A stretch of DNA of 64,000 nt from the NCBI GenBank assembly GCA_943842245.1, contig CALTAJ010000001.1:186001-250000 (forward strand). The letters are read 5' to 3'. The notes beneath the pieces were generated by a model. That model was not told the DNA's origin, did not search any database, and worked only from the letters and a program-made list of their open reading frames with translations. Shown here one piece after another: positions 1-64,000 of the stretch. The position numbers and the translations under genes were made by a program. Position 1 is the first letter of the stretch; each line of letters opens with the position of its first letter. This DNA comes from an uncultured Flavobacteriaceae bacterium. Its GTDB lineage: Bacteria; Bacteroidota; Bacteroidia; Flavobacteriales; Flavobacteriaceae.

Positions 1-157
1 TTGGAGCAAGTGTTTGGAATGGAATCTAATAGTTGTTTTAATCGATTAAATTTTGTGAAAGGCTATTATTTAAAGATAAAAAATCAGTTAGATAGATAGA
101 AATACCCTAATTTTAGGTCTTTCCATTTTAGTTTTATTTATTTGGAGACTTGATTTT
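1..157. other. Left-edge intergenic stretch with possible gene remnant
   Basis: No complete gene is visible. A + strand frame stays open from base 1 to a TAG at 97-99 (32 codons) and could be the tail of an upstream gene. Bases 1-24 match bases 684-707 of the next gene's LamG domain at 22 of 24 positions. In frame 3 they read GASVWNGI and then stop, against GASIWNGS in the LamG domain. The edge may therefore be the end of a degenerate or truncated LamG-containing gene. No clear TAnnTTTG promoter precedes the adhesin gene that starts near 164. Confidence 0.3.
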
Positions 158-163
158 TTGGTT

Positions 164-3100
164 ATGATGGAGATATTAAGAGAATATATATTTAGGCTTT
201 CAACATGGATAATGATTTTTTCTATTTTAAATTCTTTTTTTTCCTATTCTCAAAGTTCAACATATTCTACAACCCTAGAACTTGACGGATCATCTTCTTT
301 TATTGAAATACCTTCTTCAACAGATCTTAAATTTGATTCTGATAAATTTACTCTTGAAGCATGGATTAAAATTGAAAATGGCCCTTCGTCTAGTAGCACT
401 TATGGTGATTTTATTTTCAGAAAGAGAGATGATTGGAGTCTTGCAATTAAAAATATAGATGGATCACTCTTTTTAAGAGGTAGATTTAGAAGGGATAATC
501 GTGGTAATTGGCCAGAGGTTGTGTCATCACAATCAATTTCAACGGGCACTTGGTATCATATCGCATTTACTAATTCTGTATCAGATCAAAGGATAAGAAT
601 TTACATAAATGGAAGTCTTGACAAAGAAGAATCCTGGTCATCTGAAGGATATGGATTGACTTCATGGAATAATCAAGTTGGAGTTGGAGCGAGTATTTGG
701 AATGGAAGTGATAATCCGACTAATTTTTTTGACGGTGAAATCAGTGATGTACGCTTTTGGGATTCTGAAAGAACTCAATCGGAAATTAATAATTATAAAA
801 ATTCAACTCTCAATACAAATTCAACTCTTAAATTATATTACAAATTAAATGAAGGTCAAGGATCTACAGTAAATGACTTTAGTGGTAATTCAATAACAGG
901 TACCGCAAGAGGGAGTTATCAATGGAAAAGTGCTGGCCCCACCGTAACACTAACAGATACAGATTCTGATAATCTCATTAAAAATTCCGATGTAGTAAGT
1001 ATAACGGCTACGTTTAATGAGTCTATTGGAACGACAACACCAACAATTACAATTAAGGAAAATGACGAGCCAATTAACATGTACATAAGTGATGGTAACG
1101 GAAGTATCAGTCTACTTGTTCAGCATGGAGGCTTGGCTCCCATAACAAGAAATACAGCAGGTTTAGTGTCATATACATTTAAAAGCGTTTCATCAGGAGT
1201 TACATATACTTTGAACTCTTTAAATTATACAGGTCAAAGTTGGGTGAGTTTTAATACATCCCCAGAATATAACGAAGGAACAGGTAATAAAGATGTGGTT
1301 TTTTTGGGAAAAACAATAAAAGATAATGTTCAAATGACTGAAGTCTCTGGATCTTCTCCATCAAGAAGTGCCTGGAATTATAGCTGGACAGCATCAATAA
1401 CACTAAATACGGTAAGTGTTACTGTTTCTGGCACAAATCAGTCAGGAAATGCTTATGCAGGCACAGATAGTTTAACATTTAATGTAGACACTGTAGCTCC
1501 AATTTTAGAGCGGTTAAATCCTGATGAAGATACAACTTCTTTTAACGACGGAATTGTTAATAACTCTAATACCGTAACATTCACCGCTACCTTTTCAGAA
1601 AGTATGGGGGCAAGTCCCACGATAAATATAATAGGAATATCACCTCTTTCATATTCTCATTTATCTTCTATGACATTTGTAAGTACTGATGGCGATGGAG
1701 ATACAAATTGGTCTTATGGATGGGACGTCCCATCTTCATCATCTGTTACTACGGGAACCGTTTCAATTTCAATTACTGGCTCTGATATTGCTGGAAACGA
1801 GTATACAGGTTTATGGGAAGATGTTATTTTGGTTAGGGAACTTAGATTGTTTATTGATAACACCCCAGCACCAACAGTTACATTATCTCATACTGATGTT
1901 GATGAGGTTGTTTCTGGTTCAGAAGTGGTCACTATTACAGCTACTTTTAGTAAATCGATGGCAGAATCACCAACGATTAATATCGCAGGACAGGTTTCAA
2001 ATCAACCAATGACTACTGTAACTCCTACAATAAGAAGAATAGCCGATATAGGTATTTCTGATTATGGTTATGACATGATTGCTCTTGGTTCCAACAATTG
2101 GGCAACGATTCTAGGATCTTCATTTACTAATTCAGGACTTATAAGTCATACCCTAGAAATAAATGGGGTTGATTATTTTGTCCACTCCATTAGTTCTTCT
2201 GATAATGATTCAAGTAGCTACTGGTGGTATGTTAAAACAATTCCTGAATACACACCTGGATATAGTTTACCTTCATTTGAGAATGATATTGTAATTAAGT
2301 CGCCAAATTATGAACAAGATTCCAAAATATGGCAGTACACATGGACTGTATCACCTTCAACAAGTGGTGCTGTTTCTGTAACTGTTGCAGGGAAAGATTT
2401 TTCTGGAAAGTCTTATGCAGGGACAGATAGTGTAATTTTTAATGATCCTGCCCCTACCGTAAATCTTACTGATACAGATGCTAATAATATAGTTACCGGC
2501 TCAAATGTTGTAACCATAACAGCTACATTCAGTAAAGCGATGTCTGCAACTCCTACAATTAATATAACGGGTGAAGTTTCAAACATAGCTATGACTGCAT
2601 CTACTTCAGCAAGTGTATGGATCTACCCTTGGACTGTTTCCTCAACCACCAGTGGTATCGTTACAGCAACTGTTTCTGGTGCAGACATATCAGGAAAAGC
2701 CTACGCAGGTACTGACAGTATTACCTTTACTATTGATAATACTGCACCTACTGTAACCTTAACTAATACTGACTCAGATAATTTAGTTTCAGGCGCGAGT
2801 GTAGTGACTATCACGGCTACTTTTAGTGAGGCGATGTCTGCAACTCCTACAATTAATATAACGGGTGAAGTTTCAAACATAGCTATGACTGCATCTACTA
2901 CAGCAAGTGTATGGATCTACCCTTGGACTGTTTCCTCAACCACCAGTGGTATCGTTACAGCAACTGTTTCTGGTGCAGACATATCAGGAAAAGCCTACGC
3001 AGGTACTGACAGTATTACCTTTACTATTGATAATACTGCACCTACTGTAACCTTAACTAATACTGACTCAGATGATTTAGTTTCAGGCGCGAGTGTAGTG

Positions 3101-6100
3101 ACTATCACGGCTACTTTTAGTGAGGCGATGTCTGCAACTCCTACAATTAATATAACGGGTGAAGTTTCAAACATAGCTATGACTGCATCTACTACAGCAA
3201 GTGTATGGATCTACCCTTGGACTGTTTCCTCAACCACCAGTGGTATCGTTACAGCAACTGTTTCTGGTGCAGACATATCAGGAAAAGCCTACGCAGGTAC
3301 TGACAGTATTACCTTTACTATTGATAATACTGCACCTACTGTAACCTTAACTAATACTGACTCAGATAATTTAGTTTCAGGCGCGAGTGTAGTGACTATC
3401 ACGGCTACTTTTAGTGAGGCGATGTCTGCAACTCCTACAATTAATATAACGGGTGAAGTTTCAAACATAGCTATGACTGCATCTACTACAGCAAGTGTAT
3501 GGATCTACCCTTGGACTGTTTCCTCAACCACCAGTGGTATCGTTACAGCAACTGTTTCTGGTGCAGACATATCAGGAAAAGCCTACGCAGGTACTGACAG
3601 TATTACCTTTACTATTGATAATACAATTCCTCTGATGTCAGCTCCAACGATTTCATCAGATAATTTGACAGTAAGTATAACTCTCAGTGAAAGTGTTTTT
3701 ACAGAAATTATCAATGGCGTTGGATCAAATACGCTATTGACATCTGACTTTGAACTGTCTCTATCTGGAAACTCAAGTTTAACTCTTACATCATCATCGC
3801 CTTCAAGTATTTCTGAAAATGGAACAAATTATCAATTAGCAATTCCTTTTAATGGTTTTGCCAACGGAACAGAATCGTTAACCATAACAATCTCTAATAA
3901 TTCCATTTTTGACACTGCAGGGAATACGTTTAATTCATCCCAAACCATAGGATTAAATAATAATCTTTTGCTTTATTATGATTTTTCAAACCCTAATTCC
4001 TACAATGGTCAAACAACGACTTCTTCAAATCTTAGTGTAATTGATTTAAGCGGAAATAACAATAATGGTGAGATAAGAGACGAAGCAGATACTTACTATG
4101 ATCAATTTGAAGACGCTTTTTATTTTAATGGTGATCAAAAAAGAGCAAATAAAGGTGTTGCTATATCAAATCTAAATTATGTAAGTGGAAATTCTGATCA
4201 GATTAAAGAAATGACTCTTATTGCAAGAGTAAAAGCAAAATCTCAAACTTCGGGTGGAAATCAAGACGAAAGAATAATTATTTCTTTTGACAGGTCTAAT
4301 AATTTTAGATTTGGAATTGGGACTGATCAAATTAGTCAAGCACAAGGAAAACTTGCTTTTAGTTTCACAAATACAGATGCAACTAACGATACTTATGCCG
4401 TTTCTCAAACAATTGATTTGAGGGATGATAATTGGCATGATGTAGCCGTAACATTTAAAGCAAATGAAGTAGGTGGATTAAAATATTTTATTGATGGAGG
4501 ATTGGTTTATACTCACCCAGATTCGTTTAACCCGATATCCAATCAAGTAACAAGTCAAACTCCAAGGTTTGGTTATATCGGTAATGGAAGTGAAGCTTCA
4601 TCCTTTAAGGGTGCTACAGGTCCTGACAATCTATTTTATGGGTATATTCAAGTTATAAAATATTTCAATAAAACGTTACCAATAAATCAATTAAAACCAA
4701 TTGATTCAAGTCCACCAAATGTTACACTCACAGATACAGATACAGATAATATTGTAAGTGATTCAGATAATGTAATAATTACAGCAAGTTTTAATGAAGC
4801 TATGGCTTCAAGTCCTACTATAAATATTAGTAATATTGTAACTAATGCTTCTATGACCATTTCTTCAACAGCTGCTATATGGACATACTCCTGGGATGTC
4901 CCAAAACAATTTAATGGTCAGACTAAAGTAACCGTAGCCGGAACAGATATTTCTTCAAATGCCTATTCAGGAACTGATAGCATTACATTTAAAGATTCAA
5001 TTCCTCCAGAGATTTCTGCTACAGCAATAGAGGCTCAAAACAATTATGTTGATATAACCTTTGATCAACCCATATATGGAAATAATTCTGCCAGCTCTGG
5101 GATTATCTCAAGCTCGTTAAATGCAATACAAACATCTGGCACTAGCTTTACAATAGATTTTGTAGGTTTAAAAAAGAATGATGCAACTACTTTTTCATCT
5201 GCATCTGCTTTGACAGGTGGTGAAACTACAATTAGAGCGTTTATGGACTTTACAAGTATTTCTCCTTCAGGAGGAGAAGTTTATGCAATCACCGCTACAA
5301 GCTCTTCATCAGTATTTGATATTAATGGAAACGGTATGTTAACTATTCAGAGTAGTATTACTTTCATATTAAATGCACCTGTTTCAGGACCAGTTTCGTC
5401 AGACAAATCAATTCTCTCAATTACTCCAAATAATTTTATTGCTGATGGGCAGAAAATAGTTGTATTTACTGTTCAAGCTAAAGATAGTCTTGGTCAAAAC
5501 TTTACAAAAGGAGGGTCACAAATTAAAATATTTAATGGAGACTTAGATCTTAGCGTAATCGATAATTTAAATGGGACCTACACAGCAAGCTTCATTCCGA
5601 ATGAAATCTCTACTGACACAAAAAGTCTTGTTTTTAATTTTAGTGTGAATGATATAAACGCTTTAAGTAGTGGGAGTTTAATTTTATATTCTGATTCAGA
5701 CAAAGACGGCATTAATAATATAGTTGACGAATGTCCAATTACCAGTGAAGGATTTACAGTTGACGAAAAAGGGTGTGCATTATATCAATTGGACAGTGAT
5801 AAAGATGGTGTTACCGATGATATAGATCAATGTCCGGAGACTCTCCCCACACTAATACCACTACAAAATAACAACTTCTCTAACCCACAAACATTAGATA
5901 TAAGTAGCACTCTTTCCCTTCCATCCTCTTTTTCTAACAGTTTAGGACAGGATATGGCATTGAGTGTTGATGCAAAAGGTTGTGGACCTGACCAGAGAGA
6001 TATAGATGGTGATGAAATTGTTGACTCAAAAGATAATTGTCCTAAGGTTTTTAATCCAGATCAATCTGATAAAGATGGTGATGGCATAGGAGATTTGTGT

Positions 6101-8044
6101 GATACAAATAATCCAATTCCAGCTCTTCTAAATAATACAATAAATATAACTGAGTTTCCAATAAGTGGATCAAAGCTTGGAACGATAAGGGGATTCGATG
6201 AAGATGGTGATCAGCTTACTTTTTCTAATTTACCAGACGCTTTTAAAAGCGTTATTTCTCTGGATAATGAAGGCAATTTAACTGCAATGGATAATGCGCG
6301 CTTTTTAGCTTTTGATTCACCTCTAAATGGAGCTACTTTCAATTTTACTTTGAGTGATGGGGAAAATGAAATTGATCTATTTGTTGTAATTAAAATTTTA
6401 GAGGATCCTAGTCCTAAAATTTCAATTACAACTTATGATAATATTAATGAAGATACAGAAATAGGAACTGTTATTGGTATTGTAAATGCAGTTGATCCTC
6501 TTGGAGGAACACTGCAACTAAGCCTTTTAGGTGATGGATATTTAGAGTTATTTGAAAATGAAATTAGAACAATTAAAGAACTAGACTTTGAAGAAATTGA
6601 ATTTCATTCATTTAATATTGGAGCTACAAGTGCAGATTACAGCTCTTCTAAAGAAGGGGTTTTTAATGTAGTTGATATTCCAAATACCACTTTTGTAAGT
6701 AACTTTTTTATATCCATTTTTAGATCTCGTTTTGGAAATGGTAATTTTAAAACTTCGAAGGTTGATCACTCTAGATATTTTAATCCACATAATAAAAATG
6801 TGGGCAAATGGAAAGTAAAAAAGAAAATTAAAGGTGGTGCAGACGCAGATAAGTTTACCATAAAAACTAGAAATAATTCAGAACAAAAGCTCGAAGATCC
6901 TGTTATAGATGAAAATGAAGATTACTTAGCCTTTATTAAACCTCCAGATTATAATAACCCAGGGGATGCCAACAAAGATAATATCTATGAGGTTGAAATT
7001 GAGTACATAAATACAGCAGACGGAGAACCAGAAGTTCCTATCTCCGTAACTCAAACTAATATTCAGGTCCCAGAGGGAAGTAAAAAAGCAATAGAATTAC
7101 AATCATCCCCTGCATTACCAACAGATGACTCAGACTTTGATGGAGTTCCAGATATATATGATAATAGTCCTTTAGTTTCTAATCCTGATCAAGCTGATGA
7201 AGATGGAGACGGAGAGGGTGATGTTTCTGATGACTTTGATCACGATGGAGTTTGGAATCCATTTGATACCTGTCCAGATACTCCCCTTGGAGAATTAGTT
7301 GATATTAATGGATGTTTAATTTATTATTTACCCCCAAATAACTTTTCTATTTCTAAAACAGAGAAATGCGCTGGACAAAACAGTATAAACCTTTCAGTAG
7401 TCGATGAAACAATAACCTACAAAGTTTCAGTTAGTGGAGCTATAAATGCTTTAGAGACTTTTACAGGTAAAAACTGGACCTTAGATCGACTTTCTGCTGG
7501 AGTTTATAATATTTGTGTAAGTGTGGAAGGAGTTAATCCTTTAGAATTTCAACGTTGTTTTCAGGTTACTATTATAGAGCCAAGTCCCCTTGTGGTTACT
7601 AGCTTCTTAAGTAAAGTAAATCAGAGTGTAAGTTTTACATTAGAGGGTGGTGCAGCTTACCAAATAACTAACAATGGTAAAACAACCCAAATAAGCACTA
7701 GCAAGCATACTATTAACCTAGATAAAGGGATTAACAGTATATCAATATCAACGGGCATAGAGTGTCAAGGATTGTTTCTAGAGACTTATTTAAATTCATA
7801 TGAAGTTAAGTATACCCCAAATCCATTTAAAGAACAATTACAACTCTATATCGGTGGACAAGATAATATTATTGAAGTTGGTGTATATTCATCCAATGGC
7901 CAGTTAATTGACTATCAAAATATATCACTTCCTTTTGGAATTAGAAATTACACATTAGACACAGCCAAATATAAAACAGGAGTATATATTATTAATATTA
8001 AAGGAGCCACTGTTGATCAGTCTATTCAGGTTATCAAAGAATAA
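164..8044 (+). CDS. Giant T9SS-secreted multidomain adhesin (LamG, Ig-like, TSP3)
   Basis: About 2626 residues, probably a cell-surface or secreted adhesin. The first frame codon is a TTG at 158; ATG 164 (or 167) is preferred because it precedes a signal peptide ending around SYSQ near residue 30. Domains in order: LamG-like jelly roll (about 34-215), Ig-like repeats with the core [10 protein letters not shown]...[10 protein letters not shown] (about 260, 449, 570, four tandem copies at 763-1154, and one at 1520), a second LamG (about 1268-1510), an invasin-like domain (about 1750-1840), and Ca-binding thrombospondin type 3 repeats (about 1844-1983 and 2323-2375; [19 protein letters not shown]). 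A type A T9SS sorting domain (YTPNPF ... GVYIIN) closes the protein at about 2548-2626. Export through the type IX system follows from family knowledge. The ligand is unknown; LamG domains often bind glycans. It may be co-transcribed with the next gene (2-bp gap). Confidence 0.85.
2450..3625 (+). repeat. Four tandem 294-bp repeats (98 aa each) inside the adhesin
   Basis: Units start at 2450, 2744, 3038 and 3332, an exact 294-bp period encoding one Ig-like domain each. By eye, units 2 and 4 are identical. Unit 3 differs by one A-to-G (SDN becomes SDD). Unit 1 is diverged in its first 85 bp but nearly identical afterwards, apart from a TSAS/TTAS change. Identity extends through synonymous positions, so the array was duplicated or homogenised recently. 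Copy number may vary between strains and may be collapsed in short-read assemblies. Confidence 0.95.
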
Positions 8045-8046
8045 GT

Positions 8047-8745
8047 ATGAAAAGAATTGTATTACTTTTTGGAAGTTTAATTTTACTGGTGAATAGCTGT
8101 ACACCGGAAGAGCCTGTTGTACCTATAAATCCTTCTGCCCCAACTTTAATTAGCCCTGCTAATGATGAAACCTGTTTGGATGGAACTTCAATAAATGATA
8201 GTCAAAGTAATGTTGATTTTAGATGGTCTTCAGCTGCAAATGCACTGTCTTATGAGTTAGTTGTAACTAATTTATTAACTCAATCTTCTCAAACATATCC
8301 TGCTACATCGAATCAAACAACTGTGGCTCTAACCAAGGCAGAACCCTATAGCTGGAGTGTGAAAAGTATAGGAGAAGTTGGATCAATTCCATCTCTGAGT
8401 ACACAATGGAAATTTTATTTAGCTGGTGATGCAGTAATAAATTACGCACCATTTCCTTCTGAACTCATATCACCTAGATCGGGAGCTAATGTAACTCCTG
8501 ATATTAATAAACTTATTGAACTAAATTGGAACGCATTAGATGTTGACGATGACTTAACTCAGTTTGAGGTTTATCTAGATAAAAGTGATGCAACAACACT
8601 AATTAAAACCTTAGAATTTCAAACTGAAGAAGTAAGTATTGAAGTTGAGGTTGAAAACAATACTACTTACTTCTGGAAAATCATTGCTATTGACACTAAT
8701 CAGAATAATTCTAGTTCAGGTGTTTACTCCTTTAGAACAAATTAA
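8047..8745 (+). CDS. Lipoprotein with fibronectin type III-like domains
   Basis: This 232-residue protein has a lipoprotein signal peptide with lipobox LVNSC (Cys about 18), so it should be lipid-anchored. Two beta-sandwich segments follow: about 30-125, with the FN3-like pattern SPANDE...VDFRWSSAANALSYELVVT, and about 140-230, with SPRSGA...ELNWNALDVDDDLTQFEVYLD. It starts 2 bp after the adhesin stop, which implies co-transcription and suggests a surface partner or anchor for the adhesin. No catalytic motif was seen. The function is unknown and the partner role is inference from position only. Confidence 0.75.
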   Translation: MKRIVLLFGSLILLVNSCTPEEPVVPINPSAPTLISPANDETCLDGTSINDSQSNVDFRWSSAANALSYELVVTNLLTQSSQTYPATSNQTTVALTKAEPYSWSVKSIGEVGSIPSLSTQWKFYLAGDAVINYAPFPSELISPRSGANVTPDINKLIELNWNALDVDDDLTQFEVYLDKSDATTLIKTLEFQTEEVSIEVEVENNTTYFWKIIAIDTNQNNSSSGVYSFRTN

Positions 8746-8748
8746 AAA

Positions 8749-8937
8749 ATGGAGTTATTGGCCTATACACTTGCGGTTTTTGGATTTTTTGTACTCATCA
8801 AAGGGATTAAACCTACAATAGAATGGATAAATAGTATTACTGATAAAGATTTAGCTAAGGGAATAGCTATTATTGCAATCTTTCTTACAGTTTGTTTTTA
8901 TATTCTATCAGCTTCAAGATATTTATTAAATTTTTAA
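8749..8937 (+). CDS. Small two-helix membrane protein, unknown
   Basis: A 62-residue protein starting with ATG 3 bp after the lipoprotein gene. It has two hydrophobic helices, about residues 3-20 (LAYTLAVFGFFVLIKGI) and 38-58 (GIAIIAIFLTVCFYILSA), joined by a short polar loop TIEWINSITDKDLAK. The tight spacing places it in an operon with the adhesin and the lipoprotein. I do not recognise a family. It is probably a real small inner-membrane protein, given its clean start and plausible topology. Confidence 0.55.
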   Translation: MELLAYTLAVFGFFVLIKGIKPTIEWINSITDKDLAKGIAIIAIFLTVCFYILSASRYLLNF

Positions 8938-8991
8938 TAGAATTCATTTTTCATACTTTCAAAATAAAACCTTCTAAAAATTTAAATCAAA

Positions 8992-9807
8992 ATGAAAAAA
9001 ATAATTAATCTTTTAATCTTATCACTTTTAATATCCTGTAATACTTCCGTAAGAAATAGTAAAAAAGATGTTATTGAAAATTCATACTCTTTAATTTGGA
9101 GTGACGAATTTAACCAGAAAGATCTAAAAGTAGATTCTAGTAAGTGGTTTATGGAAACAATTGCTCCAAATAATGGGAGCTGGTATAATAATGAATTACA
9201 ACACTATACAGACCGAATAGATAATGCATTTGTAAGTGATGGCACACTCAAAATTATTGCTAAAAAAGAAAAATACACTCACTCTGGTACCACACAGGAT
9301 TATACTTCAGCGAGATTAAATTCCAAATTTTCCTTTACTTATGGAAAAGTTGAGGTTCGTGCTAAATTACCAAGTGCAAAGGGGAGTTGGCCTGCAATTT
9401 GGACTTTAGGGAGTAATCTAGAAACAGTAGGTTGGCCTGGTTGTGGAGAAATTGATATTATGGAGCAATTATTTGAAGACTTTGAAATGATTCAATGTGC
9501 TTTACATACTCCAGATACTCATGGTGACAATACTATTTTAAAGCAAGTTAATGTGACTAATGTTACACAAAATTTTCATGTTTACGGCATGGAATGGTCA
9601 GCTGAAAAAATAGATTTTTTTATAGATAATAATTATTATTTCACCTACCACCCAGAGTTAAAAACGCCTGGAAATTGGCCATATTTTAATGATCAATATA
9701 TACTTCTAAATATAGCTATGGGAGGAAGTCTCGGCGGCTCTATAGATCCTAATTATTATAAAGATCAAATGGAGGTAGATTACGTTCGTGTTTACCAAAA
9801 AAAATAA
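8992..9807 (+). CDS. GH16 beta-glucanase (laminarinase-type) lipoprotein
   Basis: A 271-residue glycoside hydrolase family 16 enzyme. These retaining hydrolases cut beta-1,3 or mixed beta-1,3/1,4 glucans such as laminarin, the main storage glucan of marine algae. The lipobox LLISC puts it on a membrane surface. The GH16 signature GEIDIME is present at 152-158, with nucleophile E153, helper D155 and acid/base E158. Other family features are WSDEF near the N terminus, GKVEVRAKLP, WPAIWTLG and the closing VDYVRVYQ. The length is that of a bare catalytic domain without a carbohydrate-binding module. No SusC/SusD pair lies nearby, so it is not in a classical PUL here. Laminarin specificity is inference; agarase-, carrageenase- or porphyranase-like activity is less likely. 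A near-consensus TACTTTCA lies at 8954-8961. Confidence 0.9.
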   Translation: MKKIINLLILSLLISCNTSVRNSKKDVIENSYSLIWSDEFNQKDLKVDSSKWFMETIAPNNGSWYNNELQHYTDRIDNAFVSDGTLKIIAKKEKYTHSGTTQDYTSARLNSKFSFTYGKVEVRAKLPSAKGSWPAIWTLGSNLETVGWPGCGEIDIMEQLFEDFEMIQCALHTPDTHGDNTILKQVNVTNVTQNFHVYGMEWSAEKIDFFIDNNYYFTYHPELKTPGNWPYFNDQYILLNIAMGGSLGGSIDPNYYKDQMEVDYVRVYQKK

Positions 9808-9948
9808 ATTTTAAGGTAATCTGAAAAAACAGCTACAATATTTAAGGATTTAGTCTTGTTTGTGCTATTAATTGATACAAGAAAAAAACTATATAAACAT
9901 AATTTTTTTAAAAATAAAAAATCCTTATTGTTTAACCATTACTTAAAA

Positions 9949-10365
9949 TCAGGGTTTAAAAAATTCTTCTTCTGTTATTCTAAAATAATTCTCCTTTTGA
10001 GAAGGATCAAAGAAAAAATTAAATTTGTGCTTATCTCCAAAATTTATAGTAGTTCTTTCAAAGTCTTCGAAAAAAAACTCTTTAGATTTAAACTGAACGT
10101 ATATTCTTGAAATTGGTAATTTATCAAAAATGAACTTTTCACGATTTCTAATATAGACATGTCTTACGTACTTTTTTCTCTGATCTCTTATAACAACAAT
10201 AATATCATGGTCAACTTCATTCACCAATTCCAAAGTGGCATTAGAAATCGAATTAGATACATCTTCTGGAAAGCGATTCTCAAAAGTTTTGTCACCAGTT
10301 CTTCCACGTTGGGAGAATAAAAGAGTTGAACTTAAAAATAATACTAATAAAGTTTTTTTATTCAT
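9949..10365 (-). CDS. Exported protein of unknown function
   Basis: A 138-residue protein with a clear signal peptide (MNKKTLLVLFLSSTLLFSQ). The mature part is beta-rich and charged: ATLELVNEVDHDIIVVIRD, YVRHVYIRNREKFIFDKLP, and a C-terminal segment rich in Phe, Lys and Glu. The pattern resembles small periplasmic beta-sandwich proteins such as DUF6759-like ones, but I do not recognise the family with confidence. It stands alone, convergent with the GH16 gene and divergent from the oxidoreductase gene. The overlapping + strand frame at 9856-10110 is low-complexity and is treated as a shadow. Confidence 0.6.
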   Translation of the reverse strand: MNKKTLLVLFLSSTLLFSQRGRTGDKTFENRFPEDVSNSISNATLELVNEVDHDIIVVIRDQRKKYVRHVYIRNREKFIFDKLPISRIYVQFKSKEFFFEDFERTTINFGDKHKFNFFFDPSQKENYFRITEEEFFKP

Positions 10366-10458
10366 AGGAAATTATTTCGTTTGATTTTAAGATTTAAAAC
10401 TCTTTATTTATTTCTGTAAAATTATATATCTTTATTTAATAACTATATAACTAAACAA

Positions 10459-11913
10459 ATGAAACGTAAAAAACATCACTCTAGACGTAATTTTATTAAA
10501 AAAAGTATCGCTGCTTCATCTATAATTATAGTACCTCGTAATGTCCTTGGTGGACAAGGATATATTTCTCCGAGTGACCAGCTTAATATAGCCGCTATTG
10601 GCTCTGGAGGAAAAGGGGCAAGTGATATAAGTAATGCTTCTGTTCGAGGTCGTGAACGTGTTATCTCCCTTTGTGATGTTGATTTTTCTGGAAGTGCCTC
10701 TAGAACAGTAAAGAAATTTCCAAAAGCCAAGCAATATGCTGATTACAGAATAATGTTGGATAAAGAAAAAGATATTGATGCAGTTACGATTTCTACTCCA
10801 GATCATGTTCACGGTCCCGCTGCTGCTTTTGCTATGGAAAGAGGAAAACATATTTATGTTCAAAAGCCAATGACTCACAACATAAGAGAAGCACGAATGT
10901 TAACTGAAATGGCTCGTAAACAAAAAGTAGTTACTCAAATGGGTAACCAAGGTGGATCAAATCCACTTCTAAATATGGTTCAAGACTGGATTGATAGTGG
11001 AAAAATTGGTGCTGTCTCTGATGTAAAAATCTGGACAAACCGTCCAGTATGGCCTCAAGGTGTTATGATGCCAAAATCTGACTCTAGTTTAAAACCTGAC
11101 GCACTAAACTGGGACTTATGGTTGGGACCAGCTAAAGAAAAACCTTACACACCTAACATGCATCCTTTCAGTTGGAGGGGATGGTGGGATTACGGAACTG
11201 GTGCTCTTGGTGATGTAGGATGTCATTTGATTGATATTCCTTTTCGTACTCTTGGATTAAAATATCCAACTGCTGCAGAATGTAGCGTCGGAAGTGTATT
11301 TTCAAAGATGTGGTCTCCTGATTACTTACCAGAAGGTTGTCCTCCTTCTTCTTTAATAACAATCAATTTTGATGCTACTGAAAAAAGTAAATCTCCTATT
11401 CAAATGACATGGAGCGATGGTGGTATTAGACCTCCACATCCAGAAATTATACCAGCAAATAGTGACATTGGTGGGAGAAATAGTGAAAATGGAGTATTGA
11501 TAATTGGAGAAAAAGGAATCATTTCAACCAATATTAATGACAGTTCTCCACTAATGCCAAAATTATATCTTAATGATGGTACTACAGATTTTGGTCCTGA
11601 AGTTGAAAAAATGACAGAACCAGAGTACGGGCATCAACGTAAGTGGGTTGATGCATGTAAAGCTGGATTTAATAGTGATGAACATCTTGGTTTAACTTCT
11701 TCATTTGACTACGCAGGACCCATGACAGAAACTGTACTAATGGGAAATTTAGCAATTAGAAGCTATATGCTTAGAGAGGACAAAGGAAATGGTCGAATGG
11801 ATTACTTCGCTCGAAAGAAATTATTGTGGGATGGAGATAATATGAAGATCACAAACTTAGAGGCTGCAAATCAATTTGTTACAAGAGATTATCGTGAAGG
11901 TTTTAAAATTTAA
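10459..11913 (+). CDS. Tat-exported Gfo/Idh/MocA family oxidoreductase
   Basis: A 484-residue NAD(P)-dependent sugar dehydrogenase family protein. The N terminus carries a twin-arginine signal (HSRRNFIKKS, then a hydrophobic stretch), so the folded, cofactor-loaded enzyme should go to the periplasm. A Rossmann-type loop IAAIGSGGKGASD sits at about 43-55. The usual EKP catalytic motif reads QKP at about 135-137 (YVQKPMTHN), a variant common in the exported bacteroidotal subfamily. The C-terminal GFO/IDH half contains GALGDVGCHLIDIPF. In characterised Bacteroidota pathways such proteins oxidise the C3 hydroxyl of glycosides, and the product is cleaved by DUF1080-type enzymes; a DUF1080 gene lies at 13736-14539. 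Substrate not predictable. A near-consensus promoter (TATCTTTA) is at 10427-10434 and a strong terminator follows the gene. Confidence 0.88.
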   Translation: MKRKKHHSRRNFIKKSIAASSIIIVPRNVLGGQGYISPSDQLNIAAIGSGGKGASDISNASVRGRERVISLCDVDFSGSASRTVKKFPKAKQYADYRIMLDKEKDIDAVTISTPDHVHGPAAAFAMERGKHIYVQKPMTHNIREARMLTEMARKQKVVTQMGNQGGSNPLLNMVQDWIDSGKIGAVSDVKIWTNRPVWPQGVMMPKSDSSLKPDALNWDLWLGPAKEKPYTPNMHPFSWRGWWDYGTGALGDVGCHLIDIPFRTLGLKYPTAAECSVGSVFSKMWSPDYLPEGCPPSSLITINFDATEKSKSPIQMTWSDGGIRPPHPEIIPANSDIGGRNSENGVLIIGEKGIISTNINDSSPLMPKLYLNDGTTDFGPEVEKMTEPEYGHQRKWVDACKAGFNSDEHLGLTSSFDYAGPMTETVLMGNLAIRSYMLREDKGNGRMDYFARKKLLWDGDNMKITNLEAANQFVTRDYREGFKI

Positions 11914-11934
11914 TCTCAAACAAATGTTCTTTAT

Positions 11935-11964
11935 AAATCCCGCTATTTTGAGTGGGATTTTTTT
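11935..11964 (+). terminator. Rho-independent terminator after the oxidoreductase gene
   Basis: AAATCCC (11935-11941) pairs with GGGATTT (11954-11960). The stem extends inward by a G-U, a C-G and a U-A pair around the loop ATTTTG and runs into seven T residues. It separates the oxidoreductase transcript from the helicase gene. Confidence 0.8.
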
Positions 11965-12025
11965 GTCCCCTTTTTGATCAAATAAAATAAAGCTTAAAAA
12001 GACCTGAAAGCGCATAGAATTAAAT

Positions 12026-12033
12026 TACTTTTG
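12026..12033 (+). promoter_or_regulatory. Predicted -7 box TACTTTTG for the helicase gene
   Basis: An exact match to the Bacteroidota -7 consensus TAnnTTTG, 17 nt before the helicase ATG and downstream of a terminator. The expected -33 region (around 12003) reads CCTG, so it is weak or absent. Confidence 0.5.
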
Positions 12034-12050
12034 CACCCAGAATAATATTT

Positions 12051-13733
12051 ATGATAACTTTTAAGTCCCTAGGACTCAATGCTCAACTATTAAAAGCCGT
12101 TGAAAATCTAGGATTTGAATCTCCAACAGAGGTTCAACACAAAGTAATTCCAATACTTTTAGAAAATAATACAGATTTAGTCGCTTTAGCTCAAACTGGT
12201 ACGGGTAAGACAGCAGCTTTTGGATTTCCTATCTTGCAGAAAATAAATACTGAAAATCGAAATACTCAAGGTCTAATCATATCCCCTACTCGTGAATTGT
12301 GCCTGCAAATTACTAATGATATGTCTACCTATGGTCAAGGACTAAAAAACCTAAATATAGTTGCTATTTATGGCGGAGCAAGCATTACAGAACAAGCAAA
12401 AAAAATAAAACGTGGTGCTCAGATTATTGTTGCAACTCCAGGACGTCTTAAAGACATGATAAAACGTAAAATGGTTAATATTAGATCCATTGAATATTGT
12501 GTTCTTGATGAGGCAGATGAGATGCTCAATATGGGGTTTTATGAAGACATTAAGGATATTTTAAAGAATACTCCAAACGATAAGGACTCATGGCTCTTTT
12601 CAGCTACGATGCCACCAGAAGTTAATGTCATTGCTAAAAAATTCATGCACGATCCTAAAGAAATTACAGTAGGAACAAAAAATTCTAGTGCCAAAAATAT
12701 TTCTCATCAGTATTATATTGTTGGAGCAAGGGAGCGATATAGTGCCTTAAGAGCTGTAATAAGTTTGAATACTGATATTTTTGGGTGTGTTTTCTGTAGA
12801 ACGAAAATTGAAACTCAAAAAGTCGCTGATAAATTAATCAAAGATGGTTATAAAGCAGCTGCTATCCACGGAGACTTAAGCCAAAATCAAAGAGATGCAG
12901 TTATGCAATCCTTCCGTAAGAAAAAAATTCAGCTTCTAATTGCTACAGACGTTGCAGCTCGTGGAATTGATGTGGATGATATTACACATGTAATTAATTA
13001 TCAACTACCTGACGAAATTGAAATTTACACTCACAGAAGCGGAAGAACAGGAAGGGCAGGAAAACAAGGAACCTCTGTAATATTTATAACTAAATCTGAT
13101 CAAAGAAAAATTCGAATGATTGAGAATAAGTTACAAATAAAACTAGCTAAACAAGAGATGCCTTCTAATGAAACAATCTTCAGTAATAAAGTTACTCACT
13201 GGATAAATCAAATAAAAAATACACCCGTAAAAAGTGATTTAAACAATTATTTTTCAGATGCAATCGAATCTTTAAAAGATATCGATAAGGAAACTCTAAT
13301 CGAATTAATTCTTTCACATGAATTTAAAAACTTTGACTTCAACCCTAAATTAAATGATTCTAGAGAACGAAATGTAGAACAAAGAGTCAATTTTGATCGT
13401 TCTGATAGAAAAATAAATGCCCCTCAAGATAAAGATCGTTTCTTTATAAATGTTGGGGCTCGTGACCAATACGAATGGCAGACTCTAAAAGACTTCTTAC
13501 GTTCTTTTCTGAAATTAGGTCAGGAAGATGTTTTTCAAGTTGAAGTCATGAAAAACTTTTCCTTTTTCTCAACTCATAAAAATCACAGAGATCTTGTACT
13601 AAAATCATTTGACAACCTTATCATGGACGAAAGAAAAGTGAATGTAGAGCTTACAAAAAAAGGGAAAACATACTCTCCAAAATCAAGATCAAAAAAGAAA
13701 AAAAGTGGGTTTAAAAAGAAAAAATTCAGATAA
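12051..13733 (+). CDS. DEAD-box ATP-dependent RNA helicase (CsdA/DeaD-like)
   Basis: A 560-residue RNA helicase likely acting in ribosome assembly, RNA turnover or cold adaptation. All core motifs are visible: Q motif (GFESPTEVQ), Walker A AQTGTGKT near 47-54, PTRELCLQ, ATPGRLKD, DEAD near 153, SATMP near 185, and in domain 2 the ARGIDVDDITHVINY and HRSGRTGRAG segments. A DbpA-type RNA-binding domain spans about 440-530, and the protein ends in a strongly basic tail (KKKKSGFKKKKFR) typical of bacteroidotal DeaD homologues. The gene has its own promoter and lies convergent with the DUF1080 gene, with only 2 bp between stop codons. Confidence 0.93.
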   Translation: MITFKSLGLNAQLLKAVENLGFESPTEVQHKVIPILLENNTDLVALAQTGTGKTAAFGFPILQKINTENRNTQGLIISPTRELCLQITNDMSTYGQGLKNLNIVAIYGGASITEQAKKIKRGAQIIVATPGRLKDMIKRKMVNIRSIEYCVLDEADEMLNMGFYEDIKDILKNTPNDKDSWLFSATMPPEVNVIAKKFMHDPKEITVGTKNSSAKNISHQYYIVGARERYSALRAVISLNTDIFGCVFCRTKIETQKVADKLIKDGYKAAAIHGDLSQNQRDAVMQSFRKKKIQLLIATDVAARGIDVDDITHVINYQLPDEIEIYTHRSGRTGRAGKQGTSVIFITKSDQRKIRMIENKLQIKLAKQEMPSNETIFSNKVTHWINQIKNTPVKSDLNNYFSDAIESLKDIDKETLIELILSHEFKNFDFNPKLNDSRERNVEQRVNFDRSDRKINAPQDKDRFFINVGARDQYEWQTLKDFLRSFLKLGQEDVFQVEVMKNFSFFSTHKNHRDLVLKSFDNLIMDERKVNVELTKKGKTYSPKSRSKKKKSGFKKKKFR

Positions 13734-13735
13734 CC

Positions 13736-14539
13736 CTATAACTTACGCATCCAAATATTTCGATAAGAAACTTTACCATCACCGTGATCTTGTAATAATA
13801 GTGACCGATGAGTTCCACCCTTTTGTCCGTCCAATGGGAATGAATCTTTATGAGTTTCATGCATTCCAATAAAACTTGTAGTTCCAAGGATTTTAGTCTT
13901 ATTGTGAATTAAAATTCCATTATGAAAAATTGTGAAAGTACCTGATTTTATCTGGATTCCTTCATCATCATACTTTGGTTCATTAAACACAATATCATAA
14001 ACCTGCCATTCTCCTGGAGGGCGGGAAGCATTTACTAATGGCATATTCTGTTTATATATTGATCCAGCCTGTCCATTTGAATAGGTCTTATTTTTATAAC
14101 TATCTAAAACCTGAACCTCATATCTCCTTTGAAAATAAATTCCACTATTTCCCCTTCCTTGTCCTTCTCCAGTAACAATTTTTGGGGTTTTCCATTCTAT
14201 ATGTAATTGAATCGAACCATGTTCAAATTTAGTTTCAATACTTCCAGATCCAAGATTAACCGTCATAGACTTATCGTCATTTAGAATCCATTCAACAGGT
14301 TTTTTGGAAACTGAATGATGCCATTTGGAAAGATCGGTTCCATCAAACAGAATTATTGCATCATTAGGTGGAGAGCCGAAAATTCCGGATTTTACTATGG
14401 TCGGTTCAGGATCCCAAACTTCATTATTTTTCGCAATAGTTAAATAATTTGCTACAATTGAATCGTATCTTTTCTTGTCAACATTTTTTTGAGAGAAGAC
14501 GAATTGAATTAAAAACAGAAAAATTATGAAATATTTCAT
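13736..14539 (-). CDS. Exported DUF1080 (3-keto-disaccharide/glycoside hydrolase family)
   Basis: A 267-residue protein with a signal peptide (FLIQFVFSQ) and one DUF1080 jelly-roll domain. Typical family strings are AIILFDGTDLSKW near 64-76, GSIQLHIEWKTP, GRGNSGIYFQRRYEVQVLDS near 140, YKQNMPLVNASRPPGEWQ, and a closing SYRNIWMRK. Members act on 3-keto-glucosides in periplasmic pathways whose first step is a Gfo/Idh/MocA dehydrogenase; such a gene lies 1.8 kb away on the other strand. Some members are reported as lyases rather than hydrolases, so the exact reaction is not certain. No lipobox is visible, so a soluble periplasmic location is likely. Confidence 0.87.
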   Translation of the reverse strand: MKYFIIFLFLIQFVFSQKNVDKKRYDSIVANYLTIAKNNEVWDPEPTIVKSGIFGSPPNDAIILFDGTDLSKWHHSVSKKPVEWILNDDKSMTVNLGSGSIETKFEHGSIQLHIEWKTPKIVTGEGQGRGNSGIYFQRRYEVQVLDSYKNKTYSNGQAGSIYKQNMPLVNASRPPGEWQVYDIVFNEPKYDDEGIQIKSGTFTIFHNGILIHNKTKILGTTSFIGMHETHKDSFPLDGQKGGTHRSLLLQDHGDGKVSYRNIWMRKL

Positions 14540-14630
14540 TTTTATACTTTAAATTAAATTTTATTCAATGAAGCTAAACATTTATATTTAAATAATAGAT
14601 TATCAAATAAAATCTGTTAAAATTATTTTT

Positions 14631-14732
14631 GTGTTTTTTAACAAAGAAGCAAATGGTAAAAATAAAAATCTTTTAAAAAAGCCTTTTCAAGACTATTCCG
14701 AATCAACATTAACTCCAAAAATTGAAGTTTAA
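14631..14732 (+). CDS. Possible 33-residue ORF or gene remnant
   Basis: A GTG-initiated frame encodes 33 residues ending in QDYSESTLTPKIEV and overlaps the end of hisS by 4 nt on the opposite strand. Its composition looks protein-like rather than random. An exact TATTTTTG box lies at 14624-14631, but it overlaps the only plausible start, so this promoter could not drive the whole frame. It may be a decayed gene tail, a very small protein or chance. No family is recognised. Confidence 0.2.
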   Translation: MFFNKEANGKNKNLLKKPFQDYSESTLTPKIEV

Positions 14733-16099
14733 TTTAATATCTTAATTAAGTTTGACAAAGGATAAGAAGTCTGTTCTCCACTTTTCATGTTTTTTAAAAT
14801 AAAAGTGTTTTGCTCTAATTCCTCTGAACCAATCAGTATAACTTTGTGTATCCCCTTGGAATTCGCATACCCCAATTGTTTTTTGAGTTTAGATTCGATT
14901 GGATAGAGCTCACAAGAAATATTTTGATTTCTTAATTGATTAAGATATGGAAATATAATATTTACGGCTTCAACGCCAAAATTGGCAAATAAAACTTGAG
15001 TTTTCGGTGAAAGGCTTTTTGGGAATAGTCCTAATTCATCCATCACCAAGTAAATCCTTTCAAAGCCAAAAGAAATTCCAATACCGCTTATGTTTTTTAA
15101 TCCAAAAGTATTTGTCAAATTATCATACCTACCGCCACCACCAATTGATCCCATTTTTACCTTTTCCGGTGCTGCAACCTCAACAATAATACCTGTATAA
15201 TAATGTAAGCCGCGAGCAAGAGTTAAATCAAATTGCAGTTTAATAGATTTAAGTTGATTATCATTAAATTGATTTAATGTAAACTCTAACTCTGAAAGCC
15301 CCTCTAAACCTATTTTATGGGAGGATAATAATTCTTTAAGTATAAATATTTGATGCTTAATAGAACCATCTAATTTTAAGATTTTTTCTAAGATTTTAAG
15401 GGACTCTTTAGAGAAATCTTTTTTGATTAATTCATTTAATACCCCAATATGACCAATTTTGTCTAATTTATCTAAAGCTATTGTGAATTCAATTAATTTA
15501 GATTCAGCTCCCAAAAGTGATGCAATTCCTGATAAAATTTTTCGATGATTTACCTTCAAGGTTAAACCTTTAATTTTTAAATCAGAAAAAGCTTTATCAT
15601 ATAAGTAAATCATTTCTACTTCTTGCCAAAGGGAACTATCCCCTACTACATCTGCATCACATTGATAAAATTCTTGGAAACGTCCGTGTTGGGGACGGTC
15701 TGCACGCCAGACAGGTTGAATTTGATAACGCCGGAAAGGAAATACTAATTCGTTTTGATGTTCTGCTACAAAACGAGCAAAAGGAACTGTTAGATCATAT
15801 CGTAATGCTTTTCCTGATATTGAACGAATAAATTTTTGGCTCTCACCACTATCCAACGCCTCTATATCCGCTTTTTTAATTTTATCTCCAGAATTTAAAA
15901 TTTTAAATACTAATCGATCTCCTTCCTCACCATAAACACCAGTTAATGTCTCTAACCTCTCAAAAGATGGAGTCTCAATAGGACTGAATCCAAAAGATTC
16001 AAAAGAATTTTGTAGAATTTTTTTAATATAATCACGTTTGGCTATTTCACCAGAAAAAAAGTCTCGGGTACCTTTTAATGTAGCGGGCTTTATTGACAT
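14729..16099 (-). CDS. hisS: Histidine--tRNA ligase
   Basis: A 456-residue class II aminoacyl-tRNA synthetase that charges tRNA-His in the cytoplasm. Visible signatures are the N-terminal KGTRDF, motif 2 around FRRYQIQPVWRADRPQHGRF near 122-141, the histidine-specific LARGLHYYTGIIVE (usual form LVRGLDYYTG), the GGGGRYDNL loop, and motif 3 GIGISFGFERI. A C-terminal anticodon-binding domain (VLFANFGVEAV... ) completes it. The length fits bacteroidotal HisS. It lies 26 bp downstream of the DUF6495 gene on the same strand, an arrangement common in flavobacteria. Confidence 0.95.
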   Translation of the reverse strand: MSIKPATLKGTRDFFSGEIAKRDYIKKILQNSFESFGFSPIETPSFERLETLTGVYGEEGDRLVFKILNSGDKIKKADIEALDSGESQKFIRSISGKALRYDLTVPFARFVAEHQNELVFPFRRYQIQPVWRADRPQHGRFQEFYQCDADVVGDSSLWQEVEMIYLYDKAFSDLKIKGLTLKVNHRKILSGIASLLGAESKLIEFTIALDKLDKIGHIGVLNELIKKDFSKESLKILEKILKLDGSIKHQIFILKELLSSHKIGLEGLSELEFTLNQFNDNQLKSIKLQFDLTLARGLHYYTGIIVEVAAPEKVKMGSIGGGGRYDNLTNTFGLKNISGIGISFGFERIYLVMDELGLFPKSLSPKTQVLFANFGVEAVNIIFPYLNQLRNQNISCELYPIESKLKKQLGYANSKGIHKVILIGSEELEQNTFILKNMKSGEQTSYPLSNLIKILN

Positions 16100-16125
16100 T
16101 TTATTAAATCTATTACAAATATCTT

Positions 16126-16608
16126 TTATTTTGATGAATTGAGAAAATAACTTTTTAGCAACTCATAACGCTTCCCCTTTGAAATCATGGCTCCTTTTTT
16201 AAGATAATTGTAAATAAATACATTACGAGACGGAGTATAAGCTTTTGATGATTCAAAAATATCAATTTGGTCTGACTGCAATGAATTTAAAACCTTTTTA
16301 AAACCATTAGATGTACTTAGATCTGCTAAATTAGAATCTATTTTAAGAATTAAAACATCTATTAATCTTTTTTTAGTGTGAAATAGATATAATTGATCTG
16401 AAGTAGAATACTCTAAATACTCACAGTCTGATAAAATTTTATCCCATACTAAATCACTAAAAGAGTTTAAATAATTATCTAATAATTCGGGTTTATCAGA
16501 TTTTATAATATTCCAATCTTTTTTAGTGATACTTTGAGTTGCTAAAAAAACAGCAAATTCCTTATGCATTTCATTAAATTGTACTTCAGATAATTTATGA
16601 TATTTCAC
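16126..16608 (-). CDS. DUF6495-like protein
   Basis: A 160-residue soluble protein without signal or membrane segments. It has the pattern I associate with the flavobacterial DUF6495 family that sits next to hisS: KYHKLSEVQFNEMHKEF at the start, FLATQSITKKDWNIIK, FSDLVWDKIL with a following EYLE, a YLFH motif, and a C-terminal KGAMISKGKRYELLK. The function is unknown. It starts downstream of the ribosomal-protein operon terminator and is followed by hisS on the same strand, so the two may be co-transcribed. Confidence 0.7.
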   Translation of the reverse strand: MKYHKLSEVQFNEMHKEFAVFLATQSITKKDWNIIKSDKPELLDNYLNSFSDLVWDKILSDCEYLEYSTSDQLYLFHTKKRLIDVLILKIDSNLADLSTSNGFKKVLNSLQSDQIDIFESSKAYTPSRNVFIYNYLKKGAMISKGKRYELLKSYFLNSSK

Positions 16609-16626
16609 AGTTTTTTTAAAATAAAA

Positions 16627-16648
16627 AAACCCACTTAAAAGTGGGTTT
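16627..16648 (-). terminator. Terminator of the rpsF-rpsR-rplI operon
   Basis: AAACCCACTT (16627-16636) and AAGTGGGTTT (16639-16648) form a perfect 10-bp stem. On the minus strand it is followed by a T run. It lies 8 bp beyond the rplI stop codon. Confidence 0.8.
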
Positions 16649-16656
16649 TATTGTTA

Positions 16657-17109
16657 TCATTTTTTATCAGGAATAATTTCGAAAGGAAGTTCAAAATTTA
16701 CTTCACGGTGCAGCCTTATCGTTGCTTCATATTTCCCAAGACGTTTTATTATTTTACCAGGTAATGTTATATATTTTTTATCGATCTCTGAGGATAGAGC
16801 ACTGATTGCAGATGCTAAATCAGAATTAGTGACGGATCCAAATAATTTATCTCCAGAACCTACTTTTGATGGTAATTTAACATCAAGAGCTTTTATCTCC
16901 TCTGCTCTTTTATTAGCTGCATCAATAATAGATTGCTCTTTAAAAGCGCGTTGTTTTAAATTTTCAGTTAAAACTTTACGAGCAGAAACAGTAGCTATCA
17001 CAGCTTTCCCTTGTGGTATTAAAAAGTTTCGCCCGTAGCCATTTTTCACACTCACTATATCGTCTTTAAATCCTAGATTTTGGACGTCTTCTTTTAAAAT
17101 TAATTCCAT
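16657..17109 (-). CDS. rplI: 50S ribosomal protein L9
   Basis: A 150-residue L9 of normal length. The N-terminal domain begins MELILKEDVQNLGFKDDIV and contains the conserved VKNGYGRNFLIPQGKA (about 22-37). A long connecting helix and the C-terminal domain (GSGDKLFGSVTNSDLASAI, IKRLGKYEATIRLH) follow. L9 binds 23S rRNA at the base of the L1 stalk. It is the last gene of the rpsF-rpsR-rplI operon, 14 bp after rpsR, with a terminator directly behind it. Confidence 0.97.
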   Translation of the reverse strand: MELILKEDVQNLGFKDDIVSVKNGYGRNFLIPQGKAVIATVSARKVLTENLKQRAFKEQSIIDAANKRAEEIKALDVKLPSKVGSGDKLFGSVTNSDLASAISALSSEIDKKYITLPGKIIKRLGKYEATIRLHREVNFELPFEIIPDKK

Positions 17110-17123
17110 TTTGAGCGTTTTAA

Positions 17124-17420
17124 TTATTTTAACATATCAGCAACATAAGGCATCAATGCCAAATGACGTGCTCTTTTTACAGCTACGGAAACCTTACGTT
17201 GATACTTTAATGATGTACCTGTAAGTCTTCTTGGTAAAATTTTTCCCTGCTCATTTACAAACTTTAATAAGAAATCAGAGTCTTTATAATCAATATACTT
17301 GATTCCTGATCGCTTGAAGCGACAATACTTTTTTTGAACTGAAGTATCAATATTTAACGGGGTTAAATAACGAATTTCCCCCTCTTTTTTACCTGAATTT
17401 TGTTCTTCTATCTTAGACAT
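17124..17420 (-). CDS. rpsR: 30S ribosomal protein S18
   Basis: A 98-residue S18, which partners S6 on the platform of the small subunit. The conserved core [15 protein letters not shown]...[18 protein letters not shown] is clear, followed by the basic helix [20 protein letters not shown]. The acidic N-terminal extension (about 20 residues) is usual for Bacteroidota. It lies 3 bp after rpsF and 14 bp before rplI. Confidence 0.97.
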
Positions 17421-17423
17421 TAC

Positions 17424-17762
17424 TTATGATTTAGCTTTATTTCTTTTCTTTCTTTTTTCGGCCCATGCTTGCCCATGCTTGTCTAACTTTACAGTAAGAT
17501 ATCGCATAACACGCTCATCACGGCGAAATTCTACTTCTATAGCAGAGACAGCTTCGTTAGGTGCAGCATATTCAAAAAGATGATAAAAGCCACTCTTTTT
17601 ATTTTCAATAGGATAGGCTAACTTCTTAAGTCCCCAGTTTTCTTGATTCGACATCGAACCTTTTTGAGTCTTAATTAGTTCTACATATTTTTGAACTGCT
17701 TCCTCTATCTGAGTTTCAGATAGAACGGGATTTAAAATGAAAACAGTTTCGTATTGGTTCAT
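17424..17762 (-). CDS. rpsF: 30S ribosomal protein S6
   Basis: A 112-residue S6 with the family pattern MNQYETVFILNPVLSE, the central NWGLKKLAYPIENKKSGFYHL and RDERVMRYLTVKLD. An ATG further upstream at 17783 also keeps frame, but it overlaps the predicted -7 box (17781-17788), and family members start at MNQYET, so 17762 is chosen. It is the first gene of the rpsF-rpsR-rplI operon. A basic tail (EKRKKRNKAK) closes the protein. Confidence 0.96.
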   Translation of the reverse strand: MNQYETVFILNPVLSETQIEEAVQKYVELIKTQKGSMSNQENWGLKKLAYPIENKKSGFYHLFEYAAPNEAVSAIEVEFRRDERVMRYLTVKLDKHGQAWAEKRKKRNKAKS

Positions 17763-17780
17763 AATATTAATTTTGGATTG

Positions 17781-17812
17781 CAAAAGTACGTTTCTATCAA
17801 TATAAACACAAA
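17781..17812 (-). promoter_or_regulatory. Promoter of the rpsF-rpsR-rplI operon
   Basis: On the minus strand, TTTG (17812-17809), 20 nt, then TACTTTTG (17788-17781). This fits the Bacteroidota TTTG-N19/21-TAnnTTTG pattern. The -7 box ends 18 nt before the chosen rpsF start. Confidence 0.65.
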
Positions 17813-17855
17813 TAAATCATTGAGTTTATTAATATAAATATGATGTGTTTTGTTT

Positions 17856-20324
17856 TTAATAAGGGTCCACGTCAAAATTTACTCTTGTACTTCGAAAAGC
17901 TGCGACTGCTTGAAAGCTTTTATATGTTTTTGAAAGAAGACTTTTCACTTCATTTGAATTTAATTTGTGATCCACCTTAATAAGTAGCTGTTTATGAAAT
18001 AAGTTTCTTACTCTTGAAACAGCAGGGAAGATAGGCCCTAAAATAGATCCTTGATAGGATTGCTTAATCACATTTGAAAACCACTCTGAGGACATGTTAA
18101 CTGTTTCATATTGTCTACTCTTAAATGTGATTCTAATCATCTTGAAATATGGTGGGTAATGGTAATTTTTACGCTCTTTTTTTTGAGTTAGGTATAGCTC
18201 TTCATAATTATGTTCCAATACATGTTTTAATGTTGGGTGATCTGGTTGAAAAGTTTGTATTAAAACCTTTCCCTTCTGATCAGACCGACCTGCACGTCCT
18301 GCTACTTGACACATCATTTGATAGCTTCGCTCATGTGCTCTAAAATCCGGAATATTTAATACGTGATCTGCATTAATAACCCCAACAAGTAAAACATTTT
18401 TAAAGTCTAGTCCTTTTACAACCATCTGAGTGCCAACTAAAATTTGAATACGCTCCTTATCAAAAGCCTCTATTATTTTATCAAAATCCCACTTTCCTCT
18501 GGTACTGTCCCAGTCCATTCTACCTACGGAAGTATTTGGAAAAAGCTTTTTTATCTGTTCTTCAATTTGTTGAGTGCCAAAACCTTTAGTCGATAGTGTA
18601 GTCATCCCACATGCATGGCACTGAATTGGCATGGGAATATTATATCCACAGTAGTGACAGCATAATTGATTTTTTGTTTGATGGTAAGTTAGTGAAACAT
18701 CACATTGTGTACACTGAGGAGAATGCCCACAACTCATGCACTCGAGTATTGGCGCATAACCCCTTCGGTTTTGAAATAATATTACTTGTTTCCTATTACT
18801 TAGAGTTTCTTTAATAGATGTAATAAGTTGTTTAGAAAACATTCCTGTCATATTTTTCTTTCTATGCTCCTCTTTAAGATTAATAAGTTCAATATTTGGC
18901 AAAGAGACGCCGCCGAAACGTTCTGTCAATTTTACCCAACCATATTTTTTATTTCTAGCATTTTCCGCTGTTTCAATAGAGGGTGTTGCAGAGCCTAATA
19001 CCACTTTGGCGCCTATATTGTGAGCAAGATAAATTGCACTATCTCGAGCTTGATATCGAGGGGCTGGATCAAATTGTTTATAAGAATTTTCATGCTCTTC
19101 ATCTATGATGATCAAGCCTAAATCTTGAAAAGGCAGTAAAACTGATGATCGAGCCCCAACAATTATTTTTCTTTTCGAATTTTTGTCTAGAACTTGATTC
19201 CATACTTCTGTGCGTTCATGAATTGAAAAGCGGGAATGATATACTAGGACTTGATCTCTAAATCGAGATGCTAAACGTTTTACAATTTGTGAGGTCAGGG
19301 AGATTTCTGGTAATAAATATAATACCTGTTTTCCTTCTTTTATTTGTTCTTCAATTAAACTAATATAAACTTCGGTCTTACCTGATGCGGTAACACCCTC
19401 AAAGAGAACAACTTTTTTATTTAATAATTGAACTTTTAAATTTTCTAATGCATTAAATTGTGCTTTAGAAAGTAATATTTCTGAAGTTTGATTTTCAACG
19501 TGTCGAATCAAAATACGATTAGTCTCTCTATAACTTTCTTGAAGAATTCCCTTGTCAATTAAAGTTTTGATTTGCAAACTACTTGCCTTAGTTTTTTCCT
19601 TTAATTCTGAAACATTAAACCATGAACTCGAGTCATTCTCTTTATTAATAAGTGCCATCAAAATAGCTTTTTGTTTTGGGGCTCTACCTAAACTTTTAAA
19701 CACTTTCTCAATTTGATTTACTTCTTTGTAGAATGGTTTTAATTGTACTACTCTGATTTTCTTAGGTTTAAACTTCTCTTCAAGCTTTTGATGAATAATT
19801 GCTACTTTTTTTTCAATCATATCTAGGACTAGAGGCATTACTTTATTCAGATCAGTAATTTTACTGATTTCTTCTAAAGTTAGACTTTGCTTTTCAAGAG
19901 CTTCAAATACAATATATTGTAAGTCAGAAAGGGATTCAAGTTGATCTTCTGTAATTTCACATTTCACCAAAATGCTTGCACTTTCAATCATTAAGGCAGC
20001 TGGTAATGCAGCTCGAAGAACTTCCCCTTCTGAACACATGTAGTAATTAGAGATCCACTTCCAGAATTCAAGCTGTTTCTGAGTGACTACAGGAGTTTTG
20101 TCAAGGATCATCACAATAGGCTTAGCCTCATAAGTTTGAGGGGATAATTTATGAATCTGACTAACTATACCCGTGAAAATCTTTTGCTTTCCAAAAGGAA
20201 CTGCAACACGAGATCCTGGTTTCAAAATAGAAGCTTCGTCTTTAGAAATACAATATGTATAAGCTTTAGGTAGTGCCAGTGGGAGCAGAACGTCTATGAA
20301 ATGAGTCTGTGAATTAATCTCCAT
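17856..20324 (-). CDS. priA: Primosomal protein N' (replication restart helicase)
   Basis: An 822-residue PriA, the superfamily 2 3'-5' DNA helicase that reloads the replisome at stalled forks. The N-terminal DNA-binding region (FIDVLLPLALPKAYTY, VAVPFGKQKIFTGIV) precedes Walker A GVTASGKTE near 310, the DEEH box (IIIDEEHENSYKQ, near 402) and GSATPS. Eight cysteines in four CxxC pairs (CMSC, CTQC, CHYC, CHAC) form the two-zinc module inside the helicase domain. Motifs V and VI (VGTQMVVKGLDF, QVAGRAGRSDQKG) are intact. Its start overlaps the end of yihY by 11 bp, so the two are probably translated from one message. Confidence 0.95.
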   Translation of the reverse strand: MEINSQTHFIDVLLPLALPKAYTYCISKDEASILKPGSRVAVPFGKQKIFTGIVSQIHKLSPQTYEAKPIVMILDKTPVVTQKQLEFWKWISNYYMCSEGEVLRAALPAALMIESASILVKCEITEDQLESLSDLQYIVFEALEKQSLTLEEISKITDLNKVMPLVLDMIEKKVAIIHQKLEEKFKPKKIRVVQLKPFYKEVNQIEKVFKSLGRAPKQKAILMALINKENDSSSWFNVSELKEKTKASSLQIKTLIDKGILQESYRETNRILIRHVENQTSEILLSKAQFNALENLKVQLLNKKVVLFEGVTASGKTEVYISLIEEQIKEGKQVLYLLPEISLTSQIVKRLASRFRDQVLVYHSRFSIHERTEVWNQVLDKNSKRKIIVGARSSVLLPFQDLGLIIIDEEHENSYKQFDPAPRYQARDSAIYLAHNIGAKVVLGSATPSIETAENARNKKYGWVKLTERFGGVSLPNIELINLKEEHRKKNMTGMFSKQLITSIKETLSNRKQVILFQNRRGYAPILECMSCGHSPQCTQCDVSLTYHQTKNQLCCHYCGYNIPMPIQCHACGMTTLSTKGFGTQQIEEQIKKLFPNTSVGRMDWDSTRGKWDFDKIIEAFDKERIQILVGTQMVVKGLDFKNVLLVGVINADHVLNIPDFRAHERSYQMMCQVAGRAGRSDQKGKVLIQTFQPDHPTLKHVLEHNYEELYLTQKKERKNYHYPPYFKMIRITFKSRQYETVNMSSEWFSNVIKQSYQGSILGPIFPAVSRVRNLFHKQLLIKVDHKLNSNEVKSLLSKTYKSFQAVAAFRSTRVNFDVDPY

Positions 20325-21252
20325 CTGAAGACACCTTTGGTTCTCTTTTAAATCTAGTTAATGTTGCGTTTAATTCAAAGCCTAAGAGTAATATGTTAGA
20401 ATTCATCCAGATATACAAAAGAAATATCAACAAGGCTCCTATAGATCCATATAGCTGATTATAATTAGAGAAATTCTCAATATAAATCCCAAAGCCATAG
20501 GTTGTCAAAAAAAACAATAAAGTAGTCATCAAAGCACCAATAGTAAAAAATTGGTTTTTTCTTCCCTCAATAGTGCCAAAATAGTACAAGATATTTACTG
20601 TTAAATAAACAAAAAGACCAAAGAAAGTAAATTGACCGATTCTAGTCAATCTTATTTCAGAGGGAATTAAGGATCCTAAATTATTTAGAATATAAAACTC
20701 AAAATAGAAAAACATTATAACTGTAAGTAGAGATAGAAAAGCTAATACAACACTTACTCCGACGGATAATAAATATTGTTTAAAAAAATTTCTTGAAAAA
20801 GCTACATGATAAGACTCTTCAAAGTTGCCAAATATTGAAGAAACACCATTAGCTGATAAAAAAATAGAAAGTAAAAAAACTGACGATAGTAAACCTGCTC
20901 TGGGTTTATTTCGAATATCATCAAAAATATTTGTAAAAAAAGTTTGTGTCTCAGGAGGAAGAAAAAGCTCTATATAACTAAGAAAAGTTTGATCAAAATT
21001 ATCAATCCTTATAAAAGGTATCAAATCAACAAAGGGAACTAAATTTAAAATAAAGAGAAGGAATGGAAATAAGGCCATAAAAAAACTAAAAGAAATACTC
21101 CCTGCTCTGGAAGTTAGGGTCCCCTTCACAATTCCAATTATATACATTTCAAACAAATCATAAATTGAAAAACCATAAAATCCAGGTGGCTTTATGGCTT
21201 TTAAAAAAAATACAACAGACTTGATTAAAGGGAGTTGCAATATTTTTGACAT
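20314..21252 (-). CDS. YihY/BrkB-family inner-membrane protein
   Basis: A 312-residue integral membrane protein with about six hydrophobic helices. The family pattern is clear: TSRAGSISFSFFMALFPFLL in the first helix, GVSSIFGNFEESYHV in the middle, and the late GSIGALLIFLLYIWMNSNILLLGFELNATL. The family was once called ribonuclease BN or virulence factor BrkB; neither name describes a proven activity. Its function is unknown; a membrane transport or envelope role is often suggested. Its own promoter box lies 22 bp upstream, divergent from rlmH, and it overlaps priA. Confidence 0.88.
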   Translation of the reverse strand: MSKILQLPLIKSVVFFLKAIKPPGFYGFSIYDLFEMYIIGIVKGTLTSRAGSISFSFFMALFPFLLFILNLVPFVDLIPFIRIDNFDQTFLSYIELFLPPETQTFFTNIFDDIRNKPRAGLLSSVFLLSIFLSANGVSSIFGNFEESYHVAFSRNFFKQYLLSVGVSVVLAFLSLLTVIMFFYFEFYILNNLGSLIPSEIRLTRIGQFTFFGLFVYLTVNILYYFGTIEGRKNQFFTIGALMTTLLFFLTTYGFGIYIENFSNYNQLYGSIGALLIFLLYIWMNSNILLLGFELNATLTRFKREPKVSSDGD

Positions 21253-21274
21253 GTTTTGATTTCTTATATAGTTA

Positions 21275-21282
21275 CAAAGATA
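21275..21282 (-). promoter_or_regulatory. Predicted -7 box TATCTTTG for yihY-priA
   Basis: An exact TAnnTTTG match on the minus strand, 22 nt before the yihY ATG. It overlaps one arm of a 10-bp inverted repeat shared with the divergent rlmH promoter. Confidence 0.45.
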
Positions 21283-21333
21283 GAAGGCTAAATCATATTA
21301 AGATATAAATACTTTAAAAATCGAAAGCCTTTG

Positions 21334-21341
21334 TAACTTTG
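21334..21341 (+). promoter_or_regulatory. Predicted -7 box TAACTTTG for rlmH
   Basis: An exact TAnnTTTG match that ends only 4 nt before the rlmH ATG at 21346. If used, the transcript would be leaderless or nearly so. Confidence 0.45.
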
Positions 21342-21345
21342 GAAA

Positions 21346-21819
21346 ATGGAGATTCAATTAATGTGTATAGGAAAAACCGATCGATCTATTTGGTCTGAGG
21401 CTATGGCTAAATATCAATATCGTCTTAAACATTATATCAAGTTTTCAGTTATTTATTTACCCAACATTAAAATATCAAAAAAAATAGACCCAATTAAGGT
21501 TAAAACTGAGGAGGGTAAAATTTTACTTAAAAATATAAGTTCAAGTGATACCGTCATTCTTTTAGACGAAAGTGGAAAATCTCTTAGTTCTAATGCTTTT
21601 TCTAAAGAAATTGAAAATTATATGATTAATGGAAATAATAAAATTATTTTCTTGATAGGTGGTCCCTATGGTTTTTCTAATGAAATTTATAATAAATTCC
21701 CAAAGTCAATTGCGTTATCAAAAATGACATTTTCACATCAGATGATAAGACTTTTCTTTTGTGAACAACTCTACAGAGCATTTACAATTATCAATCATCA
21801 TCCCTATCACAACAATTAA
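21346..21819 (+). CDS. rlmH: 23S rRNA pseudouridine-1915 N3-methyltransferase
   Basis: A 157-residue SPOUT-class methyltransferase of standard length that methylates pseudouridine 1915 in helix 69 of 23S rRNA, using SAM. Conserved segments are the start MEIQLMCIGKTD, VILLDESGKSLSS near 66-78, the SAM-binding knot FLIGGPYGFS (about 102-111), and the C-terminal ALSKMTFSHQMIRLFFCEQLYRAFTI with terminal HHPYHN. The first ATG aligns with the family start despite the very short leader. It is followed 9 bp later by rdgB. Confidence 0.95.
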   Translation: MEIQLMCIGKTDRSIWSEAMAKYQYRLKHYIKFSVIYLPNIKISKKIDPIKVKTEEGKILLKNISSSDTVILLDESGKSLSSNAFSKEIENYMINGNNKIIFLIGGPYGFSNEIYNKFPKSIALSKMTFSHQMIRLFFCEQLYRAFTIINHHPYHNN

Positions 21820-21828
21820 TAAGCTTAA

Positions 21829-22404
21829 ATGAAAATTATCTTTGCAACACATAATCAAAATAAAGTTACAGAACTCAGTCAGCTTATACCTAAAAAATAT
21901 AACATTTTAAGTTTAAATGATATTGGTTGCGTAAAAGAAATTGAAGAAACAGGAAGCACTTTGGAAGAAAATGCTAAAATTAAGGCTGATTATGTAAGAT
22001 ATAAATATGGATTAGATTGTTTTTCTGATGACTCTGGTCTTGAGGTAGACGCCTTAAAAGGTGCACCAGGTGTTTTTTCTGCACGTTATGCAGGAAATCA
22101 AAAAAATAACGATGCTAATATTAAAAAAATATGGAAAAAACTTAGAGGTCAATCTAACCCAAAAGCAACTTTTCGCTCAATATTTCATGTTCATTTTAAC
22201 AATAAAACATTCAGTTTTCAAGGAAAGGTAGATGGTAATCTCATTTTTGAAAAACGTGGATTAAATGGCTTTGGATACGACCCTATATTTATTCCAAATG
22301 GATACAATCAAACATTTGCTGAGTTAGGAGATGTAGTTAAAAATAAAATAAGTCATAGGGCTTTAGCAACAGTTCAATTTTTGAAATTATTAGAAAGAGG
22401 ATAG
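21829..22404 (+). CDS. rdgB: Non-canonical purine NTP diphosphatase (RdgB/HAM1)
   Basis: A 191-residue house-cleaning enzyme that hydrolyses dITP, ITP and XTP to monophosphates, keeping deaminated purines out of DNA and RNA. Seen: FATHNQNKVTEL at 5-16, ETGSTLEENAKIKA, the metal-binding FSDDSGLEVDAL, PGVFSARYAG, GFGYDPIFIPNG, TFAELGDVVKNKISHRALA. The late KN.ISHR motif binds the purine. Length is standard. It shares a short operon with rlmH. Confidence 0.94.
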   Translation: MKIIFATHNQNKVTELSQLIPKKYNILSLNDIGCVKEIEETGSTLEENAKIKADYVRYKYGLDCFSDDSGLEVDALKGAPGVFSARYAGNQKNNDANIKKIWKKLRGQSNPKATFRSIFHVHFNNKTFSFQGKVDGNLIFEKRGLNGFGYDPIFIPNGYNQTFAELGDVVKNKISHRALATVQFLKLLERG

Positions 22405-22466
22405 TTCTAGTATTAATTACATTTAGGTTAAAAGGTTTTAAAAATTTTTTATTATAAATTTATGCC

Positions 22467-23219
22467 ATGAGGAAGATTTCGGTTATTGTTCTAATTTTAT
22501 TTGTCTTTAACGGTATTTCACAAGAAAATTTTAGCGCGATAGTTGAAAATGAAAGTACTGGACTACCAATGTCTAGTGTTCATGTACTTAATCTTACCCA
22601 AGTTATTGGCTCAATAACAGATAAGAAAGGTCTATTTGAAATTAGAGCTGAAGTAAAAGACACACTATATTTTTCATATTTAGGTTTTAAACCCTTAAAG
22701 ATTGCTGTAACTAATGATATGTTGAAATTTGGTAATTTTAAATTTGTAATGACTGAGCTAGCTTTTGCATTAGAAGAAATAGAAGTAAGACCCTATCAAC
22801 TTACTGGTTATCTAGATATTGATGTTAAAAATGTACCTATAAATAACGCAAAGCGATACAGTATATCAGGTTTACCTAATTTAGGTTATGAATCAGGAGG
22901 AAGGAATTCTAGAAATTTTTCAAAAGCTATTGGTAATTTGTTTAATCCACTAGATTTATTAAACAATATGTTTGGAAAGAATGCAATGCAAATGCGAAAA
23001 TTAAAGCGGATGCGAGAGGATGATGGAATTAAAAACCTTTTAGTATCAAAATTTGATCGTCAAGTATTAATTCAACTCTTGGGAATAAAACGTATTGATA
23101 TCGATGAAATCCTAAGAAATTGTAATTACTCAGATGCGTTTATGAGTGAAGCTAATGACTTACAAATTCTTGAAGCTATTTCAAAATGCTATGAAGAGTA
23201 TCGTCTTTTACAATTATAA
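22467..23219 (+). CDS. Exported protein with carboxypeptidase-regulatory-like domain
   Basis: A 250-residue protein with a signal peptide (ISVIVLILFVFNGISQ). Next comes a CarboxypepD_reg-like beta-sandwich (about 20-105: IVENESTGLPMSSVHVLN, GSITDKKGLFEI, FSYLGFKPLKIAV), the domain found at the N terminus of SusC/TonB receptors. Here no receptor barrel follows. Instead there is a charged, partly helical C-terminal half with NPLDLLNNMFGKN and repeated IDEILRNC-like helices. Such stand-alone proteins are frequent in flavobacteria and have no assigned function; a periplasmic or outer-membrane-associated role is likely. Confidence 0.72.
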   Translation: MRKISVIVLILFVFNGISQENFSAIVENESTGLPMSSVHVLNLTQVIGSITDKKGLFEIRAEVKDTLYFSYLGFKPLKIAVTNDMLKFGNFKFVMTELAFALEEIEVRPYQLTGYLDIDVKNVPINNAKRYSISGLPNLGYESGGRNSRNFSKAIGNLFNPLDLLNNMFGKNAMQMRKLKRMREDDGIKNLLVSKFDRQVLIQLLGIKRIDIDEILRNCNYSDAFMSEANDLQILEAISKCYEEYRLLQL

Positions 23220-23302
23220 TTAAATTCTAATTTTTAATACTTTTTAATACTAAGGGTATTTAAAAATCCGATCAATCATTCAAAATTTGCTGATTTTACT
23301 TG

Positions 23303-23310
23303 TATCTTTG
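23303..23310 (+). promoter_or_regulatory. Predicted -7 box TATCTTTG for purB
   Basis: An exact TAnnTTTG match 19 nt before ATG 23330. Candidate starts at 23300 (TTG) and 23312 (ATG) lie inside or only 1 nt after the box, so the box supports 23330 as the purB start. Confidence 0.5.
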
Positions 23311-23329
23311 TATGTCTAATATATTGATC

Positions 23330-24673
23330 ATGCTACTCACGGCACTTAATGCGATTTCCCCTATAGATGGCCGCTATCGGTCCAAAACAAAATCTCTTTC
23401 AGCTTATTTTTCAGAGGAAGCATTAATAAAATATAGGGTCAGAGTTGAAATAGAATATTTTATAGGACTCTGCGAATTACCACTACCTCAACTTAAAGGA
23501 TTTAATCCCTCACTTTTTGAAGAACTACGCAGTATTTACAGGCATTTTTCTTCTGAGGATGCTTTAGAGGTAAAGGAAATAGAACTTACTACAAATCACG
23601 ATGTTAAGGCAGTAGAGTATTTTATTAAAAAAGAATTTGATAAATTAGAATTACATGCCTATAAAGAGTTTATCCATTTTGGATTAACATCTCAAGATAT
23701 TAATAATACAGCAATACCTCTTTCTATAAAAAATGCTATACAGGAAATATACCTTCCTAACTTGGAGGAAATAATTATTAAATTGAAAAATCTAATTGAG
23801 GAATATAAAGATATTCCACTTTTATCAAGAACACACGGTCAGCCAGCCTCTCCTACTAAATTAGGTAAAGAAATAAAAGTTTTTTTAAAACGTATTGAAG
23901 CCCAAAAAGAAATGCTAATTCAAATTCCATTTGGCGCTAAATTTTCTGGTGCAACTGGAAACTTTAATGCCCATCAAGTTGCATATCCCGATATTGATTG
24001 GAAAGCCTTTGGTATGCAGTTTGTAGAAAGAAGTTTGGGTTTAAACTTCTCCTTCCCCACAACTCAAATCGAACATTATGATTCCTTTGCTGCTTTGTGT
24101 GATAATATTAAAAGAATCAATACAATAATTATTGACTTAAATCGAGACATGTGGCAATACATTTCAATGGACTATTTTAAACAAAAAATTAATGAGAATG
24201 AAGTTGGATCTTCTGCTATGCCTCATAAAGTAAATCCAATAGATTTTGAAAACTCTGAGGGAAATCTAGGAATTGCAAATTCAATTTTTGAATTTTTATC
24301 TTTAAAATTGCCTGTTTCAAGGTTACAGCGCGACTTAACTGATAGTACAGTTTTAAGAAATATAGGAGTCCCTTTTGGTCATACTCTGATTGGCATTAAT
24401 TCAACTTTGAAAGGTCTAGGTAAATTATTAGTAAATACTACTAAGATAGAAAATGATCTAAATAATAATTGGGCTGTAATTGCTGAAGGAATTCAAACCA
24501 TTTTAAGAAAAGAGGGGTATCCTAATCCTTACGAAGCTTTAAAAAATTTAACCAGAACTAACTCATCGATTGATCGGGAAGCAATCCAAAAGTTTATCGA
24601 ACAATTGGATGTCGAGGAGAATGTAAAATCTCAACTTAAAACGATTACACCTTTCAATTATACTGGAATTTAA
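23330..24673 (+). CDS. purB: Adenylosuccinate lyase
   Basis: A 447-residue fumarase/aspartase-superfamily enzyme. It cleaves SAICAR to AICAR and adenylosuccinate to AMP, two steps of purine synthesis. The N terminus LTALNAISPIDGRYR is characteristic. Substrate-binding TSQDIN and RTHGQPASPT (catalytic His) and the signature loop GSSAMPHKVNPIDFEN (about 290-305) with its catalytic Ser are intact. It is of the PurB subclass close to the E. coli type (about 456 residues). The chosen start follows from the family N terminus and the promoter position. purL lies elsewhere in this window, so the purine genes are scattered. Confidence 0.95.
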   Translation: MLLTALNAISPIDGRYRSKTKSLSAYFSEEALIKYRVRVEIEYFIGLCELPLPQLKGFNPSLFEELRSIYRHFSSEDALEVKEIELTTNHDVKAVEYFIKKEFDKLELHAYKEFIHFGLTSQDINNTAIPLSIKNAIQEIYLPNLEEIIIKLKNLIEEYKDIPLLSRTHGQPASPTKLGKEIKVFLKRIEAQKEMLIQIPFGAKFSGATGNFNAHQVAYPDIDWKAFGMQFVERSLGLNFSFPTTQIEHYDSFAALCDNIKRINTIIIDLNRDMWQYISMDYFKQKINENEVGSSAMPHKVNPIDFENSEGNLGIANSIFEFLSLKLPVSRLQRDLTDSTVLRNIGVPFGHTLIGINSTLKGLGKLLVNTTKIENDLNNNWAVIAEGIQTILRKEGYPNPYEALKNLTRTNSSIDREAIQKFIEQLDVEENVKSQLKTITPFNYTGI

Positions 24674-24848
24674 TTTATTTAATCAAATAACTAATCCAAA
24701 TTAGTGAACTAAAATTTAACTTTTTGTGATAAATTTCCTCCAGGGAGATTCATAAGCTGAGTAGATTTAACCCCTTAAGTATTCTAGAGGTTTAACAAGA
24801 TTAATTTTATAGAATTTTTAAAATTACAATTTATTGCTCCTATTTCTT

Positions 24849-24856
24849 TAACTTTG
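24849..24856 (+). promoter_or_regulatory. Predicted -7 box TAACTTTG for the S41 peptidase gene
   Basis: An exact TAnnTTTG match 23 nt before the ATG. It lies in a 206-bp gap after purB that otherwise shows only a weak 6-bp hairpin at 24690-24705 without a T run. Confidence 0.42.
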
Positions 24857-24879
24857 AATTTATAATTTTTTCAAAATAT

Positions 24880-26394
24880 ATGATAAAGTGGTTCATTAAT
24901 AAATCTATATTTATATCCTTATCAGTAATATTTTTTTTGTTATTCTCGAGTTGCTCTAAGGACCCTGTCAGTGAGAAACTTATAGGTTCAAACTTGGATA
25001 GTGATGATCTAGCTGTTAGTCTTTTAGGTGAATTGCAAATAAGTGATTTTGTTTGGAAAGGACTAAATGAATTTTATTATTGGCAAGAGGATGTTGCTGA
25101 GCTTTCTGACGATAAACTTATCGATCAAAAATCCTACGGTCAATACATAAGTGAAAATTCAGATGCTGAATCTTTTTTTGAATCTTTAAAACACTCTGAG
25201 GACCGTTTTAGTTGGATTCAAGATGATTATAGGGTATTAGAAAATACCTTACAGGGTATTTTTGCATCCAATGGAGTGGAGTTTGGTTTGTTATATGCTT
25301 GTCAAAACTGTAATGAACTTGTAGGTTTCGTAAAATATATATTAGAAGGTTCTGATGCTGAAAATAAGAATATTCAAAGAGGGGATTTATTTACTGGAGT
25401 TGATGGAACTGTTTTGACAGCAAGCAATTATAGATCACTACTTTTTGGTGATAATTTAACTTATACCCTAAACATGGCTTCTGCAAAAAATGGAGTCGTA
25501 TCTAATAACGGAATTAATGTAAAGCTAACCAAGGAAGAAAATTTTGAAACGAATCCTATTCAGGTCAGTAAAAGCATCACTATCAATAATAAAGATAATG
25601 GTTATGTTGGAAGTGTTGGATACTTAATGTACAATCAATTTGTCGCTGACAAGAGTGGTGAACTTAATAAAGCATTTGCTAATTTTAAATCAGACGGTAT
25701 TTCAGACTTAATTCTAGATCTCAGATACAATGGAGGTGGTTCTGTTCAAAATTGTGTGGAGTTAGCAAGTATGATTACTGGGCAATACACATCAGAAATT
25801 TTTGCGGAAGAACAGTGGAACACTAAATTATTAAAATATCTTCGTGAACGTTATGGAAAAGAGACTTTAATCAATCGCTTTACAGCTCAGCTTTCTAACG
25901 GTGACCCTATTAACTCATTAAATTTAAATCGTGTTTTTATAATAACCACCTCCGAGTCAGCCTCTGCAAGTGAATTACTCATAAATGGTCTAGATTCATA
26001 TATTGAAGTACTTCAAATTGGCGAAAGAACAGTAGGAAAAAATGTAGGATCTATTACAGTTTATGACTATGTTGACAATGAACAAACAAAAAATCCTGAG
26101 CACACATATGCAATGCAACCAATAGTGCTCAAAATTTCTAATAGCGATGGTTTTGCTGACTATTCTGATGGACTATTACCAGACACAGTTATTGAAGAAG
26201 ATATTCGAAATTTAGGAGTTCTTGGAGATTCTAATGAGCCTTTACTTGAAACAGTAATTAATATTATAACTGGTTCTGGAAAAATAAATATTCCTAAAGC
26301 TAAAATGTCGAGAGCTCTTTTGATAACTGACCCTTTAATGCTTCAGCGTCAACAAATGATAGTTGAAAAAAAGGAACTTCACTCAATTAGGTAG
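24880..26394 (+). CDS. S41-family peptidase lipoprotein
   Basis: A 504-residue tail-specific-type serine protease. The lipobox is FSSC near residue 25. A central region (about 150-180, GSDAENKNIQRGDLFTGVDG) resembles the PDZ substrate-binding domain. The S41 catalytic part runs from about 225: LILDLRYNGGGSV near 270-282, then the Ser in SESASASE (about 358-365) and the Lys in GERTVGKNVGS (about 387), forming the Ser/Lys dyad. These bacteroidotal lipoproteins are anchored in the envelope and degrade or process unknown substrates. It is transcribed alone and convergent with carB. Confidence 0.85.
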   Translation: MIKWFINKSIFISLSVIFFLLFSSCSKDPVSEKLIGSNLDSDDLAVSLLGELQISDFVWKGLNEFYYWQEDVAELSDDKLIDQKSYGQYISENSDAESFFESLKHSEDRFSWIQDDYRVLENTLQGIFASNGVEFGLLYACQNCNELVGFVKYILEGSDAENKNIQRGDLFTGVDGTVLTASNYRSLLFGDNLTYTLNMASAKNGVVSNNGINVKLTKEENFETNPIQVSKSITINNKDNGYVGSVGYLMYNQFVADKSGELNKAFANFKSDGISDLILDLRYNGGGSVQNCVELASMITGQYTSEIFAEEQWNTKLLKYLRERYGKETLINRFTAQLSNGDPINSLNLNRVFIITTSESASASELLINGLDSYIEVLQIGERTVGKNVGSITVYDYVDNEQTKNPEHTYAMQPIVLKISNSDGFADYSDGLLPDTVIEEDIRNLGVLGDSNEPLLETVINIITGSGKINIPKAKMSRALLITDPLMLQRQQMIVEKKELHSIR

Positions 26395-26456
26395 CTTTAA
26401 ATAATTTTACAAATTAGATTCTTTTCCGTAGTATGTTGAAAGTGATTGAGACTTTA

Positions 26457-29306
26457 TTATTTGGTTAAATACATCTTACGTCTAGCATATAAGTCATAAA
26501 ACTCATCATCCTTCAAACTATCAATGAATAAAATACTTTCTCCAGTACTTTTCATTTCAGGTCCTAGTTGTTTATTAACATTTGGGAATTTATTGAATGA
26601 AAATACAGGCTGTTTAATGGCATAACCCTTTAATTTTGGATTAAATTTAAAATCGGTTACTTTATTTTCACCGAGCATTACCTTGGTGGCATAATTAACA
26701 TAAGGCTCCTTATAGGCTTTTGCTATAAATGGAACTGTCCTAGATGCCCTTGGATTAGCTTCAATTACAAAAACCATATCATTTTTAACAGCATACTGAA
26801 TATTTATTAATCCTACTGTGTTTAATGCTAATGCAATCTTGTGTGTATGATCTTTAATCTGTTGAACTACATATTCTCCAAGATTAAAAACAGGAAGCGT
26901 AGCATTTGAATCTCCAGAATGAATACCACAAGGCTCAATATGCTCCATTATTCCAATAATTTGAACATTTTCTCCATCACAAATTGCATCTGCTTCACAT
27001 TCAATAGCACCATCTAGATAATGATCAAGAAGCAATTTATTATTTGGGATTTTTTGAAGTAAGTCTACAACATGTGCTTCCAAGTCTTTTTTATTAATAA
27101 CAATTTTCATCCCCTGACCTCCCAATACGTATGAGGGTCTGACCAAAATCGGAAAATCTAATTCATCTGCTAATATTGATGCCTGATCAGCAGTTTGAGC
27201 TACTCCAAACTCAGGATAGGGAATTTTATTTTCTTTTAATAAAGTCGAAAAACTCCCCCGATCTTCTGCTAGGTCTAAAGACCGATAACTAGTCCCAATG
27301 ATCTTTATTCCGTATCGATCTAATTTTTCAGCTAGCTTTAGAGCCGTCTGCCCTCCTAATTGAACAATAACTCCTTCTGGTTTTTCATGTTGAATAATGT
27401 CATAAATATGTTCCCAAAAAACAGGCTCAAAGTATAATTTATCAGCAACGTCAAAATCAGTAGAAACAGTTTCAGGATTACAATTAATCATAATAGTTTC
27501 ATAGCCACATTCACTAGCAGCTAATACCCCGTGAACACAACAATAGTCAAATTCAATTCCTTGGCCTATTCTGTTTGGACCAGAACCTAAAACTACTATT
27601 TTTTTTCTGTCTGAAACTTTACTTTCATTGTCACAATAAGGTATGCCTCCTTGATGTTTTAACTTAGCCTCAAAGGTAGAATAATAGTATGGTGTTTTGG
27701 CTTCAAATTCAGCAGCACAAGTATCCACTAACTTATAAACTCTTTGAATTCCCATATCAACTCTTTTGACACGCACTTCACTTTCCAAACACTTAAGCAT
27801 ATGTGCAACTTGCCTATCAGCAAAACCTTTTTGTTTGGCTTCTAAAAGTAATGCCTCATCAATCGTATCAATATTAAAATTGGAAATCTCTTTACCTAAT
27901 AAATGCAGTTCCTCATATTGTTTTAGAAACCACATATCAATTTTTGTGATTTCATGAATTCGTGTTAAAGGAATTCCAATCTCAATGGCATCATAAATCA
28001 CAAAAACTCTATCCCAACTCGCTACAGATAGCTTACTTATTATTGTGTCATAATCCGTGTATCCTTTCCCATCTGCACCAAGACCATTTCGTTTTACCTC
28101 TAAAGATTGAGTAGCTTTATGCAAGGCCTCTTGAAAAGATCTTCCAATTCCCATAACCTCACCAACAGACTTCATTTGAAGTCCTAAAGTACGATCAGAT
28201 CCTTCAAATTTATCAAAGTTCCATCTTGGTATTTTTACAATCACATAATCTAAAGTTGGCTCAAAAAGAGCTGAAGTTGATCTAGTAATTTGATTTTGAA
28301 GTTCGTCTAATGAATATCCTATAGCTAGTTTAGCAGCAATTTTAGCTATAGGATATCCTGTAGCTTTTGAAGCCAATGCTGAAGAACGTGAAACTCTTGG
28401 GTTAATTTCAATAGCTATAATGTCTTCCTTTTCGTCTGGACTGACTGCAAATTGAACATTACATCCACCAGCAAAATCTCCTATACTACGCATCATGTGA
28501 ATTGCCATATCCCGCATACGTTGAAATGTTTTATCCGACAATGTCATAGCAGGAGCAACTGTGATAGAATCTCCTGTATGGATTCCCATAGGGTCCATAT
28601 TTTCAATAGTACAAATAATTACAACATTATCATTTTTATCACGTAGGAGCTCTAACTCATATTCTTTCCAACCTATTAAAGCTTTATCAATCATCACTTC
28701 ATGAATGGGAGAAATTTCTAACCCTCTAGTTAATAATTCATCAAAATCTTCTTCTTTATGAACAAATGATGCACCCGCTCCTCCAAGGGTATAAGACGCT
28801 CTAATTACTAGAGGAAATCCAAATTCCTGAGCAATCTCCTGCCCTTTAAGATAAGAGTTTGCTGTAGCTTGAGGCGCCATGCCTATACCTATTTTTAGCA
28901 TCAACTCTCTAAAGCGTTCGCGATCTTCTGTTATCTGAATTGCATCAATATCTACACCAATAATTTCAATTCCAAAATCTTCCCATATTCCTTTTTCATC
29001 GGCTTCAATACAAAGGTTAAGTGCAGTTTGTCCACCCATAGTAGGTAATACAGCATCTATTTTATGCTTTTTTAGAATTTCAATTATAGATTTTGTATTT
29101 AAGGGTTTTAAATAGACATGATCGGCCATTGTGGGATCTGTCATAATTGTTGCAGGATTAGAATTGATTAAGACGGTTTCTATTCCATCCTCTCTTAGCG
29201 AACGTAGTGCTTGAGTACCAGAATAATCAAATTCACAGGCTTGTCCAATAATAATCGGTCCTGAACCAATCACTAAAATACTTTTAATTGAGTTTACTTT
29301 TGGCAT
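26457..29306 (-). CDS. carB: Carbamoyl-phosphate synthase large subunit
   Basis: A 949-residue CarB that makes carbamoyl phosphate from bicarbonate, ATP and ammonia channelled from CarA, for arginine and pyrimidine synthesis. It has two homologous ATP-grasp halves: IKSILVIGSGPIIIGQACEF starts the first and KKIVVLGSGPNRIGQGIEFD the second (near 570). Both carry QTALNL/QTALKL and the metal-site strings IEINPRVSRSSALASKATG and VIEANPRASRTVPF. It stops at about 950 residues, whereas the E. coli protein has 1073, so the C-terminal MGS-like allosteric domain is absent; this short form is usual in flavobacteria. carA is not in the window. It lies behind the rpmH terminator. Confidence 0.95.
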   Translation of the reverse strand: MPKVNSIKSILVIGSGPIIIGQACEFDYSGTQALRSLREDGIETVLINSNPATIMTDPTMADHVYLKPLNTKSIIEILKKHKIDAVLPTMGGQTALNLCIEADEKGIWEDFGIEIIGVDIDAIQITEDRERFRELMLKIGIGMAPQATANSYLKGQEIAQEFGFPLVIRASYTLGGAGASFVHKEEDFDELLTRGLEISPIHEVMIDKALIGWKEYELELLRDKNDNVVIICTIENMDPMGIHTGDSITVAPAMTLSDKTFQRMRDMAIHMMRSIGDFAGGCNVQFAVSPDEKEDIIAIEINPRVSRSSALASKATGYPIAKIAAKLAIGYSLDELQNQITRSTSALFEPTLDYVIVKIPRWNFDKFEGSDRTLGLQMKSVGEVMGIGRSFQEALHKATQSLEVKRNGLGADGKGYTDYDTIISKLSVASWDRVFVIYDAIEIGIPLTRIHEITKIDMWFLKQYEELHLLGKEISNFNIDTIDEALLLEAKQKGFADRQVAHMLKCLESEVRVKRVDMGIQRVYKLVDTCAAEFEAKTPYYYSTFEAKLKHQGGIPYCDNESKVSDRKKIVVLGSGPNRIGQGIEFDYCCVHGVLAASECGYETIMINCNPETVSTDFDVADKLYFEPVFWEHIYDIIQHEKPEGVIVQLGGQTALKLAEKLDRYGIKIIGTSYRSLDLAEDRGSFSTLLKENKIPYPEFGVAQTADQASILADELDFPILVRPSYVLGGQGMKIVINKKDLEAHVVDLLQKIPNNKLLLDHYLDGAIECEADAICDGENVQIIGIMEHIEPCGIHSGDSNATLPVFNLGEYVVQQIKDHTHKIALALNTVGLINIQYAVKNDMVFVIEANPRASRTVPFIAKAYKEPYVNYATKVMLGENKVTDFKFNPKLKGYAIKQPVFSFNKFPNVNKQLGPEMKSTGESILFIDSLKDDEFYDLYARRKMYLTK

Positions 29307-29331
29307 GGGTATAAATATATTTTTTCAATAT

Positions 29332-29369
29332 AAAAAAAAAGGTGTTACTCTTAAAAAAGTAACACCTTT
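29332..29369 (-). terminator. Terminator between rpmH and carB
   Basis: AAAGGTGTTACT (29338-29349) pairs perfectly with AGTAACACCTTT (29358-29369), a 12-bp stem with an 8-nt loop. On the minus strand it runs into at least eight T residues. It ends the rpmH transcript upstream of carB. Confidence 0.85.
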
Positions 29370-29389
29370 AATATGGGTAAAACAAACCA

Positions 29390-29548
29390 TTATTTTTTAT
29401 GACGTGGTTCCGATGAAATCGATATTTTTTTTCTGCCCTTAGCGCGACGAGCAGCAATAACTTTTCGTCCATTAGCGGAGGACATTCTTTCTCTGAAACC
29501 GTGCTTATTTCTTCTTTTTCTTCTCGAAGGCTGGAATGTTCTTTTCAT
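29390..29548 (-). CDS. rpmH: 50S ribosomal protein L34
   Basis: A 52-residue L34, recognised by its almost invariant core [20 protein letters not shown] followed by [20 protein letters not shown]. The bacteroidotal C-terminal extension [13 protein letters not shown] is present. The gene stands alone, with a strong promoter 42 nt upstream and a terminator 20 nt downstream. No rnpA or dnaA lies next to it, unlike in many other bacteria. Confidence 0.97.
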
Positions 29549-29589
29549 AATGATTTTGACTGGTAGATATAATTCTTTTTAAAGTCGGC

Positions 29590-29620
29590 CAAATATACAA
29601 CAACTTTTTTGTCTTCCAAA
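29590..29620 (-). promoter_or_regulatory. Promoter of rpmH
   Basis: On the minus strand, TTTG (29620-29617), 19 nt, then TATATTTG (29597-29590). Both boxes and the spacing fit the Bacteroidota consensus exactly, giving an approximately 35-nt leader to the rpmH ATG. Confidence 0.72.
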
Positions 29621-29653
29621 GTTGATTATCAACATTTCAGTTATGAATTTTTA

Positions 29654-29661
29654 TACCTTTG
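29654..29661 (+). promoter_or_regulatory. Predicted -7 box TACCTTTG for the TPR-like gene
   Basis: An exact TAnnTTTG match 11 nt before ATG 29673. It rules out the longer frame that starts at 29622, because the box would lie inside it. Confidence 0.42.
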
Positions 29662-29672
29662 AAAAAAAAACA

Positions 29673-30188
29673 ATGTTCCCTAAATTCATAAAATTAATAC
29701 TTGCTATTATTTCATTCAGTTATGGAATCTATCAATTTATCGATGATTATATTGGTAATGGTATTTTGATGTTATTTCTTTCAGCAATGTTCATCCTTTT
29801 GTACTTCAAAAACGAATTAATATTTCTTGCATTTTTACGTCTTAGAAAACAAGATTTTGATGGTACTCAAAAATGGTTGATGAGGATTTCAAATGTAGAA
29901 CGCAATCTTGTTCGCAAACAACAAGGCTACTTCAATTATCTTTTGGGAATCATTCACTCTCAAAAAAATCTTACGCAATCTGAAAAGTATTTTAAAGCAG
30001 CTTTAAAATTGGGTTTATCAATGAATCATGATATTGCAATGGCTAAAATGAGCTTAGCGGGGATCTACCTTCAAAAAAGGAGGAAACGTGAGGCACAGAT
30101 ATTACTTTCAGAGGCAAAAAAGCTTGACAAACACGGTATGCTGACTGGTCAAATGAAAATGATTCAGAAACAAATGAAACGTATTTAA
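29673..30188 (+). CDS. Membrane-anchored TPR-like protein
   Basis: About 171 residues. Two hydrophobic helices come first (about 4-20, FIKLILAIISFSYGIY, and 27-45, NGILMLFLSAMFILLYF), followed by a cytoplasmic helical region with tetratricopeptide-like spacing: YFNYLLGIIHSQKNLTQSEKYFKAALKLG and MAKMSLAGIYLQKRRKREAQILLSEAKKLD. TPRs usually bind proteins; the partner is unknown. The start at 29673 is chosen from the promoter position. It ends in a TTAA shared with the stop of the convergent lytic transglycosylase gene. Confidence 0.68.
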   Translation: MFPKFIKLILAIISFSYGIYQFIDDYIGNGILMLFLSAMFILLYFKNELIFLAFLRLRKQDFDGTQKWLMRISNVERNLVRKQQGYFNYLLGIIHSQKNLTQSEKYFKAALKLGLSMNHDIAMAKMSLAGIYLQKRRKREAQILLSEAKKLDKHGMLTGQMKMIQKQMKRI

Positions 30189-31099
30189 TAATAACCATCT
30201 TCAGGGATATCTATTTCATAATATTTTCTAGAATTATTATTTAAATGATTTTGAATTAACCAAGGATTATGAATTTTTAATAGCTTATAGTTAATGTTAT
30301 TTTTTTTAGCAAATTGAGCAATATTTATTATCGGAATATCTATCCCTATTTTACGAATTGGGATTTGGCGGTATAAATCACTTTCTTCATAAATAAAACC
30401 ATAAAGATCTGGATTAGAAATGATTTCCTTAACTGCTAATATTCTAAATATATATCTACTAGTTTCTTTATTTAACAATAAATCATAATAATCATCAACT
30501 AATTGTTTTTTCAAAAGTAGATCAATCCCAAGCATACCTCTATTGAATGATGCTGCAGCAAGAGTCCAGCTTCCAAAGCGTTCTTTTGCCTTAAGCAAAT
30601 ACTTACAAGCCGCTCTAGTAGATTTTTCAACATGGTAACGCTCATCCACATTGCTATTAACCTCTAGACCATATTCTTTTGCTGTTGCAGGCATTAGCTG
30701 CCAAAATCCCTTTGCACCTTTTGGGGAGCGAACGTTTTCCAAACCACTTTCAATAACTGCTAAAAATTTGAAATCTTGGGGTACACCTTCTTCTTTTAAG
30801 ATTGATTCAATGGTGGGAAACCACTTATTGGATCTTTTAAGAAGTAACATCATATTTGATTGCCAATAAGTATTAACTAGTAACTCCTTATCCAAACGCT
30901 CTCTAATATCTGGAGCATTTAGAGGAGATTGTTCGCCACAAAAATCTACCACTTCTGGAAGTTTTAAAGCATAAACCTTAGATGAATTTTCACCACCGTA
31001 ATTTTTGAAAGCTGTAAGTAATTCGGGATTAATTGAACTGAAACCAAAAATGAAAATGATTATTGAAAATAAAATAATTAAAGTAAGCTTAGTTTTCAT
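30185..31099 (-). CDS. Lytic transglycosylase (MltD/SLT-type)
   Basis: A 304-residue murein lytic enzyme that would cleave the MurNAc-GlcNAc bond with formation of 1,6-anhydro ends. An N-terminal hydrophobic segment (LTLIILFSIIIFIFGFSS) serves as signal or anchor. The SLT domain spans about 95-220: PQDFKFLAVIESGLENVRSP contains the catalytic Glu, followed by GAKGFWQLMPATAKEYGLEV, DERYHVEKSTRAACKYL and LAAASFNRG. The C-terminal region (INIAQFAKKNNINYKLLKIHNPWL) looks like a degenerate LysM, as in MltD. Its promoter lies 1 bp beyond the neighbouring hydrolase gene. Confidence 0.88.
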   Translation of the reverse strand: MKTKLTLIILFSIIIFIFGFSSINPELLTAFKNYGGENSSKVYALKLPEVVDFCGEQSPLNAPDIRERLDKELLVNTYWQSNMMLLLKRSNKWFPTIESILKEEGVPQDFKFLAVIESGLENVRSPKGAKGFWQLMPATAKEYGLEVNSNVDERYHVEKSTRAACKYLLKAKERFGSWTLAAASFNRGMLGIDLLLKKQLVDDYYDLLLNKETSRYIFRILAVKEIISNPDLYGFIYEESDLYRQIPIRKIGIDIPIINIAQFAKKNNINYKLLKIHNPWLIQNHLNNNSRKYYEIDIPEDGYY

Positions 31100-31131
31100 T
31101 GCTTAGATATATCTTAAAATTAGTATTTAAT

Positions 31132-31139
31132 CAAATTTA
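31132..31139 (-). promoter_or_regulatory. Predicted -7 box TAAATTTG for the lytic transglycosylase gene
   Basis: An exact TAnnTTTG match on the minus strand, 32 nt before the ATG. AT-rich sequence makes chance matches to this form fairly likely. Confidence 0.35.
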
Positions 31140-31140
31140 A

Positions 31141-31797
31141 TTATTTTTTTGCAAGAAGTTTAGGCAACTCAGTATTGAACCAACTTGCCTGGGTTATGAT
31201 AGCAGCATGACCTCCTTTAATTTTTATAATAGGCTTTGACAAATTCTTTATTGGAAAAACAGTATCTGAAGCACCATGAATGTGAAGAATATTTGCAGGT
31301 ATTTGAATTTGATCCCAATGAACCAATGAATTAATTGCCCAATAAAGATAATCCGGATCTCGTTCAGAAAGGTACCTCTGATACAATTCGAGTCGCCTTT
31401 TAATGCCCTTTCCAAAAGCAAATAATACCAAGTTATCAATATTTTTAATCCATTGAATAGGTAAGAGTTTGTGAAGATTTGTTTTTTGAGCCATTTTCAT
31501 TGGTAATGGCAATTCCATTTTATTTTTTATACTTGAAATTATTATTATGTTACGAACAGAAATATATTTTGCCATTTCTTGAACTAACACTCCTCCAAAA
31601 GAAACACCTAAAAGAACTGGTTTTTCATGTAAAATACATTTACACATTCGCTTTGCGTATTTTTTTATGGGTTCATTTTTGTATGGGGGTATCCAACTCA
31701 AAAGATGAATTTTAAAAGGCTTTGGAAAGTTCAGAAATTCAAAAATTTTTGGACTAGCTGCCATTCCTGGCATACAATAAATGTGAATTGAACTCAT
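31141..31797 (-). CDS. Small alpha/beta-hydrolase fold protein
   Basis: A 218-residue cytoplasmic hydrolase of unknown substrate. The nucleophile elbow is GVSFGGVLVQEMA (Ser about 65). The acid Asp is probably in HIHGASDTVFPI, and the His in KGGHAAIIT, giving a complete Ser-Asp-His triad. The N-terminal YCMPGMAASPKIFEFL provides the oxyanion-hole region. No lid domain is obvious and no signal peptide was seen. The family includes esterases and acyl-transfer enzymes, and nothing in the context narrows the role. Confidence 0.8.
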   Translation of the reverse strand: MSSIHIYCMPGMAASPKIFEFLNFPKPFKIHLLSWIPPYKNEPIKKYAKRMCKCILHEKPVLLGVSFGGVLVQEMAKYISVRNIIIISSIKNKMELPLPMKMAQKTNLHKLLPIQWIKNIDNLVLFAFGKGIKRRLELYQRYLSERDPDYLYWAINSLVHWDQIQIPANILHIHGASDTVFPIKNLSKPIIKIKGGHAAIITQASWFNTELPKLLAKK

Positions 31798-31906
31798 TTT
31801 TAATTGATAATACCCAGGTTACTTATTTAAATTTTGTAATTTTATGGTCCTATTTACAATAAATAAATTTACAAAAATTTCAAACGAATATTTAATTTCT
31901 CTTATC

Positions 31907-32200
31907 ATGAACGAATTAACTTTAATCAACAATGAATTTCTAAGACAATTCGAAATTAAATTAGATGACAGTTTAGCCCGCATTGAATATTCAGAACAAG
32001 AAAGAAAAATTTTTCTAACTAAATTACATATACCTAAAGAAATAGAAGATAAGGCTTTTGAAGATGCTTTTATAATTAAAGTTCTTGAATTTATCTCTGA
32101 TAAAAACCTTCGCGTAGTTCCTACCTCTCCAAAAATTGCAAGATTTGTTCGAGGTAATCGCCGCTACAAACAACTTTTACCAGTTGGGATAAAGCTTTAG
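31907..32200 (+). CDS. COG2388/YjdJ-type GNAT-like protein
   Basis: A 97-residue protein resembling the small COG2388 acetyltransferase family. Seen: LARIEYSEQERKIFLTKLHIP, a region where acetyl-CoA binders have a G-x-G loop, and the characteristic end FISDKNLRVVPTSPKIARFV...YKQLLP. The usual glycine-rich acetyl-CoA loop is replaced by IEDKAFEDAFI, so binding may be lost. The frame is open from an ATG at 31844, but ATG 31907 fits the family start. It ends in a TTAG shared with mtaB's stop. Activity is uncertain. Confidence 0.65.
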   Translation: MNELTLINNEFLRQFEIKLDDSLARIEYSEQERKIFLTKLHIPKEIEDKAFEDAFIIKVLEFISDKNLRVVPTSPKIARFVRGNRRYKQLLPVGIKL

Positions 32201-33549
32201 CGAGGATTAACAAATCTGACATATCCAGCTTCATCAATTTTTTCTAATTCAACTTTATATAATGTATTCACTAAGGACGGGTCCCAAGGAGTCCTCACTT
32301 TAATATAGTTTTCTGTAAAACCTATTATGTATCCTTCTTTATTTTTTTCCTCAAATAAAACCGTAAAGTTTTTTCCAAGATGGGATTCATAAAAGGAACG
32401 TCTTTTTTTTATTGATAAAGCGCGTAGCATTTTACTTCGTTTACTTCTAATTATTTTATCTACAACATCTCCCATGACAGCAGCTTCAGTATTAGATCTT
32501 TCGGAATAGGTAAAAACGTGTAAATAAGAAATATCTAGATTAGCTAGAAAATGATAAGTTTCTAGAAAATCATCATCAGTTTCACCTGGATAACCAACAA
32601 TTACATCAGCACCGATACAAGCATGAGGGAGTAAAGTCTTTATTTGAATAATTTTGTCGACATAAAGTGAGGATAAATATCGACGTTTCATATTTTTTAG
32701 GATTTTATCACTTCCACTTTGCAGGGGGATATGAAAATGAGGAACAAAACTTTTACTTTTTGCAACAAAATCAATAATATTTTTAGTAAGAAGATTGGGC
32801 TCTATAGAGGAAATTCGTATTCTTTTTATCAAATCCAATGAATCTAATGATGTAATAAGTTCAAGAAAAGTATGATGATGCTTTTTATTACCAAATTCTC
32901 CTTTTCCAAAGTCACCAATATTAACACCCGTTAATACAATCTCTTTTGATCCAGCTAATGCAATCTTTTTAGCATTGTTCATTATGTTTTCCAAAGAATC
33001 ACTTCTAGAAACACCTCTGGCTTTTGGAATAGTACAATAGGTGCATTTGTAATCACAGCCATCTTGAATTTTTAGAAAAGATCGTGTACGATCATTTAAA
33101 GAATAACTACTCTCATAAAAATTAACTTCTTCAATTTCACAGGAATGAATTTCACCCAAATCTTTCTTAGTAAGATCTTGCAAATATTCAATTAATTTAA
33201 ATTTTTCTGATGCCCCTAAAACTAAATCTACACCGTCAATAGCAGCAATCTCATTTGGTTTTAGCTGAGCATAACAACCAATTGCTACAACAAAACCTTT
33301 GGAATTTTGTTTTAAAACTTTTTTAACTAAACCTTTTAAACGTCTATCTGCATTATCAGTAACAGAACAGGTATTTATTACATATATATCAGCAGGACTA
33401 TCAAAGGATACTTTTTGGAAGTTTGAAGCATCGAAGTCTCTTGCTATCGTTGCAGTTTCAGAAAAATTTAATTTACATCCTAAAGTATGAAAGGCAACAC
33501 GTGGAAGTGTTTCTTTTATATTTTTTACATCGTACAGAATATTTTCCAT
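32197..33549 (-). CDS. mtaB: tRNA t6A37 methylthiotransferase
   Basis: A 450-residue radical-SAM enzyme that converts t6A37 to ms2t6A37 in tRNAs reading ANN codons. The N-terminal UPF0004 domain binds one Fe-S cluster (HTLGCKLNFSETATIA, INTCSVTDNADRR, AIGCYAQLKP). The radical SAM motif is CDYKCTYCTIPKARG near 165, and GGSKEIVLTGVNIGDFG-like strings follow. A C-terminal TRAM-like RNA-binding segment (about 390-450) ends it. The N-terminal and motif forms fit MtaB rather than MiaB or RimO. A promoter box lies upstream, and the 3' end shares its stop with the GNAT-like gene. Confidence 0.92.
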   Translation of the reverse strand: MENILYDVKNIKETLPRVAFHTLGCKLNFSETATIARDFDASNFQKVSFDSPADIYVINTCSVTDNADRRLKGLVKKVLKQNSKGFVVAIGCYAQLKPNEIAAIDGVDLVLGASEKFKLIEYLQDLTKKDLGEIHSCEIEEVNFYESSYSLNDRTRSFLKIQDGCDYKCTYCTIPKARGVSRSDSLENIMNNAKKIALAGSKEIVLTGVNIGDFGKGEFGNKKHHHTFLELITSLDSLDLIKRIRISSIEPNLLTKNIIDFVAKSKSFVPHFHIPLQSGSDKILKNMKRRYLSSLYVDKIIQIKTLLPHACIGADVIVGYPGETDDDFLETYHFLANLDISYLHVFTYSERSNTEAAVMGDVVDKIIRSKRSKMLRALSIKKRRSFYESHLGKNFTVLFEEKNKEGYIIGFTENYIKVRTPWDPSLVNTLYKVELEKIDEAGYVRFVNPR

Positions 33550-33576
33550 AATCGGTTAAAAACAGTAATTTCGATA

Positions 33577-33584
33577 CAAATATA
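33577..33584 (-). promoter_or_regulatory. Predicted -7 box TATATTTG for mtaB
   Basis: An exact TAnnTTTG match on the minus strand, 27 nt before the mtaB ATG, in the 49-bp gap divergent to the peptide-binding protein gene. A near match to the -33 box (TTTC) lies 19 nt upstream. Confidence 0.45.
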
Positions 33585-33598
33585 TCAACAAAATATTC

Positions 33599-35215
33599 AT
33601 GTCGAAATGGCTATCTAATCTATCTTATCTAATTTCAATAATTACAACTGTTATTTTATTAAATAGTTGTAATACTAATAAACTAAATGAAGATCGTAAA
33701 GTATTTAGGTATAATGAATATAGAAACGTCACATCTTTAGACCCTGCTTTTGCAAGAAATCCCCAAAATATATGGCCAATCAATCAAATATTTAATGGAT
33801 TGGTTCAACTAGATAATGACTTAAGAATAATTCCTGAAATTGCTAATTCGTGGACAATAAGCCCTGACGGTCTAACTTATAGTTTCAACCTTAGAGAGGA
33901 CGTCTATTTTCATTCCTCTCCTTTATTTGGCTCAAAAAAAACTAGAAAAGTTGTTGCAGCTGACTTTGTTTACAGTTTTGATCGCCTAAGAAATAAAAAA
34001 ATTGCATCACCTGGAGGTTGGGTAATGCAACAAGTAAATGATTATGAAGCTAAAGAAAAACATGTTCTCACTATTCGCTTAAAAAATCCCTTTCCTGCAT
34101 TTTTAGGTTTACTAACAATGCGCTATTGTGCAGTGGTCCCAATGGAGATAACATCTCATTACGGAGAAGATTTTAGATCTAACCCTATCGGAACAGGGCC
34201 TTTTTATTTCAAGCAGTGGGACGAAAATGTAAAACTAGTTTTGCGTAAAAATCCTAAATATTTTGAAATAGATGAACAAGGCCAAAGATTACCATATCTC
34301 GATGCTGTGGCTATAGAGTTTATTCCAGATATTCAAAGTGAGTTTATGCTATTTTTACAAGGTAAATTTGATTTTGTAAACTCTTTAGATTCTTCATATA
34401 AAGACGAACTACTAACACCAAAGGGAAAAATACAAACCAAGTACAGAGATCAACTCAATATGCTCAAAGGTCCATATCTAAATACAGAGTATATTGGTAT
34501 TTATCTTGAAAATGATAATCCTGCAATTCAATCTAAAAAAATTCGTGAAGCTATAAATATCGGTTTTGATCGAAAACTAATGATTGCTTATCTGAGAAAT
34601 AATATTGGATATGCTTCAAAAAAAGGGTTTATACCCCGGGGACTTCCTGGAAGCAGTACAACAAACATTAAATATGATCCTAATTATGCAAGAAAACTAG
34701 TTAATGATTTTATTAAAGAAACAAAGCAGACTCCAAAATTAACAATAGCTACTGATGCTAATTATCTGGATATCTGTGAGTACTTACAACGGGAACTACA
34801 AAAGATAGGTGTTGAAATCAAGATTGATGTGATGCCAACTGCCTCGTTAAGACAAGCAAAATCGTCAGGAAAATTGGAATTATTTCGTGCTAGCTGGATT
34901 GCGGATTACCCTGATGCAGAAAATTATCTCTCATTATTTAATAGTTTTAACTTTTCTCCAAATGGTCCCAACTACACTCATTATTCAAACCCAGAATTCG
35001 ATATATTATATAAAGAATCGTTAAGCTTAGTGTCTGATAGTCTTCGTTTTAAAAAATATAAAAAAATGGATTCACTTATAATGTCAGATTACCCTGTTAT
35101 ACCTCTTTACTATGATCAAGTAATTCGTTTTGTTCAAAAAAACATACATGGGATGGAAATTAATCCAATAAATCTTTTGGTCCTGAAAAATATCAAAAAA
35201 AATAAACCACTTTAA
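33599..35215 (+). CDS. Oligopeptide ABC-type substrate-binding lipoprotein
   Basis: A 538-residue family 5 solute-binding protein (DppA/OppA type). The lipobox is LLNSC near residue 24. Family landmarks: VTSLDPAFARNPQNIWPINQIFNGL, ISPDGLTYSFNLREDVYFH, VAADFVYSFDRL, NPIGTGPFYFKQW, IREAINIGFDRKLMI and the late WIADYPDAENYLSLF. It would bind peptides or similar solutes outside the inner membrane. No permease or ATPase gene lies nearby, so it must work with a transporter encoded elsewhere. Confidence 0.88.
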   Translation: MSKWLSNLSYLISIITTVILLNSCNTNKLNEDRKVFRYNEYRNVTSLDPAFARNPQNIWPINQIFNGLVQLDNDLRIIPEIANSWTISPDGLTYSFNLREDVYFHSSPLFGSKKTRKVVAADFVYSFDRLRNKKIASPGGWVMQQVNDYEAKEKHVLTIRLKNPFPAFLGLLTMRYCAVVPMEITSHYGEDFRSNPIGTGPFYFKQWDENVKLVLRKNPKYFEIDEQGQRLPYLDAVAIEFIPDIQSEFMLFLQGKFDFVNSLDSSYKDELLTPKGKIQTKYRDQLNMLKGPYLNTEYIGIYLENDNPAIQSKKIREAINIGFDRKLMIAYLRNNIGYASKKGFIPRGLPGSSTTNIKYDPNYARKLVNDFIKETKQTPKLTIATDANYLDICEYLQRELQKIGVEIKIDVMPTASLRQAKSSGKLELFRASWIADYPDAENYLSLFNSFNFSPNGPNYTHYSNPEFDILYKESLSLVSDSLRFKKYKKMDSLIMSDYPVIPLYYDQVIRFVQKNIHGMEINPINLLVLKNIKKNKPL

Positions 35216-35250
35216 TTGTGTGATTTTCAGATAAGATTAAATTATGATTA

Positions 35251-35502
35251 CTACTTTTTAAATTTGGAGTATTTATTTTTGAATTTATCGATTCTTCCAG
35301 CCGTATCTACAAGTTTTGATTTTCCTGTATAAAATGGATGAGATGTTCTTGATATTTCTAATTTAACAAGAGGATATTCAACTCCATCAACCTCGATAGT
35401 TTCTTTTGCGTTCACTGTTGATTTAGTAATGAATACGTCCTCATTTGACATATCTTTAAATGCAACTAATCTGTAATTATCCGGATGGATGTTTGCTTTC
35501 AT
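35251..35502 (-). CDS. rpmE2: 50S ribosomal protein L31 type B
   Basis: An 83-residue type B L31: [20 protein letters not shown], the middle [23 protein letters not shown], and [10 protein letters not shown] at the end. It has no cysteines, so it is the zinc-independent form, which does not depend on zinc supply. The gene stands alone with a promoter box 17 nt upstream. No zinc-type L31 gene is visible in the window. Confidence 0.95.
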
Positions 35503-35519
35503 AATTTATAAATCGTTTG

Positions 35520-35527
35520 CAAATTTA
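35520..35527 (-). promoter_or_regulatory. Predicted -7 box TAAATTTG for rpmE2
   Basis: An exact TAnnTTTG match on the minus strand, 17 nt before the rpmE2 ATG. Confidence 0.42.
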
Positions 35528-35598
35528 ATTTTATTTTTTAGATTATGAGAAACCCTGCATATTTTTTTTTTACTTTCGGTAAGAATTAAAATCATAAC

Positions 35599-36123
35599 AT
35601 GCCAAATCAAAATTCTTCTTTAAAATCTAATATTATTACATATGGTATTATTCTAGGATCAATTTCTGTTGTATTTCAACTAATGCTCTTTTTCTTAGAC
35701 ATGCATTATAAAAATGATTCAACAGCTGGAATAGTTGCACTTTTAATTACATCCGGGGTACTTGTTTACTCTTTTATAGTATTTAAAAAAAATAATGAAG
35801 GTTATATGACTTTATCAGAGGCACTTAAAATTGGTTTGGGGGTTTCTCTTATTTCAGCTGTCATTGGAATAATTTATACACAATTACTTGTAAATGTTTT
35901 AGATCCTGATACAATGCAGAAGTCGTTAGAATTATCTATTGATAATATGCGAGCTCAAAATCCTGAAATTCCACAAGAAGCACTAGAAACAGCTCGTTCT
36001 ATACAAGAAAAAATGTCAAGTCCTTTGATATTTTCAGCTGTTCAAATTATTTTTTCTTTATTTTTTGGTTTTATAATCTCTCTTATAGGAGGACTTATAG
36101 TTAAAAAATCAAGACCTGAGTAA
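35599..36123 (+). CDS. DUF4199 membrane protein
   Basis: A 174-residue membrane protein with four predicted helices: about 10-32, 42-62 (AGIVALLITSGVLVYSFIV), 73-97 and 142-166. The motif VFKKNNEGYMTLSEALKIGLGVSLISA is typical of DUF4199. A long loop between helices 3 and 4 (DPDTMQKSLELSIDNMRAQ) carries the family's charged segment. It lies 24 bp before a GT2 gene, as in many flavobacteria, which suggests a role in the same envelope or glycolipid process. The function is unknown. A near-consensus TACTTTCG at 35571-35578 may be the promoter. Confidence 0.82.
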   Translation: MPNQNSSLKSNIITYGIILGSISVVFQLMLFFLDMHYKNDSTAGIVALLITSGVLVYSFIVFKKNNEGYMTLSEALKIGLGVSLISAVIGIIYTQLLVNVLDPDTMQKSLELSIDNMRAQNPEIPQEALETARSIQEKMSSPLIFSAVQIIFSLFFGFIISLIGGLIVKKSRPE

Positions 36124-36147
36124 ACCAAATTTATTAATTTTACAGGT

Positions 36148-37107
36148 ATGCAAAAACCTGTAGATGTATCCATTGTCATTCCTCTATTAAATGAGGAAGA
36201 TTCTCTATTAAAACTGAACGATTGGATTTTTAAAGTCTTAAAAAATCAATCACTTAGTTTTGAAATCATTTACATCGATGATGGCAGTACAGATAAATCA
36301 TGGATATCTATAGTGGGTTTAAGCGAAAAATATTCCAATATCAAGGCTATTCGCTTTGCGAAAAATTTTGGAAAATCACAAGCATTACACGCAGGATTTG
36401 AGTCTACAAATGGAAAATATGTTATTACTCTAGATGCAGATCTTCAGGATTCTCCAGAGGAAATACCTCAATTGATAAAGAATTTAAATGAAGGAGGTTA
36501 TGACCTAATCTCAGGATGGAAGAAAAAGCGTTTTGACTCTATCCTATTTAAAAATTTACCCTCAAAACTTTTTAATTGGGCTGCAAGAAGAGTTTCTGGT
36601 ATTAATCTCAATGATTTTAACTGTGGAATTAAAGTATATCGTAACGAGGTAATTAAAAATATTGATGTTTATGGTGAAATGCATCGGTATATACCTTTAC
36701 TCGCTGCTCAAGAAGGTTTTAATAAAATAGGAGAACAAATTGTTCAACATCAAGCCCGTAAATTTGGATACACTAAATTTGGAGCCGATCGTTTTTTTAA
36801 AGGTTTTTTAGATTTAATAACAATATGGTTTATAAATAAATTTGGAAAAAGACCAATGTATTTTTTTGGTCTTTGGGGAAGTTTAATGTTAATCTTAGGG
36901 TTTTGTTTTACACTCTATTTAGGGATAGATAAGTTGTTTTTTGATGTTCAAGCTAGGCTCATAACAAATCGCCCTGAATTTTATATCGCATTAACGCTTA
37001 TGCTGTTGGGTAGTCAATTCTTTATAGCTGGGTTTTTAGGAGAAATTATTTTAAGGAATAAAAAAAATAAAAAACGTTATACAATTAAAGAAAAAATCAA
37101 CTACTAA
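36148..37107 (+). CDS. GT2 glycosyltransferase, DPM1/GtrB-like
   Basis: A 319-residue family 2 glycosyltransferase that probably moves a sugar from a nucleotide donor to polyprenyl phosphate. The GT-A domain shows SIVIPLLNEEDSL, YIDDGSTDKSW near 48-58, TLDADLQDSPEEI with the metal-binding DAD (about 95-97), and the acceptor-region strings FNCGIKVYRNEV and EMHRYIPLLAA. Two C-terminal membrane helices (about 235-260 and 275-300) anchor it, as in GtrB. Its stop overlaps the next gene's start by 1 nt, so the phosphohexomutase is probably translationally coupled. Confidence 0.88.
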   Translation: MQKPVDVSIVIPLLNEEDSLLKLNDWIFKVLKNQSLSFEIIYIDDGSTDKSWISIVGLSEKYSNIKAIRFAKNFGKSQALHAGFESTNGKYVITLDADLQDSPEEIPQLIKNLNEGGYDLISGWKKKRFDSILFKNLPSKLFNWAARRVSGINLNDFNCGIKVYRNEVIKNIDVYGEMHRYIPLLAAQEGFNKIGEQIVQHQARKFGYTKFGADRFFKGFLDLITIWFINKFGKRPMYFFGLWGSLMLILGFCFTLYLGIDKLFFDVQARLITNRPEFYIALTLMLLGSQFFIAGFLGEIILRNKKNKKRYTIKEKINY

Positions 37108-38810
37108 TGATCCCCCAAAAAATTATTGATGAATGGCTATCGGATCCTTTTGACCAAGAGACACAAAATTTGGTCAAAAAATTAATGAAATATCCTGAAA
37201 AACTAGAGGATGCTTTTTACACCTCCTTAAATTTTGGAACAGGTGGTATACGTGGGATCATGGGGGTTGGGACTAATAGAATCAATAAGTACACATTAGG
37301 TAAAAGCACACAAGGTTTATCAAGGTTTTTGAAAAAAAAATACCCTAAAGAACAGCTTAAAGTAGTAATTGCTTTTGACTGTAGGCACCAAAGTCAAAGT
37401 CTTGCAAAAATTGTAGCAGATGTTTTTACAGCAAACGGTATTTATTGTTATCTCTTTAGTGAATTACGACCAACTCCAGAGCTGTCTTTTGCGGTAAGAC
37501 ACCTTAAAACCCATTGTGGAATTGTTTTAACGGCATCTCACAATCCTCCTGAATACAATGGTTATAAAGTTTATGGAAAAGATGGAGGGCAGCTAGTTCC
37601 TCCAGACGATAAATCTGTAATAAATGAAATTGAAAAAACTACTTATAAAGAAATTTTATATGCAGGGAATACAAACCTTTTAAAATATATAAATCACGAC
37701 TTAGATGACGCTTATCATCAAGCAGTGCTTGAAGATGCAAAAATTCATGATAAAGACAAAAGTCAAATTAAAATTGTTTTTACTCCTATACACGGTACTT
37801 CAATAACAGCTGTTCCGCAAGTTTTAAAAAAAGCAGGTTATAAAAAAGTATTTATTGTAAAAGAACAAGAAAAGCCAAATGGTGACTTTCCTAGTGTAAT
37901 TTCCCCAAATCCTGAGGAAAAAGAAGCATTAAATTTAGCTGTGGAACTCGCAGAACAAAAAAAAGCTGACATAGTATTAGGAACAGATCCAGATTCTGAT
38001 AGATTGGGAATTGTAGTTAGAGATTTTAATCAAAAACCATTTTATCTTAATGGAAATCAAATCATGGTCGTTTTAACTGAGTATATACTTTCTAAAAAGA
38101 AAGCTAAGAAACTCTTAAGAGAAAATCACTTTATTGCTAGTACAATTGTATCTACACCGATGATAGAAATAATTGCAAACGCCTATAAAGTTAAGTTTAA
38201 AAGTTGTTTGACAGGTTTTAAATGGATTGCTCAACTTATTGAAAGTCATCCTGAATTAAATTTTATAGCAGGTGGAGAAGAAAGTTTTGGGTATTTAGTA
38301 GGAAACAAAATTCGTGATAAAGATGCAGTCTCTGCTATTTTACTAGCCTGTGAACTTGCCTCTGAACTAAAATTACAAGGAAAAACTGTATATAATTTTC
38401 TTTTAGAATGCTACGAAAAATATGGTTTTTATCAAGAAAAACTTGTGTCTATAACTAAAAAAGGTAAATCAGGAGTAAATGCCATTTCTAAACTTATGGA
38501 AGGTTTTAGAGATAACCCACCTAAAAAAATAGGAGGTATTTTAATTCAGGCTATCGAAGATTATAAAAATAGTAGTTATATAAATTTAAAAAGTCAACAA
38601 AAAAAAGAAATTGATTTACCACAGGCGGATGTCCTAGTTTTTATTCTTGAAGACGGGAGTAGGATCTCGCTTCGACCAAGCGGTACTGAACCAAAAATTA
38701 AATTTTATTTTAGCGTTAATACTTCCTATAATAAATCTGAATCATTATATATCCATCAAAAAGAGCTTGGCCAAAAAATTGACCTTTTTATTAATGATCT
38801 TATCGACTAA
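37107..38810 (+). CDS. Phosphohexomutase (phosphoglucomutase/phosphomannomutase)
   Basis: A 567-residue alpha-D-phosphohexomutase that interconverts hexose 1- and 6-phosphates. The phosphoserine loop is LTASHNPPEYNGYKVYG near 140-156, the magnesium loop GTDPDSDRLGIV near 292, the sugar-binding GGEESFGYLVG near 390, and the phosphate-binding RPSGTEPKIKFY near 525. The length fits the large PgcA-type group. It overlaps GT2 by 1 nt and the ABC exporter by 1 nt, tying sugar phosphate supply to glycan building and export. Glucose versus mannose preference cannot be told from the sequence. Confidence 0.92.
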   Translation: MIPQKIIDEWLSDPFDQETQNLVKKLMKYPEKLEDAFYTSLNFGTGGIRGIMGVGTNRINKYTLGKSTQGLSRFLKKKYPKEQLKVVIAFDCRHQSQSLAKIVADVFTANGIYCYLFSELRPTPELSFAVRHLKTHCGIVLTASHNPPEYNGYKVYGKDGGQLVPPDDKSVINEIEKTTYKEILYAGNTNLLKYINHDLDDAYHQAVLEDAKIHDKDKSQIKIVFTPIHGTSITAVPQVLKKAGYKKVFIVKEQEKPNGDFPSVISPNPEEKEALNLAVELAEQKKADIVLGTDPDSDRLGIVVRDFNQKPFYLNGNQIMVVLTEYILSKKKAKKLLRENHFIASTIVSTPMIEIIANAYKVKFKSCLTGFKWIAQLIESHPELNFIAGGEESFGYLVGNKIRDKDAVSAILLACELASELKLQGKTVYNFLLECYEKYGFYQEKLVSITKKGKSGVNAISKLMEGFRDNPPKKIGGILIQAIEDYKNSSYINLKSQQKKEIDLPQADVLVFILEDGSRISLRPSGTEPKIKFYFSVNTSYNKSESLYIHQKELGQKIDLFINDLID

Positions 38811-40636
38811 TGTTTACTTCTTTTAAAAAAATACTTCAATTTGGAACACAATACAAAGGATATGCTTTTTTAAACATATTTTTCAATTCACTTTATGCTC
38901 TTTTTAGTGCACTATCTTTCGTTTCTTTAATTCCGATGTTGAATGTCCTTTTTAAGACTACTGAAAAACAAATTACACCTGCAAAATATAATGGAATTCT
39001 TAATATTCATACCTTTATAAAAGACAGTCTAAACTATTATGTTTCTGAACATTTAACTGAAAATACTGAGGGAACTCTTTTGTTTGTAATTGGTCTAGTA
39101 TTGAGTTTGTTTTTCTTAAAAAACAGCTGTAATTACTTGGCATTATTTTTTATTACCTATCTGCGTAATGGAATTTTAAAAGATCTTCGAAATTCACTTT
39201 ATCAAAAAATCATCGCACTCCCCATCAATTATTTTAACGAAAAAAGAAAAGGAGACTTAATGGCTAAAATGACTAGTGATGTAGCTGAAATACAAAATTC
39301 ATTTTTATCAATTTTAGAATTAATAGTCCGGGAGCCTTTAACTATAATTTTTTCTTTAATTGCAATGTTTTTCTTTAGTGTTAAACTTACCCTTTTTGTA
39401 TTGATTTTTATTCCTCTTTCAGGCTGGATTATTTCTAATTTGGGTAAAAGTCTTAAAAAAAAATCCGCACAAGTTCAACAGGAGCAAGGAGATTTTTTAA
39501 CCATAATAGATGAAACAATAAATGGACAAAAAATCATAAAAACTTTTAGCGCTGGTGCACAATTTAAAAATAGATTTTATGCAGCAACTGAACGTTTTTA
39601 TAATTTCTCAAATCACCTTCTTCAGCGCGCAAGTTTAGCAGGTCCTGCCAGTGAATTCCTGGGTATAGCTGCAATTGGAGTTTTACTTTGGTTTGGAGGG
39701 CGTATGGTACTATTAGATCAAAGTATAACAGGGACAGCATTTGTTGTTTACATTGGTTTAGCATATAATATTTTGACTCCTGCAAAAGGGATAAGTAAAG
39801 CCAGTTATAGTATCCAAAAGGGAAATGCTGCAGCAGATCGAATTTTGGAAATTTTAAACACAAAAAACAGTATTGAAGATAGTAAAGATGCTGTTCTTCT
39901 AAAAAGTTTTAAGAAAAGTATCCTTTTTGATAAAGTTTTTTTTAGTTATTCAGATAAACCGATAATAACTAATTTATCATTCGAAATCAAAAAAGGGGAA
40001 ATGGTTGCCCTTGTTGGACCCTCGGGTAGTGGAAAAACTACTTTGACTTACTTACTTAATCGTTTTTATGATATCGATAAAGGTGTTTTAAGTATAGACG
40101 ATATTCCCCTTCATAAAATTCAAAAAAAGAGTTTGTATCAAAATATAGGGATGGTAACTCAAGAATCAATTCTTTTTAATGATAGTGTTTTTAATAATCT
40201 CCTAATAGGTAAATTAGATGCTAGTAAAAACGATGTTGTTGAAGCTGCTAAAGCTGCAAACGCTCATGAATTCATTGAAGAATTACCTGAAGGATACGAT
40301 ACTAATATTGGCGACTTAGGCAATAAACTTTCAGGTGGACAAAAACAGCGTCTCACAATTGCTCGCGCACTTTTAAAAGACCCTCAACTCTTAATTTTGG
40401 ACGAGGCAACGTCTGCTCTTGACACAGAAGCTGAACAACAAGTTCAAAGTGCTTTAGAGAAATTGATGTTAAATAGGACATCTTTAGTTATCGCTCATAG
40501 AATATCAACAATTCAAAAAGCAAATTCTATCTTGGTGTTAAATAAAGGACAAGTTGTTGCTTCTGGAACACATAAAAAACTTTTAACTACAAATGGAGAT
40601 TATAAAAAATGGGTTCAAATTCAAAGAATGGATTAA
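38810..40636 (+). CDS. ABC exporter, MsbA-like half-transporter
   Basis: A 608-residue half-transporter with an N-terminal six-helix domain (about 20-335) fused to an ATPase domain. The ATPase carries Walker A GPSGSGKTT near 403, Q-loop VTQESILFN, signature LSGGQKQR near 510, Walker B LLILDEATSALD, and the H-loop AHRIST. Homodimeric members flip lipids or lipid A-linked molecules. The operon (DUF4199, GT2, mutase) hints at export of a glycolipid, but this is inference. Confidence 0.9.
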   Translation: MFTSFKKILQFGTQYKGYAFLNIFFNSLYALFSALSFVSLIPMLNVLFKTTEKQITPAKYNGILNIHTFIKDSLNYYVSEHLTENTEGTLLFVIGLVLSLFFLKNSCNYLALFFITYLRNGILKDLRNSLYQKIIALPINYFNEKRKGDLMAKMTSDVAEIQNSFLSILELIVREPLTIIFSLIAMFFFSVKLTLFVLIFIPLSGWIISNLGKSLKKKSAQVQQEQGDFLTIIDETINGQKIIKTFSAGAQFKNRFYAATERFYNFSNHLLQRASLAGPASEFLGIAAIGVLLWFGGRMVLLDQSITGTAFVVYIGLAYNILTPAKGISKASYSIQKGNAAADRILEILNTKNSIEDSKDAVLLKSFKKSILFDKVFFSYSDKPIITNLSFEIKKGEMVALVGPSGSGKTTLTYLLNRFYDIDKGVLSIDDIPLHKIQKKSLYQNIGMVTQESILFNDSVFNNLLIGKLDASKNDVVEAAKAANAHEFIEELPEGYDTNIGDLGNKLSGGQKQRLTIARALLKDPQLLILDEATSALDTEAEQQVQSALEKLMLNRTSLVIAHRISTIQKANSILVLNKGQVVASGTHKKLLTTNGDYKKWVQIQRMD

Positions 40637-40683
40637 ACTTTTTACCTTAACCGTTGTCTATTTTAATAAATAAAAGCATCATT

Positions 40684-41229
40684 TTGACACCACAATCACT
40701 TTTTGTTAAGGCATTAAAACATCCTGACTCAAGAGACGAGGCTTTTTCCCGATTGGTTTCAGAGTATAAAGAAAGATTGTACTGGCATATTAGAAAAATT
40801 GTAATAGACCATGATGATGCAAATGACGTAGTTCAAAATACCTTCATTAAGATTCATATTAATATTGAAAACTTCAAAGAAAAAAGCAGTTTATATACTT
40901 GGATGTATCGAATAGCTTCAAATGAATCCTTAAACTTTATAAAAAGTAAAGCAAGTAAAATGGGGCTTAAAAATCAAGAATGGATTGAATCCCTTGCTGA
41001 TGGGCTAATAGCAGATCCTCACTTTGATGGAGATGAAGCAGCTATTATTTTACAAAAACAAGTAGCTCAATTACCCGAAAAACAGCGAATTGTTTTTAAT
41101 ATGAGATATTTTGACAGAATGAATTACGAATCCATTTCTGAAATTCTTGGAACTAGTATTGGTGCACTTAAATCTTCCTACCATCATGCCGTAAAAAAAA
41201 TCAAAATCCGATTAAATGATGAAAACTAA
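40684..41229 (+). CDS. ECF-type RNA polymerase sigma factor
   Basis: About 181 residues. Region 2 is LYWHIRKIVIDHDDANDVVQNTFIKIHINIENF, with SLYTWMYRIASNESLNF. Region 4 is LPEKQRIVFNMRYFDRMNYESISEILGTSIGALKSSYHHAVKKIK, a clear helix-turn-helix for the -35 element. No in-frame ATG precedes region 2: the frame opens after a stop at 40648-40650 and offers only TTG 40654 or TTG 40684. TTG 40684 gives TPQSLFVKALKHP, which fits the family N terminus. It overlaps the next gene by 11-14 nt. Confidence 0.86.
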   Translation: MTPQSLFVKALKHPDSRDEAFSRLVSEYKERLYWHIRKIVIDHDDANDVVQNTFIKIHINIENFKEKSSLYTWMYRIASNESLNFIKSKASKMGLKNQEWIESLADGLIADPHFDGDEAAIILQKQVAQLPEKQRIVFNMRYFDRMNYESISEILGTSIGALKSSYHHAVKKIKIRLNDEN

Positions 41230-41641
41230 AAAAAGGAACCCTTTTAAAGTGCCTAAGGGCTATTTCAATTCATTGGAAAAAAGCTTATTAAAAAAAACCC
41301 AAGTAGAATTCAATGCTAGTGGATATAAAACTCCAAATAATTATTTTAATGAGTTGGAAAAAGAGATTTTTAAAAAAACCTTAAAGATTTCAAAACTTAA
41401 CAATAGTAAAATATTTAAACGTGCTTTATTGACCTTTTCTGGAATTGCAGCTTCAACCATAATTTTTTATATTATTACTACCCCTAAATCGTATGCAATC
41501 CAAGATAAAGAAGTATTTGAAGACTTCATTGAAACTTATTACTTAGAAGATTTTGAAAGCTATGAAATCTTTTCAATGTTAGACGAAAATGAAATTCAAA
41601 CTACCTTTGTTTATAACTCAAAACCATTAAATGAAGATTAA
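41219..41641 (+). CDS. Putative membrane-bound anti-sigma factor
   Basis: About 140 residues. The cytoplasmic N-terminal part has two repeats of the VPKGYFNSLE / TPNNYFNELE pattern seen in proteins next to flavobacterial ECF sigma genes. One membrane helix follows (about 67-87, RALLTFSGIAASTIIFYIIT) and a short acidic outer tail (EDFIETYYLEDFESYE). ATG 41216 and 41219 are adjacent; both lie inside the sigma gene's 3' end. The topology and overlap suggest it holds and releases the sigma factor. Assignment is by position and topology, with no recognised zinc-binding ASD motif. Confidence 0.62.
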   Translation: MKTKKRNPFKVPKGYFNSLEKSLLKKTQVEFNASGYKTPNNYFNELEKEIFKKTLKISKLNNSKIFKRALLTFSGIAASTIIFYIITTPKSYAIQDKEVFEDFIETYYLEDFESYEIFSMLDENEIQTTFVYNSKPLNED

Positions 41642-42098
41642 AATACCTCGTATACTTCTCTTTTTAATTGCATTGCTAATTTCTAATTTAATTCATGCTC
41701 AAAAAGATATTTCAAGGTTTGAAGAATTCAAAGATTTGAAATTAGGGTACATAATAGAAAACACACTAATGAATTTAGAAGAATTAGATGTGTTTAAATG
41801 CATCTTCGAAGAATACGAAAACACTTATCACGATGAAATATGGTTAAAGTTAAGATACATGCGCAAAGAGTACAAAAATTCTCTGGATACTATATCCGGT
41901 TCGGTAGCTGCTCAATACATCAATAAATCTGATAACTATGAAATGATGGGTATGAAATTAAAACGTAATCGTAATGAAAGATTATTAAAGAAAATTCGCC
42001 CAGAAATTGTTCTTAATATATTATATCAAGAAAAACGTTTTGATACTGAATTATTTAGTAAGTTAAGAGGTAAAAATAAAAAGGATAAAGAAAAATAA
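41631..42098 (+). CDS. Periplasmic protein of the ECF sigma module
   Basis: A 155-residue exported protein with a signal peptide (LLFLIALLISNLIHAQ). The mature part is helical and highly charged: NTLMNLEELDVFKCIFEEYE, YHDEIWLKLRYMRKEY and a C-terminal basic tail. Similar proteins in flavobacterial sigma loci are often called sensors of ECF-type sigma factor and look Spy/CpxP-like. It overlaps the anti-sigma-like gene by 11 nt. A periplasmic stress-sensing role is plausible but not proven. Confidence 0.6.
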   Translation: MKIKIPRILLFLIALLISNLIHAQKDISRFEEFKDLKLGYIIENTLMNLEELDVFKCIFEEYENTYHDEIWLKLRYMRKEYKNSLDTISGSVAAQYINKSDNYEMMGMKLKRNRNERLLKKIRPEIVLNILYQEKRFDTELFSKLRGKNKKDKEK

Positions 42099-42116
42099 TT
42101 ACTATAGCTTTGCCTA

Positions 42117-43328
42117 ATGAACTTACACCAAAACCTCGCTTTAGGAATTGTTTCATGCCTTAACGATATCCTCAAGCAAAAAAAAGCTCTAAGGCCCTCA
42201 CTAAATCAATTATTAAAGCAAAATAGAAAATGGGGATCACGAGATCGAAGACTAGTAGGTGAGAGTGTCCTTGAAATTATTCGTTGGAAAAGATTATTTA
42301 CCGAAATCGGTAAACTTAATCCTAAATCCAACCAATACTACTGGAATCTTTTAGGTATTTGGATGCTTAAAAAAAAAATTCCTTTACAGGATTGGGAATA
42401 TTTTTCTGAAATAAAAACCGAATCTATAGAGTTTGAATTCAATCGTAAAAGTAAAGCTAGGGCTATTTTACAATCCATACCTGATTGGTTAGATGATTTA
42501 GGTTTGAAAACTTTAGGGAAAACTGTTTGGGAAAAAGAGATCGAAAACCTTAATAATAAGGCCCCTCTTGTACTTAGAGTTAATACTTTTAAGACGTCAC
42601 CTGAAAAACTTCAAAATATCTTGAAAAAAAAGTATGATATTGAATCTTCAAGAATTCCTGAATTTCCTGCTGCTTTATTTTTAGATAAACACAAAAAATT
42701 GAATCATTTAGAATTATTTAAACAAGGTTGGTTTGAGATTCAGGATGCTAATTCGCAGAAAGTGTCATATTTTGCTGAGCCAAAGCCTGGAATGCTTGTT
42801 GTTGACGGTTGTGCTGGTTCTGGCGGAAAAACGCTTCACCTCGCAAATTTAATGCATAATAAAGGTCGGATTATAGCATTAGATCCTAATAAAAAAAAAT
42901 TAGAACAGCTCAAAGCACGTATTAAAAGAAATGGGGTTCGAATGGTTACAGTTCATGACTTGGATTCTGAGTATATATTCAGAAAATATAAAGAAAATAC
43001 TGATCTAGTTTTGCTAGATGTTCCTTGTAGTGGACTTGGAGTTCTAAGAAGAAATCCTGCTGCAAAATGGCATATGAATCCTAGTTATATTGAAGAATTA
43101 ATTAGATTACAACAACTAATACTTAAAAAACAATCACTTTTAGTTAAAAAGGGGGGTGCATTAGTCTACTCAACTTGCTCAATTTTTTCAAATGAAAATG
43201 AAAATCAAATTCAAAAATTTCTAAAATCAAGTGTTGGAAAATCTTTTCGCCTAGAAAAAGAAAAAACCTTACTTACACATAATTCTATGGGAGATGGTTT
43301 TTATATGGCTCGATTAATCAGAGATTAG
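42117..43328 (+). CDS. RsmB/NOP-family rRNA (cytosine-5) methyltransferase
   Basis: A 403-residue SAM-dependent methyltransferase making m5C in 16S rRNA or another RNA. The N-terminal NusB-like region (1-130) precedes the RsmB core. SAM-binding motif I is DGCAGSGGKTLHLAN near 225, and DLVLLDVPCSGLGVLRRNP carries one catalytic Cys (near 305), with the second in VYSTCSIF (near 355). Both nucleophilic Cys of the family are present. It begins 18 bp after the ECF module, perhaps by read-through. Confidence 0.87.
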   Translation: MNLHQNLALGIVSCLNDILKQKKALRPSLNQLLKQNRKWGSRDRRLVGESVLEIIRWKRLFTEIGKLNPKSNQYYWNLLGIWMLKKKIPLQDWEYFSEIKTESIEFEFNRKSKARAILQSIPDWLDDLGLKTLGKTVWEKEIENLNNKAPLVLRVNTFKTSPEKLQNILKKKYDIESSRIPEFPAALFLDKHKKLNHLELFKQGWFEIQDANSQKVSYFAEPKPGMLVVDGCAGSGGKTLHLANLMHNKGRIIALDPNKKKLEQLKARIKRNGVRMVTVHDLDSEYIFRKYKENTDLVLLDVPCSGLGVLRRNPAAKWHMNPSYIEELIRLQQLILKKQSLLVKKGGALVYSTCSIFSNENENQIQKFLKSSVGKSFRLEKEKTLLTHNSMGDGFYMARLIRD

Positions 43329-43531
43329 TTACAACTAAACTTTTTTGTTGGATATCAAATAATAAAAATATTTAACTAGCGATTTTTTATTTGCCAAATT
43401 ATAATAATTTATTACTGGAAGTTAGTTAATAGAGTTGTGAATAACTCAACAACAACTTAATATTTTATAGAATTTGTGAACATAATAAAATAATAGAAAA
43501 TATGTATTTTTAAGTTTTAAAATTGCTGCCT

Positions 43532-46500
43532 ATGCTATTGTTTTTTGGTGATTCAACAGCCAAAGTTTATGCCGTTGAAACTTCTTTATCTCTCACTTCA
43601 GAAAATAAATATAAACTACAATGGCTTTTTGATGATGTGCCCCAAATCAAAATGTCAAAAATAGCTGGAAATTTTGTGGGTCCAAGAGCAAACATGATTA
43701 CTCCTTGGAGTACTAATGCCGTTGAAATAACTCAAAATATGGGAATTGAAGGGATTCTTCGTATTGAAGAGTTTTTAAATAAAGACATAGTCAAGGTAAT
43801 CGACCCTATGTTGGTTATAGAAATTGATGGTTTAAGCCAAAACCTCTTTTCTGTTGATATTGAGCCTGAAAGGGTGTTACATGTCGATGATATCGCAGCA
43901 TATAATCAAAAAGAGGGTTTGGCTCTTAATTCTGAAGAAGTTAATTATTTGAATAACTTAGCTAAATCTTTAAATAGATCCTTAACTGATTCAGAAGTTT
44001 TTGGATTTTCTCAAGTAAATTCCGAACATTGTCGCCATAAAATTTTTAATGGAGAATTTATTATTGATGGGCAAATTAAAGACAGTAGCCTTTTCAAACT
44101 AATAAAAAAAACTTCCAAAGAAAATCCTAATATAATTATATCGGCTTATAAAGATAATGTAGCCTTCATAGAAGGCCCAAGTATTGAACAATTTGCACCT
44201 GAGTCTGCTGATCAGCCAAGTTACTATAGTAAAAAAATCATTGATAGTGTAATTTCAATAAAAGCTGAAACTCACAACTTTCCCACAACTGTTGAACCAT
44301 TTAATGGTGCAGCAACTGGTTCTGGTGGAGAAATTCGAGATCGTTTAGCTGGCGGGAAAGGCTCTCTACCTCTTGCAGGTACAGCTGTTTATATGACTCC
44401 ATACTCGCGAATTCAAAATGGCCGAAAAGAAAGTCCCTTTAAAGAACGTAAATGGTTATATCAAAATCCAATTGACATTTTAATTAAAGCATCTAATGGA
44501 GCATCCGATTTTGGAAATAAATTTGGTCAGCCTTTAATTGCAGGTTCTGTTCTTACTTTTGAACATCAAGAAAATAATAAGCGTCTGGGTTTTGACAAAG
44601 TTATTATGCTTGCGGGAGGAGTTGGTTATGGAAAAAAAGATCAGGCTCAAAAAGGTCTTCCTAAAAAAGGGGATAAAATCATCATTCTAGGGGGGGATAA
44701 CTACCGAATTGGTATGGGAGGAGCAGCAGTTTCTTCTTCTGATACAGGTGCTTTCGGAAGTACAATTGAGCTTAATGCTGTTCAACGCTCCAACCCTGAA
44801 ATGCAAAAACGTGTTGCTAATACTATTCGTGCTTTAGTGGAAAGTAACCAAAATCCTATAATTTCAATTCATGACCACGGAGCAGGAGGTCATTTAAACT
44901 GCTTATCAGAATTAGTTGAAGATACTGGAGGCATAATTGAAATTGACCAGCTCCCACTTGGTGACCCTACTTTATCTTTTAAAGAAATTGTTGGTAATGA
45001 ATCACAAGAACGCATGGGGCTTATTCTTTCTTCAGAAAATGCTAATCTTTTAAAAAAAATTGCTGATCGCGAACGTGCTCCTTTCTATGTCGTTGGTGAA
45101 GTTACCAATGATCATAACTTTTCCTTCCATTCTAAAAAAACAAATGAAATGCCAATTGACCTTGAAATTTCTGCACTTTTTGGAAGCTCTCCTAAGACCA
45201 TTATGGAAGATAATATCGTAAATAATGAATATATTGAATTGGTCTATACCCAAGAAGAAATTAAGAATTATATAGAAAACACTCTTCAATTAGAGGCCGT
45301 TGCAAGTAAAGACTGGTTAACCAATAAAGTAGATCGATGTGTAACTGGTCGAGTAGCTCAACAACAGTGCGTAGGAGAATTACAATTGCCATTAAGTAAT
45401 TGTGGAGTAATTGCTTTAGACTACAAAGGACAAAAAGGAATTGCCACTTCAATTGGTCATGCCCCTGTAAGTGGTTTAATTAGTGCTAAAAAAGGGAGTA
45501 ATGCAGCAATTGCAGAGGCATTAACAAATATTATTTTTGCTCCCCTTGAAGACGGACTTAAGAGTATTTCCCTATCTGCTAACTGGATGTGGCCTTGTAA
45601 TAATCCTGGCGAAGACGCACGTTTATATGATGCTGTTCAGGAGTGTTCAGATTTTGCCATTTCTTTAGGTATTAATATTCCAACAGGAAAAGACTCCCTT
45701 TCTATGAAACAAAAATACTCGGATGGAGATGTATTGGCCCCAGGAACAGTTATTATTTCTGCAGCAGGCCAATGTAAAGACATTTCTAATATAATTACTC
45801 CATTGGCTACTGTTAATGGAGGAAACATATACTATATTGATTTTGCAAAAGATCAATTCCATTTAGGAGGCTCATCTTTTGCTCAAAGCCTAGATCGAAT
45901 TGGAAAGGAGACACCGTCTGTTCAAGATGCTAGATATTTTAAAAAAGCTTTTAATGCAGTTCAAGATCATATTTCAAATAGAAAAATTAATGCTGGTCAT
46001 GACATTGGATCTGGAGGACTCATTACAACATTACTTGAACTTTGCTTCGCTTCTAATTCTGTAGGCATGAATATTGACTTTAGCGGTTTAGAGGAAACTG
46101 ATTTAGTAAAAATTCTATTTTCAGAAAAAGTGGGTGTTGTTCTTCAATCTAAAGAAAATCTTACTGCTTCATTTGATAAGTTTGGAATTAAAGCTGTTAT
46201 GATTGGTAATACTACAAAAAATGGTAATCTAAATATAGGCAAACTTAGATTTTCAATCCCATCAATGCGTAAAATTTGGATGGCAACCTCTTCAAAACTT
46301 GAGTCATATCAAACAAAAAAACCGTTAGCAACTATTAGAGCTGAAAATATTATTAAGCAACCTCTTAAATTTAATTTTCCAAAGAAATTTAATGGTAGGA
46401 AACCTTCACCTAAACAAAATACTATAAAAGCAGCTGTAATTAGAGAGAAAGGAAGCAACTCTGAGCGTGAAATGGCCTACATGATGGATTTAAGTGGTTT

Positions 46501-47170
46501 TGTAGTGCGTGATGTACATATGACTGATTTAATTGAGGGTAGAGAAAACCTTGAAGATATTGATCTACTAGTTGCTGTCGGAGGGTTTTCTAATTCAGAT
46601 GTTTTAGGTTCAGCCAAAGGATGGGCAGGTGCATTTAAATACAACCAAAAAGCTAAATCTGCAATTGAAAATTTCTTTCAACGCCCAGACACTCTATCAC
46701 TTGGAGTTTGTAATGGCTGTCAATTATTTATCGAGCTAGGATTAATTACCCCAAACCATAAAAAACAACCAAAAATGCTCCATAATGATTCAGGAAAATT
46801 TGAATGTATTTTTACTGCAGTTACTATAGAAACAAGTAAAGCAATTATACTAAACGGACTGGAAGGAAGTACTCTGGGAATTTGGGCAGCACATGGCGAA
46901 GGAAAATTCTCATTTCCACAAAAGGAAACTAATTATCAAATCCCAGCAAAATATCTCTACAGCGAATACCCTTCAAATCCTAATGGATCTGATTATAATG
47001 CGGCCATGCTAGCTAGTGAAGATGGTCGTCATTTAGTAATGATGCCACACCTTGAGAGAACTATATTTCCTTGGAATTGGGGATACTACCACGACAATCG
47101 TTCTGATGAAGTGAGTCCATGGGTAATGGTGTTTGAAAATGCTTATAATTGGCTAACAAGTAAGTCTTAA
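43532..47170 (+). CDS. purL: Phosphoribosylformylglycinamidine synthase
   Basis: A 1212-residue single-chain FGAM synthase, the fourth step of purine synthesis, using glutamine and ATP. The chosen ATG gives MLLFFGDSTAKVYAVE, as in other Bacteroidota; a TTG at 43523 also keeps frame. Seen: SEHCRHKIF in the linker, KAETHNFPTTVEPFNGAATGSGGEIRD, GGAAVSSSDTGAFGS, and in the C-terminal glutaminase CNGCQ with Cys about 1060 and HGEGKF. The whole fused form is present, without gaps. It starts after a 203-bp gap containing no clear terminator or promoter. Confidence 0.95.
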   Translation: MLLFFGDSTAKVYAVETSLSLTSENKYKLQWLFDDVPQIKMSKIAGNFVGPRANMITPWSTNAVEITQNMGIEGILRIEEFLNKDIVKVIDPMLVIEIDGLSQNLFSVDIEPERVLHVDDIAAYNQKEGLALNSEEVNYLNNLAKSLNRSLTDSEVFGFSQVNSEHCRHKIFNGEFIIDGQIKDSSLFKLIKKTSKENPNIIISAYKDNVAFIEGPSIEQFAPESADQPSYYSKKIIDSVISIKAETHNFPTTVEPFNGAATGSGGEIRDRLAGGKGSLPLAGTAVYMTPYSRIQNGRKESPFKERKWLYQNPIDILIKASNGASDFGNKFGQPLIAGSVLTFEHQENNKRLGFDKVIMLAGGVGYGKKDQAQKGLPKKGDKIIILGGDNYRIGMGGAAVSSSDTGAFGSTIELNAVQRSNPEMQKRVANTIRALVESNQNPIISIHDHGAGGHLNCLSELVEDTGGIIEIDQLPLGDPTLSFKEIVGNESQERMGLILSSENANLLKKIADRERAPFYVVGEVTNDHNFSFHSKKTNEMPIDLEISALFGSSPKTIMEDNIVNNEYIELVYTQEEIKNYIENTLQLEAVASKDWLTNKVDRCVTGRVAQQQCVGELQLPLSNCGVIALDYKGQKGIATSIGHAPVSGLISAKKGSNAAIAEALTNIIFAPLEDGLKSISLSANWMWPCNNPGEDARLYDAVQECSDFAISLGINIPTGKDSLSMKQKYSDGDVLAPGTVIISAAGQCKDISNIITPLATVNGGNIYYIDFAKDQFHLGGSSFAQSLDRIGKETPSVQDARYFKKAFNAVQDHISNRKINAGHDIGSGGLITTLLELCFASNSVGMNIDFSGLEETDLVKILFSEKVGVVLQSKENLTASFDKFGIKAVMIGNTTKNGNLNIGKLRFSIPSMRKIWMATSSKLESYQTKKPLATIRAENIIKQPLKFNFPKKFNGRKPSPKQNTIKAAVIREKGSNSEREMAYMMDLSGFVVRDVHMTDLIEGRENLEDIDLLVAVGGFSNSDVLGSAKGWAGAFKYNQKAKSAIENFFQRPDTLSLGVCNGCQLFIELGLITPNHKKQPKMLHNDSGKFECIFTAVTIETSKAIILNGLEGSTLGIWAAHGEGKFSFPQKETNYQIPAKYLYSEYPSNPNGSDYNAAMLASEDGRHLVMMPHLERTIFPWNWGYYHDNRSDEVSPWVMVFENAYNWLTSKS

Positions 47171-47226
47171 TTGTCAACTTCTTCTTTTACTTCAAAATAT
47201 TTCCTATTTTGCAGTAAAACAAATAG

Positions 47227-48993
47227 ATGGAACCAACAAGACTATACGAATTTATAGAATACCAGCATCAAAATGCTCCTCTCGAAAAAGCATTTTCTAC
47301 TAAGTATAATGGAAAGTGGAAGAGTATTTCCTCACAAGAATTTTTAGATCAATCAAGGTCGATAAGCCGTGCTTTAATTAGTATGGGGATAAAAGCTGGA
47401 GATAAAATTGCTATGATTACTTCAAATAATCGTTCAGAATGGAGTGTTATGGATGTTGGATTGTTAACAATAGGTGCGGTAAACGTTCCGCTCTACCCTA
47501 CTATTTCTTCTAAAGATTATGAATATATACTTAATCATTCAGAGAGTATTTATTGCTTTGTTTCTGATCAAGAGGTTTACAATAAAGTTGTTGCCATTAA
47601 GGATAATGTAAGTTCATTAAAAAAGGTTTACAGTTTTGATGAAATAAAAGGATGTGCAAATTGGTCAGAATTATTAGAAGAAGGTTCTAATATGAATCAT
47701 GATCCAAAAGTAACTGAGATGCGGGATAAAGTAAAATCAAATGATCTAGCAACTATCATTTACACATCAGGGACTACCGGAGTTCCAAAAGGAGTAATGC
47801 TAAGTCATAAAAATGTAGTTTCCAATGTAATCTCTAGTTCCAAACGTCTTCCATTAAATATAGGTGAGGCTTCTGCGTTAAGCTTTCTACCTATTTGTCA
47901 TATTTTTGAACGTGTTATACTTTATATATACATGTACAATAGTGTATCTGTATATTTTGCAGAGTCCATAGAAACCATAGCAGACAATCTTAAAGAAATA
48001 AAACCCAATGTAATGACTGCTGTTCCGCGATTACTTGAAAAGGTGTACGACAAAATCTATGCCCGTGGTGGAGAACTTTCTGGCATTAAAAAAACTCTTT
48101 TTTATTGGGCAGTTAATATTGGTCTTCAATATGAACCTTATGGCCAAAATGGTGCTTGGTATGAATTTAAATTAAAAATTGCAAAAAAACTCATTCTTTC
48201 CAAATGGAAGGAAGCGCTTGGAGGAAATCTAGAGCAAATTTGTTCAGGAAGTGCTCCACTGCAGCCAAGACTTGCAAGAGTATTTACAGCAGCTGGAATG
48301 ACTCTTGTTGAGGGTTACGGTCTTACCGAGACTTCACCAGTTATTTCAGTAGGTGATATGAGATTTAATAATTTTAAAATTGGTACTGTTGGTAAAATAA
48401 TAGACGGTGTTGAAGTAAAAATTGCTGATGATGGAGAAATCCTCTGTAAAGGTCCAAACGTAATGATGGGTTACTACAAAGAAGAAGAAATGACCCGTGG
48501 AGTTATGTCTGGGGATTATTTTCATACTGGTGATATTGGAGAAATAGATGCTGAAGGATTTTTAAGAATTACTGATCGCAAAAAAGAAATGTTTAAAACT
48601 TCCGGTGGAAAGTATATCGCTCCAGCAGTTATAGAAAACCAGATGAAACAATCTCTATTCATAGAGCAAATTATGGTTGTGGGTGCAGGAAGAAAAATGC
48701 CTGCAGCTTTAATTCAACCAAATTTGGATCATGTTATTAATTGGCTAGACGGTAAAGGTATTACCTGCAAATCCCTCTCAGAAGCAACTAAAGAACCCCT
48801 TCTTAAAGAAGCAATAGAAAAAGAAGTGAACCTTCATAATCAAAACTTTGGTTCATGGGAACAAATTAAAAAAATTGAACTTACTCCTGATGAATGGACA
48901 ATTGATGATGGTCATTTAACTCCAACTATGAAATTAAAAAGAAAGGTAGTAACAGAAAAATACAAGGATTTAATAAACGCAATATATAGCTAA
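47227..48993 (+). CDS. Long-chain acyl-CoA synthetase (AMP-binding)
   Basis: A 588-residue ANL-superfamily ligase that activates fatty acids to acyl-CoA through an acyl-AMP intermediate. The P-loop IIYTSGTTGVPKGVMLSHKN is near 176, the aromatic motif EGYGLTETSPV near 362, YFHTGDIGEID near 430, and RKKEMFKTSGGKYIAP contains the fatty-acid synthetase signature. The length suits the LC-FACS group. The next two genes are a MarR regulator and an acyl-CoA dehydrogenase, pointing to fatty-acid breakdown. No terminator beyond a weak AT-only hairpin near 49000. Confidence 0.92.
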   Translation: MEPTRLYEFIEYQHQNAPLEKAFSTKYNGKWKSISSQEFLDQSRSISRALISMGIKAGDKIAMITSNNRSEWSVMDVGLLTIGAVNVPLYPTISSKDYEYILNHSESIYCFVSDQEVYNKVVAIKDNVSSLKKVYSFDEIKGCANWSELLEEGSNMNHDPKVTEMRDKVKSNDLATIIYTSGTTGVPKGVMLSHKNVVSNVISSSKRLPLNIGEASALSFLPICHIFERVILYIYMYNSVSVYFAESIETIADNLKEIKPNVMTAVPRLLEKVYDKIYARGGELSGIKKTLFYWAVNIGLQYEPYGQNGAWYEFKLKIAKKLILSKWKEALGGNLEQICSGSAPLQPRLARVFTAAGMTLVEGYGLTETSPVISVGDMRFNNFKIGTVGKIIDGVEVKIADDGEILCKGPNVMMGYYKEEEMTRGVMSGDYFHTGDIGEIDAEGFLRITDRKKEMFKTSGGKYIAPAVIENQMKQSLFIEQIMVVGAGRKMPAALIQPNLDHVINWLDGKGITCKSLSEATKEPLLKEAIEKEVNLHNQNFGSWEQIKKIELTPDEWTIDDGHLTPTMKLKRKVVTEKYKDLINAIYS

Positions 48994-49071
48994 TATAAAT
49001 TCATTTCTCGATTTATAAATTTCATTATTAAAAGCAAGTTATAAAGTATTATAATTTTTTTTTACAATTAC

Positions 49072-49083
49072 TATGCATGCATA
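49072..49083 (+). promoter_or_regulatory. Perfect 12-bp palindrome, candidate MarR operator
   Basis: TATGCATGCATA equals its own reverse complement. It lies 11 nt upstream of the -7 box of the marR-type gene, exactly where the -33 box should be; the bases there read TATG, one mismatch from TTTG. Binding by the encoded MarR protein would block this promoter. The operator role is inference from position and symmetry. Confidence 0.5.
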
Positions 49084-49094
49084 ATAAAATTTTT

Positions 49095-49102
49095 TAAATT
49101 TG
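49095..49102 (+). promoter_or_regulatory. Predicted -7 box TAAATTTG for the MarR gene
   Basis: An exact TAnnTTTG match ending 5 nt before ATG 49108, which would give an almost leaderless transcript. Confidence 0.45.
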
Positions 49103-49107
49103 ATATT

Positions 49108-49551
49108 ATGAAATATGAAACTTTTGATAGTGCATTAAGATCCACATGGCAATTGGTAAGCAAAATGTATAACAAAGAGGCTAATAAATTTGATTCGACT
49201 ATGGCTACCGGGTTTGCACTACTAAGTATTGATGCTGATGGAACACCGTCTACAACTCTGGGACCCAAAATGGGAATGGAGCCTACAAGTCTGTCTCGTT
49301 TATTAAGCACAATGGAAGAACGTAAAATGATTTATAGAAGTCAAAATCCTAATGATGGACGAAGTGTTTTAATTCACTTGACATCATTTGGAAAAGAAAA
49401 GAGAGATGATTCAAAGGACGTTGTTTTACATTTCAATAAAAAAATAGAAGAATCCCTAACTACAGAAAAAATTAATGCCTTTTTTGAAGTCATGAACTGC
49501 ATTAAAGAAAGTTCTCAAAATTTTGAACATTTTACACCGGTACTAAAATAA
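49108..49551 (+). CDS. MarR-family transcriptional regulator
   Basis: A 147-residue winged-helix regulator. The DNA-binding core is TTLGPKMGMEPTSLSRLLSTMEERKMIYRSQNPNDGRSVLIHLTSFG (about 50-95); helix 3 is PTSLSRLLSTMEE and the wing is NPNDGRSVLIHL. In flavobacteria this protein heads the beta-oxidation operon and sits next to an acyl-CoA synthetase, so an acyl-CoA effector is likely. It is 7 bp upstream of the acyl-CoA dehydrogenase gene. A palindrome at its promoter suggests autoregulation. Confidence 0.88.
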   Translation: MKYETFDSALRSTWQLVSKMYNKEANKFDSTMATGFALLSIDADGTPSTTLGPKMGMEPTSLSRLLSTMEERKMIYRSQNPNDGRSVLIHLTSFGKEKRDDSKDVVLHFNKKIEESLTTEKINAFFEVMNCIKESSQNFEHFTPVLK

Positions 49552-49558
49552 TATAACT

Positions 49559-50482
49559 ATGGAAAAAGTAGCAATTAAAGAAACAAATGGAGGAGATTTT
49601 TTAATTTCTAAGACTGATCCGAATGAAATCTTTACTCCTGAAGATTTCAGTGAGGAGCAAATAATGATGAAAGAATCTGTTATAGAGTTTGTTGATAGAG
49701 AAGTTTGGCCAAATAAACCTCGATTCGAAAAAAAAGATTATGCCTTAACAGAATCATTAATGAAAAAAGCAGGTGAATTGGGATTTTTAAGTATCCCTGT
49801 TCCTGAAAATTATGGTGGTATGGGAATGGGTTTTGTTTCAACTATGCTTGTTTGTGATTATATATCTGGAGCATCTGGATCAATATCTACTGCATTTGGA
49901 GCACATACTGGGATTGGAATTTTACCTATACTCCTATATGGTACTGAAGCTCAAAAACAAGAATATCTTCCTAAACTTTCTTCAGGAGAATGGTTTGCAT
50001 CTTACTGCTTAACTGAACCAGGTGCAGGTTCTGACGCAAACTCTGGTAAAACTAAAGCAGTATTATCAGAAGATGAAAAATATTATGAGATCACTGGTCA
50101 AAAAATGTGGATTTCAAATGCTGGATTTGCAAGTTTATTTATTGTTTTTGCCCGAATTGGTGATGATAAAAATATTACAGGATTTATTGTTCCTAAAGAA
50201 GATAATAATGGAATAGAACTGGGAGAGGAAGAAAACAAATTGGGTATTCATGCATCATCTACTCGACAAGTTTTCTTCAATAAAACTAAGGTTCCAGTTG
50301 AAAACATGTTAGGCCATCGAAATGGTGGTTTCAAAATTGCTATGAATGCATTGAATGTTGGAAGAATAAAATTAGGAGTTGCTTGTCTTGAAGCTCAAAG
50401 AAGGGTAATATCAAAATCTGTAGAATACGCAAATGAAAGAGTCCAATTTAAAAAAACCAATTTCTTCATTTGGAGCAATTAA
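49559..50482 (+). CDS. Acyl-CoA dehydrogenase, 5' part before a frame break
   Basis: The first 307 codons of an acyl-CoA dehydrogenase (full length about 600 residues), the FAD enzyme for the first step of beta-oxidation. The N-terminal FTPEDFSEEQIMMKESV, the helical PENYGGMGMG, CLTEPGAGSDA and KMWISNAGFASLF are conserved. Native sequence holds up to NERVQFKK (about 297); after that the frame reads TNFFIWSN and stops. The break lies in a run of seven A at 50450-50456. Six A would restore the family sequence. Confidence 0.88.
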   Translation: MEKVAIKETNGGDFLISKTDPNEIFTPEDFSEEQIMMKESVIEFVDREVWPNKPRFEKKDYALTESLMKKAGELGFLSIPVPENYGGMGMGFVSTMLVCDYISGASGSISTAFGAHTGIGILPILLYGTEAQKQEYLPKLSSGEWFASYCLTEPGAGSDANSGKTKAVLSEDEKYYEITGQKMWISNAGFASLFIVFARIGDDKNITGFIVPKEDNNGIELGEEENKLGIHASSTRQVFFNKTKVPVENMLGHRNGGFKIAMNALNVGRIKLGVACLEAQRRVISKSVEYANERVQFKKTNFFIWSN

Positions 50483-51362
50483 AGAAAAAATTGCACAAAT
50501 GGCATCTTCCTGTTATGCTGGGGAGTCTGTTTGTTATCGTGCCGCTTCAGATGTTGAAAAACGAATTCAATATCATATAAATAATGGCTTAAGTCATCAG
50601 GAAGCAGAACTAAAAGGGGTAGAGGACTTTGCTATAGAATGCTCCCTAATAAAGGTTGGGGCATCTGAAGATATGCAAAATTGTGCTGATCAAGGTATTC
50701 AAATTCTCGGAGGAATGGGGTTTTCAGCAGATACTCCTATGGAATCTGCCTGGAGAGATTCAAGAATTGGAAGAATATACGAAGGCACAAATGAGATTAA
50801 TAGAATGCTTTCTGTAGGCCTTCTTCTAAAAAAAGGTATGAAAGGAGAACTCGATCTAATGACTGCTGTAATAAAAGCTACAACCGATATGAGTGCTGAA
50901 AAAATTGAAAATATTGAAGGTGGTCCTTTAGCACAAGAGAATCATTTAATTGAAAACTTTAAACAATTGTTCCTAATGATTGCTGGTAATGCTACACAAA
51001 AATATGGTTCAAATTTAGAGAAGGAGCAACAAGTGCTTCAAGCTTTAGCTGATATTTTAATTGAAATTTATTTTTGTGAATCAGCAATACTAAGGACAAT
51101 CAAAAATATCAATCGCCAGGGTCTAGAAAAGCAAGAAATACAAATTTCAATGGTGCAAAATTATGTTTTTGAAGCCCAAAACTTAATAACTAAGCGTGCC
51201 AAAGAAGTAATTTTTCATTTAACTGAAAGTAATAAAACAGAACGTGATCATTTACTTAGTGCTATTCAGAAACACGCAGAATATGTCGAATATCCAGATA
51301 GTTTTACTATGAGAACTAAAATTGCAGATCGATTCATAATGGAAAACTCTTATTTTATATAG
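50433..51362 (+). CDS. Acyl-CoA dehydrogenase, 3' part after a frame break
   Basis: The downstream part of the same gene. True continuation begins at about 50457 with PISSFGAIKEKIAQMASSCYAGES; the ATG at 50433 arises only because the frames overlap. It contains LGGMGFSADTPMESAWRDSRIGRIYEGTNEINRM, with the flavin and active-site region expected in the C-terminal helical domain, and a further C-terminal extension (about 150 residues) typical of this bacteroidotal subfamily. A one-base deletion in the A run would fuse the halves. The catalytic residues themselves appear intact. Confidence 0.85.
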   Translation: MKESNLKKPISSFGAIKEKIAQMASSCYAGESVCYRAASDVEKRIQYHINNGLSHQEAELKGVEDFAIECSLIKVGASEDMQNCADQGIQILGGMGFSADTPMESAWRDSRIGRIYEGTNEINRMLSVGLLLKKGMKGELDLMTAVIKATTDMSAEKIENIEGGPLAQENHLIENFKQLFLMIAGNATQKYGSNLEKEQQVLQALADILIEIYFCESAILRTIKNINRQGLEKQEIQISMVQNYVFEAQNLITKRAKEVIFHLTESNKTERDHLLSAIQKHAEYVEYPDSFTMRTKIADRFIMENSYFI

Positions 51363-51387
51363 TTAAAAATTCAATCTGTGATTTAAA

Positions 51388-51415
51388 AAACCGGTGCTTT
51401 AGTATCGGTTTTTTT
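51388..51415 (+). terminator. Terminator after the acyl-CoA dehydrogenase gene
   Basis: AAACCG (51388-51393) pairs with CGGTTT (51406-51411), with additional G-U and U-A pairs inside, and is followed by a T run to 51415. Confidence 0.7.
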
Positions 51416-51439
51416 ATTACTTTAAATAAAATTTGATTT

Positions 51440-52780
51440 ATGCAGAAAGCAATAATTTTCCTCTCATTCTTGTTCTTAAGTTTAAGCAATGCACAAGAAA
51501 GAAAAGATCTTTATAAAATAATAGAGGACATTTCAAGTAAACGTATTGAAAGTGATATTAAAACTCTAGTTAATTTTGGAACTAGACACACATTAAGTGA
51601 TACTCTTTCAAAATCACGCGGTATAGGAGCTGCTCGAAGATGGATAAAATCAGAATTTGAAGATATATCTAAAGATTGTGATGGTTGTTTAGAGGTTTTT
51701 TACCAAAAGAATTATTTTGAGCCGAAAGATGGTGAACGAATTGTAAAACCAGTTTGGATTAATAATGTAGTAGCAATTCAAAGAGGAACATCATATCCTA
51801 ATCGCTTTATAATAATGAGTGGAGATATTGATTCTAGAATTTCTAATCCTAATAACTACACAGATGATTCCCCAGGTGCTAACGACAACGCAAGTGGTAT
51901 GGCAGGGACAATAGAAGCAGCCAGGGTTTTATCAAAATACATTTTTGAAAATAGCATCATTTATGTAGGTTTATCTGGTGAAGAACAAGGACTCTTTGGA
52001 GGGAAAGGACTTGCAAACTATGCTAAAAAAGAAGGTTGGGAAATTATTGGGATCTTGAATAATGATATGATCGGAAATATAAAAGGTATAGATGGAGTGA
52101 TAGATAATAGAAGCTTTCGTATTTTTTCTGAGCCTGTTCCACCTAATGAAACAGAAAAACAGCGTAAATCAAGAAGATTTTATGGAGGTGAAGTAGATGG
52201 GATCTCTAGACAATTAGCAAGATATGTTTATAAAAACACAAAAGTAATTATGCCTGAAATGAACCCCATGATGATTTATAGATTAGATCGTTTTGGACGT
52301 GGAGGACATCATCGACCTTTTAATGATGTTGGGTATGCTGGAATTCGAATTATGGAAACCCATGAAAACTACAACATGCAGCATCAAGACATTCGCTATG
52401 AAAATAATATTTATTATGGGGATGTTATAGAAGGTGTAAATTTTGAATATGCTAAAAAGATAACTGCTGTAAATGCTATTAATCTAGCGAGTCTAGCCTG
52501 GTCACCTCCAACATTGAAAAAACTTTCTATAGGAGGAATTGTTGAAGCATCTGTTAAATTTCGTTGGGAGAAAATAAATGATTCGAATATTTTAGGATAT
52601 AAGATATATTGGCGTGAAACTACATCTCCTACTTGGGATAATAGTCGTTTTGTTGAAGATGTCGCAGAGGCTACGCTTAACGGCATAGTAATAGATAATT
52701 TCTTTTTTGGAGTATCAACAGTTGGTAAAAATGGATTTGAAAGTCCGGTTCTTTTTCCTAATTCGATTTTTAGGGAATAG
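51440..52780 (+). CDS. Exported M28-family zinc metallopeptidase
   Basis: A 446-residue peptidase with a signal peptide (FLFLSLSNAQ). The M28 two-zinc site is visible in DDSPGANDNASGMAG (Asp), SGEEQGLFGG (Glu pair), NNDMIGN (Asp) and METHENYNMQH (His). At the first position, where HxD is usual, the sequence reads GDIDSR, a form I have seen in the flavobacterial subfamily. The C-terminal part (about 350-446, SASVKFRWEKINDSNILGYKIYWRE-like) is a fibronectin type III-like domain. It probably releases N-terminal amino acids outside the cytoplasm. Confidence 0.88.
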   Translation: MQKAIIFLSFLFLSLSNAQERKDLYKIIEDISSKRIESDIKTLVNFGTRHTLSDTLSKSRGIGAARRWIKSEFEDISKDCDGCLEVFYQKNYFEPKDGERIVKPVWINNVVAIQRGTSYPNRFIIMSGDIDSRISNPNNYTDDSPGANDNASGMAGTIEAARVLSKYIFENSIIYVGLSGEEQGLFGGKGLANYAKKEGWEIIGILNNDMIGNIKGIDGVIDNRSFRIFSEPVPPNETEKQRKSRRFYGGEVDGISRQLARYVYKNTKVIMPEMNPMMIYRLDRFGRGGHHRPFNDVGYAGIRIMETHENYNMQHQDIRYENNIYYGDVIEGVNFEYAKKITAVNAINLASLAWSPPTLKKLSIGGIVEASVKFRWEKINDSNILGYKIYWRETTSPTWDNSRFVEDVAEATLNGIVIDNFFFGVSTVGKNGFESPVLFPNSIFRE

Positions 52781-52795
52781 TCAAAATTAAATGTG

Positions 52796-53278
52796 ATGAA
52801 ATTTCAAAACTTAATTTTACTAATGATTTTATTAATATTGTCTTCATGTAATATTAATGAAGTTGATATAAATGAGACAGAAATGAAATTTGTTAATAAG
52901 GAACTTTTATTTTATATAAACTCAAAACCTTTTAACGGGTTAGTTAAAGAAAAATATCCAAATAATAATTTAAAATTAGAGATGAATATAACAAATGGAT
53001 TAAAAAACGGATTAGTAATTCAATATTATATTAATGGAACAACTCAAACAGTTTCTAATTTTATAAATGGTAAACAAAATGGCTCATTTAACTCATTTTA
53101 TGAAAATGGTAATGAACAACTAACTACATTTTATTTCAATGATTTAAGAAATGGAAGCTTTGAGCGATTTCATCAAGATGGAAGTTTAAATATCTGTGGT
53201 AATTTTTATTTAGGTAAAAAAATAGGAGAGTTTATTGAATATTTTAAAAGTGGAGGAGTTGCGAAGTATAATTATTAG
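52796..53278 (+). CDS. YwqK/MORN-like lipoprotein
   Basis: About 160 residues with lipobox LSSC near 19. The rest consists of five or six short MORN-like beta-hairpin repeats of the form NG-x-x-NG-x-x-x-x-x-Y-x-x-NG (GLKNGLVIQYYINGTTQTV, GKQNGSFNSFYENGNEQL, DLRNGSFERFHQDGSL, GKKIGEFIEYFKSGGV). These proteins are often labelled YwqK antitoxin-like, though a toxin-antitoxin role is weakly supported. An adjacent GTG at 52793 is an alternative start. It ends inside the next gene, overlapping it by 20 nt. Confidence 0.78.
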   Translation: MKFQNLILLMILLILSSCNINEVDINETEMKFVNKELLFYINSKPFNGLVKEKYPNNNLKLEMNITNGLKNGLVIQYYINGTTQTVSNFINGKQNGSFNSFYENGNEQLTTFYFNDLRNGSFERFHQDGSLNICGNFYLGKKIGEFIEYFKSGGVAKYNY

Positions 53279-53633
53279 TCTTTTTTTATTTATTTTCATT
53301 ATTGGATGTAATGAAACAGTCCTAAAAAGTGAATTAGTTATTATTAATTGTAATTTTTTTTTAGATGATCAACTATATTCTGGAAAGTATAAGCTTCAAA
53401 AAGGTGACAGATTGACTATTGGGGTTGTAAAAAAAGGAGTATTAAAAAAGGAAGATTTTTTTTTAAATAATAATCTTATAATGAGAAAAAAAATTTCCAA
53501 TTGTGATGAAGGTTATCAAACAAATTTTAAAGAAAATGGAGAGATAATAAGTGAAGGATTCTTCTTGTCAAATAAAAGAACTGGATTATGGAAAAACTAT
53601 TTGAAAGACAGTGTATATTTTGTTAAATACTAA
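53259..53633 (+). CDS. Small lipoprotein overlapping the MORN-like gene
   Basis: About 124 residues, in a different frame from its neighbour. The start must be non-ATG: TTG 53259 directly precedes RSIIISLFLFIFIIGC, a good lipoprotein signal, while TTG 53235 and GTG 53250 give longer versions. The mature part has one MORN-like hairpin near the end (KENGEIISEGFFLSNKRTGLWKNY). It appears to be a diverged partner of the upstream gene. Function unknown. Its stop codon overlaps the stop of the convergent SprF-like gene by 4 nt. Confidence 0.62.
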   Translation: MRSIIISLFLFIFIIGCNETVLKSELVIINCNFFLDDQLYSGKYKLQKGDRLTIGVVKKGVLKKEDFFLNNNLIMRKKISNCDEGYQTNFKENGEIISEGFFLSNKRTGLWKNYLKDSVYFVKY

Positions 53634-54646
53634 AAATAATTATCTACTTGTAGTCTTTTATATTGTCCTCTTCTATTTCGTAAAAAAGGACTAAAATCAA
53701 AACTCAAATACAAATCAAAAATTCTTGGAGCATATCGATAGGTAGTATTTAAATCTTGAAATGCAAAAGCGTAAGAAACCCCAAAATCAAAGTTTTCATA
53801 AGTTAAACCTACACTTAATCCTAAATTTAAAAAAGAAAAGCTATCAAAAACACCAAATTGTTGATTTATTCCAACACTAAATTCTCCTAATTGAAATTCT
53901 TGAGATGCATATAAATTCAATGATTCACTAGATCTTTTTATTGATGCATAAGAATACAGATAAGAATATCTTGGCAAAAATCTCCTGTCATATGGATTAA
54001 GATTAAATTCATAAGCAGCTTGCATACCAATAGAAATTGGAACTAAAAATTCAACATCATCATCATACGCAATATTAGGTTGATTTAAATTTTCAAATGA
54101 AAGACCAACTAAAAAATCTGTATTGTGAAGTATAAATGAAGCTCCTAAATTGGTATAATTTTTTGCAAAGAAAAAGTCAGCTAACGGATCTATAGATTCT
54201 TGATTAATATATCCTGTAATTGAATTTATTTGATCTTCAAAAATTAAATTTGATGGATTTAAATTTTTTGATGAAAAACCAACATTTACAGAAGGTAAAA
54301 ACCATACATCATTTCCAAATTCTATTTTATAAATATAGCTTAAGTTCAAATCATTTTTTTTATAACCTATATTTGGAGCACTAAAATTATTAAACTGAAG
54401 GCCTAAACTAAAATCCATAAGATCAAAAGAGTATGATCCATAAAAGAATTTATTATTCTGAGTTTCATTAGGATTTATTTCAGTTGTTGAATACAACAAG
54501 CCAGATCTATTCCAACTATTTAATCCAAAATAACTTGGATTTGAGATATGCATCAACTTTGGTTGAGAGTTATAGATCATTTCCTGCGAAAAAGACAGGT
54601 TTAATAGTAGTAAGCAAAAAATAATAATATTCTTTCTAATCATCAT
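53630..54646 (-). CDS. PorP/SprF-family outer-membrane protein
   Basis: A 338-residue predicted beta-barrel protein with a signal peptide (IIIFCLLLLNLSFS). The PorP/SprF start is QEMIYNSQPKLMHISNPSYFGLN, and many amphipathic strands follow, such as GLSVGLTYENFDFGVSYAF. SprF is needed for export of the gliding adhesin SprB through the T9SS. Here its ATG overlaps the TGA of the SprB-like gene, forming ATGA, which suggests translational coupling and that this protein exports that adhesin. Confidence 0.9.
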   Translation of the reverse strand: MMIRKNIIIFCLLLLNLSFSQEMIYNSQPKLMHISNPSYFGLNSWNRSGLLYSTTEINPNETQNNKFFYGSYSFDLMDFSLGLQFNNFSAPNIGYKKNDLNLSYIYKIEFGNDVWFLPSVNVGFSSKNLNPSNLIFEDQINSITGYINQESIDPLADFFFAKNYTNLGASFILHNTDFLVGLSFENLNQPNIAYDDDVEFLVPISIGMQAAYEFNLNPYDRRFLPRYSYLYSYASIKRSSESLNLYASQEFQLGEFSVGINQQFGVFDSFSFLNLGLSVGLTYENFDFGVSYAFAFQDLNTTYRYAPRIFDLYLSFDFSPFLRNRRGQYKRLQVDNYF

Positions 54647-57600
54647 TTTAATATAGTGAATATACCGCTTCTTTTAATTACTTGATCGTCATTTACTCTA
54701 TTTAATGGAACTCCAGAGATACTATAAACATAGTATGGGCTAAATGCATCTAATGTTGAGTTGTCCGCTCTTTTTCCATTCCAGCCTAAAATAGCCTTTC
54801 CGTTTCCACTTGAATCAATTTGATTTGGACATTCACTTCTATCAATTGAACCGTCTTGTGCTTGTTCTGTATATATTAAATTACCTCTATTGTCATAAAC
54901 ATTAAATGTTAAACTTTCGAATCCTGTAAACAGTGGTCTGAAGTAATCATTTAAACAATCGTTATTAGGTGTAAATACATTCGGGGTGTATATACTGTAA
55001 CCTCTTCCAATAGTTATTGGATTAGTTACAGACTCATAACATCCAATTTCATTATATATAGTTAGTGTTGGGTAATAAGTTCCTGAATTTCCATAGGCAT
55101 GAGTAACCTGAGTTACACCAGATACTGTGCCTGAAATATTTATTATTTCTATTTCTGAATTATCTCCAAAGTTCCATTCTAATTTAGAAAACTCTCCTTC
55201 TGATTCATCGATAAATGTAACTTCTTCTCTTGCTGGAATTTCATTGACCTGCTCGAAAGATGGAGATGTATAAGAAAAATATGGGTCTCCTAGTGCTAGA
55301 TTAAATTCTGATTCTACACCACATCCTTCGTCTGTAGTAATAACTAATTTACCATATTCAAATGGGGTGTCAATTAGTATTTGATAAGTGTCTTCGTCTA
55401 GTTTTGTAGTATTTCCGTTAAGTGCAACAGGCACTCCATCGTCACCTATATCTTCAGTACCCTTAGTGTCAATATAGAAGAAATTTAAATCCGAAGATGA
55501 GTCACTATTATTTACAGCATCTAAAATCAACAAGCCAGGTAAGCCTTCACAAAGTTTTGGATCTACATATGGTCCATCAGTAATTACTAATGTATTATCA
55601 TCATCGACACTTATTACATCTCTCAAATAATTGAATGGAGTATCAACTGGATTAGGACATGTGCTTCCACTTCTAACTGTATATCTGAAAAGTCCAGCTG
55701 GAAGCTCATTTAATGTTGTGAATCCATCAAAATTTCCTAATCCTGGATAAGAACCGTTTAATGGTTTCCATGGTGAATTAATTTGAGAGCTAGTACTTGA
55801 TAGTGTTGAAGAGACAGGAGTTATTACGGGGCTTGTAGCATCAAATATTTCCCATGAAATATTATAGGGTTCTTGACCTCCTGTAATTTGTATTGAAATT
55901 CTTCCATCTTGGGCACCTAATTCACAACTAACACCCTGGACATTTACATTATTTCCACTAGCATCAACTAAAAGACCGTCAATTGATAACACATCAATAT
56001 CACCACTAAATACAAAATCTATTGGGTCTGATGCGCATGTTCCATCAGATATAATTAACTGATAAGTCCCTCTCCCTGCTACAAAGCTAGTTCTACCCAC
56101 AAAACTTGATCCTGGCTCATTTGGATCTGAAGGTGTATAAGTCCACCTAAGGTTATAAATAACATTATCATTATCATCGATTATTGGATTACCACCTATT
56201 ATAAATGAAGTATCTAATTCAAATTGAAAACCACTTTCACAAACATCAAACTCAAATTCGGTTTCACCTTCATAAGTTATTGGAACATATGTTTCAACAT
56301 CAAAAGCATAATCTAAACTGCATTCTATATTAGCGGCATCTTGAGCTTCAACTACATGTCGCCCCTCTGTAAGATTCCTAATAATAAAGTTATTCCCTTG
56401 TTTAACAATATTATTTGTGAATGTACTTGATGAAGTTGAAGTTCCTGATGAGGTACCAGAAGTACCTCCATAAATTAGATTACCATCCAAATAAATATTG
56501 TAGGCTAAAGATGTTCCTGAAAGTCTAAATGAAAAGTCAGCTTCAACTAGACCTGTTTCACAATCAAGAATCTCTCTGTTATATACCCTTTGATTGATCA
56601 TATTAAATGAAGAATTCTTAATCAAACCTGATCTAGAAAATATTTTACATCCGGTTGCATCTGTTACTATAGCTCTATATTTTCCTGGTTGTAAATTATC
56701 AATTAAATAAAACCCATCTTTATTCATACTTACATATCCTCCATCTGAAAATTCAATTGTAGTTGAAGATGAGGTTGGTGTTGAAGTTGATGATGAAGCA
56801 GTTGATGATGACGCGGTTGAAGATACAGCGCTGTCTTGTGCAACTGATAATTTATACCATTTAATATTATAAGGTTGAACACCACCTGAAAGATTAAGCT
56901 CAATAGTTCCAAGTTCTTCAGAATTACATCCTGGTTGAGTAACAGCGGGTGTCTCCCCTACCGTGAATGGGTCTTCATTAGAACCATCATCTAAAGTTAT
57001 AACTTCGGTGGTAGAACATCCAGCGCCATCTGTAACAGTTACTGTATAATCTCCTGCATAATCAAGTCCTGTTATAGTAAGGTCATCAGGGTCAGAAGCA
57101 GAACCTGAAGTAGTTCGTTTATAGAGTACTTCTCCACTTGGTCCAAATAATTCCCACAATATACTGTAAGGAGTTGTTCCACTGACAGTTCCACCTGTAA
57201 TATTTACTCCTAATGATCCTTGAATACCAGCTGAACAGTCAATTGGTTCAGTTGTAGACGCATTCAATTCAATTTTTAGTGGATCGGGCTCATTAATTGT
57301 TACTGAACCTAAATTTAATTCTACAATATTTCCAGAGTCATCAAGACAAAGACCGCTGTCTTTAATTTTTACTGAATAAGTTCCTCCCTCAAGCCCATCT
57401 AGAGATAAAATTTGAGTTGTAAAACTGACCACTGTAGCACTAGCTCCTCCTGAGGTTACTGATGAAGTACTTGTCGTAAAACCATTTGCAACATATGCTG
57501 CACCATTCAAAGAATATGAATATGGCGGATTTCCACCTGTAAACTCAACAGTAAATGCTCCATTAGCTGCACCATTACACAGAATATCTGTTGTTGTAAA

Positions 57601-58356
57601 ATTAGCCTGTCCTACAGCAATTTCATTGAGAGCTTGTAAAGGGCCTGAGGATCCTGTAATGGTATAAGTGAAAGTTTGTTCACAATTTGTTGTAGTGTCT
57701 CTTACTATGAGAGTATATATTCCAGCATCAAGGTTTTCTATTCTATTGGTAGTCCCTCTACTTACCCCAAATTGATCTGTCCAAGCAAAAGAGAAATTAC
57801 CTGAACCACCAGCTACAGATACCTGCAAGTTTCCATCTGAACAATTTGCAACGCTTGAATTATCCACAGCATTTGTAACTGTAAAGTCTGCAGTATCAAT
57901 GAGTGTTATTGGGTTTGAAGTAATAAATAACGTGTTACATAAATTGTCTGTTACCGTTAAGGTATAATCGGCTGGACTTAGTCCAAAAATATCTTGTGTG
58001 TTGAAAGTTCCTCCTCCACTTCTTGTCCATAAAAACGTTAGGTTTGAATAATCACCTGTGTTACCTGCTGATCCACCTGTGATTGTAAAACCACCTGTAT
58101 CTAATTGAATACTTCCATCATTCCCAGCACATCCCGGAGGTGTAACAGTTATTTTGTTTTGATCAATTACAAGGGCTAAAGGTGTATTTATCTGAACTGT
58201 AGAATCATTACCATTTAGCGAACAGTTGTTAGCATCTTTTATTCCAATTTGGTATTGGAAACCTGGGGTAATATTAACTGTTCCTCCTCCAGGAATATTA
58301 TTTGCATCTCCATCGGAGAATGTATGAGATCCCAAAAGTAGCCGGTGACCTTCCAA
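54643..58356 (-). CDS. SprB-like gliding adhesin, C-terminal segment
   Basis: 1237 codons in this frame. Several SprB repeats with paired Cys (NCSDGNLQVSVAGGSGNFSF) lead to a PKD domain near the end (VTFIDESEGEFSKLEWNFGD, HAYGNSGTYYPTLTI). The last 90 residues are a type B T9SS sorting domain (gliding motility-associated C-terminal domain): YTPNVFTPNNDCLNDYF ... AILGWNGKRAD...PYYVYSISGVPL. The segment's apparent TTG start near 58356 is an artefact of the frame break: the upstream segment in the next frame (58298-61615) is plainly the same protein. The real junction should be near the string TTTGGGA around 58330. Confidence 0.9.
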   Translation of the reverse strand: MEGHRLLLGSHTFSDGDANNIPGGGTVNITPGFQYQIGIKDANNCSLNGNDSTVQINTPLALVIDQNKITVTPPGCAGNDGSIQLDTGGFTITGGSAGNTGDYSNLTFLWTRSGGGTFNTQDIFGLSPADYTLTVTDNLCNTLFITSNPITLIDTADFTVTNAVDNSSVANCSDGNLQVSVAGGSGNFSFAWTDQFGVSRGTTNRIENLDAGIYTLIVRDTTTNCEQTFTYTITGSSGPLQALNEIAVGQANFTTTDILCNGAANGAFTVEFTGGNPPYSYSLNGAAYVANGFTTSTSSVTSGGASATVVSFTTQILSLDGLEGGTYSVKIKDSGLCLDDSGNIVELNLGSVTINEPDPLKIELNASTTEPIDCSAGIQGSLGVNITGGTVSGTTPYSILWELFGPSGEVLYKRTTSGSASDPDDLTITGLDYAGDYTVTVTDGAGCSTTEVITLDDGSNEDPFTVGETPAVTQPGCNSEELGTIELNLSGGVQPYNIKWYKLSVAQDSAVSSTASSSTASSSTSTPTSSSTTIEFSDGGYVSMNKDGFYLIDNLQPGKYRAIVTDATGCKIFSRSGLIKNSSFNMINQRVYNREILDCETGLVEADFSFRLSGTSLAYNIYLDGNLIYGGTSGTSSGTSTSSSTFTNNIVKQGNNFIIRNLTEGRHVVEAQDAANIECSLDYAFDVETYVPITYEGETEFEFDVCESGFQFELDTSFIIGGNPIIDDNDNVIYNLRWTYTPSDPNEPGSSFVGRTSFVAGRGTYQLIISDGTCASDPIDFVFSGDIDVLSIDGLLVDASGNNVNVQGVSCELGAQDGRISIQITGGQEPYNISWEIFDATSPVITPVSSTLSSTSSQINSPWKPLNGSYPGLGNFDGFTTLNELPAGLFRYTVRSGSTCPNPVDTPFNYLRDVISVDDDNTLVITDGPYVDPKLCEGLPGLLILDAVNNSDSSSDLNFFYIDTKGTEDIGDDGVPVALNGNTTKLDEDTYQILIDTPFEYGKLVITTDEGCGVESEFNLALGDPYFSYTSPSFEQVNEIPAREEVTFIDESEGEFSKLEWNFGDNSEIEIINISGTVSGVTQVTHAYGNSGTYYPTLTIYNEIGCYESVTNPITIGRGYSIYTPNVFTPNNDCLNDYFRPLFTGFESLTFNVYDNRGNLIYTEQAQDGSIDRSECPNQIDSSGNGKAILGWNGKRADNSTLDAFSPYYVYSISGVPLNRVNDDQVIKRSGIFTILK

Positions 58357-61300
58357 TTTCAGTTCCTCCTGAATTATATAAGATATAGGTTAGTTGACCT
58401 GTACCTCCACTTCCATTTGCAGTTATTTCTGTATCACAAATAGTTGTAATAGTAAGTGCCAAGGGATCAGGAGCAGTGATGGTTACAAATGGTGCATCAG
58501 CTTGACAATTGTTTGAAACTGTAGTTAACATATAATACTCTGAGCCAGTAACACTATTAAGATTTAGTGTTAATCCTGTATCTACATAAGTATTTGGGTC
58601 AGTTATGTCAAGTGTTGTTACTGGAGTTCCTATAGAATTGGTTTGTCTCCAATAATAACCATATGTTAAAGACTGATTAGGGACTGGATTTGCAATAGTA
58701 ATTGTTCCTGGAGAATTTCCTGGTTGTTTTGTTCCTGAAATGGTAAATCCTATTCCAGAGGTTTTTGCAATTAATGTTGCTCTACCTACAGATGGTGAGT
58801 TAGCTACAGCAGTGACAAGTGTAGATCCAGAGTTTGCATCATTTATTAATCCAACAATCTCTGTAATAATTTCAGATTTACTTTGAGCCCGGTCATAAAC
58901 TGCAGGATTATTTGATAAATTTCCAGTTGGATTATCTACTCCCTGAACAGTATAAGCAAATGATTGTGGACCCACAATAATCGTAATTATATTTCCAACT
59001 GCAAAACTATTGTTAAGCTCAACTGTTGACTGCTGTTTTACAGCTACAAAACCTCCAGTAACAGCTGCAGCATTAACAACAATCGATCCACCATCATTAC
59101 TACAGAGAGGATTATTTACTGTGTGATTACCCGCCCAGTTGTTGTATTGAACTGGAGGGAATACTGTTATTGAACCACCAAGTGTTACACTAGGTGTACA
59201 AGAATTTGGATTGACTGTACTGATACTATATGTAAATGTAGTTTCAGCTCCGACAACTGGTGCATTTCCAAATATCTGAACAGAGTTTCCATCTACTGAA
59301 ACATTAGCTGCTCTTGTAAAACCTAAACCAGCAGGTGAAGAAGAGAATGTTACATCATTAGCACCTCCTCCTAAAGTAAATTGTATTGGAGTGATTGCGG
59401 TTTCTTGACATACAGATTGATTCATTGCCGCTGGATCCGCACCCGAGAATACCATTGTAGGTAATGGTTTTACAGTAATAGTTATTGATTGGGTTTGATC
59501 AGCACATTGACTAGTGTTTGAGACCGCTCCAGAGACACCAGTTGTTATTTGAAATGTATAATCCCCGGCAGCATTTGTACTGTCTGGACTACCAAGTATT
59601 GTTGCTACTCCGCCATTCCCAGTTGCTTGATCAGGAGCAAAATCTAGAGAAACTCCTGATGGTACAAGGCTTGCATCAACAAACTTAGCATGAGTATTTT
59701 GTCCAGTAATATCAAAAATCATTGGAGTCACACTTTGATTTACACAAACATCTTGAGTTGTTGCACCTGAACCTCCCCTTCGAATAATTGTTTCTGTTGG
59801 AATTACTGTTATTGTACCTGCTACAGAAATTTCATTTGTACCAGGATTACACTGGTTTACTGTAGCTATTTCATAATTATAGGTTGTTTGTACTAATGCA
59901 TTTGGTGCTGTTCCGAATATTACAACATTATCGGGTGAATCTGAAGGGTCATTTACCCTTACATTCGCAGCTCTTGAGAAACCAAGACCAGCACCAAAAG
60001 TAACACTCACATTACTTGATCCCCCACCCATTGTGAACTCAATTTCATTTATTAATGTTCCTGCACATACTGTTTGATTTACAATTGCTGAGTCAGGTCC
60101 AGAAAAAGCTAATGATGATGGTGGAACAACTGTAATATCAATTTGTTGTGTAGCATCTGCACAAGCACTGGTATTTGCCCCGCCAGTTGTAGTTATAAAT
60201 GAATAAGTAAATGGATTGTTTCCAGCTATAGCGGCACTAGGACTACCTGATATTGTAACAATACCTCCCATATTATCAGCGTCCTCAACAAAAGTGAAGT
60301 TCATTCCAGCGGGAAGAGTTGCTGGATTTGCAACACTTCCAAAGGTGTTTTCACCTACTACAGATATTACTATGGGGGTTATATTCTCTCCAAAACACAC
60401 TTGTTGAGCAATTGCACCACTTGTCACTGTTAAAGATTCATCAGGTCTAACGGTTACAACACCTGTTATAGTTGTTTCTGCACACGCACCAACTAAGGGT
60501 CCACCTGGATTACTTGTAGTAGTTATTGTGTAGGTATATGAGGTTGTTTCTGAAATATTAACACTAGGTGTTCCTGATATAATGAACTTATTAGGTGCCT
60601 GTGTATTTCCTACAAGACCGTCTGGTAAGCCAGCTATTGTAGCATCTAAAGCTCCAACTAGAGTATATGAAATATTTGTTAAAGCTGTATTATTACAAAC
60701 AGTTTGATTATCATTGGATCCTCCGTCTAGGGTTATAGTAGAATTAGGGTAAACAACAATTCTTACCCTAATATCAGCAGCAGGTACACAAGCATCAGTT
60801 ATGGCTTGTAAAACAATATCTTCCGTTGTAGCAGTGTCAGGAGTACCATAAATTCTATACTGTCCAACAGCTCCTCCAACTCCAGGGGTAAAATCTCCAG
60901 ATAAACCAGAGGGTAAATTTCCACCAGCTGCAATAGCAACATTTGTTATATCAACTGTAGCATCGAATAAAGAATCGTCTATAAGTGAACCTTGACACGC
61001 CTCGATTAAAACATAATCTGGAGCTACACTCGGATTAAATACACCTCCATTAGCATTTACTCTATCGTCAGTTAATGAGCTTGCATCGTTAAGATCTAAG
61101 GTAGCAGTTCCATTAATAATATTTACAATACCTGTAAAACTAGCAACCGATGAACAACCGTTATCATTAACAGTAGATATAATTTGATAAGTATAACTCA
61201 CCCCTCCAGCTGGGATAGCACCAGGGATATTTATAACCGGATCAGAAATTAATGAAATTGTAGAGCTTGTAGTTCTAACAAGGGATATTCCTGCAGGTGA

Positions 61301-61615
61301 CCCTAATGCACCGGTCCATGTTACTGCATAAGTTGCAAATGTTGATATATTAAAGTCAATATCAGTCATAGGAGATTGATTACAAAGTTGACTTGGGTTT
61401 GCATCACTTCCTGGTGCTACCGAAATAGTTGGAGTATCAACAACTCTAATAGTCCCATTAGCGGTTGCAGGGTCACAACTAGGTCCAAAGGTTGTAATTG
61501 TATAGGGATATATTGCAGCAGGATCTGTAGGAGCTCCGAAAATTCTTATGAATTTTCTATTTACTTGAGTAATACTTGGTAAATTAAGCGTAGGGTCACC
61601 TGCATCAATTGGTAC
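58298..61615 (-). CDS. SprB-like gliding adhesin, middle segment
   Basis: A frame of about 1105 codons without its own start, open from 61615 to the stop at 58298. It carries a series of repeats of about 90-100 residues with the pattern NQTVCxxTAITPIxFxxGGG...GxxGTPxxxxxTxYxYxIxTxxxxC, seen in large Bacteroidota adhesins. An inserted module (about 58720-59010) has NIITIIVGPQSFAYTVQG ... GIGFTISG. At the left end it continues the 61605-64000 segment after a +1 shift; at the right end it continues into 54643-58356 after another +1 shift. Confidence 0.88.
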   Translation of the reverse strand, partial: VPIDAGDPTLNLPSITQVNRKFIRIFGAPTDPAAIYPYTITTFGPSCDPATANGTIRVVDTPTISVAPGSDANPSQLCNQSPMTDIDFNISTFATYAVTWTGALGSPAGISLVRTTSSTISLISDPVINIPGAIPAGGVSYTYQIISTVNDNGCSSVASFTGIVNIINGTATLDLNDASSLTDDRVNANGGVFNPSVAPDYVLIEACQGSLIDDSLFDATVDITNVAIAAGGNLPSGLSGDFTPGVGGAVGQYRIYGTPDTATTEDIVLQAITDACVPAADIRVRIVVYPNSTITLDGGSNDNQTVCNNTALTNISYTLVGALDATIAGLPDGLVGNTQAPNKFIISGTPSVNISETTSYTYTITTTSNPGGPLVGACAETTITGVVTVRPDESLTVTSGAIAQQVCFGENITPIVISVVGENTFGSVANPATLPAGMNFTFVEDADNMGGIVTISGSPSAAIAGNNPFTYSFITTTGGANTSACADATQQIDITVVPPSSLAFSGPDSAIVNQTVCAGTLINEIEFTMGGGSSNVSVTFGAGLGFSRAANVRVNDPSDSPDNVVIFGTAPNALVQTTYNYEIATVNQCNPGTNEISVAGTITVIPTETIIRRGGSGATTQDVCVNQSVTPMIFDITGQNTHAKFVDASLVPSGVSLDFAPDQATGNGGVATILGSPDSTNAAGDYTFQITTGVSGAVSNTSQCADQTQSITITVKPLPTMVFSGADPAAMNQSVCQETAITPIQFTLGGGANDVTFSSSPAGLGFTRAANVSVDGNSVQIFGNAPVVGAETTFTYSISTVNPNSCTPSVTLGGSITVFPPVQYNNWAGNHTVNNPLCSNDGGSIVVNAAAVTGGFVAVKQQSTVELNNSFAVGNIITIIVGPQSFAYTVQGVDNPTGNLSNNPAVYDRAQSKSEIITEIVGLINDANSGSTLVTAVANSPSVGRATLIAKTSGIGFTISGTKQPGNSPGTITIANPVPNQSLTYGYYWRQTNSIGTPVTTLDITDPNTYVDTGLTLNLNSVTGSEYYMLTTVSNNCQADAPFVTITAPDPLALTITTICDTEITANGSGGTGQLTYILYNSGGTEIGRSPATFGISYILRWRCK

Positions 61616-64000
61616 CTACATTTGTTCTCACCACAGAAACAGCATCTCCTGTATTTGATTGAATTGTTAAAGTATTTGCCGCATAAGATGCATCTACCGA
61701 AGGCACATTTGAATCTATACCAGTCTCAAAAGCCTGTAATAGTGCTTCAAAAGTATTAACTCCACCTCCAACATTTACAGGGACATTAATTGTTACTCCA
61801 TTAACCTCTAATCTATAAACATCTCCGTTATCAAAATTAGCTGGATTTCCTGCAAAAGTTATTTCAGTTATCTGAGGAATTTCAATGTAGGAAGAGTTAA
61901 CTCCCTGGGGCAGCTGACCTGCACCTACAGTAGCTCCAAGAGCATATCCAGTAATATCCCATTCTATGTCAACGCCCCCTTGAGTACTTGAAACAGTTTC
62001 GCCTTGACATATTGTTAAATTGTTACTTCCACGAGTTAAATTTATTGCAGCCTCAGGAGCTATAGTTATTGAGCCTGTTAATGATACCTGGTCTGCAGGA
62101 TTGTTACATCCAAAAGCATTATTAACTGTGGTTATTGTGAATCCATATACAGTATCCACTGCTAAACCAACAACTGCAGGATTCCCAAATAATGTTAATG
62201 AATTTGTTGCAGACTGGACTATACTAGGTGCGGTAAAAACGGCAGCATTAATAGCTGGATCGGTAGATGAAATTGTAAATGGTGTTCCATTTCTAGATGT
62301 TATTCTTAAACTGTTCCCGCCAACTACCACAACATCTACAAGAAGTCCTGTTCCTGCTATAAGTGATCTTAAACCATTTAATACATCTACTATTTCATTA
62401 TCATTTTGTGGAGCACCAGTATTTATAGTGTAGGTAACTGTAATTGAATTAATAGTAATAGTGTAATCCTCTCCATTATTTGCAGCTACATTACCATTTA
62501 CTCCTCCAAGAGCTATTGTTGAGATTTGATTTTGAATCACATGGGTGTGATTAATTCCTGTTGGTCTCGAAGGGGTCCAAGCTACATTAACTGTTGAAGC
62601 ATTTGTTAAATTATATACAATCGGTGTAACAGCACCAATCGAATTATTACAAACAGTTTGGCTACTATCCATACCCACCTGCATATTCATAGAAGAATTT
62701 GGACTTACTGAAATAAAGCCTTGAGCTGTTGTGGGTGTACAAGTTCCACCAGTTGTGGTTATAGTATACTGATACGTAGTTGGCACTGTTATACCTAAAC
62801 TCCCAGAAATTGTTCCTGAAATTTCAATAAATGTTCCTCCATCTGCAATAACGGTTCTATTAAATGAAATTGCACCATCATCACCTAACGCATCGTTAAA
62901 TGATGTACTAACATTAAAATCAAAATTATTTGAGGTGAGAGTAAACTGACCTGCTGGACCATCATTTACAGCAGTAATTCCTAAAGCTGCCTGATTAATT
63001 TTATATACAAAAACTTGAACTACTTCCTCTAAAGTGTCAACAACACCTGCACCTCCAGCTGCTGTTGCAGTTTCACTAATTGTGACTGTATAGGGTACTT
63101 GATCAATTGTCAATGTGTATATATCACCAGCATCAGCCATTAAACCGGCAATAACAAACCTATCAACTTGATTTTCAGATGTTAATTGCTCAAATAAATT
63201 AAGGTCATCAATTCCTGTGACATCTGCTCCAGTAGCACCTCCAAGGATTTCATATTTTATCGCAGCAATATTTCCGCCTATACAAAGGCTTTGATTTGTA
63301 GTTGCTGGACCTGAGATTCTTGTGAAGGATGGAGAATCTGGAACAATAACTGTTCTCGAAATAGATCCATCTCCACAACCAAAAGATGTTGCAGTAATTA
63401 CAACGGTTCCTGACCATCCTGTGGACCAAGATACTAATCCTGTTACCGAATTTAATGTTCCTGCTGACTCATTGTTCCATGACCAAGTAACATTTGAACT
63501 TGAAGTAAATTGTGTTGTTTCTCCAGATCCTGCAGGGCAGTTTGGCAAGGTTAAAGGGTTATAATTTATATCCAGAGGAGCCGGTAGATTTTGATAAATT
63601 CTTACTGTATGAACTCCTGGAGTAGCATTTTCAATTCCATCACAACCAGTTGCATAAGAGTCAACGTTGAATGTTCCATGAAATCCAGCGTTCCAGTCTA
63701 TGGTATTTGAATTGACAAAACTTCCTGGAGATGCTACACTTCCTGGACCCGCGACAACATTTGAAATTGCATATCTTATTGAAGAATAATTACTTGCGGT
63801 AGAGAAATATTGAGTGTTTGGAGTTAAAGCAGTAGTTTCACAAATTGGTTCTGCCCCAGTTGGAACACCACAAATAACCTCTGATGTTGGATTTGTTTCA
63901 AATCCGAACATAGAGCCAAATGCTCTTCCTTCAACGGGTGATTTAGTAACGCTAAAAGTTATACTCATATTACCACCTGAACCTCTTGGTGTTCCAGGAG
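61605..64000 (-). CDS. SprB-like gliding adhesin, N-proximal segment (partial)
   Basis: About 800 codons, open to the right edge of the window, so the true start and signal peptide are outside. It holds repeats with NQSLCIGGNIAAIKYEILGG and SQTVCNNSIGAVTPIVYNL, plus three inserted modules of the GDxYxLxIxxVxYxV type at about 61605-61850, 62270-62500 and 62930-63150. The frame stops at TGA 61605, but the next frame resumes at 61615 with VPIDAGDPTLNLPSITQV, matching the repeat. The frame break is within 61605-61618, around GTAGGTACC. Confidence 0.88.
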   Translation of the reverse strand, partial: PGTPRGSGGNMSITFSVTKSPVEGRAFGSMFGFETNPTSEVICGVPTGAEPICETTALTPNTQYFSTASNYSSIRYAISNVVAGPGSVASPGSFVNSNTIDWNAGFHGTFNVDSYATGCDGIENATPGVHTVRIYQNLPAPLDINYNPLTLPNCPAGSGETTQFTSSSNVTWSWNNESAGTLNSVTGLVSWSTGWSGTVVITATSFGCGDGSISRTVIVPDSPSFTRISGPATTNQSLCIGGNIAAIKYEILGGATGADVTGIDDLNLFEQLTSENQVDRFVIAGLMADAGDIYTLTIDQVPYTVTISETATAAGGAGVVDTLEEVVQVFVYKINQAALGITAVNDGPAGQFTLTSNNFDFNVSTSFNDALGDDGAISFNRTVIADGGTFIEISGTISGSLGITVPTTYQYTITTTGGTCTPTTAQGFISVSPNSSMNMQVGMDSSQTVCNNSIGAVTPIVYNLTNASTVNVAWTPSRPTGINHTHVIQNQISTIALGGVNGNVAANNGEDYTITINSITVTYTINTGAPQNDNEIVDVLNGLRSLIAGTGLLVDVVVVGGNSLRITSRNGTPFTISSTDPAINAAVFTAPSIVQSATNSLTLFGNPAVVGLAVDTVYGFTITTVNNAFGCNNPADQVSLTGSITIAPEAAINLTRGSNNLTICQGETVSSTQGGVDIEWDITGYALGATVGAGQLPQGVNSSYIEIPQITEITFAGNPANFDNGDVYRLEVNGVTINVPVNVGGGVNTFEALLQAFETGIDSNVPSVDASYAANTLTIQSNTGDAVSVVRTNVGTN

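Follow-up and report, generated by a model that had tools for sequence, protein, structure and literature searches.

Can a marine flavobacterium split glycosides by oxidizing a sugar at C3 and then expelling the aglycone, and which genes would it use? The question is raised by a window of 64,000 nucleotides (positions 186,001 to 250,000 of contig CALTAJ010000001.1, assembly GCA_943842245.1, from an uncultured Flavobacteriaceae bacterium), in which genes for a GH16 glucanase, an exported Gfo/Idh/MocA oxidoreductase (Gfo) and an exported DUF1080 protein lie close together. An earlier note on this DNA had joined the three by function into a 3-keto glycan route, with GH16 as the supplier of oligosaccharides.

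Layout of the locus

All three genes were found where the note had placed them (Table 1). A single GH16-Gfo-DUF1080 transcript does not fit the layout, as the note had also concluded: the strands differ, and a terminator-like hairpin and T-run follow the Gfo stop codon. The helicase gene separates Gfo from DUF1080, and the gene for a 138-aa protein, with orthologues at 21 of 31 relative loci fetched, separates GH16 from Gfo. Gfo and DUF1080 are separate transcription units, and the pair looks linked by function, not as one operon. Since the two genes are convergent and adjoin a hisS-ribosomal protein-priA block, their adjacency may be passive synteny. Most relatives have a fatty-acid-hydroxylase gene at the place of the remnant listed last in Table 1 (PF04116 in a relative's copy).

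Table 1. Features of the locus, in window coordinates
Feature	Position	Strand	Basis
GH16 beta-glucanase, lipoprotein-like, laminarinase-like	8992..9807	+	PF00722; best PDB match 4bq1
138-aa protein, apparently exported, frequent Gfo neighbor	9949..10365	-	no Pfam/NCBIfam match at E 0.001
Gfo/Idh/MocA oxidoreductase with Tat-type export, BT2158-like; candidate periplasmic glycoside 3-dehydrogenase	10459..11913	+	PF01408, PF19051
Terminator-like hairpin and T-run right after Gfo	11935..11960	+	consensus match
DEAD-box RNA helicase (CshA/DbpA-like), outside the proposed route	12051..13733	+	Pfam and NCBIfam matches
Exported DUF1080 protein (PF06439), 4qhz-type clade, candidate 3-keto-glycoside eliminase/hydratase	13736..14539	-	Pfam, model, tree
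Probable fatty-acid-hydroxylase gene remnant, 30 aa, 53%	14631..14720	+	tblastn E 1e-5

The oxidoreductase and the DUF1080 protein

The Gfo protein has 484 aa (PF01408, E 5e-16) and carries at its N terminus the twin-arginine motif SRRNFIKK, read by eye. A twin arginine is present in 28 of the 29 aligned main-Gfo rows, the window's own included (the exception, G032, is missing its N terminus), and the genome has one TatC match, in keeping with the Tat signal noted earlier. The best PDB sequence matches are 8tdf (E 1e-90) and 8tdh (E 7e-88), and likeness to BT2158, which is described as a periplasmic glycoside 3-dehydrogenase (PMC11300592), spans the length of the protein. Since it scores 443 bits against the NCBIfam model NF058561 (BT_2158_fam), for which the curated cut-off is 750, we call it BT2158-like rather than a member of that family; with a gene above the cut-off it shares 39% identity (188 of 487 columns). 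The same model has 15 matches in this genome, none of which reaches the cut-off. Since at E 0.001 it also matches 11 of 14 control genomes, with none above the cut-off, these 15 are mostly general Gfo proteins. Judged by its sequence, the window Gfo is a likely candidate for a glycoside C3-dehydrogenase, resembling a characterized periplasmic enzyme.

The protein has QKP where EKP is usual, which could mark a dead or odd Gfo. This reading was dropped because QKP is present in all 29 main-Gfo rows, the window's own included, and in each of five BT2158-like copies listed, although EKP is found in an above-cut-off BT_2158 member.

The DUF1080 protein (267 aa, with a Sec-type signal read by eye) matches PF06439 at E 2e-33, scoring 116.5 bits over residues 61-265 against a gathering cut-off of 26.8. 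Its structure was modeled from 47 sequences (pLDDT 90), and an earlier model from 14 sequences (pLDDT 66) was set aside. The model gives Z 32.1 to 4qhz and has the same fold as the 3-keto-glycoside eliminase/hydratases 8tda (Z 17.5), 8rr2 and 9fbe (Z 19.3); together with 8v31, these structures span Z 17.5-19.3 and rmsd 2.9-3.8 over 178-186 residues. Rows outside the DUF1080 family, which include GH16, CBM66 and lectins, score Z 12.5 or less, and the top 14 rows are higher. Foldseek TM-scores are 0.53-0.55 to the eliminase/hydratases versus 0.77 to 4qhz.

The tree sets the 4qhz-type clade, to which the window protein belongs, apart from the BT2157 type with support of 100/100 and a branch length of 4.33. 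The protein falls outside the BT2157 clade, formed by DUF1080 proteins whose genes immediately adjoin BT_2158 genes. It is 23% identical to a BT2157-type protein, and profile A1 reaches 8tda only at E 2e-4. What, then, do the two branches share? His252 is present in all 47 rows of the 4qhz-type clade, and the equivalent histidine in 10 of 10 of the BT2157-type set. When residues are numbered backward from the C terminus of BT2157 (chain 3osd; the protein is given as 290 aa in PMC11003636), H275 falls on the histidine of the QDH motif, which equals His252 here. A Bacteroides thetaiotaomicron lyase with H275N, which we infer to be BT2157, is described as hydration deficient (PMC13273386), and His252 thus corresponds to its hydration histidine. 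PMC9007349 calls BT2157 a 3-ketotrehalose hydrolase of the DUF1080 type, and a figure in PMC9765024 shows putative active-site residues of the family.

In the open-access papers searched, nothing turned up on what 4qhz-type DUF1080 proteins do, nor on the present pair in marine flavobacteria; for the branch, the search gave one solved structure and no assay.

Gene neighbors in the genus and beyond

Among 37 genomes of the genus (own included), which are related and in many cases incomplete, Gfo and DUF1080 orthologues occur together in 27, Gfo alone in 2, DUF1080 alone in 1 and neither in 7. A lack of co-occurrence, which the earlier note had named as evidence against the pair, is therefore not what the genus displays. 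The two genes also stay adjacent in the six relatives in which the helicase gene between them is missing. In 18 of the 29 relatives opened, it is another exported Gfo (Gfo2) that precedes DUF1080 on the same strand, and the window Gfo is a convergent neighbor. Since the best match to Gfo2 in the window's genome is at 31%, no orthologue was found there. Because the main Gfo remains at the locus without DUF1080 in G007, G008 and G025, synteny alone could explain the pair. A BT2158-like Gfo gene precedes the DUF1080 orthologue on its own strand in two relatives, by 66 bases in G003 and by 38 in G007, and in G003 a GMC gene and a gluconate-DH-subunit-3 gene also lie beside the orthologue. The pairing specific to this window is weaker than the 3-keto route itself.

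A DUF1080 gene decaying after the loss of Gfo2 is not supported: of 78 columns without variation across the other 13 aligned DUF1080 orthologues, just 3 are changed (P51S, S59N and Q212H), and none of these lies inside motifs common to the BT2157 set.

Of the nine DUF1080 genes in the window's genome, five (the window's among them) have a Gfo-type match no more than 5 kb away, which exceeds chance: the mean under random placement is 0.65, and 5 of 20,000 draws reach five, a figure that ignores shared ancestry and incomplete assemblies. For this permutation, 11 DUF1080 matches were merged to 9 genes and 15 Gfo-type matches to 14.

What company does the 4qhz-type clade keep elsewhere? We examined 58 loci, namely the best 80 minus 22 that were placed in the genus on their arrangement or identity; the set leans toward close relatives and includes near-identical pairs, and in one locus (L195) no DUF1080 ORF was recognized. 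Among these 58 of the best 80, a Gfo gene is present in 17 (2.0 expected), a GMC gene in 8 (0.5 expected) and an AP_endonuc_2-type TIM barrel in 17 (1.2 expected), the expectations coming from gene densities in 30 of the 58 genomes, hand-chosen and non-random. All three partners are absent from the flank examined in 31 of the 58. When four loci whose DUF1080 falls inside the genus clade of the tree (L138, L142, L145 and L146) are removed, Gfo is present in 16, GMC in 8, the TIM barrel in 17 and any of them in 26 of 54. These counts use longest-ORF calls and home-made HMMs. For plasmids, three GC-rich loci were counted by deposited annotation and two unannotated loci by HMMs alone. GMC and gluconate-DH-subunit-3 genes lie near a window-type DUF1080 in 7 of the 14 plasmid regions opened, all seven from Proteobacteria; three further regions have a Gfo and four have neither Gfo nor GMC, one of these four with an annotated PQQ sugar dehydrogenase. 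Near six below-cut-off BT2158-like Gfo genes from other Bacteroidota, no DUF1080 was detected. Since the fold and histidine are joined by candidate C3-dehydrogenase neighbors above the density expectation, a 3-keto-glycoside route is likely.

A proposed route, its rivals and known systems

Putting these computed families, fold, conserved histidine and neighborhoods together, we favor, at a probability of roughly 0.6, the reading that DUF1080 is a periplasmic 3-keto-glycoside eliminase/hydratase that serves exported C3-dehydrogenases, the window Gfo among them, with Gfo2 probably lost and GH16 a neighbor to which no role is assigned. Gfo would be exported folded through Tat with its nicotinamide cofactor bound, and would oxidize C3 of the non-reducing sugar in a small glycoside, perhaps a substrate common to both proteins. 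DUF1080 would then expel the aglycone, giving a 2-hydroxy-3-keto-glucal, and add water to yield the 3-keto sugar, making it a net hydrolase. This Gfo or a different one could then reduce the 3-keto sugar again, in a putative cofactor cycle, or the sugar could be taken up. The older dedicated partner of DUF1080, Gfo2, was probably once present in the window's clade and has since disappeared, so that DUF1080 would have to be served in trans. The 3-keto chemistry of the earlier note is supported in part, by the likeness of Gfo to a glycoside 3-dehydrogenase and by the fold and key histidine of DUF1080; its simple partnership is qualified by the placement of DUF1080 outside the BT2157 clade and by Gfo2. 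Against the favored reading, no activity is reported for any 4qhz-type member in the literature examined, and a very long branch separates the clade from the BT2157 type.

If DUF1080 acts on 3-keto glycosides, which dehydrogenase supplies them? We consider it rather doubtful that the supplier is instead a GMC and gluconate-DH-subunit-3 pair or another Gfo, the window Gfo being a synteny neighbor with another substrate. Such a pair (PF05199 and Gluconate_2-dh3) is present on another contig of the genome (G000:C2, near 526-528 kb), and the GMC neighbors in plasmids and in the 58 loci, the three relatives in which Gfo persists without DUF1080 and the place of Gfo2 as the usual same-strand partner all fit this explanation; the co-occurrence of Gfo with DUF1080 in most of the genus, and their adjacency where the helicase is missing, argue against it. 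Less probable still is that DUF1080 needs no oxidized substrate and works as a polysaccharide hydrolase or carbohydrate-binding protein. A Thermogutta PF06439/DUF1080 protein is reported as an endo-xanthanase/lichenase (PMC9007349), xanthan cleavage is proposed for DUF1080 proteins (PMC5673643), the fold extends at lower Z to GH16, CBM66 and lectins, and more than half of the 58 loci (from the best 80) have neither dehydrogenase nor TIM-barrel neighbor. However, Z to the 3-keto eliminase/hydratases is well above that to those other folds, the hydration histidine is invariant and dehydrogenase neighbors exceed expectation.

Does GH16 feed the route? The protein has 271 aa and matches PF00722 at E 1e-22; it shows the ExDxxE catalytic motif of a laminarinase (EIDIMEQ, residue 153) and, as read by eye, a lipobox-like LLISC. 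Its best PDB match is an endo-1,3-beta-glucanase, and laminarin is a putative substrate. Export-type N termini on all three proteins and the closeness of the genes favor the full scheme of the earlier note, in which GH16 cuts laminarin and Gfo and DUF1080 finish the oligosaccharides, but we regard it as very improbable. GH16 is at the locus in the window's genome and in 4 of 29 relatives, a count limited by contig ends. Across the 37 genus genomes (G353 left out), its presence gives Fisher P 0.26 with DUF1080 and 0.43 with Gfo, figures that ignore shared ancestry and incomplete assemblies, and G027 (54% complete) and G036 have GH16 without an orthologue of either. The genome also has four GH3 matches, which would fit an ordinary laminarin route. 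Moreover, inside a beta-1,3-glucan the C3 hydroxyl of each residue is taken up by the linkage, and C3 oxidation is possible only at the non-reducing end. On grounds of gene content, position and chemistry, we reject GH16 as a member of the unit; it is probably a bystander.

If the favored reading is true, widespread surface-ocean flavobacteria (MS024-2A is one genus listed in the NS5 marine group; PMC9122927) split some glycosides by an oxidation-elimination route alongside ordinary hydrolysis, and the usual glycoside-hydrolase counts would overlook such breakdown. The reading also offers a testable function for the large 4qhz-type DUF1080 branch. More tentatively, this branch may be a second, separately evolved, general-purpose eliminase/hydratase that swaps among BT2158-like Gfo, Gfo2 and flavin GMC-LacB partners, and a streamlined marine lineage may have lost the dedicated partner and kept a lyase that works in trans for any exported dehydrogenase.

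How does the locus compare with known systems? By sequence, the DUF1080 protein is of the same type as Parabacteroides distasonis BDI_3914 (PDB 4qhz; 45% identity, the highest Z above), for which the entry title gives only "putative glycosyl hydrolase." The Agrobacterium OGE/HYD system is similar in its order of C3 oxidation, beta-elimination, hydration and Gfo reduction, the last two steps being described from preliminary evidence; it differs in that the eliminase is of a Mn TIM-barrel type, a flavin dehydrogenase oxidizes C3 and Gfo is the reductase (PMC10628242). LacABC with DUF1080 is described as the lactose 3-dehydrogenase pathway of Caulobacter (PMC9007349). The GMC and subunit-3 neighbors of the window-type clade recall it, but Pfam scans of the window ORFs up to 6 kb from DUF1080 found no such gene. 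Like BT2157-BT2158 of B. thetaiotaomicron, the window encodes an exported Gfo/Idh/MocA protein of similar length with a twin-arginine start and a DUF1080 partner that shares the fold and the hydration histidine. Unlike that pair, its Gfo is below the family cut-off and its DUF1080 is in another clade; and whereas 9 of 14 above-cut-off BT_2158 loci opened (of 15) have DUF1080 immediately after Gfo on the same strand, the window genes converge across a helicase. Oxidation-elimination routes of this kind are already known, and the present one would be another example, in a marine flavobacterium.

The locus and its oxidoreductase

ORF calling and Pfam/NCBIfam scans bore out the earlier note's claim that genes for a GH16 enzyme, an exported Gfo/Idh/MocA protein (the main Gfo) and an exported DUF1080 protein lie together here. 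ORF calls and domain scans of the window place a 138-aa unknown protein and a DEAD-box helicase between them and, next along, hisS, a DUF6495 gene, the genes for ribosomal proteins L9, S18 and S6, and priA. The Gfo stop codon is directly followed by a terminator-like hairpin with a T-run. The 138-aa protein, apparently exported and a frequent neighbor of the Gfo gene, had no match in Pfam or NCBIfam scans; it is 60–75% identical across 18 aligned relatives, with NEVDHDIIV and RHVYIRN invariant. A 2628-aa protein carries LamG domains, a thrombospondin type 3 repeat, a C-terminal sorting domain and, judged by eye, repeated Ig-like units.

Features of the locus and of related loci
Feature	Sequence	Coordinates	Strand	Basis
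2628-aa protein	window	158-8044	+	
GH16	window	8992-9807	+	ORF calling, Pfam/NCBIfam scans
138-aa protein	window	9949-10365	-	
Gfo/Idh/MocA protein, exported	window	10459-11913	+	ORF calling, Pfam/NCBIfam scans
DUF1080 protein, exported	window	13736-14539	-	ORF calling, Pfam/NCBIfam scans
Paralogue cluster (L121)	own genome, G000:C2	~520-540 kb		
Six-gene cassette	G012, L098	6779-11712		
Inositol-catabolism-like row	G003, L089	488-10928		
Gfo-DUF1080-Gfo row	P. distasonis element, L266	4645-12663		

The closest solved structures to the main Gfo are 8tdf (E 1e-90) and 8tdh (E 7e-88), and it gives a 39% end-to-end alignment with a Bacteroidota protein above the cut-off of BT_2158_fam (NF058561). 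As its own score against this model is 443, below the cut-off of 750, we call it BT2158-like rather than a member. According to PMC11300592, BT2158 acts in the periplasm as a glycoside 3-dehydrogenase, and growth on trehalose, leucrose and palatinose depends on it. Of 29 main-Gfo rows, 28 begin with a twin-arginine motif and the other is truncated by a contig end; the window's own genome contains a TatC match.

The DUF1080 protein

A tree built from 101 DUF1080 proteins places the window protein in an 80-row group (support 100/100). A branch of length 4.33 separates this group from one of 21 rows, to which belong all nine DUF1080 genes that immediately follow an above-cut-off BT_2158 gene. Of five other own-genome proteins in the tree, which leaves out three own genes, four lie on this BT2157 side and one (L119) in the 80-row group, a placement that is unsure because its branch is 6.28. 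Identity between the window protein and a BT2157-type protein is 23%; profile-profile alignment of the two types gave a probability of 99%, with LFDG, NSG, E-Q-LD, QDH and RNI common to both. The predicted structure (mean pLDDT 90) matches 4qhz, from Parabacteroides distasonis BDI_3914, with Z 32.1 (Foldseek TM-score 0.77), and the 3-keto-glycoside eliminase/hydratases 9fbe, 8v31, 8rr2 and 8tda with Z 19.3, 18.2, 17.9 and 17.5 (TM-scores 0.53–0.55), against a top Z of 12.5 outside the DUF1080 family.

An H275N variant of a B. thetaiotaomicron lyase, which we infer to be BT2157, is reported to be deficient in hydration (PMC13273386). Counting on a BT2157 length of 290 (PMC11003636), and assuming that the chain ends at the native C terminus, the QDH histidine is position 275. 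It corresponds to His252 of the window protein, conserved in 47/47 clade members and 10/10 of the BT2157-type set.

Neighborhoods within and beyond the genus

Is the pairing conserved in relatives, as the earlier note proposed to check? The search covered 60 genomes, 37 of them from the genus with the window's own counted in, and 31 loci from 29 relatives were examined. The main Gfo and DUF1080 genes are convergent on one contig in 25 genomes, own included: 18 have only the helicase between the two genes, one has a six-gene cassette there as well, and six have no helicase there. Within the genus, 27 genomes have both genes, two only Gfo, one only DUF1080 and seven neither (P = 3e-5, ignoring relatedness and missing contigs). 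However, since the pair borders a conserved housekeeping block, this co-location may be inherited synteny.

A different exported Gfo, Gfo2 (160 bits against BT_2158_fam for the one protein tested), lies directly upstream of DUF1080 on the same strand in 18 relatives, from a 26-base overlap to 94 bases apart by our start calls. Scored solely in loci opened, 18 genomes have both, one only Gfo2 (G025), 10 only DUF1080 and eight neither (P = 0.008); both genes are missing from the G008 locus and from the Gfo-bearing locus of G007. DUF1080 is present without an intact Gfo2 in the window and seven relatives. At the Gfo2 place in G030 a 75-aa Gfo-like trace is left; of the fatty-acid-hydroxylase gene, next along from Gfo2 in relatives, the window retains a trace of 30 aa. 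A search of the own genome for a Gfo2 orthologue turned up none (best match 31%). A BT2158-like Gfo instead precedes DUF1080 in G003 (66 bases) and G007 (38 bases), and the G003 locus also has a GMC and gluconate-DH-subunit-3 pair downstream. Because DUF1080 and a Gfo2-like gene (52–53%) adjoin in reversed order at three loci outside the genus arrangement (L151, L152, L169), the association looks older than the genus.

The G012 cassette, between helicase and DUF1080, encodes two short-chain dehydrogenases, an FAA hydrolase, an amidohydrolase, an MFS transporter and a RhaM-type mutarotase, together resembling an L-fucose- or L-rhamnose-type oxidative pathway. In G003 a row of genes resembling inositol catabolism (IolG, at 422.8 bits against a cut-off of 355, with a PfkB kinase, a TPP enzyme and a TIM barrel) precedes DUF1080 and the BT2158-like Gfo, which hints at inositol glycosides as substrate.

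Of the best 80 DUF1080 loci, 22 assigned to the genus were set aside. Among the other 58, flanks contain Gfo in 17 (2.0 expected from gene densities), GMC oxidoreductase in eight (0.5) and an AP_endonuc_2-type TIM barrel in 17 (1.2); 27 have at least one and 31 none of the three. A 30-locus version gave 15 (1.4), seven (0.35) and 14 (0.8). Plasmids supplied 20 matching records, of which 14 of 15 listed were examined. Seven have GMC plus subunit-3 within a 12-kb stretch, by annotation (Xanthomonas, Palleronia, Paracoccus, Catenovulum pCadTS8_1, Sphingomonas) or by HMMs made for this analysis (Novosphingobium, Halomonas); three have Gfo (the P. distasonis element, Hymenobacter, Haladaptatus) and four neither; among these four, Natronococcus is annotated with a PQQ-dependent sugar dehydrogenase. 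For the 11 plasmid DUF1080 proteins readable by HMM, the window-clade model gives 198–282 bits and the BT2157-type model no more than 49. On the P. distasonis element, the Gfo-DUF1080-Gfo row continues with a TonB receptor and RagB/SusD, a PUL-like setting for a window-type DUF1080.

Above-cut-off BT_2158 loci number 15 in 296 genomes; in the 14 opened, DUF1080 is directly downstream in nine, two genes away in one and undetected in four. As it was not detected near any of six below-cut-off loci opened, BT2158-like genes below the cut-off do not generally keep company with DUF1080.

The own genome (2.08 Mb, 4 contigs, ~90% complete) has 11 PF06439 matches, merged to nine genes, and 15 BT_2158 model matches, merged to 14; none of the 15 reaches the cut-off, and at the E-value used 11 of 14 control genomes also gave matches, to general Gfo proteins. 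Five of the nine DUF1080 genes have a Gfo match no more than 5 kb away (0.65 expected). Elsewhere in this genome, cluster L121 includes a paralogue of the main Gfo (66–68% identity), another exported-type Gfo, a Tat-type TIM-barrel protein, a GMC and gluconate-DH-subunit-3 pair and genes of sugar-acid catabolic look, a candidate 3-keto module more complete than the window's.

GH16, the proposed route and known systems

The earlier note suggested that GH16 could supply oligosaccharides for a route run by the other two proteins. A GH16 orthologue (at least 70% identity, one partial) occurs in 15 of 38 genus genomes; its presence is associated neither with that of DUF1080 (P = 0.26) nor with that of Gfo (P = 0.43). 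It lies near Gfo in the own genome and four relatives (G002, G010, G019, G028) and on a different contig in eight genomes, although a few near cases may be hidden because some of those assemblies are fragmented. In relatives with GH16 at the locus, an esterase-type gene and the 138-aa gene, and in some also a peptidase or transporter gene, intervene before Gfo; other relatives have a sulfatase nearby, and these neighbors single out no clear substrate. Since C3 of internal beta-1,3-glucan residues lies in the linkage, a C3-dehydrogenase could attack solely the non-reducing end. The own genome has four GH3 matches; GH16_3 and GH3 are described as conserved in NS5_D (PMC9122927), which from that source would be the MS024-2A genus.

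Taken together, the presence patterns, the few co-located relatives and the C3 chemistry make a GH16 link unlikely. In the remainder of the proposed 3-keto route, family, fold, histidine and neighborhoods make a 3-keto-glycoside role likely for the DUF1080 protein; such a role is plausible for the main Gfo, and it is possible that the two act on one substrate. Of interest are the window-type DUF1080 branch and its apparently lost dedicated partner.

The type of route is already known from other systems. For lactose use, LacABC-type dehydrogenases are reported to be encoded near DUF1080 (PMC9007349). The Agrobacterium system, described as comprising a flavin dehydrogenase, a TIM-barrel-type eliminase, a putative hydratase and a Gfo reductase, is a route of the same kind (PMC10628242).
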